In this document: one piece after another, positions 1-40,505 of the stretch
How positions within the stretch are numbered: the stretch's first letter is position 1
Layout: the number at the start of each line of letters is the position of its first letter
Assembly (NCBI GenBank): GCA_025353585.1
Contig: JANXOM010000144.1
Coordinates: 1 to 40,505 of the forward strand
Direction of reading: 5' to 3'
Length of the DNA: 40,505 nt
Origin: Deltaproteobacteria bacterium
Lineage (GTDB): Bacteria > Myxococcota_A > Polyangia > Haliangiales > Haliangiaceae
Translations under genes and position numbers: made by a program
The notes under the pieces: generated by a model
Seen by the model: only the letters and a program-made list of their open reading frames with translations
Databases searched by the model: none
What the model was told of the DNA's origin: nothing

Positions 1-145
1 GTCCGGGCCCGACGCGCCGCCCGCGGACTTCGACAAGACCATCGACAAGATGATCGAGGGCGCCCTGAAGTTCGACGCGTCCAAGGTGAAGGCCGAGGAC
101 GTGGCGCTGGCCGCGACGGCCGGCGGCAGCGGCGCCGACGAGTAA
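1..145 (+). CDS. C-terminal end of an unknown protein (partial)
   Basis: Codons in frame 2 read without interruption from the window edge to a TAA at 143-145, giving about 47 residues. The tail is Asp/Lys/Ala-rich (FDKTIDKMIEGALKF near the start, ending GGSGADE). It has the codon usage of the neighbouring genes, with G or C in nearly every third position, so it is probably real coding sequence. No family can be recognised from so short a piece. It converges on the barrel gene that ends at 163. Confidence 0.55.
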   Translation, partial: SGPDAPPADFDKTIDKMIEGALKFDASKVKAEDVALAATAGGSGADE

Positions 146-162
146 CGGCGCGGGCGGCGCGG

Positions 163-669
163 CTACTTGGTGAAGTAGTAGTGGATCCCGGCGATGCCGG
201 TGAGCTGACCGTCGATCAGGAAGTCCTTGTTGTCATCGAGGCCGATCGAGAAGCCGCCGGTGAACGAGAGGGCGACGTTCGAGGCCGCGAACCAGCGGAT
301 CTGGAAGCCCGGCTCGAGGAACACGCTGGTGGCGGAGTTGCCGGCGGTGTCCTGGCTGCCGATGCCGATGCTCGCGCCGAGGCTGAAGTCGGCCGATGCC
401 GTGTGGTGCACGTGATAGTAGAAGCGACCGCCGACGTCGAACGCGGTGTTGCCCGGGCCCGTGGGGTCCGAGAAGCCGAAGAAGCCACCGGCGTGGAACG
501 CGCCCGCGTCGTAGTTCGCCGAGATGCCGCCGAGGCCGCTCAGCTGGACCTCGACGCCGACGCCGACGGAGTTCGCGACGCCGCCGCCCCCGCCATCGGC
601 GTGAGCGGTGTGGCCGAGGGCCGCGAGGGTGGCGAGCGAGAGCGCGGACGAGGCGAGGAGCTTGGTCAT
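163..669 (-). CDS. Small outer-membrane beta-barrel-like protein with signal peptide
   Basis: This is a 168-residue protein from ATG 669. Residues 1-24 form a Sec signal peptide (MTKLL, a hydrophobic Ala/Leu core, then an AHA-type cleavage site), followed by a short Gly run. The rest alternates polar and hydrophobic residues with many Gly, Tyr and Phe, and ends in HYYFTK. An aromatic residue near the C-terminus and Gly/Asn turns are typical of small 8-strand outer-membrane barrels (OmpA/OprF-like 'porin family'). The reading frame stays open far upstream, but codons before 669 are the antisense of the next gene, so ATG 669 with its signal peptide is the natural start. Exact ligand or role is unknown. 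Confidence 0.75.
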   Translation of the reverse strand: MTKLLASSALSLATLAALGHTAHADGGGGGVANSVGVGVEVQLSGLGGISANYDAGAFHAGGFFGFSDPTGPGNTAFDVGGRFYYHVHHTASADFSLGASIGIGSQDTAGNSATSVFLEPGFQIRWFAASNVALSFTGGFSIGLDDNKDFLIDGQLTGIAGIHYYFTK

Positions 670-717
670 GCGCGGACTCTCGCGCGGCCGGCAGGCGTGG
701 GGCAAGTCGGCGCGGGG

Positions 718-726
718 TGATAGGCT
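718..726 (+). promoter_or_regulatory. Extended -10 promoter (TGaTAGGCT)
   Basis: TG at 718-719 and TAGGCT at 721-726 form an extended -10 element. It ends 6 nt before the GTG at 733, so transcription would begin at about the start codon. No convincing -35 is seen, which is normal for extended -10 promoters. Confidence 0.4.
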
Positions 727-732
727 CGTGAG

Positions 733-1722
733 GTGCTTTCGCCGGAGCTCGAGCTCGCGCACCTCGATGCCCGTCACTGGCGCAACGGCTGGCACCTGCT
801 CGTGCCGCCGCGGCTGCTCGCGCCCGCGAGCTGGGCGGTCGTCATCGTCGACGCGGAGATCGGCAAGCCGCTGCGCGCGATCATCGCGGGGGCCGGCGCG
901 CGGGACGTGCGGGCCGAGGCCTCGGCGGCGGCGTACGCGCAGCAGCTCGGCGTCGGCGCGGTGATGGTGCTCGACGCGGGCGTGATCTCGGCGATCTCGG
1001 CCGAGGTCGAGGGCGCGCTGCGACTGGATCAGGACCTGCCGGCGCAGGGGCTCGTGGCGCTGCGCGCGCTGAAGCGGCACGTGGGGCACGGGATCTGGAC
1101 GGAGCCGCCGCTGCTCGAGCTGTTGCCGACGCCGGGCTACGACGGCCTGCAGCGCACGTTCGATCTGCTGATGCCGGACCGGTCGGCGCTCGTGGCCTAC
1201 GTGATCGAGGACGATCGCAGCCGCGTGCACACGTCGATCATCGCCACGAAGGATCACGGTGACATCCAGCGCGCCGCGCAGCACCGGGCGATCGCGGATC
1301 TGGTGCCGGAGGCGGCGTTCGCGCGCGACTGGGCGGCCGGCCACGGGCGCGTGCTCGCCGCGGTCGAGGAGCGGTTCGCGAAGCCCAGCCTCGGGGTGTT
1401 CTTCGAGCGGGCGACGCTGATGCGCATCCTGACCGGTCCGAGCGATCAGCTGGCCCGCGAGCTCGACGCGAAGCGCGTGATCATCGATCCGGCCCCCGCG
1501 TGGCTGATGGGCCTCCTCGGCGGGGCGGCGGTGGTGGCGATGGCGGGCCGGGCGGCATCGGCGCTCGCGAGCATGATGCCGAAGGCGATGCGGGACCGCG
1601 GCTCGGCGATCGCGCACCGGGCGCAGGCCGCGATGAAGGAGTCCGGCGCGCATCCGTTCGCGCTGCTCGGGTTCGATCCGCTCGAGCTGTGGCATCAGCT
1701 GAAGCATCACTATCGTCCGTGA
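733..1722 (+). CDS. Hypothetical protein, 329 aa, with a C-terminal hydrophobic segment
   Basis: The protein is 329 residues from GTG 733. I do not recognise the family. The first 240 residues look like a soluble alpha/beta domain with no clear catalytic motif. Around residues 257-280 there is a hydrophobic Gly/Ala/Leu/Met stretch (WLMGLLGGAAVVAMAG) that could be one membrane helix. The end is basic and His-rich (HQLKHHYRP). The GTG start lies 6 nt downstream of an extended -10 element, which supports it. The stop codon lies inside the left arm of a short inverted repeat (1715-1769). The gene is divergent from the barrel gene, and a functional link to it is not shown. Confidence 0.7.
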   Translation: MLSPELELAHLDARHWRNGWHLLVPPRLLAPASWAVVIVDAEIGKPLRAIIAGAGARDVRAEASAAAYAQQLGVGAVMVLDAGVISAISAEVEGALRLDQDLPAQGLVALRALKRHVGHGIWTEPPLLELLPTPGYDGLQRTFDLLMPDRSALVAYVIEDDRSRVHTSIIATKDHGDIQRAAQHRAIADLVPEAAFARDWAAGHGRVLAAVEERFAKPSLGVFFERATLMRILTGPSDQLARELDAKRVIIDPAPAWLMGLLGGAAVVAMAGRAASALASMMPKAMRDRGSAIAHRAQAAMKESGAHPFALLGFDPLELWHQLKHHYRP

Positions 1723-1769
1723 TCCGGACTTGCTGTCCGGCGGACGGACGCAACGTCCGGACCACGGAC
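1715..1769. repeat. Inverted repeat / stem-loop between two genes
   Basis: Arms 1715-1729 (GTCCGTGATCCGGAC) and 1755-1769 (GTCCGGACCACGGAC) are complementary at 14 of 15 positions. A second small GTCC/GGAC hairpin is nested in the loop. The left arm covers the stop codon of the 329-aa gene. No T-run follows, so it is a weak candidate for an intrinsic terminator. An operator or a simple RNA 3'-end stabiliser is also possible. Confidence 0.5.
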
Positions 1770-1840
1770 AATCGGTATTTGCGATCAACGACTTGCGATT
1801 GGCGCTCCGCTTGCTGTGGACCCCCGGTATGCTGGAGGCC

Positions 1841-2437
1841 GTGAGCGAGACGCCGAAACTCACCGATGACGACCTCCGCGCGCAGGGCGAGGACACTCGG
1901 GACGAGCTCATCCATGGAGCGATCGTCCCGAAGACGTTCGGCTCCTTCATTCACCAATGCGCGGAAGCGGGCACCGGCGGGTGGGCCATGCGACGGTTCT
2001 CTCGCAAGCCGTCGGACCGGTGGCCTGGGGGCTGGGTCATCCTGTCCGAGATCCACGTCGTGTATGCGCGAGACGAGGTGTTCATTCACGACCTCGCCGG
2101 CTGGCGCCGCGATCGGCTCGACCCATCACTGACGCTCGGGAATCGGCAACCCCGCGACTGGGCGCGGCTCCGGCCCGACTGGGCGTGCGAGCTGCTGTCG
2201 CCCGGCCACGAGGCGCGCGATCGCGTCGAGAAGTTCCGCGTGCTCGAGCAGAGCGGCGTGCCGCACTACTGGATCGTCGATCCCGACCGCAAGGAGCTCT
2301 TCATCTACCAGCTCGAGCCGGCCGGGTACGAGCTGCACCGGACGGCGACAAGCGGCGAGGTCCTCCGCGCGCCGCCGCTCGAGGCGGTCGAGCTCCGCGT
2401 GGACGTGCTGTTCGGCGAGGAAGATGACCTGGACTAG
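1841..2437 (+). CDS. Uma2 family (DUF820) restriction endonuclease-like protein
   Basis: The protein is about 198 residues. The C-terminal half carries the family hallmark: CELLSPGHEARDRVEKFRVL, then GVPHYWIVDPDRKEL. The Glu of the CELLSPG stretch and the D..K positions fit the PD-(D/E)XK-like core of Uma2 proteins. These are abundant in cyanobacteria and myxobacteria, and their biological substrate is poorly known. I chose GTG 1841, giving MSETPKLTDDDLR, because it matches the usual short N-terminus. A -10-like TATGCT (1828-1833) ends 7 nt before it, and GGAGG lies just upstream. ATG 1829, 12 nt earlier, is the alternative. The gene stands alone and converges, with a 4-nt overlap, on the acetyltransferase gene. 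Confidence 0.85.
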   Translation: MSETPKLTDDDLRAQGEDTRDELIHGAIVPKTFGSFIHQCAEAGTGGWAMRRFSRKPSDRWPGGWVILSEIHVVYARDEVFIHDLAGWRRDRLDPSLTLGNRQPRDWARLRPDWACELLSPGHEARDRVEKFRVLEQSGVPHYWIVDPDRKELFIYQLEPAGYELHRTATSGEVLRAPPLEAVELRVDVLFGEEDDLD

Positions 2438-3039
2438 ATGCGCAGCGTGTCGGCGCCCGTGGCGTGCGCGTCGTGGGCCCGCCGCCGCAGCGCATCGCTG
2501 ACGACCTCGTAGAAATCGCCGCAGCGCGTGCACGCGAGGTCCGCGCCGAGCGTCTCGCCGCACCGGCACGCCCAGCCCGCGGTCCGCGCCGGCGTCCCGA
2601 CGACGATCGCGTGCGGAGCCACGTCGTGCGTCACGACCGCGCCCGCCCCGATCAGCGCGTACTCGCCGATCGTGATGCCGCAGACGATCGTCGCGTTGGC
2701 CCCGATGCTCGCGCCGCGGCACACGAGCGTGCGCGCGAACGCGTCCTTGCGCGAGACATGCGCGCGCGGGTGCTTCACGTTCGTGAACACGCACGACGGG
2801 CCGAGGAACACGTCGTCCTCGAGCGTCACGCCGTCGTAGATCGACACGTTGTTCTGCACGCGGCAGCCGTGCCCGATGCGCACCTTGCCGATGTAGCAGC
2901 CCTGCCCGATCGAGCACCGGTCGCCGATCCACGCGCCCGTCACCACGTGCACGAACTGCCAGATCGTGGTGTCCGCGCCGACGTGCGCGCCTTCGTCGAC
3001 CAGCGCGAACTCATGTACCGATCGACGAGCACGGACCAC
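2434..3039 (-). CDS. WbpD/WlbB-like left-handed beta-helix acyltransferase with C-terminal zinc ribbon
   Basis: Hexapeptide repeats ([LIV]Gxxxx: VGADTT, IGDRCS, IGQGCY, IGHGCR, IGANAT, IGEYAL, IGAGAV) run through residues 15-150 and build a left-handed beta-helix. NNVSIYDGVTLEDDVFLGP and FTNVKHPR match WbpD/WlbB, which N-acetylates UDP-3-amino-GlcNAcA on the way to 2,3-diacetamido sugars of O-antigen. After PARTAGW come Cys pairs (CRCGETL, CTRCGDFY), a small zinc ribbon found in part of this family. I chose GTG 3039. An in-frame ATG at 3075 would overlap the divergent methylase gene and adds residues without family character. No other sugar-nucleotide gene lies nearby, so the exact substrate is uncertain. 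Confidence 0.8.
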   Translation of the reverse strand: MVRARRSVHEFALVDEGAHVGADTTIWQFVHVVTGAWIGDRCSIGQGCYIGKVRIGHGCRVQNNVSIYDGVTLEDDVFLGPSCVFTNVKHPRAHVSRKDAFARTLVCRGASIGANATIVCGITIGEYALIGAGAVVTHDVAPHAIVVGTPARTAGWACRCGETLGADLACTRCGDFYEVVSDALRRRAHDAHATGADTLRI

Positions 3040-3050
3040 GCGCGTAGAGT
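3022..3050 (+). promoter_or_regulatory. Sigma-70-like promoter for the DNA methyltransferase gene
   Basis: TCGACG (3022-3027), a 17-nt spacer and TAGAGT (3045-3050) each match four of six consensus positions. The -10 ends 9 nt before GTG 3060, so the transcript would have almost no leader. The site lies within the first codons of the divergent acetyltransferase gene. Confidence 0.35.
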
Positions 3051-3059
3051 GCCCGCCTC

Positions 3060-3938
3060 GTGCCGAAACGTCCACCGCGCGCCGCCCGCGAGCTCCCCGT
3101 CCCGCGCGATCTACGCGGCAAGGGCCCGACCCGCGCCCTCGCGGCCGGCGGCGGCGAGCTCTGGCACACCGACGCCCTCGCCCTCCTGGGCACGCTCGCC
3201 ACCGGCAGCGTGGATCTCGTGTGCACCGACCCGCCGTACGCGATCGGCAAGGACACCTGGGACCAGTTCTCCTCCCTCGACGCGTACGTCGACTGGTGCG
3301 ACGGCTGGCTCGCCGAGGTCGCCCGCGTCCTCGCCCCCCACGGCTCCGCGTACGTCTGCGGTTTCTCCGAGATCCTGGCCGACGTGAAGGTCCGCTCCGC
3401 GCGCCGGTTCGCGAGCTGCCGCTGGCTCATCTGGCACTACAAGAACAAGGCGAACCTCGGCCGCGACTGGGGCCGCTCCCACGAGTCGATCCTCCACCTG
3501 CGCGGCGCCGAGGCCCGCGTCGATGTCGACGCCGTGCGCGTCCCGTACAACGAGCACACGACGAGGTACCCGGCGCGCATCCAGGCCGTGAACAGCGCGT
3601 ACGGCCGCGGCGTCCGGCGCGACGCCTGGGTCCCGAACCCGCTCGGCGCGAAGCCGCGCGACGTGCTCGAGGTCCCCGTCATCTGCAACGGCCAGCCGGA
3701 GAAGACGCAGCACTTGACACAGAAGCCGGAGGCGCTGATCGAGAAGCTCGTCCGCGCGTCGTCGGCGAAGGGCCAGCTCGTCGTCGATCCGTTCGTCGGC
3801 TCGGGGACGACGGCCGTGGTGGCCGCGCGCCTCGGTCGCCGCTGGCTGGCCGGCGATGCCGATGCCCGCTACGTCGGGCTTGCCCGCGAGCGGGTTACTT
3901 CTTCGCTGGAAACTGCGGCGACAGGCCCATCTCGGTGA
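3060..3938 (+). CDS. Solitary beta-class DNA (N4-cytosine/N6-adenine) methyltransferase
   Basis: The protein is 292 residues from GTG 3060. The catalytic motif IV DPPYAIG lies near residue 60 and the SAM-binding motif I DPFVGSGTT near residue 243. Motif IV before motif I defines the beta class (as in CcrM/HinfI-type enzymes), with the variable target-recognition region between them. TQKPEALIEKLV just before motif I is the family's motif X region. No restriction endonuclease or specificity subunit is adjacent, so this looks like an orphan methylase. It might act in regulation, replication timing or protection against restriction. The last 44 nt overlap the convergent S46 peptidase gene. Confidence 0.9.
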   Translation: MPKRPPRAARELPVPRDLRGKGPTRALAAGGGELWHTDALALLGTLATGSVDLVCTDPPYAIGKDTWDQFSSLDAYVDWCDGWLAEVARVLAPHGSAYVCGFSEILADVKVRSARRFASCRWLIWHYKNKANLGRDWGRSHESILHLRGAEARVDVDAVRVPYNEHTTRYPARIQAVNSAYGRGVRRDAWVPNPLGAKPRDVLEVPVICNGQPEKTQHLTQKPEALIEKLVRASSAKGQLVVDPFVGSGTTAVVAARLGRRWLAGDADARYVGLARERVTSSLETAATGPSR

Positions 3939-6213
3939 TCAGGCGGTGGGCCCCGTCGAGGAGGTCCATCGTCCAGATCATGTAGCGCGCGTCGACCCCG
4001 ATCGTGCGCGTCGTCGAGCCGTCGAACACCGCGTCCGACGCGAGGCCTTCCTTGTTGCCATCGAACGCGAGCCCGACGAGCTCGCCCTTGTTGTTCATGA
4101 CCGGCGAGCCGGAGTTGCCGTTCGTGATGTCGAGGTCGCTCTCGAAGTCGATCGGGAGCTCGCCGCCGAGCGCCGCGTCGCCGTACGTGCCCCACGTCTT
4201 CGCCGCGATGGCGTCGAGGAGCTTCTTCGGCGCGTCGAACTCGCCGCGGCCGGTGTTCTTCGGCGGGATCTGCGACGCCACCGTGAACGGGCCGTCGGCG
4301 AGCGCCGTCGCGTCCGGGTGCAGCGACTTCACCGTGCCGTACGTGATCCGCAGCGTGCTGTTCGCGTCGGGGGCGAGCGCGCCACCGAGCGCCTGGCGCA
4401 TCGCCTCGACGTACTTCGCCTCGACGAGCACGAGCTCGCCCGCCCGCGCGTCCTGCTTCTTCTCCTCGGTCTTGACGACCGGCCACACGCGCAGCGCCGC
4501 GCGCACGAACGCGTCCTTGCTGGCGGCGAGCTCCTTCGTCGTGCCGTGCTCGAGGAGCTGCAGCCGCACGGCCTCGTCCTCCAGCGTCGTCCCCGCGTAC
4601 CAGCCGTCGATCGTCTTGTCGATCAGCGCCTCGTCGAGCTTCACGGTCTTCTTCGCGTCGAGGAGCGTGGTCAGCCACGCGCGGTCCGCGGCCGGCAGGG
4701 CCAGCGCGGAGACGAGCGCGAGCCGGAGCTGCGCGCGATCGAGCGTGCGGTCGAACTGCTTGGCGAACTGCTTCTGGTTCGCCCGCGCACGGTCGAGATC
4801 GCGCTGCTGGAACCCCGGCTTGCGGTCGGCGTCCGGCTTCGCGCGCTCCTCGGCCCAGCGGGCGAACCCGATCGCCGTGCGCAGGAGCTGCGAGCCGCCG
4901 AACGCGTTGCCGCGCACGTAGTCGACCTGCGCCGTCTTGCGCTGCTCGGCCTCGAGCTTCTCGAGCCGGTCGATCGCGGCGACGTACGCCTCGCGGCCCT
5001 CGCCCGCCGCCCACGCCCGGGTCTTCTTCTCGAGGTCATCCTTGCGCGTCATCAGCTCGGGGTTCTTCGCGAAGCCCTGCAGGATGCCCTGGTACTTCTC
5101 GAGAAAGTTCTGCAGCCGCTGCTTCTGCGTGGTCGCGCGGATGCCCGTCTCGCCGTCGTCGTGGACGTGCGCCTCGAGGATCTTGTACTGCTCCGTCATG
5201 TACGCGATCAGCATCGGGTAGCGCGTCTCGATGTCGAAGTGCACGGCGGGCGCCGTCTGCGTGCGCGTGGTCTGGCCCGGGTAGCCCGCGATCATCACGA
5301 AGTCGCCGCGCCGGAGGCCCGCCGTCGTGACGTGGAGAAAGTGCTTCGGCTGGTACGGCACGTTGTCGGGCGACGGATCGGCGGGCTTGCCGTCCTTGCC
5401 GACGTACGCGCGGAAGAACGACCAGTCGCCGGTATGGCGCGGCCACTCCCAGTTGTCGACCTCGCCGCCGTAGTCGCCGACCTGCCGCGCGGGCACGTAG
5501 ACGAGGCGGACGTCCTTGATCTCGAGCATCTCGATCAGCTCGAACTGCCCGCCGTGGAAGAAGCTCGAGACCTGGCAGCGGATCTGCGGGCGGTCCTTCT
5601 CGCACTGCGCCACGAGCGCCTTCGTGCGCTTGTCGACCTCGTCCTTGCGCGCGCCGGGATCCCGGACGTCGTCGAGCCCGTCGCGCACCTGCTTGGTGAC
5701 ATCGGTGAACGCCTGCGCCACGAGGACGCGCTGCGCGGGGCCGGCCGGCTTCTCGTCGGCGAGGGTCGCGGCGAGGAAGCCGTCCTCGACGAGGTTGTGC
5801 TGCGGATCGGAGTTGAGCTGCAGCGCGCCCTGCACGCAGTGGTGGTTCGTGACGACGAGGCCCTGGCCGGAGACGAACGACGCCGTGCAGCCGCCGAGGG
5901 AGACCACGCCCGCCAGCGGCGCGGCCAGCGGATCGGCGAGCGCGGCGGCGGCGACCTGGACGCCGAGCGAGCGGAACAGCTTCTGCTGCTGCGGCAGCGT
6001 CATCTGCTGCGGCATCCACATGCCGCCCGGGTTCTGAAAGCCGAGGCGAAATGCCCGGGTCGGATCCGGCGCCGCCGGCTTGGTGCCCAGGGGCGCGCCG
6101 GAGCCGGTGGTGGTCACGTGCGTGCGAGAGCCGAGATCGTCCTCGGGGGACGACGGCGCGCCCTTGCATGCGGTGACGAGGAGGAGCGCGGAGAGGAGCG
6201 TCTTGCGCAGCAT
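3895..6213 (-). CDS. S46 family dipeptidyl-peptidase (DPP7-like), probable lipoprotein
   Basis: The protein is about 772 residues, the usual S46 size. It exports via a lipoprotein-type signal (MLRKTLLSALLLVTAC, lipobox Cys at residue 16). The S46 chymotrypsin-like halves are visible: GGCTASFVSGQGLVVTNHHC with the catalytic His near residue 125, and ITNGNSGSPV with the catalytic Ser near residue 701. Eighteen residues after that Ser, in GLAFDGN, is Gly. In this family Gly at that place goes with DPP7-type preference for hydrophobic P1 residues, and Arg with the acidic-specific DPP11. It therefore probably releases dipeptides from peptides in the periplasm or at the cell surface. ATG 6213 gives the cleanest signal; ATG 6225 adds four residues. 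Confidence 0.93.
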   Translation of the reverse strand: MLRKTLLSALLLVTACKGAPSSPEDDLGSRTHVTTTGSGAPLGTKPAAPDPTRAFRLGFQNPGGMWMPQQMTLPQQQKLFRSLGVQVAAAALADPLAAPLAGVVSLGGCTASFVSGQGLVVTNHHCVQGALQLNSDPQHNLVEDGFLAATLADEKPAGPAQRVLVAQAFTDVTKQVRDGLDDVRDPGARKDEVDKRTKALVAQCEKDRPQIRCQVSSFFHGGQFELIEMLEIKDVRLVYVPARQVGDYGGEVDNWEWPRHTGDWSFFRAYVGKDGKPADPSPDNVPYQPKHFLHVTTAGLRRGDFVMIAGYPGQTTRTQTAPAVHFDIETRYPMLIAYMTEQYKILEAHVHDDGETGIRATTQKQRLQNFLEKYQGILQGFAKNPELMTRKDDLEKKTRAWAAGEGREAYVAAIDRLEKLEAEQRKTAQVDYVRGNAFGGSQLLRTAIGFARWAEERAKPDADRKPGFQQRDLDRARANQKQFAKQFDRTLDRAQLRLALVSALALPAADRAWLTTLLDAKKTVKLDEALIDKTIDGWYAGTTLEDEAVRLQLLEHGTTKELAASKDAFVRAALRVWPVVKTEEKKQDARAGELVLVEAKYVEAMRQALGGALAPDANSTLRITYGTVKSLHPDATALADGPFTVASQIPPKNTGRGEFDAPKKLLDAIAAKTWGTYGDAALGGELPIDFESDLDITNGNSGSPVMNNKGELVGLAFDGNKEGLASDAVFDGSTTRTIGVDARYMIWTMDLLDGAHRLITEMGLSPQFPAKK

Positions 6214-6243
6214 GCCCGCGGGCATAGCACGGGCGACGGTTCG

Positions 6244-8397
6244 CTACTTGTCGAGGGCGAAGCTGGCGAAGAAGCTCGAGACCTCCGCCTCGGGCACCTT
6301 CATCTTCGCCTCGCTGCCGAGATCACGGATCTCGAGCAGCTCGTCGGGCACCTCGAGCAGGAAGCGCGACGGCGTCCGGGGCACGAGCCGACCGCGCGAG
6401 ACGCGGGTGCACGCGCGCGTCAGATAGAGCTTCCGCTGCGCGCGCGTGATGCCGACGTAACAGAGCCGCCGCTCCTCGCTGATGTCCATCGCGTGGTCGG
6501 GATCGATGACGTCCGTCGCCTGCGGCTGCAGCGTGCGCGCGTGCGGGAGGAGCTCCTCCTCGAGCCCGATCATGAAGCAGATCGGAAACTCGAGGCCCTT
6601 CGCGCCGTGGAGCGTCGTCAGCACCACGCGCGGGCCGCGGTCCTTGTCCTTGTCGTCGTCCCCGGACGACTCGAGCGACAGCGCGCGCAGGTACTCGCCG
6701 AGCTGCTCCTTGCCCTTGCCCTTCTCGGTGAAGCGGGCGAGCGACGCGAGGAGGCCGGTGACGTTGTCCATGCGGCGCTGCGCGGCGGACTGGCTGCCGG
6801 ACGCGTCGCGCAGGTCGTCGTAGAGCGCGATGTCCTCGATGAGCGCCTTCGTGGCCGCCACGACGTCGTGGCCGAGCCCGTCCGCGAGCTCCTGGATCAC
6901 GTGGACGAAGCCGAGGATGCCGTTCTTCGCGGCGCGCTGGAGGCTGACGTCCAGCGCCGGCATCGGGGCGCGCGGGTTGACCTCGTCGCGATCTTCGTCG
7001 GCGGGCGTGGGCGCCGGCAGGTCGAGCCCGAGGCCGGGCAGGCTCGGCTCGTGCGCGATGCCGCGGAGCACGTCCCACAGGCTCGAGCCGCGCTGGTTGC
7101 CGGCCTCGGCCAGCTTCTCGATCGTGCCCGCGCCGATGCCGCGCGCCGGGTAGTTGATGACGCGGCGGATCGCGAGGTCGTCGCGCGGGTTCAGCGCCAC
7201 GCGCAGGTAGGCGATGAGGTCCTTGACCTCCTTGCGCTCGAAGAACTGCTGGCCGCCGTACATCACGTACGGCACCTCGTTCGTGCGCAGCTCCTCCTCG
7301 ATCACCTTGGCCTGGATGTTCGAGCGGTACATGACCGCGATCGAGTCCCAGGGGCGGCCCTCCTGGTGGAGGCGGCGGATCTCCATGGCGACCCACTTCG
7401 CCTCGTCCTCGGCGGTCGGCGCGACGGCGTGCGTGATCTTCTCGCCGGCCGCGATCTGCGACCACAGCACCTTGCCGTGGCGATGCGTGTTGTTCGCGAT
7501 GACGGTGTTGGCCGCGTCGAGGATCGTCTTCGTGGAGCGGTAGTTCTGCTCGAGCTTGATGATCTTCGCGCCCTTGAAGATCTGGTCGAAGCGCAGGATG
7601 TTCGTCGGGTCCGCGCCGCGCCAGCTGTAGATCGACTGGTCGTCATCGCCGACGACGACGAGGTTGTTGTGGTCGCTGACGAGGCCCTGCACGAGGCGGA
7701 TCTGGGCGCTGTTCGTGTCCTGGAACTCGTCGCACATGACGAACTTGAAGCGCTCGGCCCAGCGGCGGCGCGCGCCGGGGTCGCGCTCCCAGAGCCGCAC
7801 GGGCTCGCAGATGAGATCGTCGAAGTCGAACGCGCCGCAGGAGCGGAGCATCTCCTGGTACTTCGGATAGACCTCGGCGGTCATCGCGTCGTAGTCGTCG
7901 GCGGGGTTGCCCTTGAAGTCGGCGGGCGCGATGAACTGGTTCTTCGCGAGCGAGATGCGCGTCAGCACGGCCTTCGCGTCGAACTTGCGCTCGCCGTCGC
8001 GGCCCATGTCGCGCACGTGCCGGATGGCCTCGCGCACGGTGCCGAGCTGGTCGGCCTGGTCGTAGATCGCGAAGCCGCGCGGCATGCCGAGGGCGCGGCG
8101 CTCGGACTTGAGGATGTGGAGGCCGAGCGCGTGGAACGTGCCGATCGTGAGCGCGCGGGCGGTCTTCTTGTCGTGGAGGAGGTGGGCGACGCGCTCGCGC
8201 ATCTCCTCGGCCGCCTTGTTGGTGAACGTGACGGCGCAGATGGCCTCGGGCGGGACGCCGAGATCGAGGAGGTGCGCGATGCGAAACGTGATGACGCGCG
8301 TCTTGCCAGAGCCGGCGCCGGCGAGCACGAGCAGCGGACCCTCGACGTGGGCGGCGGCCTCACGCTGCGGCGAGTTCAGCTTGCTGAGGTCGGCCAC
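6244..8397 (-). CDS. UvrD/PcrA-type superfamily 1 ATP-dependent DNA helicase
   Basis: The protein is 717 residues from GTG 8397. Order of motifs: LNSPQREAAAHVEGPLLVLA (Q motif), GAGSGKT (Walker A, near residue 28), VTFTNKAAEEMR (Ia), DEFQDTN (Walker B, near residue 222), GDDDQSIYSWRGA (III), LEQNYRS (IV), VVLTTLHGAKGLEFP (V) and CYVGITRAQ (VI). These are diagnostic for 3'-5' UvrD/PcrA/Rep helicases, which unwind DNA in excision and mismatch repair and clear stalled replication forks. The length is normal. The gene lies 18 nt upstream of the S46 peptidase on the same strand, so they may be co-transcribed although their functions are unrelated. A uvrD versus pcrA assignment cannot be made by eye. 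Confidence 0.95.
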   Translation of the reverse strand: MADLSKLNSPQREAAAHVEGPLLVLAGAGSGKTRVITFRIAHLLDLGVPPEAICAVTFTNKAAEEMRERVAHLLHDKKTARALTIGTFHALGLHILKSERRALGMPRGFAIYDQADQLGTVREAIRHVRDMGRDGERKFDAKAVLTRISLAKNQFIAPADFKGNPADDYDAMTAEVYPKYQEMLRSCGAFDFDDLICEPVRLWERDPGARRRWAERFKFVMCDEFQDTNSAQIRLVQGLVSDHNNLVVVGDDDQSIYSWRGADPTNILRFDQIFKGAKIIKLEQNYRSTKTILDAANTVIANNTHRHGKVLWSQIAAGEKITHAVAPTAEDEAKWVAMEIRRLHQEGRPWDSIAVMYRSNIQAKVIEEELRTNEVPYVMYGGQQFFERKEVKDLIAYLRVALNPRDDLAIRRVINYPARGIGAGTIEKLAEAGNQRGSSLWDVLRGIAHEPSLPGLGLDLPAPTPADEDRDEVNPRAPMPALDVSLQRAAKNGILGFVHVIQELADGLGHDVVAATKALIEDIALYDDLRDASGSQSAAQRRMDNVTGLLASLARFTEKGKGKEQLGEYLRALSLESSGDDDKDKDRGPRVVLTTLHGAKGLEFPICFMIGLEEELLPHARTLQPQATDVIDPDHAMDISEERRLCYVGITRAQRKLYLTRACTRVSRGRLVPRTPSRFLLEVPDELLEIRDLGSEAKMKVPEAEVSSFFASFALDK

Positions 8398-8430
8398 GGG
8401 TCCGCACGCTACGGATCTGCACTCATCCCG

Positions 8431-8459
8431 TCAACTGCGCTCTCGCTTCCAGCTACCAT
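8431..8459 (+). promoter_or_regulatory. Candidate promoter for the HExxH-hsp70 pair
   Basis: TCAACT (8431-8436), a 17-nt spacer and TACCAT (8454-8459) precede GTG 8466 by 6 nt. The spacer and flanks (AACTGCG, then CTCGCTTCC) closely resemble the stronger rnhB promoter at 29550-29578. That repetition supports it despite a weak -35. Confidence 0.35.
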
Positions 8460-8465
8460 CGCGCC

Positions 8466-9023
8466 GTGGTCGATCGCTACGCCGCGCTCGTCGACGCCCT
8501 GCGCGCCGAGTTTCCCCGGTTCCGCGTCGTGCGCAAGGACACCTCGCCGCTCCATCGCGCGATCGACACCGCGCTCCGCGTGCTCACGTTCGGCCGCATG
8601 ACGACGTACCTGGACTCGTTCCAGACCACGATCGGCAACACGGTCTACGTGACCTCGGACTGGGACGAGTGGTCCTCCGACCGCCGCTACGTCACGCTCC
8701 GCCACGAGGCGATCCACCTGCGGCAATTTCGCACGTGGACGCGGCCGGGCATGGCGCTGGCGTACCTCCTGCTCCCGCTGCCGATGGGCCTCGCGTGGTG
8801 CCGGGCCCACTTCGAGAAGGAGGCCTACGCGGAGAGCGTGCGGGCCGCGGCGGAGGTCTGGGGGACCGCACATGTCCGCGGCCCGGCGTATCGGGACTAC
8901 GTCATCGAGCAATTCACGGGCGCCTCGTATGGCTGGATGTGGCCGTTTCGGCGGAGCCTCGAACGCTGGTATGACGGAATCGTGGAATCGCTCCCCGACC
9001 ACGGCTACGGTAGGCCCGAGTGA
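8466..9023 (+). CDS. Small HExxH-motif protein (putative metallopeptidase-like), coupled to hsp70
   Basis: The protein is 185 residues from GTG 8466. I do not recognise a named family. The segment YVTLRHEAIHLRQF contains HEAIH at residues 80-84, a zinc-protease HExxH pattern. About 35 residues on, FEKEAYAES offers Glu119 as a plausible third ligand, the gluzincin arrangement. A hydrophobic stretch between them (MALAYLLLPLPMGLAW, about residues 95-112) could be a membrane-dipping helix. The tail is rich in Trp and Arg. There is no signal peptide. Its stop overlaps the start of the Hsp70-like gene by 4 nt (GTGA), so the two are probably translated together. Proteolytic activity is an inference from the motif only. 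Confidence 0.75.
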   Translation: MVDRYAALVDALRAEFPRFRVVRKDTSPLHRAIDTALRVLTFGRMTTYLDSFQTTIGNTVYVTSDWDEWSSDRRYVTLRHEAIHLRQFRTWTRPGMALAYLLLPLPMGLAWCRAHFEKEAYAESVRAAAEVWGTAHVRGPAYRDYVIEQFTGASYGWMWPFRRSLERWYDGIVESLPDHGYGRPE

Positions 9024-11983
9024 ACGATCCCATCGTCGGCATCGATCTGGGGACGTCGAACACCGTCGTCGCGCACGCCGATGGCGTCGGTGGCGTCCGC
9101 ATCCTGTCCGACGAGGCCGGGTACAAGATCCATCCGTCCGTGGTCTCGTTCCACCCGAGCGGCGGCGTCGTGGTCGGCGCGGCGGCCAAGCAGCGCAAGG
9201 TCATCGACCCGCAGAACACGATCTATTCGGTCAAGCGCCTGATCGGCCGCCCGTTCGGCGCCCCCGAGGTCCAGACCGCGAAGGCGCGGTCACCGTTCGT
9301 GATCAAGGAGGGCGCGAACCAGATGCCGATGATCTCGACGCGCGGCGGCGAGTTCGCCGTCCCGGAGATCTCCGCGATCATCCTCGACCACGTCCGCAAC
9401 CTCGCGGCCGTGCAGCTCGACGGTGAGATCAGCCGCGCCGTCGTGACGGTGCCCGCGAGCTTCAACGACGCGCAGCGCTCGGCCACGGCGACGGCGGGCG
9501 CGATCGCCGGCCTGACCATCGTCCGCGTGCTGAACGAGCCCACGGCGGCCGCGCTCGCCTACGGCCACAGCCGGTCGCTCAAGCAGATCATCGCGGTCTA
9601 CGACTTCGGCGGCGGGACGTTCGACATCACCCTGCTCCGGCTCGACGACCAGGTCTACGAGGTGCTCGGCACGGCGGGCGAGTCGTTCCTCGGCGGTGAC
9701 GATCTCGACGAGCGGCTTGTCGACAAGATGGTCGAGCGCTTCCTGCAAGAGACGCGCATCGACCTGCGGACCAACGAGGTCTCGATGATGCGGCTCCGCG
9801 CGGTCGCGGAGCAGACCAAGATCGAGCTGTCGCGGCGGTCGCGTGCCGTCGTGCGCATCGACGAGATCGCCTATGGTCCGCGCGGCGCGCCGCTGAACTT
9901 GCAGATCGAGGTCTCCCGCGACGAGTTCGTCTCGCAGGTCTCCGACATCATCGACAAGACGTTCCCGGTCTGCCAGGAGGCGCTCGACCTCGCCGGCCTC
10001 CAGATCGACGCGATCGACGACATCATCCTCGTCGGTGGCACGACCAAGATCCCGTACGTCCGCGACCAGGTCAGCAAGTTCTTTGCGAAGGCGCCGCGCA
10101 CGGATGTGTCGCCCGAGGAGGCGGTGGCGGCGGGCGCGGCGCTGCAAGCGACCTCGCTCGACCGCATGCTGTCCAAGCGGCCCTCGGGGCGCGTCTCGGC
10201 GGCGATCGCGGCGACCACGCTCGTCGCGCCGGCGTTCGACGCGGAGGACCCGAGCGCGGACTTTGCCGGCGAGGAGGGCTCGGTCACCAAGCCCCAGGTG
10301 ATGACGCCGACCGCGGACGAGCCGCGCGCGAAGCGACCGTCGTCGATGCCCGTGTCGTGGGGAGACGAGGCGCAGCCGTCGACGGATGTCCGCCCGCCCC
10401 AGGAGAACACGCGGACCAAGGAGCTGCGCGCCGGTGAGCGCGCGGCGGCCCGCGGCGCGTCCATCGATCGCATCGATGACGGCCCCGGCGCCACGCAGCC
10501 CATCGGCCGCGTGAAGGGCGGCCCGACGGCCCCCGGCATCGCGCCGATGAAGCAAGTGCCGGCCCGCACGATGTTCGGCGTGCCGGGTGTCGAGACGAGC
10601 AAGCCGCTCCTGCCGCCAAAGGCGCGGCCCGGGATGAACCGGCGCACGCCGGTGGCGGGCGTCCCCACGAAGCTGCCCGCCGATGCGTCGACGCAGGTCG
10701 CCTCGCCCGCGGACACCGAGCCGATGATGCCGCGGGCGCCCGCTGACGCACGGACGATGCTGGTCGATCCAACCGCTCCGCCCTCCGGCGGCGCTGCCGG
10801 CATGGGCGATGCCCACGCCGGCGACGTCGGGCCGACGGATCTGCCGGCGAGCGGCACCGCGCCTGGCGTCGGGCCGGTCGGCCAGGCCGGCGTGGTCGAT
10901 CTGATGCCCGCAACCCGCCGCGAGCCCGCGAGCAACAACGCCGGGGCGTTCGAGCTCGGGCCGCCGGGCTCGACGTCCGTCGGCATGGTGCCCCCGCAAC
11001 AGCAGGCGTATCCGGCCTCGCTGCCGCGGATGCCGGAGGCCAACCCATTCGACGAAGAAGATCCGGTCGCGCCGTGGCCGCCGCCCGAGGACACGCGCGA
11101 CGATGACGACGAGGTCACCCAGCCGCCGCCGCCGTCGATGGCCCCGCTGCCGATGGCCCCGCCGCCCCGCCGGCCCCCGCCGCCGAGCGCGCCCCCGCCG
11201 CTGCCGCCGTCGCACATGGCAGCGCAGCCGCCGCCCGCACCGTACGCGCCGCCGCCGTTCCCGCCGCAGACCCAGCCGCTCCCGCTGCCGTTGCGCCCGC
11301 CGACGCAGCCGCCGTCGTACGCGCAGCCGCCGCCGCCATTCCAGCCGGCGCCCTCGCAGCAGCAGTATCAGCCGCCGCCGCAGTATCAGTCCCCGCCGCA
11401 GGCCCCGCCGCCGCCATCGCCTGCGCTCTACGTCCCGCCGCCGTTCGTGCCGCAACCGTTCGCGCCGCAAGCGCTGCCCCCGCCGCCGCCACAACAGGCG
11501 CGCCCGCCCGCGCCGCCGCCGTTTGTCCCCGTGCCGATCGCGCCACCTGCGCCCGAGCCGCTCCGCCGCGCGCCGGTCATCCTCGACGTCACGCCACGGG
11601 GCCTCGGCATCGGCACGGTCGCCGGGTTCTGCGAGGAGCTCATCCGCCGCAACTCGCGCGTGCCCGCGGAGATGCAGAAGCTGTTCACGACCTCGCGCGA
11701 CAGCCAGGAGAGCGTGCGCATCGTCGTGTGTCAGGGCGAGTCGCGACGGCTCGAGAACAACACCGTCCTCGGCGACCTCTTCCTCGACAACATCCCGAAA
11801 CGACCGCGCGGCGAGTCCTCGATCGAGGTCACGTTCTCGCTCGACGCATCCGGGATCCTGCAGGTCAGCGCGATCGACAAGCTGACCGGCGCCGAGCAGC
11901 GCGCCACGCTCGATCTCGTCGGCGCGATGCCCGCGGGCGACGTCGATGCGTCCCGAGAGCGGCTGCAGCAGCTGAAGCGCTGA
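9020..11983 (+). CDS. Hsp70 (DnaK)-like chaperone with about 460-residue disordered insertion and no lid
   Basis: The protein is 987 residues. Residues 1-380 are a complete Hsp70 nucleotide-binding domain: GIDLGTSNTVV at the N-terminus, RVLNEPTAAALAYG, DFGGGTFD at 195-202 and IILVGGTTKIP. Residues about 385-850 are low-complexity, first charged and Ala/Pro-rich, then strongly Pro/Gln-rich. The canonical inter-domain start VILDVTPRGLGIGT then reappears near residue 856. A recognisable substrate-binding beta sandwich follows (RVPAEMQKLFTT, FLDNIPKRPRG, GILQVSAIDKLTGAEQ). The protein ends about 30 residues later, so the helical lid is absent. Normal DnaK is about 610-640 aa. It lies alone with the HExxH gene, without grpE or dnaJ. 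Its clients are unknown. Confidence 0.92.
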   Translation: MNDPIVGIDLGTSNTVVAHADGVGGVRILSDEAGYKIHPSVVSFHPSGGVVVGAAAKQRKVIDPQNTIYSVKRLIGRPFGAPEVQTAKARSPFVIKEGANQMPMISTRGGEFAVPEISAIILDHVRNLAAVQLDGEISRAVVTVPASFNDAQRSATATAGAIAGLTIVRVLNEPTAAALAYGHSRSLKQIIAVYDFGGGTFDITLLRLDDQVYEVLGTAGESFLGGDDLDERLVDKMVERFLQETRIDLRTNEVSMMRLRAVAEQTKIELSRRSRAVVRIDEIAYGPRGAPLNLQIEVSRDEFVSQVSDIIDKTFPVCQEALDLAGLQIDAIDDIILVGGTTKIPYVRDQVSKFFAKAPRTDVSPEEAVAAGAALQATSLDRMLSKRPSGRVSAAIAATTLVAPAFDAEDPSADFAGEEGSVTKPQVMTPTADEPRAKRPSSMPVSWGDEAQPSTDVRPPQENTRTKELRAGERAAARGASIDRIDDGPGATQPIGRVKGGPTAPGIAPMKQVPARTMFGVPGVETSKPLLPPKARPGMNRRTPVAGVPTKLPADASTQVASPADTEPMMPRAPADARTMLVDPTAPPSGGAAGMGDAHAGDVGPTDLPASGTAPGVGPVGQAGVVDLMPATRREPASNNAGAFELGPPGSTSVGMVPPQQQAYPASLPRMPEANPFDEEDPVAPWPPPEDTRDDDDEVTQPPPPSMAPLPMAPPPRRPPPPSAPPPLPPSHMAAQPPPAPYAPPPFPPQTQPLPLPLRPPTQPPSYAQPPPPFQPAPSQQQYQPPPQYQSPPQAPPPPSPALYVPPPFVPQPFAPQALPPPPPQQARPPAPPPFVPVPIAPPAPEPLRRAPVILDVTPRGLGIGTVAGFCEELIRRNSRVPAEMQKLFTTSRDSQESVRIVVCQGESRRLENNTVLGDLFLDNIPKRPRGESSIEVTFSLDASGILQVSAIDKLTGAEQRATLDLVGAMPAGDVDASRERLQQLKR

Positions 11984-11995
11984 CCGGTTAGCGGC

Positions 11996-13135
11996 TCACT
12001 CTTTGGCCGCGGCGCCGTCACACCAGGGCAGCTTGATCAGCTTGCCCTTGTCCTCGATCAACGTTTTCGGGTCCACGACCGCGAGCTCGCCCGTGCGCTC
12101 GCCGCGCATCACGACGAGCAGGTTCGTGTGCCCCGCGATGGCATCGGCGCCGACCCACGGCGTGATCTCCTTCTCGATCGCGTCGCGGCACTTGTCGGTG
12201 ACCTTGTCGCCACCCTTCCAGTAGGTGTCGATCTCCGCCGGCTTGCACGCGATCCGCAGCGCCTTGCGCACCGCCTTGGAGCGCTTGCCGCTGTCGATCT
12301 CGAAGGTCGTCGTCTGCGCGAACCCCTGCTCGGCGATCGCGACGCGGTTCTTGTCGAGGATCGAGAACGAGCCGCCCTTCGTGGAGACCGGCGGCGCCGA
12401 TTCCTTGGCGCCGAGCGCGGTGATCGGGCCGACCTGCGTGCCGTCGGACTTGAAGACCCAGACGCCGGCGGCGGTGCCGTCGGATGCCTCGACGAACACG
12501 CCATCGCCGACGAAGTGCACGGCCGTCGGGTCGCTCGTCACGCCCTTGTCGCCGCGGATCGAGAACTGGCTCTGGTGCGCCTTGGTCGCGCCGTCGAAGA
12601 CGTGGAGGTCGTCGCCGGTGAGGACGGCGACCTTGCTGCCGTCGAGGTTCCACGCCATGTGGGCCAGGCGGTCGCCGGGGACCTTCGCCTCGGCCGGGAG
12701 GCAGAAGCCGCGGGCGCAGTGACCGTCGAGCAGGACGTCGATGTCGCGGCCGGGGATCGGGGCCGGCTCCTGGTACGCGAGCGTCTTGGTCTTGAGGTCG
12801 ACCTTCCAGCACGCGACGGCGCCGAGGAGGCGCGAGTGGTCGGTGTCGAGGGCGCACAGGACGGCGTCGCCGCCGACCGCCGCGAGCTCGAGGCGGGGCG
12901 CGCCCTGATCCTTGAGGCCAGCGGGCAGGCAGGTGCCCGGCGGGATGAGGGCCTGCGCGGCGTCGTGTCGCTTCTTCTCGCGATCCGCTTCCGTCTCCGC
13001 CGGCGCGACGGGCTTGGAGTCGGGCGAGTGCTTGGCGACCGGCTTGGCGACCGGCTTCTTCTTCTGGCCTCCACCACAGGCGGCGAGCAGCAACAGCGAC
13101 GGCGCGACACTCATGACGAGTGAACGGATCCCCAT
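11996..13135 (-). CDS. Hypothetical lipoprotein with beta-propeller-like repeats
   Basis: The protein is 379 residues from ATG 13135. A signal peptide ends in a lipobox (SLLLLAAC, Cys near residue 20), followed by GGGQKKKPVAKPVAKHS, a flexible basic linker typical of exported lipoproteins. The body has repeated segments such as MAWNLDGSKVAVLTGDDLHVFD and VHFVGDGVFVEASDG that look like WD40/TolB-type propeller blades. Six or more Cys residues (GTCLP, VLCALD, AVACWK, GHCARGFCLP) could form periplasmic disulfides. No enzyme motif is seen. ATG 13135 is 6 nt below a good -10 (TACAAC). ATG 13114 is an alternative. It is divergent from hisB with an overlapping promoter. Confidence 0.75.
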   Translation of the reverse strand: MGIRSLVMSVAPSLLLLAACGGGQKKKPVAKPVAKHSPDSKPVAPAETEADREKKRHDAAQALIPPGTCLPAGLKDQGAPRLELAAVGGDAVLCALDTDHSRLLGAVACWKVDLKTKTLAYQEPAPIPGRDIDVLLDGHCARGFCLPAEAKVPGDRLAHMAWNLDGSKVAVLTGDDLHVFDGATKAHQSQFSIRGDKGVTSDPTAVHFVGDGVFVEASDGTAAGVWVFKSDGTQVGPITALGAKESAPPVSTKGGSFSILDKNRVAIAEQGFAQTTTFEIDSGKRSKAVRKALRIACKPAEIDTYWKGGDKVTDKCRDAIEKEITPWVGADAIAGHTNLLVVMRGERTGELAVVDPKTLIEDKGKLIKLPWCDGAAAKE

Positions 13136-13141
13136 GGGATC

Positions 13142-13170
13142 GTTGTACGATCGGTGGGGGGCTGATACAA
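13142..13170 (-). promoter_or_regulatory. Promoter of the lipoprotein gene, overlapping the hisB promoter
   Basis: Read on the minus strand: TTGTAT (13170-13165), a 17-nt spacer, TACAAC (13147-13142), then 6 nt to ATG 13135. Each hexamer lies almost exactly on the opposite-type hexamer of the divergent hisB promoter. Confidence 0.45.
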
Positions 13171-13171
13171 G
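13143..13171 (+). promoter_or_regulatory. Promoter of the his cluster, overlapping the lipoprotein promoter
   Basis: TTGTAC (13143-13148), a 17-nt spacer and TACAAG (13166-13171), with an extended TG at 13163-13164, then 5 nt to ATG 13177. RNA polymerase bound in one direction would block the other. No leader peptide or attenuator precedes hisB. Confidence 0.4.
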
Positions 13172-13176
13172 AAGGC

Positions 13177-13776
13177 ATGGCGCGTCGCGCGTCGATCGAG
13201 AGGAAGACGCGGGAGACGCAGATCGCGCTGGAGCTCGACCTCGATGGGTCGGGCCAGCACACGATCGCGACGCCCGTGCCGTTCCTGTCGCACATGCTGA
13301 CGGCGTTCGCGCGCCACGGCGTCTTCGACCTGTCGGTGCAGGCGACCGGTGACACCGAGATCGACGCGCACCACACCGTCGAGGACATCGGCCTCGTGCT
13401 CGGAGATGCCTTTCAAAAGGCGCTCGGCGATCGCGCCGGGCTCGTGCGCTACGGCAGCGCGACCCTGCCCATGGACGAGGTCCTCTCCACGGTGGCCGTC
13501 GACTTCTGCGGACGTCCGGCGTTCGTGTGGAAGGTGCTCGGCCTCGAGCGCAAGTGGGTCGGAGACTTCGACTGCGAGCTCGCGAAGGAGTTCTTCGCCG
13601 CGTTCGCGTCGCGCGCGCCGTGCAACCTGCACGTCCATGTCCTCGAGAGCGGCAACGCCCATCATGTCATCGAGTGCGTGTTCAAGGCGTTCGCGCGGGC
13701 GTGCGATGCCGGGACGCGGATCGACCCGCGCCTCGAGGGCGCGGTGCCGTCGACCAAGGGCACGCTGACCACTTGA
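13177..13776 (+). CDS. hisB: Imidazoleglycerol-phosphate dehydratase
   Basis: The protein is 199 residues, the normal length for a monofunctional HisB. It converts imidazole-glycerol phosphate to imidazole-acetol phosphate, the sixth step of histidine synthesis. Seen: RKTRETQIALELDLDGSG at the N-terminus, PFLSHMLTAFARHG, the manganese-binding DAHHTVEDIGLVLG and, in the second half-repeat, NAHHVIECVFKAFARA. The two HH...E motifs are the metal sites. I chose ATG 13177, giving MARRASIERKT, because that is where similarity to the family begins, although the frame is open to 13120. GAAGG lies directly before it and a -10-like TACAAG 5 nt before. The stop overlaps hisH by 4 nt. No phosphatase domain is fused. 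Confidence 0.96.
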   Translation: MARRASIERKTRETQIALELDLDGSGQHTIATPVPFLSHMLTAFARHGVFDLSVQATGDTEIDAHHTVEDIGLVLGDAFQKALGDRAGLVRYGSATLPMDEVLSTVAVDFCGRPAFVWKVLGLERKWVGDFDCELAKEFFAAFASRAPCNLHVHVLESGNAHHVIECVFKAFARACDAGTRIDPRLEGAVPSTKGTLTT

Positions 13777-14432
13777 TCGCGGTCGTCGACGTCTGCTCGG
13801 GGAACCTGCGGTCGGTGGCGCGGGCGCTCGCCCACGTCGGCGGCGACGTGGCGGTCACGCGCGACCCCGAGGTTGTCCGGCGAGCGGACAAGCTGGTCGT
13901 GCCCGGACAGGGGCAGTTCGGGGTGTTCATGCGCGGCCTCGTGGAGCGCGGGCTCGGCGACGTGCTGCGCGAGCGGATCGCAGCCGGCGCGCCTTACTTC
14001 GGGATCTGCCTCGGGATGCAGGTGTTGTTCGAGCACAGCGAGGAGGGCGACGTGGCCGGGATGGGCGTGCTCGCGGGGCGCGTGACGAAGCTGCGGCCGA
14101 CGGAGCGGGCGATCAAGGTGCCTCACATCGGGTGGAACCAGCTCGCGCGCGCCGGTGACGACCCGATGTTGGCGGGGATCCCCGACGGCGCGTACGTCTA
14201 CTTCGACCACTCGTACCGCGCGGAGCCGCCGGGGCCGGCGCTCTTGACGACGTCGCACGGCGAGACGATCTGCGCGGCGGTGCGGCACGAGGCGCTGTTC
14301 GCGTGTCAGTTCCACCCGGAGAAGAGCCAGGCGGTCGGGCTCCAGATCCTGCGCAACTTCGTCCAGGCCAGCCCCAGCGGAGCGGGGCTCGCGCCGGCGG
14401 GCGCGGGCCTACGTGCGAGGCGGGACGCCTAA
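13773..14432 (+). CDS. hisH: Imidazole glycerol phosphate synthase, glutamine amidotransferase subunit
   Basis: The protein is 219 residues from TTG 13773, overlapping the hisB stop as TTGA. Class I glutaminase triad: Cys79 in FGICLGMQ, His181 and Glu183 in QFHPEKSQ. Other family marks are the N-terminal IAVVDVCSGNLRSV, VPGQGQFGVFM and GWNQLA. It releases ammonia from glutamine and passes it to HisF. The last 15-20 residues (GAGLAPAGAGLRARRDA) go beyond the usual end and look like unstructured extra sequence. The TTG start is accepted because the similarity begins exactly there and no ATG or GTG fits. hisF lies one gene downstream, as expected for the complex. Confidence 0.95.
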   Translation: MIAVVDVCSGNLRSVARALAHVGGDVAVTRDPEVVRRADKLVVPGQGQFGVFMRGLVERGLGDVLRERIAAGAPYFGICLGMQVLFEHSEEGDVAGMGVLAGRVTKLRPTERAIKVPHIGWNQLARAGDDPMLAGIPDGAYVYFDHSYRAEPPGPALLTTSHGETICAAVRHEALFACQFHPEKSQAVGLQILRNFVQASPSGAGLAPAGAGLRARRDA

Positions 14433-14437
14433 CCACC

Positions 14438-15156
<719 letters not shown>

Positions 15157-15160
<4 letters not shown>

Positions 15161-15900
15161 CGGTCGCGCGCCGGATCATCCCGTGCCTCGACGTGAAGGA
15201 CGGCCGCGTCGTCAAGGGCATCCACTTCGTCGAGCTGCGTGACGCGGGAGACCCCGTGGAGCAAGCGGCCGCGTACGACGCGCAGGGCGCCGATGAGATC
15301 TGCTTCCTCGATATCTCGGCTGCGCCGGAGGGCCGCTCGACGCTGGTGGACGTGGTCGCGCGGACGGCAGACTCGGTGTTCGCCCCGCTCACCGTCGGTG
15401 GCGGCGTGAGGAGCGTGGCGGATGCCGAGCGCTTGCTCGAGGCGGGCGCGGACAAGATCGCGGTGAATACGGCCGCGATCCGCCGACCCGCGTTGATCGA
15501 GGAGATCGCGGCGCGCTTCGGCAGCCAGGCGATCGTGGTGGCCGTCGACTCGCGGGCGGGCCACGTCTTCAGCGGCGGCGGCCGCCACGCCGAGGGGCTC
15601 GTCACGCTCGCCTGGTGTCGCGAGGTGGCGGACCGGGGGGCCGGCGAGCTCTTGCTGACGTCCATGGACCGTGACGGCACGGGCACGGGCTACGACCTGG
15701 AGCTGATCTCCGCCGTGGCGGGCGCCGTGAGCATCCCTGTCATCGCCAGCGGCGGCGTGGGCACGCTCGACCACCTGGCCGAGGGCCTGCGCGCCGGGGC
15801 CGACGCCGTGCTGGCCGCGAGCATCTTCCACTTCGGCACGCACACGATCCGCGAGGCCAAGGCGCACCTGGCGCGCCTGGGCCTGCCGATCCGGGTGTAG
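15157..15900 (+). CDS. hisF: Imidazole glycerol phosphate synthase, cyclase subunit
   Basis: The protein is 247 residues from ATG 15157, overlapping hisA by 4 nt. Catalytic Asp12 is in [17 protein letters not shown] and Asp130-equivalent in VVAVDSRAG. Phosphate sites are LTVGGGVRS and [25 protein letters not shown] is a strong HisF signature. Together with HisH it makes imidazole-glycerol phosphate and AICAR. The order hisB-hisH-hisA-hisF matches many bacterial his operons; hisG, hisD and hisC are not in this window. A large palindrome follows directly before hisIE. Confidence 0.97.
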
Positions 15901-15916
15901 GCCTCGCCCCGGACGA

Positions 15917-16025
15917 GCCGCCGAGCCGCCATGCCGCCATGCCGGAGCCCAGGTCGGAGCCGAGGGTTCGATCCCTCATCGTTCCGACCTTGGCTTCGGC
16001 TTGACGCTCCTGGCGGCTTGGCGGT
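15917..16025. repeat. About 109-bp imperfect palindrome inside the his cluster
   Basis: Arms 15917-15958 and 15983-16025 pair as an imperfect inverted repeat. The inner ends AGGTCGGA (15951-15958) and TCCGACCT (15983-15990) pair perfectly, and the central part holds a GAGGG/CCCTC hairpin (15962-15966 with 15973-15977) with loop TTCGAT. The outer arm, read inward on the minus strand, carries ACCGCCAAGCCGCC, a phased pattern also seen as ACCGCAAAGGCGC in the larger palindrome at 30296-30480. It fills most of the gap between hisF and hisIE and may be an intergenic mobile repeat, a transcript processing site or a partial terminator. Confidence 0.7.
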
Positions 16026-16050
16026 CAATCTCGGCTAATCTCCGTCTCGC

Positions 16051-16703
16051 ATGCTCGAGCCCGCCTGGACTGCTGACGGTCTCGTTCCCTGCATCGTCCA
16101 GGACGCCGACCGCGGCACGGTGCTCATGCTCGCCTGGATGAACGCAGACGCGCTCCGCATCACCCGCGAGACGCGCTTTGTCACGTTCTGGTCCCGGTCG
16201 CGCCAGCAGCTCTGGAAGAAAGGCGCCACGTCGGGCCACACGCTCGCCCTCGTCGAGCTCCGCCTCGACTGCGACCGCGACGCCGTCCTCGCTCAGGTCC
16301 GCTGCGCCGGCCCCGCCTGCCACACCGGCACGCGCACCTGCTTCTTCGGCCGCGAAGATCTCCCCGACGACGACGGCGACATGCCGGCCACGGTCCTCGA
16401 GCGCCTGGACGCGACCCTCGCCGCCCGCCGGGACGCCGCCACGCCCGAGAAGAGCTATACGCGCTCGCTCCTCGACGCCGGCATGCCGAAGATCCTCGCG
16501 AAGATCGCGGAAGAATCCGGGGAGCTCGCCGCCGAGCTACCCGGGGGACCCGACGCGAAGGTCATCCACGAGGCGGCCGACCTCCTGTTCCACGTCATGG
16601 TCGGGCTGACCGCGCGCAAGATCCCGCTCGCCGCCGTCCTCGCCGAGCTCGCGCGCCGCGAGGGCACGTCGGGTCACACGGAGAAGGCGAGCCGCACGAA
16701 GTG

Positions 16704-16704
<1 letters not shown>
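16051..16704 (+). CDS. hisI: Bifunctional phosphoribosyl-AMP cyclohydrolase / phosphoribosyl-ATP pyrophosphatase
   Basis: The protein is 217 residues, the usual HisIE fusion size. The N-terminal cyclohydrolase (about 1-115) shows [31 protein letters not shown], the Mg site LDCDRD and the zinc Cys motifs [17 protein letters not shown]. The C-terminal pyrophosphatase (about 118-210) shows [20 protein letters not shown] and [13 protein letters not shown], the MazG-like metal helices. It performs steps 2 and 3 of histidine synthesis. The gene is separated from hisF by 150 bp holding a palindrome, so it may be partly expressed on its own. Its stop overlaps the dinG start. It could equally be labelled hisIE. 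Confidence 0.96.
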
Positions 16705-18761
<2,057 letters not shown>

Positions 18762-19262
18762 GCGTGCAGGGTCGCCTCGGCCGCGACGAGCTCCGAGTCG
18801 AAGATCAGATCGAGCAACGGTAACAGGGCGAACCGCCGCTCGCGCAACCGTGGGTGGGGGACCTCGAAGTCCGGTTGCCGGACAACCCGACTTCCGAGGA
18901 CCACCTCGCGCCGAGACCTCCGCCCGTCGGCGACCGCCCCGCTCGGCGTGGCCCACCACAAAATATCGAGATCGATCGCGCGCGGTCCCCAGCGCTCCTC
19001 GGCGCGGCGGTCACGCCCGAGCAGGCGCTCGATCTCGAGCACGGTTGCGAGGACCTCGCCCGGCTGCGCGTCCCCCCAGCGCACCCCGACGGCGGCGTTC
19101 AGGTAGTCCGGCTGCGCGGGGCCGATGGCCGCTGTCCGGTACAGCTTCGACCAGCGCACCGTCCCCAGCTCGTACAACGCGGCCCGCGCGGCGACGAACC
19201 GTGAGCGCACGGCGACCTCGCCGCCCATGTTCCCGCCGAGCCCCACGACGATCATCGGCGGA

Positions 19263-19922
19263 TCAGGCCGGCCGCGCGACGACCGTGTTGCGCAGGATCC
19301 CGATCCCTGCGATGTCGACCTCGACCACATCGCCGACAGCGAGGTTCCCGACGCCCGACGGCGTCCCCGTCGAGATCACGTCCCCGACCTCGAGCGTCAT
19401 GTGCGCGCTGCAGAACGCCACGAGCGCGGGCACGTCGAAGATCAGATCCGCCGTGGCCGAGTCTTGCCGCACCGCGCCATTGACGCGCGTCACGAGGCGG
19501 AGCGCCGCCGGGTCGAGCCCGACGACGATGCGCGGCCCGAGCGGGCAGAACGTGTCGAAGCCCTTCGCGCGCGTCCACTGCCCGTCCTTCTTTTGCAGCT
19601 CCCGCACGCTGACATCGTTCACGCACGTGAAGCCCATGACCACGGACAAGGCGTCCGCGCGCGTCACGCGGCTCGCGCGCTTGCCGATCACCACGCCCAG
19701 CTCGCCCTCGAAATCGACTCGCTCGTAGCCGGCGGGCCGCTCGATCGACCCGCCGTCCGGCAACAAAGAGGACAGCGGCTTCAAAAACATCAGCGGCTCT
19801 TCCGGGACGCCTTTGCCCATCTCGGCGGCGTGGGCCCGGTAATTCTGTCCGATGCCAATGATCTTGCTGGGGACCAGGTCGATTCGCTCGACGGAGTTGC
19901 CATGTACGCGATCGATCAACAT
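19263..19922 (-). CDS. Fumarylacetoacetate hydrolase (FAH) family protein
   Basis: The protein is 219 residues from ATG 19922. Seen: IIGIGQNYRAHAAEMG, the metal ligands in FEGELGVVIG, VNDVSVRELQ with Asp, TRAKGFDTFCPLGP, LIFDVPALVAFCS and VISTGTPSGVG. These belong to the short FAHD1/YcgM type, which act as acylpyruvate hydrolases or oxaloacetate decarboxylases, or in aromatic meta-cleavage pathways. The substrate cannot be told from sequence, and no aromatic-degradation genes are near. ATG 19922 is preferred over ATG 19958 because a strong promoter (ATGACA-17-TACCTT) ends 7 nt before it. Confidence 0.9.
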   Translation of the reverse strand: MLIDRVHGNSVERIDLVPSKIIGIGQNYRAHAAEMGKGVPEEPLMFLKPLSSLLPDGGSIERPAGYERVDFEGELGVVIGKRASRVTRADALSVVMGFTCVNDVSVRELQKKDGQWTRAKGFDTFCPLGPRIVVGLDPAALRLVTRVNGAVRQDSATADLIFDVPALVAFCSAHMTLEVGDVISTGTPSGVGNLAVGDVVEVDIAGIGILRNTVVARPA

Positions 19923-19929
19923 GAGGGGA

Positions 19930-19958
19930 AAGGTAGGACAGCGTTGGGGCGCTGTCAT
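19930..19958 (-). promoter_or_regulatory. Sigma-70 promoter for FAH-folK
   Basis: On the minus strand ATGACA (19958-19953, five of six consensus), a 17-nt spacer, TACCTT (19935-19930), then 7 nt to ATG 19922. Its -35 abuts the -35 of the divergent promoter, sharing base 19958. Confidence 0.6.
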
Positions 19959-19986
19959 TGATCGATTACTCCGTGACCCGTACAAT
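19958..19986 (+). promoter_or_regulatory. Sigma-70 promoter for the FHA protein gene
   Basis: TTGATC (19958-19963), a 17-nt spacer and TACAAT (19981-19986, five of six consensus). Transcription would begin at about 19993, next to ATG 19994. It touches the -35 of the FAH promoter, so both are probably co-regulated or mutually exclusive. Confidence 0.6.
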
Positions 19987-19993
19987 TTACGGG

Positions 19994-22513
19994 ATGGGCC
20001 GGGTCGCTAACCCTGGAGGGCCGCAACGCGTGTCAGCACACGTCGTCGCGAAGGCGCAGGCTCACGTGTTCGTCGCGCCGGATCTCTCCGGCGACGACGA
20101 CGAGGACGAGAAGACGACGATCGAGTCGGGCTGGGAAGACGAAGCGAGCACCACCGTCGAGCAAGGCGAGGTCGCCGAGAAGCTAAGGGCGCTCGGCACG
20201 GAGCAGCCCGTGCCGGCGGTCGTGCCGCGTGGACGCGCGAACAACAACTTCACGGGGATCACGTCGACGAGCGCGACGAACATCGAGGAGCCCACCGTCG
20301 ACGATCAGCGCGCGAACGCGCAGCTCGCGATGATGTCGCCGCCGGCCAACGGGTACGCGGGCCCCGACGTGAACCTCGCGGACGTGCCGCACGGTCGCCT
20401 CGTGGTGACGCAAGGCAACGACGTCGGACAGGAGATCGAGGTCATCGCGGGCAAGACGTACTCCGTCGGGCGCGCGATCGACAACGACTTCGTGCTCACG
20501 GACATCGCGGTCTCGCGCAAGCACTTCGACCTGCGCGCCGATGGCGGCAGGTGGCACGTCGCCGATCGCGGCTCGGGCAACGGCACGGTCGTCAACGGCA
20601 ACATCGAGGATCATCCGTACAAGCTCGCGAGCGGGGACTCGATCGAGATCGGCAACACGACGTTCCGCTTCGACCTCCCGCAGCCGATCGCGCCGCGTGC
20701 CGCCAGCTATTCCGTCGATGTCGAGGATGAAGAAGAGGAGCCGTCGACGGTCGCCGGTAAGCCGTTGCCGGCCCTCGATGCGCTGCAGTCGCCGGTCCCG
20801 CCGTACGCGCCGCCGATGCGGCCCAAGACGATGCCGCCGCCGCCGCCGGTGCGGCAGCGGACCAACACGGGCGCCCCGGCGTACGCCGCGCCGCTGCCCC
20901 CGCCGCGCGTCCTCTCGCATCGTGCGCCGACGCAGCCGCCGATGCCGGCGTACCTCGATGGCCGCATGGGCGACAGCCTGCAGCCGATGTCGACGATGCC
21001 GCTGCCCCAGATGGCGGGCCGGGGGCCGATGAACCCGGCGCTCGCGGTGACGATGATGCCGGACTCGATGCAGCCGCAGCTCCTGCGCGACGCGAGCGGC
21101 ATGTCCGCGAACGCCATGCTCGCGAACAACCTGTCCGGGCCTGGCATGCCGATGATGCTGCCGACGACGCTGCCCGGGCAGGCCGCACCCGGTCGCCCGG
21201 TGCCCGCGTACGCGTTCCCGCACCAGCCGCAGCCGGAGCTGCCGCCGCACATGGCGCCGCCCGGCTCGCAGCCGCTGCACGCCCAGATGCAGCAATCGGC
21301 GCCGCAGCCGTACTACGCGCAGCCGCCATCGCCGCAGGGGATGTACGTCGACGCGATGGCGAACGGGCGCAACGACCCGTCGACGGCGCACGTGTCACCG
21401 ACGCCGTTCGGCGGCATGCCCGCGCCGATGTTCGCGCCTCCCGCCGCGCCTGCGCCGGGCTTCGAGATCTCCCGGCGCGTGAAGCTGATCGTCGGCGGCG
21501 CGGCCCTGACGCTCCTCGCCGCGGCCGTGACGATCGCGATCATCAAGCACGGCGAGAGCGGCGAGCTCGACACCACGCCGCCGCCGCCGACCGTGGGCGT
21601 CGCGCCGACGGTCACGCCGATCAAGCCGCCCGCGCCGGCGCCCGTCGCGTCGAAGCCGGCCCCGGTCGTCACGCCGCCCCCTGCCCCGCAGGTCAAGGTC
21701 ACCCCCCCCGCGCCGCCGCCCGGCCCGGTCACCCCGGTCGCGCCCGCGCCGACGCCCCCGGTGCAGCAGGTCCGCATCGCGCCGCCGGCCCCGACGCCCG
21801 CGCCGGTCGCGCATCCGCCGACGCCCCCCGCGCCGACGCACACCCCGACCCCGACCCCGGCCCCGCATATCGCGGCGCACACCCCGACCCCGACGCCCGC
21901 CCCGCACGTCGACCCGGATCCCCCGGTGTCCACGCCGAAACACGCGGGCGACGCCGCCGCCGTGCGCGCGCGGGGCGACGCGCTCTATCAGAAGCGCCAG
22001 TTCGGGGACGCGGCCAAGGCGATCCGCGCCGGGCTCGCGAGCGTTGGCGCCGAGGACGCCAAGGATCTACGCTCGCTCGCCGCGACGTACGACAACCTGA
22101 ACAAGGCGTACTCGGTCGGCACCGCGCCTGGCACCCGCCCGATCGACGCGTACCTCGCGCTGCAGTCCGCCGCGAGCTTCGATCGCGCGGCCGGCGGCCA
22201 GTGGGTCAGCGACCTCCAGGACCGGATGGGCCAGGTCGCTCCGAAGGCGGCGATCGCGTACATGGCGAAGGAGCGCTTCGAGGATGCGTATGGCGCGGTC
22301 CGCGTCGCCGAGGCCGCCGGCCAGGGCAAGGAGAGCACGGCCTCGATCCGCGCGACGCTGTCGCAGAAGGCGGGCGTGCTGTATCAGGCCGCCGTCGACG
22401 AGTGGGACTCCGATAACAAGTCCGCGCGCCAGAAGCTCGCGCGCATCAAGAACATGGTCGACGCGAAGAACAGCTGGGCCGTGAAGGCCGCGAAGCTCGC
22501 GTCCGGCGGCTGA
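19994..22513 (+). CDS. FHA-domain protein with one membrane helix and extracytoplasmic TPR-like domain
   Basis: The protein is 839 residues if it starts at ATG 19994, directly at the predicted transcription start. GTG 20030, preceded by GGAGGG at 9 nt, is a good alternative (827 aa). Residues about 130-215 form a forkhead-associated phosphothreonine-binding domain (YSVGRAIDNDFVL, SRKHFDL, GSGNGTVVNG). Then come about 280 disordered Pro/Met-rich residues, one membrane helix (about 495-516, LIVGGAALTLLAAAV), a Pro/Thr-rich spacer with a 30-nt direct repeat, and a C-terminal helical domain (about 650-839) that resembles TPRs. Such proteins probably link Ser/Thr-kinase signals inside the cell to an assembly outside the membrane. 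No kinase gene is in the window. Confidence 0.85.
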   Translation: MGRVANPGGPQRVSAHVVAKAQAHVFVAPDLSGDDDEDEKTTIESGWEDEASTTVEQGEVAEKLRALGTEQPVPAVVPRGRANNNFTGITSTSATNIEEPTVDDQRANAQLAMMSPPANGYAGPDVNLADVPHGRLVVTQGNDVGQEIEVIAGKTYSVGRAIDNDFVLTDIAVSRKHFDLRADGGRWHVADRGSGNGTVVNGNIEDHPYKLASGDSIEIGNTTFRFDLPQPIAPRAASYSVDVEDEEEEPSTVAGKPLPALDALQSPVPPYAPPMRPKTMPPPPPVRQRTNTGAPAYAAPLPPPRVLSHRAPTQPPMPAYLDGRMGDSLQPMSTMPLPQMAGRGPMNPALAVTMMPDSMQPQLLRDASGMSANAMLANNLSGPGMPMMLPTTLPGQAAPGRPVPAYAFPHQPQPELPPHMAPPGSQPLHAQMQQSAPQPYYAQPPSPQGMYVDAMANGRNDPSTAHVSPTPFGGMPAPMFAPPAAPAPGFEISRRVKLIVGGAALTLLAAAVTIAIIKHGESGELDTTPPPPTVGVAPTVTPIKPPAPAPVASKPAPVVTPPPAPQVKVTPPAPPPGPVTPVAPAPTPPVQQVRIAPPAPTPAPVAHPPTPPAPTHTPTPTPAPHIAAHTPTPTPAPHVDPDPPVSTPKHAGDAAAVRARGDALYQKRQFGDAAKAIRAGLASVGAEDAKDLRSLAATYDNLNKAYSVGTAPGTRPIDAYLALQSAASFDRAAGGQWVSDLQDRMGQVAPKAAIAYMAKERFEDAYGAVRVAEAAGQGKESTASIRATLSQKAGVLYQAAVDEWDSDNKSARQKLARIKNMVDAKNSWAVKAAKLASGG
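21838..21906 (+). repeat. 30-nt direct repeat within the FHA gene
   Basis: Units 21838-21867 and 21877-21906 are near identical and both encode HTPTPTPAPH. They lie in the extracytoplasmic Pro/Thr linker and probably lengthen or shorten by slippage. Confidence 0.7.
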
Positions 22514-22514
22514 G

Positions 22515-22892
22515 CTACGCGACGAGCAGGCCGCTGATGATCCGCTCGAGGTCCTCGAACTCGAACGGCTTGTCGATGTGCGCGTCGGCGCCGTAGATCG
22601 GAGAGGTGATCTCGTTCGTCGGCCCGATGGCGCTGACCATGACGATCTTGATCTTCTGCGTCTTCGGATCCTTCTTCAGCTCCCGCGCGACCTCCCAGCC
22701 CGACTTGCCCGGCATCATCACGTCGAGGAGCATCACGTCCGGCAGCGCCTTGCGCGCGAGCGCCAGCGCGTCGTTGCCGTCGCTCGCCGTCGACATCTCG
22801 TAGCCGCGCTTCGCGAGCCGGGCGCTCAGCATCGCGAGGATCTCGGGATCGTCGTCCACCACCAGGATGCGCACGCCGTTGCCCTTGCTCAT
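22515..22892 (-). CDS. Single-domain response regulator (CheY-like receiver)
   Basis: The protein is 125 residues from ATG 22892. It is a complete receiver domain with all functional residues: acidic pocket Asp13-Asp15 in ILVVDDDPEILA, phospho-acceptor Asp57 in VMLLDVMMPGKSGW, Ser87 in VMVSA and Lys108 in DKPFEF. There is no output domain, so it acts through protein contact. No histidine kinase is adjacent. It is convergent with the FHA gene, with a 1-nt gap, and divergent from the UPF0104 gene. A -10-like TACCGT ends 5 nt before the start. The frame is open to 23138, but that region is not receiver-like. Confidence 0.92.
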   Translation of the reverse strand: MSKGNGVRILVVDDDPEILAMLSARLAKRGYEMSTASDGNDALALARKALPDVMLLDVMMPGKSGWEVARELKKDPKTQKIKIVMVSAIGPTNEITSPIYGADAHIDKPFEFEDLERIISGLLVA

Positions 22893-22948
22893 GCCCGACG
22901 GTACGGCGGTGCGTCGTGGGCGGTCAAGACATCCCCGGGCATCCAAGA

Positions 22949-22977
22949 TTGACGGCGCCGGGCGGGCCGGGGATCGT
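22949..22977 (+). promoter_or_regulatory. Candidate promoter of the UPF0104 gene
   Basis: TTGACG (22949-22954, five of six consensus), a 17-nt spacer and GATCGT (22972-22977), then 6 nt to GTG 22984. The good -35 offsets the weak -10. Confidence 0.4.
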
Positions 22978-22983
22978 GGGCGC

Positions 22984-23934
22984 GTGGCGCTGTCCCGTCG
23001 CTCCTTGCCATGGCTTGTCGTGCTCGTCATCGTGGCGATCGGGGCGTATTCGCTCGCCGGCGATCTCGGCCAGCTCGGGGACCGGCTCGGCGGCTTCGGC
23101 TGGTGGGCCTTCGCGGCGACCCTGGCCCTCGCCACCACGAACTACGCGCTCCGCTTCGTCCGCTGGCAACTCTATCTGCGCCACCAGGACGTGCGTGTCC
23201 CCACCGGGGACAGCGCGATCGTTTTCGGCTCCGGCCTCTCGCTCGCGATCACGCCCGCGAAGCTCGGCGAGCTGGTCAAGAGCTACCTCCTCCGCGAGCT
23301 GCACGGCGTCGCCGTCACGCGGACCGCGCCGGTCGTGGTCGCCGAGCGCGTCACGGATCTCATCGCGCTGCTCCTCGTCGCCGTCGTGGGCGTCGCGCTC
23401 TACGGGGTGCAGACCACGCTCGTCCTCGGCGCCGCCGGCCTCATCGGCTTTGGCCTCGCGCTCCTCGCCTGGCCGCGCCCCACGCGCTGGCTCGTCGACC
23501 TCGTCACCCGCCCGGCCCGCCTCCGTCGGCTGCGCGCGCCGCTCCTGGAGATGTACGCGAGCCTCGCGAGCCTCTGCGGCCCGACGACCCTGCTCGCCGC
23601 GACCGCGATCGCCGTGCCGGCCTGGGCCTGCGAGTGCCTGGGCTTCGGCCTCATCATCAACGCGTTTCCCGGCGCGCACTGCGACATCGGCCTCGCGTTT
23701 GTCATCTATGCCGCGACGACGATCGCGGGCGCGCTGTCGTTCCTGCCCGGAGGGCTAGGGGTCACCGAGGGTGGGATGACGCTCCTGCTGGTGAGCGGCG
23801 CCGCCCACGTCGAGCGGGCCACGGCGATCGGCGCCACCCTCCTCACCCGGCTAGCGACCCTGTGGTTCGCCGTGCTCGTCGGCCTCGCCTTTCTGGCAAT
23901 CGCCCGCCGCAAGATCGCTCGCCGCGCCGCGTAG
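22984..23934 (+). CDS. UPF0104 / lysylphosphatidylglycerol synthase TM-region family membrane protein
   Basis: The protein is 316 residues from GTG 22984, with about eight hydrophobic segments (first WLVVLVIVAIGAYSLA, last LWFAVLVGLAFLAIA). Family marks: NYALRFVRWQLYLR, SLAITPAKLGELVKSYLL, VVVAERVTDLIALLLVA and, near the end, FLPGGLGVTEGGMTLLL. This is the membrane part shared by MprF/AglD-like proteins without the lysyl-transferase domain. Members are thought to move lipid-linked molecules across the membrane, but the substrate is unknown here. The start is supported by the promoter ending 6 nt before it. It stands alone between the response regulator and the M48 gene. Confidence 0.85.
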   Translation: MALSRRSLPWLVVLVIVAIGAYSLAGDLGQLGDRLGGFGWWAFAATLALATTNYALRFVRWQLYLRHQDVRVPTGDSAIVFGSGLSLAITPAKLGELVKSYLLRELHGVAVTRTAPVVVAERVTDLIALLLVAVVGVALYGVQTTLVLGAAGLIGFGLALLAWPRPTRWLVDLVTRPARLRRLRAPLLEMYASLASLCGPTTLLAATAIAVPAWACECLGFGLIINAFPGAHCDIGLAFVIYAATTIAGALSFLPGGLGVTEGGMTLLLVSGAAHVERATAIGATLLTRLATLWFAVLVGLAFLAIARRKIARRAA

Positions 23935-23949
23935 TGTCATAGTCCACGC

Positions 23950-24852
23950 ATGTCGGTAGGCGTCGACTTCGACTTCGCGCGCTGGCTCGCGGCGCGCCGT
24001 GGGGCGATGGAGCAGCAAGCCCGCGAGGGTGCTGCGTATGCGTACGGCGGCGAGCGCGCATTCCGGCGCACGCTGCAGATGGCGCGCCCTGTCACGATCG
24101 CCCTCGAGGCGACCACCCGGCTCTGGCGCGACAGCGCGCGCACCGAGCTCCTCGAGAAGTCGGCCAAGCCGACGGACGACCGGTACCAGAAGGTCCTCGG
24201 TCGTGTGCACGAGGCGGCGAAGATGGCGAGCGCGAACCTCCGGGTTCGCATGCCCATCATCTTCGGGATGCCGGAGACCGCGGTCGGCATCCGCGCGCTC
24301 GGCACCGACGACTCACCGCACCTGGTGGTCGACCTCGCCCTCGCCGCCCAGCTCGACGACAAGGAGCTGGTCGCGGCCATCGGCCACGAGCTCGGCCACA
24401 TCCAGAACTTCCATATCTTCTACGCGACGGCGCTCTACTACCTGTCGCACTCCGCCGCGTTCTTCGTGCGCTGGATCATCCAGCCCGCGATCATGACGCT
24501 GCAGGCGTGGGGGCGGCGGGCCGAGGTCACGTGCGACCGGGCCGCGCTGCTCGCCTCCCGCGATCTCGACAAGACGCTGACGCAGATCGTGAAGACCTCC
24601 GCGGGCATCGGAGCCGGCGCCGCCTTCGATGCGGCCGATTACCTCAAGAACCCGCCCGACGCCAAGAAGGCGTTCGGTGGCAAGTACCGCGAGCTCTTCC
24701 AGAGCCACCCGAACACGGCCAAGCGCATCGCGGCCCTTCGGCTGTTCGCGGACTCGGCGCTCTACGCGTCGCTGTGCGGCCAGGATCCCACGGGCAAGAT
24801 CAGCATGCCCGACGTCGACAAGCAGGTCGGCGAGATGATCAGCGTGTTCTGA
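23950..24852 (+). CDS. M48 family metallopeptidase
   Basis: The protein is 300 residues from ATG 23950. HELGH at 146-150 in AAIGHELGHIQNFH is the zinc site, with Glu192 in RAEVTCDRAALL as third ligand. This is the M48 (HtpX/Oma1-like) arrangement. A hydrophobic pair of segments between them (about 152-180, including FYATALYYLSHSAAFFV) probably spans or dips into the membrane. A helical tail of about 100 residues includes FQSHPNTAKRIAAL, the usual M48 'SHP...R' motif. Family members cut misfolded or stressed membrane proteins. Its stop is 14 nt from a dynamin-like GTPase gene, giving an apparent three-gene unit with two dynamins. Confidence 0.92.
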   Translation: MSVGVDFDFARWLAARRGAMEQQAREGAAYAYGGERAFRRTLQMARPVTIALEATTRLWRDSARTELLEKSAKPTDDRYQKVLGRVHEAAKMASANLRVRMPIIFGMPETAVGIRALGTDDSPHLVVDLALAAQLDDKELVAAIGHELGHIQNFHIFYATALYYLSHSAAFFVRWIIQPAIMTLQAWGRRAEVTCDRAALLASRDLDKTLTQIVKTSAGIGAGAAFDAADYLKNPPDAKKAFGGKYRELFQSHPNTAKRIAALRLFADSALYASLCGQDPTGKISMPDVDKQVGEMISVF

Positions 24853-24866
24853 GCCCGGAGACGCCC

Positions 24867-26681
24867 ATGATCCTTCTCGAATCTCACAAGCAAGCGAAGC
24901 GCGAGATCATCGCGCGGTTCCAGCAGCTCGCCGAGGTGGCGGATGCCGTCGGCATGGTGACCCTCGCGCGCGACATCCGCACGACGCGGATCCCCAAGCT
25001 CGAGAGCGAGCGGTTCCACCTCGTCGTGCTCGGCGAGTTCAACCACGGCAAGTCCACGTTCGTCAATGCGCTCCTCGGCGCGGACATCCTGCCGACCGGC
25101 ATCACGCCGACGACGGCGTCGATCAACCACGTCGTCTACGCGCCGACCCCGACGGCGCGCGTGGTGCTGACGTCCGGCGAGAGCAAGGGCCTCGAGCCGA
25201 CGCAGCTCAAGGAGTGGGTCACGGTCGCCGGCGGCCACGCCACCGAGGTCGCGTACGTAGAGCTCGGCTATCCGTCGCCGCTGCTGCAGAACCACGTGGT
25301 GCTCGTCGATACGCCGGGCGTCAACGACCTCAACGAGCAGCGCGCCGAGGTCACGTACGGCTACGTGCCGCGCGCGGACGCGGTCGTGTTCCTGCTCGAC
25401 GCGGGCCAGGCGCTCAAGGACAGCGAGCGCGAGTTCCTGCGGAGCCGCGTGCTCGAGAGCGCGCGCGACCGGCTGATCTTCGTCCTCGGCAAGATGGACA
25501 TGCTGTCGCCCGACGAGCGGCTCGCCGTGATCGACTACGTGAAGACCGGGGTCGCAGCCCTCGCGGCCGAGCCCGTGCTGTTCCCGCTGTCGGCCAAGGA
25601 CTGGGCGAAGACCAAGGATCCGAACAGCGGCATGCCGGAGCTCGTCTCGTACCTCGAGACGTTCCTCGCGCGCGACCGGGCCCAGGTCATCCTCGACAAC
25701 GCGGCGGCAGACGCGGCGCGCACGGCCGGCTACGTCGAGAACAACCTCGGCGTGCGCCTCAACGCGTACGGCATGGATCTCGGCGAGCTCGAGCACCGCA
25801 TCGCGCAGGTGCGCGAGCAGCTCGACACCAGCAAGCGCAAGCTCGACGAGCTGCACATCCGCATCGACGCCGACGCGCAGTCGATCAAGGCGCAGATCGG
25901 GCTCGACCTCGAGGCGTTCGCGAAGACGTTCGTCGCGCACCTGCCAGCGCAGATCGACGCGGTCGACGCCGACGACGTCAAGACGTACCTGACGACGTTC
26001 ATCGAGGACAAGTTCAAGGAGTGGGCGGAGGTCGAGGGCGCGAAGCTCGCCGCGATGCTCGAGCACCTCGCCGAGGAGGTCATCACGATCACGAACGAGA
26101 ACGTGGCCGCGGCCGCCGCGACGCTCGCCGAGCGCTTCGGGCCGGGCGACACGAAGGTCGAGATCACGGTCGACTCGTTCAAGTACGACGTCGGCATCTA
26201 CGCGGTCGGCGCGCTCGGCACGAGCGTGATGCTGTTCGTCAACGTGCTCGCGGGCGGGCTCCTCACGCTGGCCGCCCCGATCCTCGCGATCATGCTGAAG
26301 TCGAAGATCGCGGGCGATATCCGCGTCCAGGCGAAGGAGAAGGTCCCCGCCGCGATCCTGAACGCGGCCGAGGCGATGAAGCCGCACTTCGATCGCTGCA
26401 TCGATGACTTCGCGAAGCGGCTGTCGGAGTTCGTCTCGAACGCCGGCAACACGCTCTACAAGGGCATCAGCGAGATCCTCGACCGCACGATGAGCGACCG
26501 GCGGGACCGCGGCAGCCAGATCGACTCGCTGCGCTCGGCGACGACCGCGCAGATCGCCCAGGTCGTGGCCGCGAGGGCGGCGCTGCGCGAGCTGCGGACG
26601 GGGATCTGGACGCCCCCGGGCGCCACGGATCTCGGCGGCGGCGCGCCGGCGCCCGAAGAACTGCCGTCCGGCAACGGGTAA
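24867..26681 (+). CDS. Bacterial dynamin-like GTPase with hydrophobic hairpin
   Basis: The protein is 604 residues from ATG 24867, with a GGAG ribosome site 6 nt upstream. GTPase motifs: G1 GEFNHGKS at 56-63, G2 in LPTGITPTTA, G3 DTPG at 148-151, G4 GKMD at 208-211 (Asn of the usual NKxD replaced by Gly). The rest is helical (coiled-coil around 295-330) with a hydrophobic double segment near 441-476 (AVGALGTSVMLFVNVLAGG), like the membrane paddle of BDLP or LeoA/DynA. It probably binds and bends or fuses the inner membrane. It lies between an M48 peptidase and a second, TPR-bearing dynamin. The first ITPTT block is also present in that partner. Confidence 0.92.
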   Translation: MILLESHKQAKREIIARFQQLAEVADAVGMVTLARDIRTTRIPKLESERFHLVVLGEFNHGKSTFVNALLGADILPTGITPTTASINHVVYAPTPTARVVLTSGESKGLEPTQLKEWVTVAGGHATEVAYVELGYPSPLLQNHVVLVDTPGVNDLNEQRAEVTYGYVPRADAVVFLLDAGQALKDSEREFLRSRVLESARDRLIFVLGKMDMLSPDERLAVIDYVKTGVAALAAEPVLFPLSAKDWAKTKDPNSGMPELVSYLETFLARDRAQVILDNAAADAARTAGYVENNLGVRLNAYGMDLGELEHRIAQVREQLDTSKRKLDELHIRIDADAQSIKAQIGLDLEAFAKTFVAHLPAQIDAVDADDVKTYLTTFIEDKFKEWAEVEGAKLAAMLEHLAEEVITITNENVAAAAATLAERFGPGDTKVEITVDSFKYDVGIYAVGALGTSVMLFVNVLAGGLLTLAAPILAIMLKSKIAGDIRVQAKEKVPAAILNAAEAMKPHFDRCIDDFAKRLSEFVSNAGNTLYKGISEILDRTMSDRRDRGSQIDSLRSATTAQIAQVVAARAALRELRTGIWTPPGATDLGGGAPAPEELPSGNG

Positions 26682-26690
26682 GCTCGCGGC

Positions 26691-29555
26691 ATGTCTCTGT
26701 GGTCGCGCCTCGAGCGGCGGATCAACGACCTGGCCGACGGGCTGGTGCTCGACGATTACCGCGACCAGCTCGTGTCGGCGCGGCAGCTCGTCAGCGAGGG
26801 CAAGCTGCCGCAGGCCATCGAGGTCCTCGAGGCGCTGCTCCGCGCGAAGCCCGATCACGGGCAGGCGCTGATCGAGCTCGGCGAGGCGCTGATGGCGGCC
26901 CGCGAGCCGCTGCGCGCGCGCGCGGCGTTCGAGAAGGCGGTCGCGGCGCGGCCCGGGGATCCAGCCGGGCTCGTCGGGCTGGGGCTCGCGCTGGTGGTGC
27001 TCGGCAGCTACGAGCCGGCCATCGCGCCGCTCGGGCGGGCGATTTCGGAGGCGGCCGGCGACCGGCAGATTTTGGCCGCGGCGTACCGCGGGCTCGGCGT
27101 CGCGTGGCGGCGGCGCGGCGATCTCGACAAGGCGATCCGCGAGCTGCGCAAGGCGGTGGCCGAGGACGGCGCGGACGTGGACGCGCGCGCGCAGCTCGGC
27201 GAGGCGCTGGTCGCGGACGGCGGGCCGTACGACGAGGCGCTGCGGCACCTCGAGCGCGTCGCGTCGCCGGCCGATGCCGCGCCCGCGATGGCGCTGTACG
27301 CGCTCGGTCGCCTCGCGCTGATCGAGGGCACGCCGGCGCTGGCGGAGGCGAGGCTCGCGGCGGCGCGGGCGCGGCTCGGGGATGCGGCGGCCTCACCGCT
27401 GGATCAGGCGCTGCGGTTCGACGTGCTGATCGCGCAGGGCGACGCGGCGCTCGCGGCGGCGGACGCGGTGCGCTCGCACGGGTTCTATCTCGAGGCGCTG
27501 CAGCTCGAGCCGAAGCGGATCGACGTGCACGCGCGGATCGCGTCGGCGCACCGGTCGATCGGTAACCTCGACGCGGCGCTCGCGAGCTACGACCGCGTCC
27601 TCGGCGCCGGGGACGTGGTGCTCGAGGTGCTGCGCGCGGCGGTGGACACGGCGATCGCAGCGGGCGACGCGGCGCGCGAGCTCGCGTGGGGCAACGATCT
27701 GCTCGCGCGCGCGCCGGATGACGTGCGGGCGCTGGTCGCGCGCGGCGCGGCGATGATGGCCACGCAGCCGCAGGACGCGCGGACGTACCTCGACCTCGCC
27801 GCCGCGCGCGATGACGTCGACGCGCACGTGCTCCTCGCGCAGCTCGCGCTCGGGGGTCACGAGCCGGGCCGGGCCGCCGCCTGCGCGCTGGCCGCGCTGC
27901 GGGTGGCGCCGCACCACGCGCGGGCGCGGCAGCTGCTCGCCGATGCGCGGGCGGCCGAGGTGCCGGCCCCGGCGTCGCCGGACATCGCGGAGCTGGCGCG
28001 CTACGTCGAGCACGTGATGGCGAGCCGGCGCGAGCTCGGGCACTTCGTCGGCGACGTGGCGCGCGCGGCCGGTAACCTCGACTCGCCGCTGCTCGTGACG
28101 GTGATGGGCGAGTTCTCGAGCGGCAAGTCATCGTTCGTCAACGCGTTCATCGGTGCCGACGTGGCGCCGACGGGCATCACGCCGACGACCGCGACGATCA
28201 ACGTGGTGCGCTACGGCCGCGAGCGCGGCGGGCGCATCGTGGCGCGCGACGGGACGGCCCTCGAGCTCGGCTGGGACGCGCTGATGGCGCACCTGCGCGC
28301 GCTCACGCCGGCCGCCGCGAGCGCGATCGAGCGGGTCGAGATCCTGGTGCCGCTGCCCCAGCTCGAGAAGATTCATATCGTCGACACGCCGGGCTTGAAC
28401 TCGATCCAGCCCGAGCACGAGGCCACGGCGCGGGCGTTCATCGCGCGCGCGGACGCGGTGGTGTGGGTGTTCACGGCGTCGCAGGGCGGCAAGGCGAGCG
28501 AGAAGAAGGCGCTCGCGTCCATCCAGGCCGAGGGCAAGCGCGTGCTGGGCGTGCTCAACAAGGCGGATCAGCTGACGGCCGAGGACACGGCCGAGGTGAT
28601 CACGTTCATCACGGGCGAGCTCGGCGAGCTGGTGGAGACGATCGTGCCGGTGTCGGCGCGGCGGGCGCTCGCGTGGAAGCGCGATCCGGCGTGTAAAGAC
28701 GGCGATGGGAACTGGCGCGCGCTGACGGGCGCCCTCGAGGAGCGGTTCTTCGCGCAGGCGAGGCAGCTCAAGCGTGACGCGTGCGCGCGGATCCTGCGCA
28801 ACGTCACGGCCGAGGCGAGCGCCGTCATCGCCGCGTCGCGCGGGCGCGCAGAAGAAGCGGCCGCGGCGGCGCGGGTGGCCCGCGACGATCTGACGGCGAG
28901 CGCGCGGCGGTTCACGCTGGAGACGGTCATCGCGGAGCGCAAGGCGCTGTCGGAGCACACGGTCCTGCTCTACCGGCGCGCCGCGCGCGAGGTGCTGGAC
29001 CTGGTGCGGCCGCGGCGGCTGCCGTTCGCGGCCCACAGCGCGACGGCGGCGGATCGCGACTACCTCGTGGCGCTGCTGTCGTCCGGGTTCGAGGCGGCGA
29101 TCGAGGGCGGTCGCGCGCGGGTCGCGACGGATCTCCTCGCGCGGAGCCGGACGGGTGAGGCCGCAGCGCGGGCGATGGGCGCGGCGCTCGGCGTGGACGT
29201 GCTCGGCGATCTCGAGCGCGTGGCGAGCGATCGGATCGGCCTGGCGCTGTCGCGGGTCTTCGATCGCACGCGCGCGTACGTGCTCGGGTACCTCGAGGGC
29301 GGGCACGTCGATGCGTTCTTTCGCAATGACGTCCCGCGGCTCGAGCTGGCCGAGGACGCGGTCTACCACGCGCTGTTCCGGGCCTCGCCGAACCTCGATC
29401 GCGAGCTCGGAGAGCCGCTGGAGCGCGCGGCCGGCGAGGCGCTGGCCGCGCTGGCGCGGCGGATCGATCACTGGGGCGCCGTGGTGGACGTGCAGGCGTT
29501 CGATCTCGAGGTCGGCATCGGCCGGGCCCTCGAGGTCGCGGCATCGCGGTTGTAA
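26691..29555 (+). CDS. TPR-dynamin fusion GTPase
   Basis: The protein is 954 residues from ATG 26691, 9 nt after the first dynamin. Residues 1-430 are tandem TPR units (for example KLPQAIEVLEALLRAKPDHGQAL and RRGDLDKAIRELRKAV). Then comes a full GTPase: G1 GEFSSGKS 473-480, G2 APTGITPTTAT, G3 DTPG 565-568, G4 NKAD 623-626. The C-terminal 270 residues are helical, without an obvious long hydrophobic paddle. Dynamins often work as unequal pairs, so this soluble, TPR-equipped member may recruit partners while the first one inserts in the membrane. TAAGCT lies 6 nt before the start, so some internal initiation is possible. Confidence 0.92.
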   Translation: MSLWSRLERRINDLADGLVLDDYRDQLVSARQLVSEGKLPQAIEVLEALLRAKPDHGQALIELGEALMAAREPLRARAAFEKAVAARPGDPAGLVGLGLALVVLGSYEPAIAPLGRAISEAAGDRQILAAAYRGLGVAWRRRGDLDKAIRELRKAVAEDGADVDARAQLGEALVADGGPYDEALRHLERVASPADAAPAMALYALGRLALIEGTPALAEARLAAARARLGDAAASPLDQALRFDVLIAQGDAALAAADAVRSHGFYLEALQLEPKRIDVHARIASAHRSIGNLDAALASYDRVLGAGDVVLEVLRAAVDTAIAAGDAARELAWGNDLLARAPDDVRALVARGAAMMATQPQDARTYLDLAAARDDVDAHVLLAQLALGGHEPGRAAACALAALRVAPHHARARQLLADARAAEVPAPASPDIAELARYVEHVMASRRELGHFVGDVARAAGNLDSPLLVTVMGEFSSGKSSFVNAFIGADVAPTGITPTTATINVVRYGRERGGRIVARDGTALELGWDALMAHLRALTPAAASAIERVEILVPLPQLEKIHIVDTPGLNSIQPEHEATARAFIARADAVVWVFTASQGGKASEKKALASIQAEGKRVLGVLNKADQLTAEDTAEVITFITGELGELVETIVPVSARRALAWKRDPACKDGDGNWRALTGALEERFFAQARQLKRDACARILRNVTAEASAVIAASRGRAEEAAAAARVARDDLTASARRFTLETVIAERKALSEHTVLLYRRAAREVLDLVRPRRLPFAAHSATAADRDYLVALLSSGFEAAIEGGRARVATDLLARSRTGEAAARAMGAALGVDVLGDLERVASDRIGLALSRVFDRTRAYVLGYLEGGHVDAFFRNDVPRLELAEDAVYHALFRASPNLDRELGEPLERAAGEALAALARRIDHWGAVVDVQAFDLEVGIGRALEVAASRL

Positions 29556-29578
29556 CTGCGATCTCGCTTCCCTATGAT
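29550..29578 (+). promoter_or_regulatory. Sigma-70 promoter of rnhB
   Basis: TTGTAA (29550-29555), a 17-nt spacer and TATGAT (29573-29578, five of six consensus). The expected transcription start is at about 29585, the first base of the GTG codon, giving a leaderless mRNA. Confidence 0.55.
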
Positions 29579-29584
29579 CGCGGC

Positions 29585-30283
29585 GTGGCAGGCAAAGCAG
29601 CGAAGCTGACGCTCGGCATCGACGAGGCCGGCCGCGGTCCGGCGATCGGCCCGATGACGATGGGCGCGGTGGCGCTCGATGCAAAGGCCTCGGCGGCGCT
29701 GACGCGGGCGGGGCTGCGTGACTCGAAGGCGTACGGCGCAGGCGAAGATGCGCACGCGATCCGCGTGGAGCTGGCGGCGAAGATCCGCGAGCGCGCGACG
29801 TTCGTGATGACGTGCGTGGTGCACCACGACGAGATCGACCGCCGCGTGGCGCGCAACGAGCTCAACGTGCTCGAGCGCGAGGTGGCGACGCGGATGATCG
29901 ACTCGGCCCTCGGCGCGACGCCCGGCGTCCATCGGATCATCGCCGACGGCAAGCGCATGTTCGCGCCGCTGGGGGCGCGCTACGACGTGTTCGAGTCGCG
30001 TGACCGCGCCGAGGAGCACCACGCCTCGGTGGCCGCCGCCTCGGTGGTGGCCAAGGTCCTGCGCGACGAGCTCTACGCCGGCATCCGCGCGCGCTACGAG
30101 GGCGAGTTCGGCGCGATCCGCGGCGGCGGCTACGCGAACGCGGCGACCCGGGCGTTCGTCGAGGCGTACGCGACCAAGTACAAGAAGTTGCCGGACGAGT
30201 TCCGGCGCACCTGGCCCTGCCCGTACGTCGCCCACCTCGTCGGCAACGTGCGCCCGCCGGCCCCGCAGGCCGAGCTGTTCTGA
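29585..30283 (+). CDS. rnhB: Ribonuclease HII
   Basis: The protein is 232 residues from GTG 29585. It cuts RNA in RNA:DNA hybrids and single ribonucleotides in DNA. Catalytic Asp-Glu are in LGIDEAGRGPAIGPM; the third acidic residue is probably the Asp of IIADGKRMF and the fourth in the EEHHASVAAASVVAKVLRDEL stretch. The N-terminal motif DEAGRGPAIGPM resembles archaeal/eukaryotic RNase HII more than typical bacterial RnhB. The usual SGYPS segment is replaced by GGGYANAATRAFV. The start coincides with the predicted transcription start. It lies between the dynamin unit and a large palindrome. Confidence 0.92.
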   Translation: MAGKAAKLTLGIDEAGRGPAIGPMTMGAVALDAKASAALTRAGLRDSKAYGAGEDAHAIRVELAAKIRERATFVMTCVVHHDEIDRRVARNELNVLEREVATRMIDSALGATPGVHRIIADGKRMFAPLGARYDVFESRDRAEEHHASVAAASVVAKVLRDELYAGIRARYEGEFGAIRGGGYANAATRAFVEAYATKYKKLPDEFRRTWPCPYVAHLVGNVRPPAPQAELF

Positions 30284-30295
30284 CGCCCGGGTGAG

Positions 30296-30480
30296 GAGCG
30301 CTTGCGCGTCACTTACCGCAGAGTCGCCGAGCACGCAGAGAGGGAGGGGCAGAACCTGAGGGGTTGGCACCAGGTGTAGCCGGTTCGCGGATCCAGCTGC
30401 CCGTGGCGCCAACCCCTCTCGATCTGCTCCTCACTCTCGGCGTGCTCCGCGCCTTTGCGGTAAGCGGCGCGTCAGCGCTC
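30296..30480. repeat. 185-bp near-perfect palindrome abutting the GxxExxY gene
   Basis: Arms 30296-30368 and 30408-30480 are each 73 nt and, aligned by hand, agree at about 60 of 73 positions. They begin GAGCGCT, share CTTACCGCA and GAGCACGC, and end GAGGGGTTGGC. Pairing continues more weakly into the centre, leaving a short loop around GGTTCGCGG. The left arm starts 13 nt after the rnhB stop; the right arm contains the last codons and TGA of the GxxExxY gene. The arm has a phased pattern (ACCGCnAAGnCGC, then GAGCACGC) like the smaller palindrome in the his cluster. It could be a mobile intergenic element or a bidirectional terminator for the convergent genes. Confidence 0.85.
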
Positions 30481-30876
30481 ACCCGTCGGTGTCCGCACGA
30501 CCCGGCGAAGGCCCGCCGTCAGGACGGGGACGTTGAAGTTGATGAGCAGCCCCAGTTGCAGCTCGCAGGCCTTCAAGTAGGACAACAACTGCGCACGATG
30601 AAGCTCGCCGAGCGCCGCCACGGCCTTGAGCTCGACGACCAATTGACCGTCGATCAACAGGTCGATGACCCCGTCGGAGATCGGCTGATCCCGGTAGAGG
30701 ACCGGGACGGGCACCTGGGACCGGGCCGGGAGGCCGATGTGGGCCAGCTCGATGAGCATGGCGCGCTCGTAGATGGCCTCGGAGAACCCGGGGCCGAGGC
30801 GGCGGTGGACCTCGATGGCGGCGCCGATGGTGCGGTGCGTCAGGGCGTTGATGTCGTCGGACGGCTCGACGGGCAT
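30472..30876 (-). CDS. GxxExxY protein (PD-(D/E)XK nuclease superfamily)
   Basis: The protein is 134 residues, typical for the family. GFSEAIY is the name-giving GxxExxY motif. Before it stands THRTIGAAIEVHRRLGPG, and after it the nuclease-like core GVIDLLIDGQLVVELKA, whose D...ELK matches PD-(D/E)XK enzymes. LINFNVPVLTAGLRRVV is the usual ending. The function is unknown. Family members are often multi-copy and scattered between unrelated genes, as selfish elements would be. The stop codon lies inside the right arm of the 185-bp palindrome. The gene follows the sigma-partner gene by 33 nt on the same strand and may be read through from it. Confidence 0.92.
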   Translation of the reverse strand: MPVEPSDDINALTHRTIGAAIEVHRRLGPGFSEAIYERAMLIELAHIGLPARSQVPVPVLYRDQPISDGVIDLLIDGQLVVELKAVAALGELHRAQLLSYLKACELQLGLLINFNVPVLTAGLRRVVRTPTGER

Positions 30877-30909
30877 GCCGCGCGTATCGGCCGGCAGACG
30901 CGCCGGTTG

Positions 30910-31830
30910 CTACGGCGAGGCGAGGCACTTCGCGATGGCCGCGTCCTTGGCCACGGCCGTGCGATAGAACGCGGCGTCGCGGGCGCGTAGGCGTTCGACC
31001 ATCGTGCGGACGGCCGCGCAGTCGCCGCGCTTCGCCGCGGCCTGGCACTCGCGGAGCTGCTGGACGAGGACCGTCTCGCTGCGCCCCTGCGCTGCACCTG
31101 GCGCGACCGGCGCCGCGTCGCCCGGCGCGGTCGGATCGGCCGATGGCCGCGCCATCGGGGCGTTGGCGGACGGGCCGGCGAGGGTGGTGGGCTGCTCCTC
31201 GAGGGACTCGTCGTCGAGGTTCGCGCCGAACCGACCGCTCGCGGACTTGCTCTTCACGCGCGACTCGTCCGGCGGGCTCGGCCTGGACGGCGCCTTCTTC
31301 ATCGGCGCGTGGTTGACCGGCGGCGGCGGCGGCGGCGGCGGCGGCGCGGGCGCGGCCACGACCGGCGCGCTCCCGGGTGCTACCGCGGCAGGTGCGTCCC
31401 GCGCGACCGCTTCCTTCTTGTCCGTCGCTCGCACCTGATCCGTCGCGAGCAACCCGCCTGCCCTGCCGTCGTCGTGCCCCGTCGCCGGCGCGACCATCGG
31501 TGCCGTCTGCGCCGCGCGCGGCTCCTCGGTCGTCAGCCCGCCGTGCGACGTGACGAGCGCGGCCGTCCCCGCCACGACCACGATCGTCGCCAGCGCGAGC
31601 ACCGGCGGCCGGCGCAAGAGCTCGGTGACCGCTGTCCACGCGCGCTTCCATGCGGGCGCCGGCTGCGTCGCCGCGACCTGCGCGCGCGCCGCCGCCATCA
31701 GCGCCGCCATGCCGCGCCCCGACGGCTCCTCGTCTCGCATCGACAGCCACACCGAGCGCATCCCGCGCACCGACTCGTCATCCCCACCGAGATCGTGATC
31801 GTCGTCGTCGCCGCCGCCCGCTCCGGTCAC
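30910..31830 (-). CDS. Single-pass membrane protein, probable partner (anti-sigma-like) of the ECF sigma factor
   Basis: The protein is 306 residues from GTG 31830, overlapping the sigma-factor stop by 4 nt (GTGA). The acidic N-terminus (Asp/His-rich) is cytoplasmic. One membrane helix is at about 76-93 (VLALATIVVVAGTAALV). Then comes a long Ala/Pro/Lys-rich periplasmic region with a nine-proline run encoded by a CGG repeat. A C-terminal Cys-containing helical domain follows (QLRECQAAAKRGDCAAVRTM). Gene order and topology fit an anti-sigma factor. The zinc anti-sigma motif (HxxxCxxC) is missing, so this role is an inference from position only. Confidence 0.7.
   Translation of the reverse strand: MTGAGGGDDDDHDLGGDDESVRGMRSVWLSMRDEEPSGRGMAALMAAARAQVAATQPAPAWKRAWTAVTELLRRPPVLALATIVVVAGTAALVTSHGGLTTEEPRAAQTAPMVAPATGHDDGRAGGLLATDQVRATDKKEAVARDAPAAVAPGSAPVVAAPAPPPPPPPPPVNHAPMKKAPSRPSPPDESRVKSKSASGRFGANLDDESLEEQPTTLAGPSANAPMARPSADPTAPGDAAPVAPGAAQGRSETVLVQQLRECQAAAKRGDCAAVRTMVERLRARDAAFYRTAVAKDAAIAKCLASP
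31318..31344. repeat. (CGG)9 trinucleotide repeat
   Basis: Nine CGG triplets encode the nine-proline run of the membrane protein on the minus strand. Slippage here would change the length of the linker in steps of one residue without breaking the frame. Confidence 0.8.
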
Positions 31831-32429
31831 AGCGCGGCCTTCGCGAGGTCCTTGTACTCGTCGAGCTCGAGCCGCAGCTTCTCGAGCGCGTAGCGCATGC
31901 GGCTCTTCACCGTGTTCTCGGGCACGCCGACCACGTCCGCGATCTGCTTGAACGGCATGTCCAGGAACTCGCGCATCAAGAACACTTCGCGCTGATCGTC
32001 CGACAGCGCCGCGATCGCGCGGTGCATCGTCTCGTGCAGCTGCTTGTTGACGTTCTTGCGGTCACTTGCCATCTCGTTGCCAGGGAGGACGTCGAGCAGC
32101 GTGCCGCTCTCCTCGTCCGCGCCGATCGGCGCGTCGAGCGAGGCGTGCTTGCGATGCTTGCGTCTCCTCGTCTGGTCAACGCACAGGTTGCGCGCAATGG
32201 TGTAAAGCCACGTCGTAAACTTGGCTTGTCGCTTGTAAGCCTCCGCGCCCTTGATGACGCGCATGAAGGCCTCCTGCAGGAGATCCTCGGCCGTCTCCTT
32301 GTCGCCGATGAAGCGCAGGATGAAGTTAAAGACCGGCTTCCGGTGCCGCGAGAGCAAGATCTCGAACGCGGCAACCTCGCCCTTCTGGTACAGGACCATC
32401 AGGTCTTCGTCGGCTTGGTCCTTGAACAT
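31827..32429 (-). CDS. ECF-type RNA polymerase sigma factor
   Basis: The protein is 200 residues from ATG 32429. Region 2 (about 10-80): FNFILRFIGDKETAEDLLQEAFMRV, then KFTTWLYTIARNLCVDQTRR, which melts the -10. Region 4 (about 135-190): LSDDQREVFLMREFLDMPFKQIADVVGVPENTVKSR, a helix-turn-helix that reads the -35. A linker of about 35 residues separates them (LDAPIGADEESGTLLDVLPG). It controls an unknown extracytoplasmic stress or envelope response. The overlapping downstream gene is its likely membrane regulator. mutM lies 37 nt upstream on the same strand. Confidence 0.93.
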   Translation of the reverse strand: MFKDQADEDLMVLYQKGEVAAFEILLSRHRKPVFNFILRFIGDKETAEDLLQEAFMRVIKGAEAYKRQAKFTTWLYTIARNLCVDQTRRRKHRKHASLDAPIGADEESGTLLDVLPGNEMASDRKNVNKQLHETMHRAIAALSDDQREVFLMREFLDMPFKQIADVVGVPENTVKSRMRYALEKLRLELDEYKDLAKAAL

Positions 32430-32466
32430 GCTCGTGTTTTCGAGGCGCCGACACTAACACAGGCCG

Positions 32467-33291
32467 TTACGCCGCCTGACACGTTGGACAGTAGTAGGTC
32501 GCTCGACCTTGGTGAACCGTCCGCTTGATCAGCGTCTTGCAGCGTAAACACGGGAGGCCGTCCCGGTCGTACACCCACAGAAACTCCTTGTTGCTCCCCT
32601 CCGAGCCGTCCGCGGCGATGAAGTCGCGCAGCGTGGTCCCGTGGTTCTCGAGGGAGCGCACCAGCGTCTCGGTGATCGCCGCCGCCAGCGCCGTGGCCTT
32701 CGCCGCCGTCAGGCGGTGCGCTCTCATCGAGGGCCGGATCTTCGCGCGCCAGAGCGCCTCGGATGCGTAGATGTTCCCGACGCCCGCGACGACGCTCTGA
32801 TCGAGCAAGAACGTCTTGAGCAGCGCCTTCTTGCCCTTCGCCCGCGCGAGCAGCGCCACCGGATCGACGCCATCGTTCAGCGCGTCCGGGCCGAGGACCG
32901 CGAGGCTCGCGTGGGCGCGCTCCGCCGCCGTCTCCACCACGTCGACCTGACCGAACCGCCGCGCATCGGCGTACCGCAGCTGCCGCGCCCCGAGCCCGAT
33001 CACCACGTGCGTGTGCGCCTCCCGCTCTTGCGCCGACGGCACGACGCGCAGGCGGCCCGTCATGCCGAGGTGGACGAGGATCGACTTGCCCGCGTCCGTG
33101 TCGACGAGCAGGTACTTTCCGTGGCGACGGACCGCCGTGATCGTCGCGCCCGCGAGCATCTTCAACGCGGCCAGCGGCGGCTTGCGCTGCATGTGCAGCC
33201 CGACCCCGCGGCTCCACGCATCGGTGATCGTCGCCCCGACAGCCGGCGCGAGCGAACGGCGAACGGTCTCGACCTCGGGGAGCTCGGGCAC
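32467..33291 (-). CDS. mutM: Formamidopyrimidine-DNA glycosylase
   Basis: The protein is 274 residues from GTG 33291. It removes 8-oxoguanine and ring-opened purines and nicks the DNA by beta/delta-elimination. Catalytic Pro2-Glu3 are in the N-terminal MPELPEVETVRR. The catalytic Lys is in RRHGKYLLVDTDAGKSILVHLGMTGRL. The DNA-binding helix-two-turn-helix includes VVAGVGNIYASEALWRA. The zinc finger at the C-terminus is complete: PCLRCKT and YYCPTCQ. All key residues are intact. The gene starts 8 nt after rsmA ends and probably belongs to its transcript. Confidence 0.97.
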   Translation of the reverse strand: MPELPEVETVRRSLAPAVGATITDAWSRGVGLHMQRKPPLAALKMLAGATITAVRRHGKYLLVDTDAGKSILVHLGMTGRLRVVPSAQEREAHTHVVIGLGARQLRYADARRFGQVDVVETAAERAHASLAVLGPDALNDGVDPVALLARAKGKKALLKTFLLDQSVVAGVGNIYASEALWRAKIRPSMRAHRLTAAKATALAAAITETLVRSLENHGTTLRDFIAADGSEGSNKEFLWVYDRDGLPCLRCKTLIKRTVHQGRATYYCPTCQAA

Positions 33292-33299
33292 GCGGCGGC

Positions 33300-34223
33300 T
33301 TACCGCAGGACCGGCTCGGCCGGGATCACGGGCAGGCCCGTGGGGATCGCGGCCGCGACCGCCGCGAACTCGGGGATGTCGAGCGTCTCACCGCGGCGGC
33401 CGCCGTCGATGCCGGTCTGCGCGAGTGCCGCGTCGACATGCTCGTCGGGGAACACGGCCCGCAGCGCGTTGCGCAGCGTCTTGCGGCGCTGGCCGAACGC
33501 CGCGTGCACGACCTTCGAGTAGTGCGCCTCGTCGGCGATCGGCACGCGGGCCGCCACGCCCGGCAGCGGCTCGAGGCGCAGCACCGTGGAGTCGATCTTC
33601 GGCGGCGGCGAGAACGACCCCGCCCCGACCTTCGCGACCGTCTTGACGTCGACGTACGTCCGGATCATGACGCCGAGCGCGCCGTACTCCTTGCCCCCCG
33701 GCGGCGCGACGATCCGGTCCGCCATCTCCTTCTGAACCATCACGACGCAGCGCTTCACCACCGCGCGCGCCTTGATGACGCGGAAGATCAGCTGCGAGGC
33801 GATGTGATACGGCAGGTTCCCGCACACCGTGATCGGATCGCCGCGCCACTTCGCGGCCATCTTCAGGTCGTAGCGCATCGCATCGACCTGCATGATGTCG
33901 ACGTTGTCGACGCCCGCGAGCTCGGCCTTGAGCACGGCCACCATGTCGGCGTCGTACTCGAGCGCGATGACCTTGCCCTCGGGGACGCGCTCGCAGAGCC
34001 GCGCCGTCAGCGTGCCGAGGCCCGAGCCGATCTCCACGATCCAGTCGTCATCGGCGATGACCGTCGCGTCGACGATCGCGCGGAAGACGCGCTCGGAGAT
34101 GAGGAAGTTCTGGCCGAACGACTTCTTCGCGCGCAGGCCGTGCTTCGCGAGCAAGACGCGCGCATCGGGGAACGCCTCGACGCCCGCGAGGCTTGGCCGC
34201 AGCGTGTCGTCCCCGGCGCTCAC
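33300..34223 (-). CDS. rsmA: 16S rRNA (A1518/A1519-N6)-dimethyltransferase
   Basis: The protein is 307 residues from GTG 34223, overlapping the tsaD stop by 4 nt. It is the KsgA family, which dimethylates two adenines near the 3' end of 16S rRNA late in 30S assembly. Seen: KKSFGQNFLIS, SAM motif I VEIGSGLGTLTARL, ALEYDADMVAVL, the active-site GNLPYHIAS and VMVQKEMADRIVA, then FSPPPKIDSTVLRLEP and FGQRRKTLRNAL. The N-terminus has about 20 extra residues before the conserved part. Order tsaD-rsmA-mutM makes a housekeeping group for translation accuracy and repair. Confidence 0.96.
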   Translation of the reverse strand: MSAGDDTLRPSLAGVEAFPDARVLLAKHGLRAKKSFGQNFLISERVFRAIVDATVIADDDWIVEIGSGLGTLTARLCERVPEGKVIALEYDADMVAVLKAELAGVDNVDIMQVDAMRYDLKMAAKWRGDPITVCGNLPYHIASQLIFRVIKARAVVKRCVVMVQKEMADRIVAPPGGKEYGALGVMIRTYVDVKTVAKVGAGSFSPPPKIDSTVLRLEPLPGVAARVPIADEAHYSKVVHAAFGQRRKTLRNALRAVFPDEHVDAALAQTGIDGGRRGETLDIPEFAAVAAAIPTGLPVIPAEPVLR

Positions 34224-35242
34224 GAGGCCTCCGCCCGGCGCGGCAACGGCGCCGTTGGCTTCGCATCGAGGTCGAGTCCGGCGTGCTCACCGCGCCGGAG
34301 CCGGTGGTAGCCCGCGGCCGCGATCATCGCGGCGTTGTCGGTGCAGCGGCCCGGTGGGGGCACGTAGACCGTGAAGCCGTCTTCGGCACCCGCCGCGATC
34401 ATCGCCGCTCGCAACCCGGAGTTCGCGGCCACGCCGCCGCAGATCTGCACGTGGCGCAGCTTCTCGCTCGCCGCGACCCGCCGCGTCTTGCGCACGAGCG
34501 CCTCGACGATCGCCGCCTGGTAGCTCGCGCATAGATCTGCGAGCGCTTGCCCATCGGGCACGCCATGGGCGCGCGTGTGCGTGAGGAGCGCGGTCTTGAG
34601 GCCCGAGAAGGACATGTCGGCGCCGTGCTCGCCGAGCGTCATCGACTTCGGGAAGACGACCGCGCGCGGGTCGCCGGTCCGCGCGAGCTGGTCGATCACC
34701 TGCCCGCCCGGATAGCCGAGGCCGAGGAGCTTCGCGCCCTTGTCGAACGCCTCGCCGGCCGCGTCGTCGCGCGTCGCCCCGAGCTCCGTGACCTCGCCGT
34801 GGCCATCGACGCGGACGATCGACGTGTGCCCGCCCGAGACGATGAGCGCGAGGTGCGGCAGCGGCGGCGGGTTCGGCTCGAGGAACACGGCCGACAGGTG
34901 CCCCTCGAGGTGGTGCACGCCGACGAGCGGCTTGCCGGTCACCCACGCGAGCGCCTTCGCCGTCTGCAGGCCGACCAGGAGCGCTCCGACGAGGCCCGGC
35001 TGGTTCGTGACGGCGATGCCGTCGATCGCGGACAGCGAAAGGTTCGCGGCGGCGAGGGCGCCCTGCACCACCGGCACGACGTGCTGGACGTGCGCGCGCG
35101 AGGCCAGCTCGGGCACGACGCCGCCGTAGCGCGCGTGGACGTCGTGCTGCGACGCGACGACATCGGAGAGCACGCGCCGCCCGTCCTCGACGAGCGCGGC
35201 TGCCGTCTCGTCGCACGAGCTCTCGAGTCCAAGCACGATCAC
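34220..35242 (-). CDS. tsaD: tRNA N6-adenosine threonylcarbamoyltransferase
   Basis: The protein is 340 residues from GTG 35242, the usual length; upstream in-frame codons to 35287 overlap the preceding gene and lack similarity. Seen: VLGLESSCDETAAALV at the N-terminus, GGVVPELASRAHVQHV, VTNQPGLVGALLVGL, the metal-binding HHLEGHLSAV (His-x3-His), LIVSGGHTSIV and PPGRCTDNAAMIAAAG with the metal Asp. It transfers the threonylcarbamoyl group to A37 of ANN-reading tRNAs with TsaB and TsaE, whose genes are not here. It starts 4 nt after the end of the response-regulator gene. Confidence 0.96.
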   Translation of the reverse strand: MIVLGLESSCDETAAALVEDGRRVLSDVVASQHDVHARYGGVVPELASRAHVQHVVPVVQGALAAANLSLSAIDGIAVTNQPGLVGALLVGLQTAKALAWVTGKPLVGVHHLEGHLSAVFLEPNPPPLPHLALIVSGGHTSIVRVDGHGEVTELGATRDDAAGEAFDKGAKLLGLGYPGGQVIDQLARTGDPRAVVFPKSMTLGEHGADMSFSGLKTALLTHTRAHGVPDGQALADLCASYQAAIVEALVRKTRRVAASEKLRHVQICGGVAANSGLRAAMIAAGAEDGFTVYVPPPGRCTDNAAMIAAAGYHRLRRGEHAGLDLDAKPTAPLPRRAEAS

Positions 35243-35246
35243 GGGA

Positions 35247-37937
35247 TCACCGCGGTTCGGATAGCATGTGCTTGATGGCGGAGGCATCCGGGGCGGCCGG
35301 GCTCAGCTGCAGATAGCGCTCGAACGCGACCCGGCCCTCGTCGTAGCGGTGGGCGCCCCAGAGGACGTGGCCGCGCTGGACCCACGCGGGCGGCCAGCTC
35401 GGCGCGAGCGTGATGGCCTCGTCGATGGCCACGAGAGCTTCGTCGATGCGCTCGAGCTTCTGGAGCGCGGTGGCCTTGAGGAGGTACGAGTGCGCGGTCC
35501 GGCGGAGGCGCAGCGATTGGTCGATCAGCGCGATGGCATCGTCGTACCTGCCGGTGCGCGCGGCGTCGCCGGCCTCGTCCATGAGGGTGTGCGCGCGCTT
35601 GATCGGATCCGGGCCGGCGGGCAACGGCGGCGTACCCACGCGCGCATCGGCGAGCGGCGGCGGGCGCGCGACGTCCGGCGGGGCCTCGGCGCGCAGGGCA
35701 TCGGCGACCACGTCCGCGCCGGCGTCGGTCGGCGCGGGGAACGGCGCGGTGGCGGCCGCGGCGGCCGGCTCGATGACCTGCGCGAGCGCTGCGTCGGCCG
35801 CCGCGCCCGGCGTCACCGTCATGTGCACGGGCGGCGCGTCCGGGTGGGCCGGCTTCTGCAGATGCAGATACAGCGCGAGCGCGCCGAGCACGAGCGCCAC
35901 CGCCAGGAGGCCGAGCGTGAGGTAGCTCGGCCCGTCACCGCGCACGCCGGGCTCCGTTTGCTGCCGAGCCTCGCGCTCGCGCTCGAGCGGCGAGAGCAGC
36001 GGGCCACGCCCGGGCGCGGTGTCCGCCTCGAAGTCGCTCTCCGAGCGAGCAGAGCTCGCGGCGGCGGCGGGCGCGGTCGACGGAGCCGGCGGCGCATCCG
36101 TCAGCGCGGGGAGCTCGCGCGTGATCCGGCGCGGCAGGATCGTGACGAGCTCGCGCTGGGTCGCGCCCGTGACGGCGCCCGGCGCCGCGAGGCCGCCCGC
36201 GGGCAGGACCTCGCCGGACGCCTCCGCGCGATCCCGCCCGAGCGAGCCGATCATGCGGAGGCCGGTCTCGTCGCGGCGGCCCGGCGGCAGCGCGCGCACG
36301 GACAGCGCCCCCGGGCGCGGCGTCGGCTCTTCGAGCTCGAACGTCGGCTCCTGGCGCGGCGTGTGGTCGTTGCCGGCAAAGTCGTTGGCGCGGCTCGCGA
36401 GCTCGTGCACGCGGCCCCGACGGAAGCCGGGGACCGGGGTGTCGTCGTCGTCGGGATCGCCGGGGATCGGCGTGCGCTCGTCGTCGCCGAGGCCGCGTGC
36501 GGGCCGGCTCGGCTCGTCGGCCTCGATCGAGCTCGGCACCGAGTCGTCGAGGCTCGGGTCGCCGGCCTCGACGGAGATCTCGGCGTCCTCGTCGCTCTCG
36601 CGTGGTGCGCGCGCCCGGGCGTCTCGCCGCGCGGTCTCGAGCGCGCCCGGCGCGTCGTCATCGAACAACGCGGGCTCGATCGCCTGCGCGGCGGCCACGG
36701 CCGCATCGATCAGCATCAGGCTCGAGTGGCGATAGCCGCCCATGAGCGCGTGGTCGTGGATGTCGTCAATGACGGGCTCCGACTCCGACTCCGGATCCGA
36801 CTCCGACTCCGGATCCGACTCCGGGGCGAGCTCGACCGGCGGTAACGGGGGCGGGACCGGCGGCGGATCGTCGGTGCGCAGCTCGCCGAGATCCTCGACG
36901 TCGGGCAGCGACTGGAAGGGCGAGTCGTCCTCGATCTGGACGAGCGGCATCGGCCGGCCGGTGTCGCGCTTCGTCGGCGCGTCGTGGTCGAGGTCGAGGA
37001 GCAGGCCCTCGAAGAACAGCCGCGAGATCGCCTGCAGGCACTCGAGGTCGCCGAACTCGCACGCGTCGATGACCTCGTTGAGCGTGCGCTTGCCATCGAT
37101 CAAGCGGAGGATGACGTTGTTGTCGTCGGGGACCTCGCCAAGCCGGCCGACGAGCTCCGCGGTGTCGACCTCGAAGCGATGGGTCAGCGCCGGGAGCTGC
37201 TCGAGGAGCCGCGTCCACTCGTCGAGGCGACGCATGCCCTCCATGAGCAGGCCCTGCGAGCTCGTCGTGATGGCGTCGCGCCGCCGCACCGTGCGGAACA
37301 CGACCTCGAACTCGCCGTCGCTCCACGTGAGCAGGCGATAGACGGCGTCCTCCCCGGACAGCGCGTCGGCCTCGGCGTCGATGACCTTGCCGTCCCGGAA
37401 GTAGATCGCGCCCTGGCGGCCGCCGTCGCCGGTGAACTGGATGACGCCGGACTTGCGGCTGATCTCGATCGTCTGGATGACATCGACGACGGGCATGTCC
37501 GCGACGCGCCCGGCGAACCGCGTGCGGCCATCGCGCCGTTCCTCGAAGCGAGCGCGCTGGCGCTTCTGGAGCAGGATGTTGATCCGGGTGACGATCTCCT
37601 TGATGTAGATCGGCTTGGTCAGGTAGTCGTCGACGCCGAGCTCGAGGCCGCGGATCTTGTTCTCGATCGCGGCGGAGGCGGTGAGGAAGACGAACGGGAT
37701 CTCGGCCCAATCCGGCTTGGCGCGGACGCGGAGGCGGAGATCGAACCCGTCGCGCTCGGCGAACGTGGTCTCGGAGATGATGAGGTCCGGCGCGTGGAGC
37801 TCGAGCTTGTCGAGCGCGTCCTGGACCGACTGGGCCGGCGTGACGGTAAACCCGGCCTTCCGCAACGAGACCTCGAGCACCCGCAGGCTGCGAGTGTCGC
37901 CGTCGACGAGGAGCAGGCTCTGCTTGGACACGGTCAC
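35247..37937 (-). CDS. REC-DUF4388 (PatA-like)-TM-TPR signalling protein
   Basis: The protein is 896 residues from GTG 37937, with GAGGAG 5 nt upstream. Domains: a degenerate receiver (1-120; LLLVDGDTRSLRV, LTASA, LTKPIY), a DUF4388/PatA-like N-terminal domain (about 145-250; FAGRVADMPVVDVIQTIEIS, IYFRDGKVIDAEA), a small helical unit (LRLIDGKRTLNEVIDACEF), about 340 acidic disordered residues including Ser/Asp/Glu repeats, one membrane helix (about 671-693) and TPRs at the end (YDDAIALIDQSLRLRRTAHSY). The receiver has Glu56 where phospho-Asp is expected. It is first in the tsaD-rsmA-mutM-sigma transcript. Similar fusions are common in myxobacteria, sometimes in polarity and motility systems. 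Confidence 0.88.
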   Translation of the reverse strand: MTVSKQSLLLVDGDTRSLRVLEVSLRKAGFTVTPAQSVQDALDKLELHAPDLIISETTFAERDGFDLRLRVRAKPDWAEIPFVFLTASAAIENKIRGLELGVDDYLTKPIYIKEIVTRINILLQKRQRARFEERRDGRTRFAGRVADMPVVDVIQTIEISRKSGVIQFTGDGGRQGAIYFRDGKVIDAEADALSGEDAVYRLLTWSDGEFEVVFRTVRRRDAITTSSQGLLMEGMRRLDEWTRLLEQLPALTHRFEVDTAELVGRLGEVPDDNNVILRLIDGKRTLNEVIDACEFGDLECLQAISRLFFEGLLLDLDHDAPTKRDTGRPMPLVQIEDDSPFQSLPDVEDLGELRTDDPPPVPPPLPPVELAPESDPESESDPESESEPVIDDIHDHALMGGYRHSSLMLIDAAVAAAQAIEPALFDDDAPGALETARRDARARAPRESDEDAEISVEAGDPSLDDSVPSSIEADEPSRPARGLGDDERTPIPGDPDDDDTPVPGFRRGRVHELASRANDFAGNDHTPRQEPTFELEEPTPRPGALSVRALPPGRRDETGLRMIGSLGRDRAEASGEVLPAGGLAAPGAVTGATQRELVTILPRRITRELPALTDAPPAPSTAPAAAASSARSESDFEADTAPGRGPLLSPLEREREARQQTEPGVRGDGPSYLTLGLLAVALVLGALALYLHLQKPAHPDAPPVHMTVTPGAAADAALAQVIEPAAAAATAPFPAPTDAGADVVADALRAEAPPDVARPPPLADARVGTPPLPAGPDPIKRAHTLMDEAGDAARTGRYDDAIALIDQSLRLRRTAHSYLLKATALQKLERIDEALVAIDEAITLAPSWPPAWVQRGHVLWGAHRYDEGRVAFERYLQLSPAAPDASAIKHMLSEPR
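36781..36824. repeat. 18-bp tandem repeat coding for Ser/Asp/Glu
   Basis: About 2.4 copies of GACTCCGACTCCGGATCC. On the coding (minus) strand they give alternating ESDPES units in the acidic linker of the REC-DUF4388 protein. Confidence 0.8.
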
Positions 37938-38062
37938 GCGCGCTCCTCGCGGAACGCGTCGAAATCGTAGCGGACTGGGAGGCCGATTTGCAGTTTGGCG
38001 CCGTCCCATCGTGATGCCGCGCGGGCGCGGATCGCTGCGCGTGGTCTCCGGGTTAGCGTCGG
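37938..38062. promoter_or_regulatory. Divergent intergenic region between the REC-DUF4388 gene and the LarA-like gene
   Basis: For the minus-strand gene, TGCAAA, a 17-nt spacer and TACGAT (37969-37964) form a modest promoter with a roughly 20-nt leader that includes GAGGAG. On the plus strand only a weak TTAGCG near 38053 precedes the GTG pair at 38063/38066. No operator-like repeat is evident. Confidence 0.35.
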
Positions 38063-38250
38063 GTGGTGATCGTCGAGCTGCCGTTCGGTCGCGCACCCTA
38101 CCTGCTCGATCTGGCGGGGCGGGACGCGGAGATCGTGGCCGCGATGGACGTGCCGGCCGCGGCGGCCGGGCTAGACACGATGCTCGGCGAGGCGCTCGAT
38201 GCGCCGCTCGGCCGGCCCCCCCTCCGCGAGCTCGCCGGGCCCGGTGCGCG
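38063..38250 (+). pseudogene. 5' part of the LarA-like gene, out of frame with the rest
   Basis: GTG 38063 or 38066 opens a frame giving VIVELPFGRAPYLLDL, then DAPLGRPPLRELAGPG, which is how LarA/DUF2088 proteins begin. The matching continuation (VTLIVSDGTRSEPRAAF) is in another frame. Removing one G from the GGGG run at 38250-38253 joins them smoothly as LAGPGARVTLIVSD. Either the run is a sequencing or assembly error or the gene is broken. Confidence 0.7.
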
Positions 38251-39218
38251 GGGTGACGCTCATCGTCAGCGATGGGACCCGAAGCGAGCCGCGGGCGGCG
38301 TTCGTGGAGGTGGTGCAGAGCCGGCTGCCGGGCGTGCGCTGGACGCTGGCCGTGGCGACGGGGACGCATGGCCCGGCGGCGCTCGATGCCCTCGGGCTGC
38401 CCGCCGAGGTGCTGCGCGCCGCGACGGTCGTCAATCACGACGGCCACCGCGACGAGGACCTCGTCACGCTCGGCGCGACCGCGCGCGGAACGCCGATGCG
38501 CGTGCACCGGTGCGTCGTCGACGCGGATCTCGTGGTCGCGACGGGCTGTATCCGGCCCCACTACTTCGCCGGGTTTGGCGCCGGTGTGAAGGCGATCTTT
38601 CCCGGCCTCGGCGCGGCCGCCGCCGTGCGGACGAACCATCGCTGGAAAGCGGATCCGGCCGCCCGGGCGGGGATCGTCGACGGGAATCCGTGTCGCGAGG
38701 ACCTCGAGGAAGCGGTGGCATTGGTGCGGACCCCGACCTTCTTGCTCGACGGCATCTGTGCGCCGAATGGCGGGATCCGGGCCGTCGTCGCCGGCGATCT
38801 CGTGGCGGCGTTTCGTGCGGGCGTGGCGGTCGCGCGGCCCTGGTTCACGGTGCGCGCACGGCCCGCACCGCTGGTCATCGCATCGGACGTGGCCCCGGTG
38901 ACGTCGTCTCTATATCAGGCGGCGAAGATCGCGGCAGCCGTCGCCCCGCTGGTGGCGCCGGGCGGTAAGCTCGTCGTGGTGGCGGAGTGCGCCGAGGGTA
39001 TCGGACCGCTCGATGTGGTGAACGAGGCAATCCTGCGCATCGGTGTACTGCCCCGCCTCGCGCCCGGTGTCACCATCCACCTCGTGAGCTCGCTGTCCGC
39101 TGCTAGTGTATCATACACACTATTAACATTCGCGGCCGCCGCTGAGCGGTTCCTCGGCCACGGCCTCGTGCTCGTGGTCCCGCGGGCGAGCCAGCTCCTG
39201 TGCGAGGCCGCCGGATGA
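38199..39218 (+). CDS. LarA-like (DUF2088) nickel-dependent racemase family protein, main part
   Basis: The frame is open for 339 residues from ATG 38199; true LarA similarity starts at VTLIVSDGTR about 18 residues in. The residues that anchor the pincer nickel cofactor and catalysis in lactate racemase all have counterparts: His in VATGTHGP, His in CIRPHYFAGFGAG, Lys in GVKAIFPG and His in VRTNHRW. Characterised relatives racemise or epimerise 2-hydroxyacids, and the substrate here is not known. The larB/C/E cofactor genes are absent from the window. The N-terminal 60 residues are in another frame (38063-38250). The stop overlaps rsmG by 4 nt (ATGA). Confidence 0.8.
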   Translation: MRRSAGPPSASSPGPVRGVTLIVSDGTRSEPRAAFVEVVQSRLPGVRWTLAVATGTHGPAALDALGLPAEVLRAATVVNHDGHRDEDLVTLGATARGTPMRVHRCVVDADLVVATGCIRPHYFAGFGAGVKAIFPGLGAAAAVRTNHRWKADPAARAGIVDGNPCREDLEEAVALVRTPTFLLDGICAPNGGIRAVVAGDLVAAFRAGVAVARPWFTVRARPAPLVIASDVAPVTSSLYQAAKIAAAVAPLVAPGGKLVVVAECAEGIGPLDVVNEAILRIGVLPRLAPGVTIHLVSSLSAASVSYTLLTFAAAAERFLGHGLVLVVPRASQLLCEAAG

Positions 39219-39745
39219 CCGATAAGTTCAACCATTTCAAACTGTTGTTCAGAAAGTGGAACGCCAGCATCAATCTCTCCGCGGCGCGAAGCTCGGGCGA
39301 GATCGACGAGCACATCACGGATTCGCGCCAGGTCGTGAGCTTGTTGCGGGGAGCGAAACGCGTCCTCGATGTCGGCTCAGGCGGCGGCTTTCCGGTCGTG
39401 CTCGCGGCGATCGAGCTGCCGGACACGGAGTTCGTCGCGCTCGAGCCGGTTCACAAGAAACACGCGTTCTTGCGAACCGCGGCACGCGAGCTCGGCCTCG
39501 CAAACCTCGACGCCCACGCCGCTCGGCTAGACGGCCATGACGGCCGGGACTACGACGTGGCCATGTCGCGCGCGACGTTCGACCTGCGCGACTGGCTCGA
39601 GCTGGGCACACCGTTCGTCGTCGTCGGCGGGTGCGTGATCGGGTTCGAAGGCGTGCTGCGCAATGACCTACCGGCCTCGATCGAGCGCATTCCCTACGGC
39701 CGCGAGAAGCAGCGGGCTCTCGTCCGTCTACGCCGCATCGTCTAG
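39215..39745 (+). CDS. rsmG: 16S rRNA (G527-N7)-methyltransferase
   Basis: The protein is 176 residues from ATG 39215, somewhat shorter than E. coli RsmG (207). Seen: FRKWNASINLSAARS with EIDEHITDSRQVVSLL near the N-terminus, SAM motif I RVLDVGSGGGFPVVLAA, ALEPVHKKHAFLRTAARELG, and MSRATFDLRDWLELG (the conserved SRA segment). It methylates G527 in the 530 loop; loss gives low-level streptomycin resistance. In many bacteria it is gidB, next to parAB near the origin. Here a parS-like site follows about 85 bp downstream, but no parA/parB. Confidence 0.93.
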   Translation: MTDKFNHFKLLFRKWNASINLSAARSSGEIDEHITDSRQVVSLLRGAKRVLDVGSGGGFPVVLAAIELPDTEFVALEPVHKKHAFLRTAARELGLANLDAHAARLDGHDGRDYDVAMSRATFDLRDWLELGTPFVVVGGCVIGFEGVLRNDLPASIERIPYGREKQRALVRLRRIV

Positions 39746-40288
39746 CTGGCAGGACGCTCCGTTCGCTGTCTTGGAATGCTGGGCTCGTGAGGTCACGCAG
39801 CCAGGCCTGGCTGGCACGGGCCGGAGCGTCGTTCCACGTGGAACATGATCGGCCGAACCGCGCTGCCCTCCAGGGACCTGCTACCCCTGCCCTACCGCAG
39901 CCCAGACGCGCGGACGGCCTCGACGAACCGGCATGCTCTCGGGCCGGACCGGAGACATTCGAAAACGCTCTGCGGGTTCGCATTCTGCGACCGTGTTTGG
40001 TCGACCGGAATGACCCCGCGGTGCCGGCGGCTCCGGCGGCAAGGCGTTGCTTCACGCCGAGGGAGCCGGCCTCGGGCGGTACCCGGCGTCCGCGCTCGAG
40101 ATCAGTCCACGGCGAACCCGAGTCGAGTCTGGAGGCTTCGAGATGCTCGCGAAGTCCCGGCTAGACCACGCGCACGTCCGCGCGTCTTCACAGCCCGAAA
40201 CCGAGCGCGGCATCCGGATCGAGAAGGGCATCGCCGTTTTCGCGAGGTGAGGGAACTGCATCGAGTTGCAGGCCGTGTTCAGCTCTGC
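39746..40288. other. 543-bp region without a recognisable gene
   Basis: Short frames exist on both strands, but their products are Arg/Ser/Pro-rich and match no family. GC at third positions is less regular than in the genes. The stretch contains the parS-like site (39830-39845) and then lower-complexity sequence up to a truncated transposase. It may be a decayed or rearranged junction where parA/parB or another gene once stood. Confidence 0.5.
39830..39845. promoter_or_regulatory. parS-like ParB-binding site
   Basis: CGTTCCACGTGGAACA contains the perfect 14-bp palindrome GTTCCACGTGGAAC (39831-39844) and differs at one end base from TGTTCCACGTGGAACA. The core GTTCCACGTGGAAC is the well-known chromosomal parS pattern, and it lies downstream of rsmG (gidB), its classic neighbourhood. 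Only one copy is seen here. Confidence 0.85.
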
Positions 40289-40505
40289 TCAAACGACGGT
40301 CCGTTTCGGTTCCTCGTAGCGGCTGCGCTCGCCGACGACGAGCGCGCCTGCGCGGTCGATGAGAATCTTGCGCGTGACGCCGCCGAAGCAGCGAAACGCA
40401 CCGGCCAGGCCCTCGCGCCAGTCGTCCTGGCGCTGCGCCAGCGATGCGCGCACGAAGATGCGCCGCGAATAGCCGAGCACCGCGACGAAGAAATACGTCT
40501 TGGTG
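40289..40505 (-). mobile_element. IS21-family IstA-type transposase fragment (truncated)
   Basis: Read from the right edge, the frame gives TYFFVAVLGYSRRIFVRAS, DWREGLAGAFRCFGGVTRKIL and IDRAGALVV. This is the DDE integrase core of IstA-like transposases (FVAVLGYSR..., AF..FGGV...L.DN..ALV). After ALVV the family similarity stops abruptly, and a TGA follows about 13 residues later. The fragment therefore has a broken C-terminus, while its N-terminal part lies outside the window. No istB and no terminal inverted repeat are seen. It is a probable remnant, and the contig may end in a repeated element. Confidence 0.7.

Follow-up and report, generated by a model that had tools for sequence, protein, structure and literature searches.

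A small PD-(D/E)XK nuclease gene and a palindrome of short tandem units point to a candidate REP-like mobile element

We analysed a window of 40,505 bp (contig JANXOM010000144.1 of assembly GCA_025353585.1, a Deltaproteobacteria bacterium of the Haliangiaceae), in which a palindrome lies between convergent genes. To its left is an RNase HII-like gene (rnhB, 29585-30283, plus strand), whose NCBIfam matches fall below their cut-offs. To its right is a GxxExxY gene for a small PD-(D/E)XK nuclease of 134 residues (30472-30876, minus strand), identified from its ORF, profile matches, conserved residues and an AlphaFold2 model. Beyond it follow an ORF in the ORF list that has no NCBIfam match (30910-31830, minus strand) and a gene that is sigma-factor-like by reading of its ORF and 90-92% identical in the same-genus relatives where it was seen.

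The repeat search showed the palindrome to be 185 bp long, with two 91-nt arms that are 79% complementary around a 3-nt centre. The left arm (30296-30386, plus strand) starts with GAGCGC, its array of units being ACCGCAGAG-T-CGCCGAG (30315-30331) and onward, and the right arm (30390-30480, minus strand) carries ACCGCAAAG-G-CGCGGAG on the minus strand (30461-30445). A preliminary description of the locus had given the arms as 73+73 nt; the palindrome is real, but those 73 nt are the outer parts of the 91-nt arms, whose middle pairs in part too. When 197 nt around the palindrome were folded as single-stranded DNA, the energy was -76.2 kcal/mol, whereas shuffled sequences averaged -42.75 (z -10.6; 0/200 shuffles as good). 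The stem score was 43.5, compared with 18.3 at the 99th percentile of 1350 background 300-bp windows, and the unit pattern matched twice in the window against a chance mean of 0.02. The overlap of gene and arm claimed earlier was confirmed: 9 bp (30472-30480) are common to both, with the stop codon (30472-30474) within the right arm, which thus supplies the last two codons of the gene and its stop. A simple terminator scan found no T-tract stem at the palindrome. There was no Rfam match at the palindrome and no rRNA match across 28500-32500, and a reading of the locus as an rRNA intron was dropped because the site lies outside rRNA, between the RNase HII-like gene and a protein ORF.

The ORF encodes an intact GxxExxY protein (TIGR04256, 128.9 bits, cut-off 35; PF13366, 130.2 bits, cut-off 22). 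PDDEXK_3 was its sole Pfam match at E ≤ 0.001; Pfam revealed no transposase domain in the gene, and the protein is not a HuH (Y1) tyrosine transposase. The D...ELK core noticed earlier is present (D72, E82-L-K84), and E33, D72, E82, K84, Q96 and Y100 were invariant in 30 aligned GxxExxY proteins, the window's included, with K84 absent in 2 of 17 homologs of a more diverse set (L056, L064). Within the PD-(D/E)XK superfamily, the RecB/Cas4 pattern consists of E, D, ExK and QxxxY, and we take the six residues to be this catalytic pattern. The AlphaFold2 model has a mean pLDDT of 93.9, with residues 131-134, the last two of them encoded by the palindrome, at 67. Its best Foldseek match was lambda exonuclease (1avq; E 0.028, probability 0.82, TMq 0.46), none being found at E ≤ 0.001. 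PADLOC Cas4 models matched the protein weakly, and a search of the PDB yielded no sequence relative at E ≤ 1. The likeness to Cas4, RecB and lambda exonuclease consists of the E, D, ExK, QxxxY pattern and of weak profile and fold matches, whereas GxxExxY differs in being a stand-alone protein of ~125 aa with its own repeat partner. Values of dN/dS were 0.02-0.13 in 14 GxxExxY pairs, which share some genes and in which dS is partly saturated; these low values indicate purifying selection, by which the protein was kept working in the sampled lineages. The searched literature, as far as its text was accessible, contained passing mentions of GxxExxY proteins and no role for them, and neither PDDEXK_3 nor six unit strings occurred in it. 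No title or abstract opening described a pairing of nuclease and palindrome, most subscription papers and bioRxiv preprints being outside the search.

We used rnhB to locate the site in relatives. Leaving out the window's own genome, 15 genomes of the genus were available, and 14 have this gene. In the 350-1500 bp available downstream of rnhB, none of the 14 had a GxxExxY match (tblastn, E ≤ 1e-3) or a palindrome of the window's type; the two stems present in L334 are unrelated to it. In 9 of the 14, the locus still contains the downstream ORF, the sigma-factor-like gene or both. The distance from the rnhB stop to the stop of the next gene was 7-100 bp in five of them (L329, L330, L332, L335, L336) versus 626 bp in the window (30284-30909), a stretch holding gene and palindrome whose ends, as insertion boundaries, are approximate. 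Since both are absent beside rnhB in relatives and the gaps there are short, the comparison is most simply explained by a lineage-specific insertion of gene and palindrome, which probably arrived together, perhaps as one event. The preliminary description is supported in that gene and palindrome are linked and that both are missing from this site in 14/14 relatives. Neither a stem scoring ≥30 nor the palindrome family was seen when same-genus DNA was sampled (665,658 bp), a sample of little power and too small to decide the matter.

The palindrome is one of many in its genome (8.0 Mb in 437 contigs, 90% complete), in which one GxxExxY gene was found. A BLAST search gave at least 65 matches, representing at least 20 separate places at E ≤ 1e-10, window included; the places were counted by hand from the table and are a lower bound, as 40 of 104 candidates were scored. 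Thirteen copies have a common core, which typically runs from the GAGCGC start through TTACCGCAGAG and then two more units. These cores align with a median score of 70.9, whereas the flanks mostly do not (median 14.3 on the better side versus 10.8 for random). In 12 aligned copies a 47-pair stem is kept; at 8 of these pairs one copy or more has both partners replaced, and two of the 12 have an extra 9-bp unit. L003 (C240) and L012 (C307) also resemble each other in the right flank. The copies are thus not all independent insertions, and some may have been moved or duplicated together with neighbouring sequence. The three-unit pattern matched 40 times in this genome, some matches being of a second unit variety. 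This ACCGCCAAG-type variety, distinct from the window's ACCGCAGAG family, was seen in pattern hits such as C15, C38, C111, C117, C164 and C169.

The surroundings of GxxExxY genes in general were examined at 221 loci, drawn from the Myxococcota and Bacteroidota samples (best or picked matches), paralogs in named genomes, plasmid-collection records and a many-phyla set formed by the best 80 of 510 confirmed GxxExxY. They yielded 196 distinct genes with enough flank, the window gene not among them. Arms were compared with 99 dinucleotide shuffles of the same flanks, p ≤ 0.01 meaning that no shuffle was as good. By this test 158 of the 196 genes lie between inverted arms (z > 4 in 153) and 38 have no significant arms. 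Significant arms were found in 17/28 Myxococcota, 56/69 Bacteroidota, 63/73 named loci, 13/13 from genomes G282, G287, G289 and G293, 6/7 from other named genomes and 3/6 plasmid records; the controls gave 0/25 for rnhB-centred windows (Myxococcota) and 4/215 for other windows. Raw arm-score thresholds, which had given 56/78, 142/196 and, for four-helix loci, 23/30, were set aside as composition-blind and replaced by the shuffle tests because 8/29 rnhB loci in GC-rich genomes passed the threshold of the 142/196 screen. The association between GxxExxY genes and arms is well supported.

The arms consist of short units in tandem; read inward, they typically have the form CACC(A/G)CAGAG-N-C(A/G)CAGAG-N-C(A/G)CAGAG or a variant of it, and the arm motif first noticed in the window generalises to CRCNRAG and sister units. 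In the 142 genes of the composition-blind screen, the median outer-to-outer size was 510 bp, and in 44 the ORF reached its stop only after the 3' arm had begun, as in the window. Complete hairpins within 300 bp were counted, also composition-blind, on the 5' side of 15/196 genes and on the 3' side of 14/196, ~2 being expected for each; a hairpin without arms occurred at only 5/196, in 3 of them on the 3' side. The window gene itself has no second, paired arm (p 0.77). The window is thus a minority architecture, with a complete palindrome at the end of the gene and no arm opposite. The form that the preliminary description took as the one to look for, a palindrome fused to the 3' end, fails in that literal sense, since a complete hairpin within 300 bp on the 3' side accompanies only 14/196 genes. 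The usual arrangement is instead a gene placed between two inverted arms (158/196), and this wider association of gene and arms holds.

Four unit types were distinguished, CRCNRAG (AG), CRCNRAT (AT), CRCGAAA (AAA) and TGATT, which accounted for 113, 13, 3 and 5 of the 142 genes, respectively, with 8 others. A tree was made of 143 proteins, those 142 and the window's, and 135 rows were labelled, the 8 "other" rows being left out; since it rests on the composition-blind set, a few GC-rich rows (e.g. L046, L050, L061) may be false. Unit type required 8 changes on this tree, compared with a mean of 20.5 and a minimum of 18 when labels were shuffled (0/1000 as low). The signal persisted within Bacteroidota (51 rows; 7 versus 9.8 changes, 4/2000 as low) and outside it (83 rows; 5 versus 10.8 changes, 0/2000 as low). 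Some clades with one unit type cross phyla: Myxococcota L042 and L056 group with Bacteroidota L279 (CRCGAAA), and Chloroflexota L148 and L217 with Bacteroidota L284, L285 and L292 (TGATT). A further clade of this kind was recognised by eye within the AG type, with CGCAAAG arrays that lack the ACC start (Myxococcota L055; Chloroflexota L161; Bacteroidota L164, L244, L253 and L264). The pattern is weakened by AT units, which originated repeatedly within AG clades, and by the poor resolution of the tree (18/140 inner branches starred). One Candidatus Thiosymbion genome has five GxxExxY genes, one a fragment, with the arm words CACAGAG, CGCAGATT, CACGGAT, CGCAAAT and CGCAGAG, which represent two unit types. 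In these comparisons, the unit word tends to accompany the nuclease rather than the host. In Candidatus Thiosymbion G282 (L101, L154-L158, L205, L206), many palindromes with several unit words were observed, some of them arranged as regularly spaced, BIME-like tandem runs.

GxxExxY was present in 34/282 sampled Myxococcota and 120/247 sampled Bacteroidota, mostly in one to few copies per genome. In the same 282 Myxococcota, repeats were counted as matches to a three-unit pattern with ACCGC as first unit, genomes being treated as independent, which they are not. At least one match occurred in 15/34 gene-bearing versus 24/248 other genomes, and at least three in 11/34 versus 8/248 (Fisher p 6e-7); a rank test without the window's genome still gave p 3e-8. 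The CGC-form motif was absent from 19/34 gene-bearing genomes. Six motif-rich genomes had no gene that could be found (G071, G281, G093, G209, G213, G179); G071 and G281 are of the same genus as gene-bearing G102, and the remaining four stay exceptions. In the other two of the 8, G085 (C21) and G014 (C145), the matches were mostly exact 9-bp tandem runs (ACCGCCAAG / ACCGCCGAG) that mimic the unit pattern and are probably coding repeats.

Presence and absence were also seen at other sites. In Bacteroides finegoldii the element lies between radA and the gene of an FAD protein, genes that are 13 bp apart in Parabacteroides distasonis; Phocaeicola massiliensis has a different gene at the site, which speaks neither for nor against. 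In Sphingomonas parapaucimobilis it lies between fabD and fabG, its 3' arm inside the annotated ORF, and S. paeninsulae and Rhizobium indigoferae have no element there. The compared relatives are distant and their junctions too diverged for an exact junction or a target-site duplication to be read. Candidatus Thiosymbion relatives and genus g91 were discarded as empty-site comparisons, their flanks being non-syntenic or multi-copy. The genes of L162 and L218 are 93% identical, and the similarity stops within the arms. By reading, L272 shows a tandem duplication of gene and arms followed by further arm copies, and an insert inside a repeated element (L203) was set aside as an IS200-like transposon. 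One query protein matched 7/72,556 plasmid records and 0/50,697 phage records, and no relative was among 34 pattern candidates in viral contigs; on these counts viral carriage was rejected. Two PLSDB records, NZ_OY725952.1 (Bacteroides; radA and thrA) and NZ_OY725753.1 (Parabacteroides; radA), are apparently misassigned pieces of chromosome.

A second class of genes has a similar setting. Four-helix genes matching TIGR02436, which we equate with the S23p genes of rRNA intervening sequences, lie between short-unit inverted arms at 19/30 Bacteroidota loci, those being the best-scoring ones. The window's genome has 6 TIGR02436 matches, with arms at 2 of 5 tested (L019, L020; C139, C228). The units of these arms (L298-L327; L019, L020) are unlike the window's, e.g. 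TTAGCTATTAGC or AAACGC. At the four-helix paralogs L021, L022, L023 and L024 of the same genome, a palindrome of ~200-240 bp (stem scores 26-34) was seen ~100 bp upstream. The four-helix and GxxExxY elements may be branches of one kind of element.

These observations point to a previously unrecognised nuclease-and-palindrome mobile element. We propose, with a probability of roughly 0.6, that gene and palindrome form a REPtron-like family in which a RecB/Cas4-like PD-(D/E)XK nuclease takes the place of the HuH transposase. The GxxExxY nuclease would recognise short tandem units of a class particular to it, the units that make up both the inverted arms around its gene and the stems of palindromes that stand alone at other places of the genome. 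It probably nicks or cuts units that are folded back on one strand, on the lagging-strand template or in a cruciform, and host repair or replication would then place copies, with or without the gene, at new intergenic sites. No covalent strand-transfer step is known for PD-(D/E)XK enzymes, and the model therefore has to call on host repair.

The resemblance to REP/RAYT in logic that was suggested at the outset is borne out by this pairing. As in REPtrons and REPINs of the TnpA-REP type, one or few nuclease genes per genome occur beside cognate dispersed imperfect palindromes, as was found here, and the types of enzyme and palindrome co-vary. On the other hand, the GxxExxY enzyme is PD-(D/E)XK and not HuH, its palindromes are ~70-300 bp long and made of short tandem units, and its gene, usually enclosed by inverted arms, is sometimes present in several copies that differ in their unit words. 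Because the enzyme is not HuH, the element is not a REPtron, though it may work like one. In PMC8266576, tnpA-REP genes are described as mostly single copy and often correlated in presence with REP abundance, the mechanism of dissemination being unresolved. MITEs and small insertion sequences likewise have inverted ends, non-autonomous copies and presence/absence at a site, and here inverted ends were found in 158/196 relatives and absence from the site in 14 same-genus genomes; in contrast to them, GxxExxY elements have no known transposase, their arms are arrays of tandem units and no target-site duplication was read.

We considered the possibility that older palindromes spread otherwise and that the nuclease cuts gene-less ones of its unit class, so that repair copies the gene between the arms. 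Such homing would account for the position of the gene between arms, where a gene-less copy has its loop, for a unit type that accompanies the protein clade, for gene-less copies outnumbering genes in the window's genome, and for the rarity of GxxExxY in plasmids and its absence from the phage records and viral candidates. Yet the window gene stands outside a complete palindrome. Moreover, homing predicts gene-less palindromes at empty sites, and the relatives' sites at the window locus, in Parabacteroides and in Sphingomonas paeninsulae and Rhizobium have neither gene nor palindrome. We therefore regard homing as unlikely, though it fares best among the alternatives.

It is somewhat less likely still that the nuclease is a domesticated host factor that processes repeat hairpins in fork repair or chromosome structure, its linkage to the repeats being kept by host selection. 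Purifying selection, the one to few copies per genome and the rarity in plasmid and phage collections fit such a role, which would resemble the housekeeping-like behaviour described for TnpA-REP in PMC8266576. It does not sit well with the patchy presence of the gene in Myxococcota and Bacteroidota, with several unit words in one genome, with presence/absence at the window locus or with the tandem duplication of gene and arms at L272.

An explanation at the RNA level appears improbable. Here the palindrome would be a transcription terminator, the simple alternative raised in the preliminary description, or an RNase III-type processing stem as in 23S rRNA intervening sequences, and the nuclease gene its cargo. 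The convergent genes on both sides are what a terminator would have, and the arms of TIGR02436 genes recall intervening sequences, which are ~430-nt elements with inverted ends and a small S23p ORF in the loop. In Coxiella, PMC4990558 reports a 23S rRNA intervening sequence with an S23p ORF, a 28-bp terminal stem and tandem heptamers before the ORF. The GxxExxY elements that were read, however, are flanked by protein genes, code for a nuclease and also occur as dispersed gene-less copies. A terminator is disfavoured by the ~20 dispersed copies, by the absence of the palindrome at the site in relatives of the same gene order and by the lack of a T-tract stem in the simple scan or an Rfam match at the palindrome. 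RNA processing would also leave unexplained why the unit type tracks the nuclease.

The genome of the window also has an apparent ordinary REPtron, since the RAYT-like genes L293, L294 and L296 (C323, C69, C421) stand beside their own, different ~400-bp palindromes (stem scores 86-105). That RAYT-type HuH transposases move the window's palindromes and that the link with GxxExxY is coincidental is very improbable: there are 7 Y1_Tnp matches in the genome, 6 above cut-off, and of 5 loci tested, L294 alone has inverted flanks that are significant, but no unit motif was present there or at any of the five examined of the seven loci, the odds that any of ~30 palindromes would by chance adjoin the sole GxxExxY gene of an 8-Mb genome are ~1 in 10,000 by our own arithmetic, and the gene/arm link recurs across phyla.

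Returning to the REPtron-like reading, a wider form of it is possible, although we would give it less than even odds: an undescribed class of selfish elements in many phyla, in which a lone PD-(D/E)XK nuclease propagates palindromes of its own recognition words and co-evolves with them, with four-helix (S23p-type) genes as a second protein class with the same arm design. If true, this second class would help explain the long-puzzling rRNA intervening sequences. GxxExxY occurs in about half of the sampled Bacteroidota and an eighth of the sampled Myxococcota, and a cognate DNA partner makes its role directly testable, the arms providing a natural set of matched nuclease/target pairs. The findings suggest GxxExxY as an owner for a class of unexplained palindromic repeats, and also a rise of REP-like systems from more than one type of enzyme chemistry.
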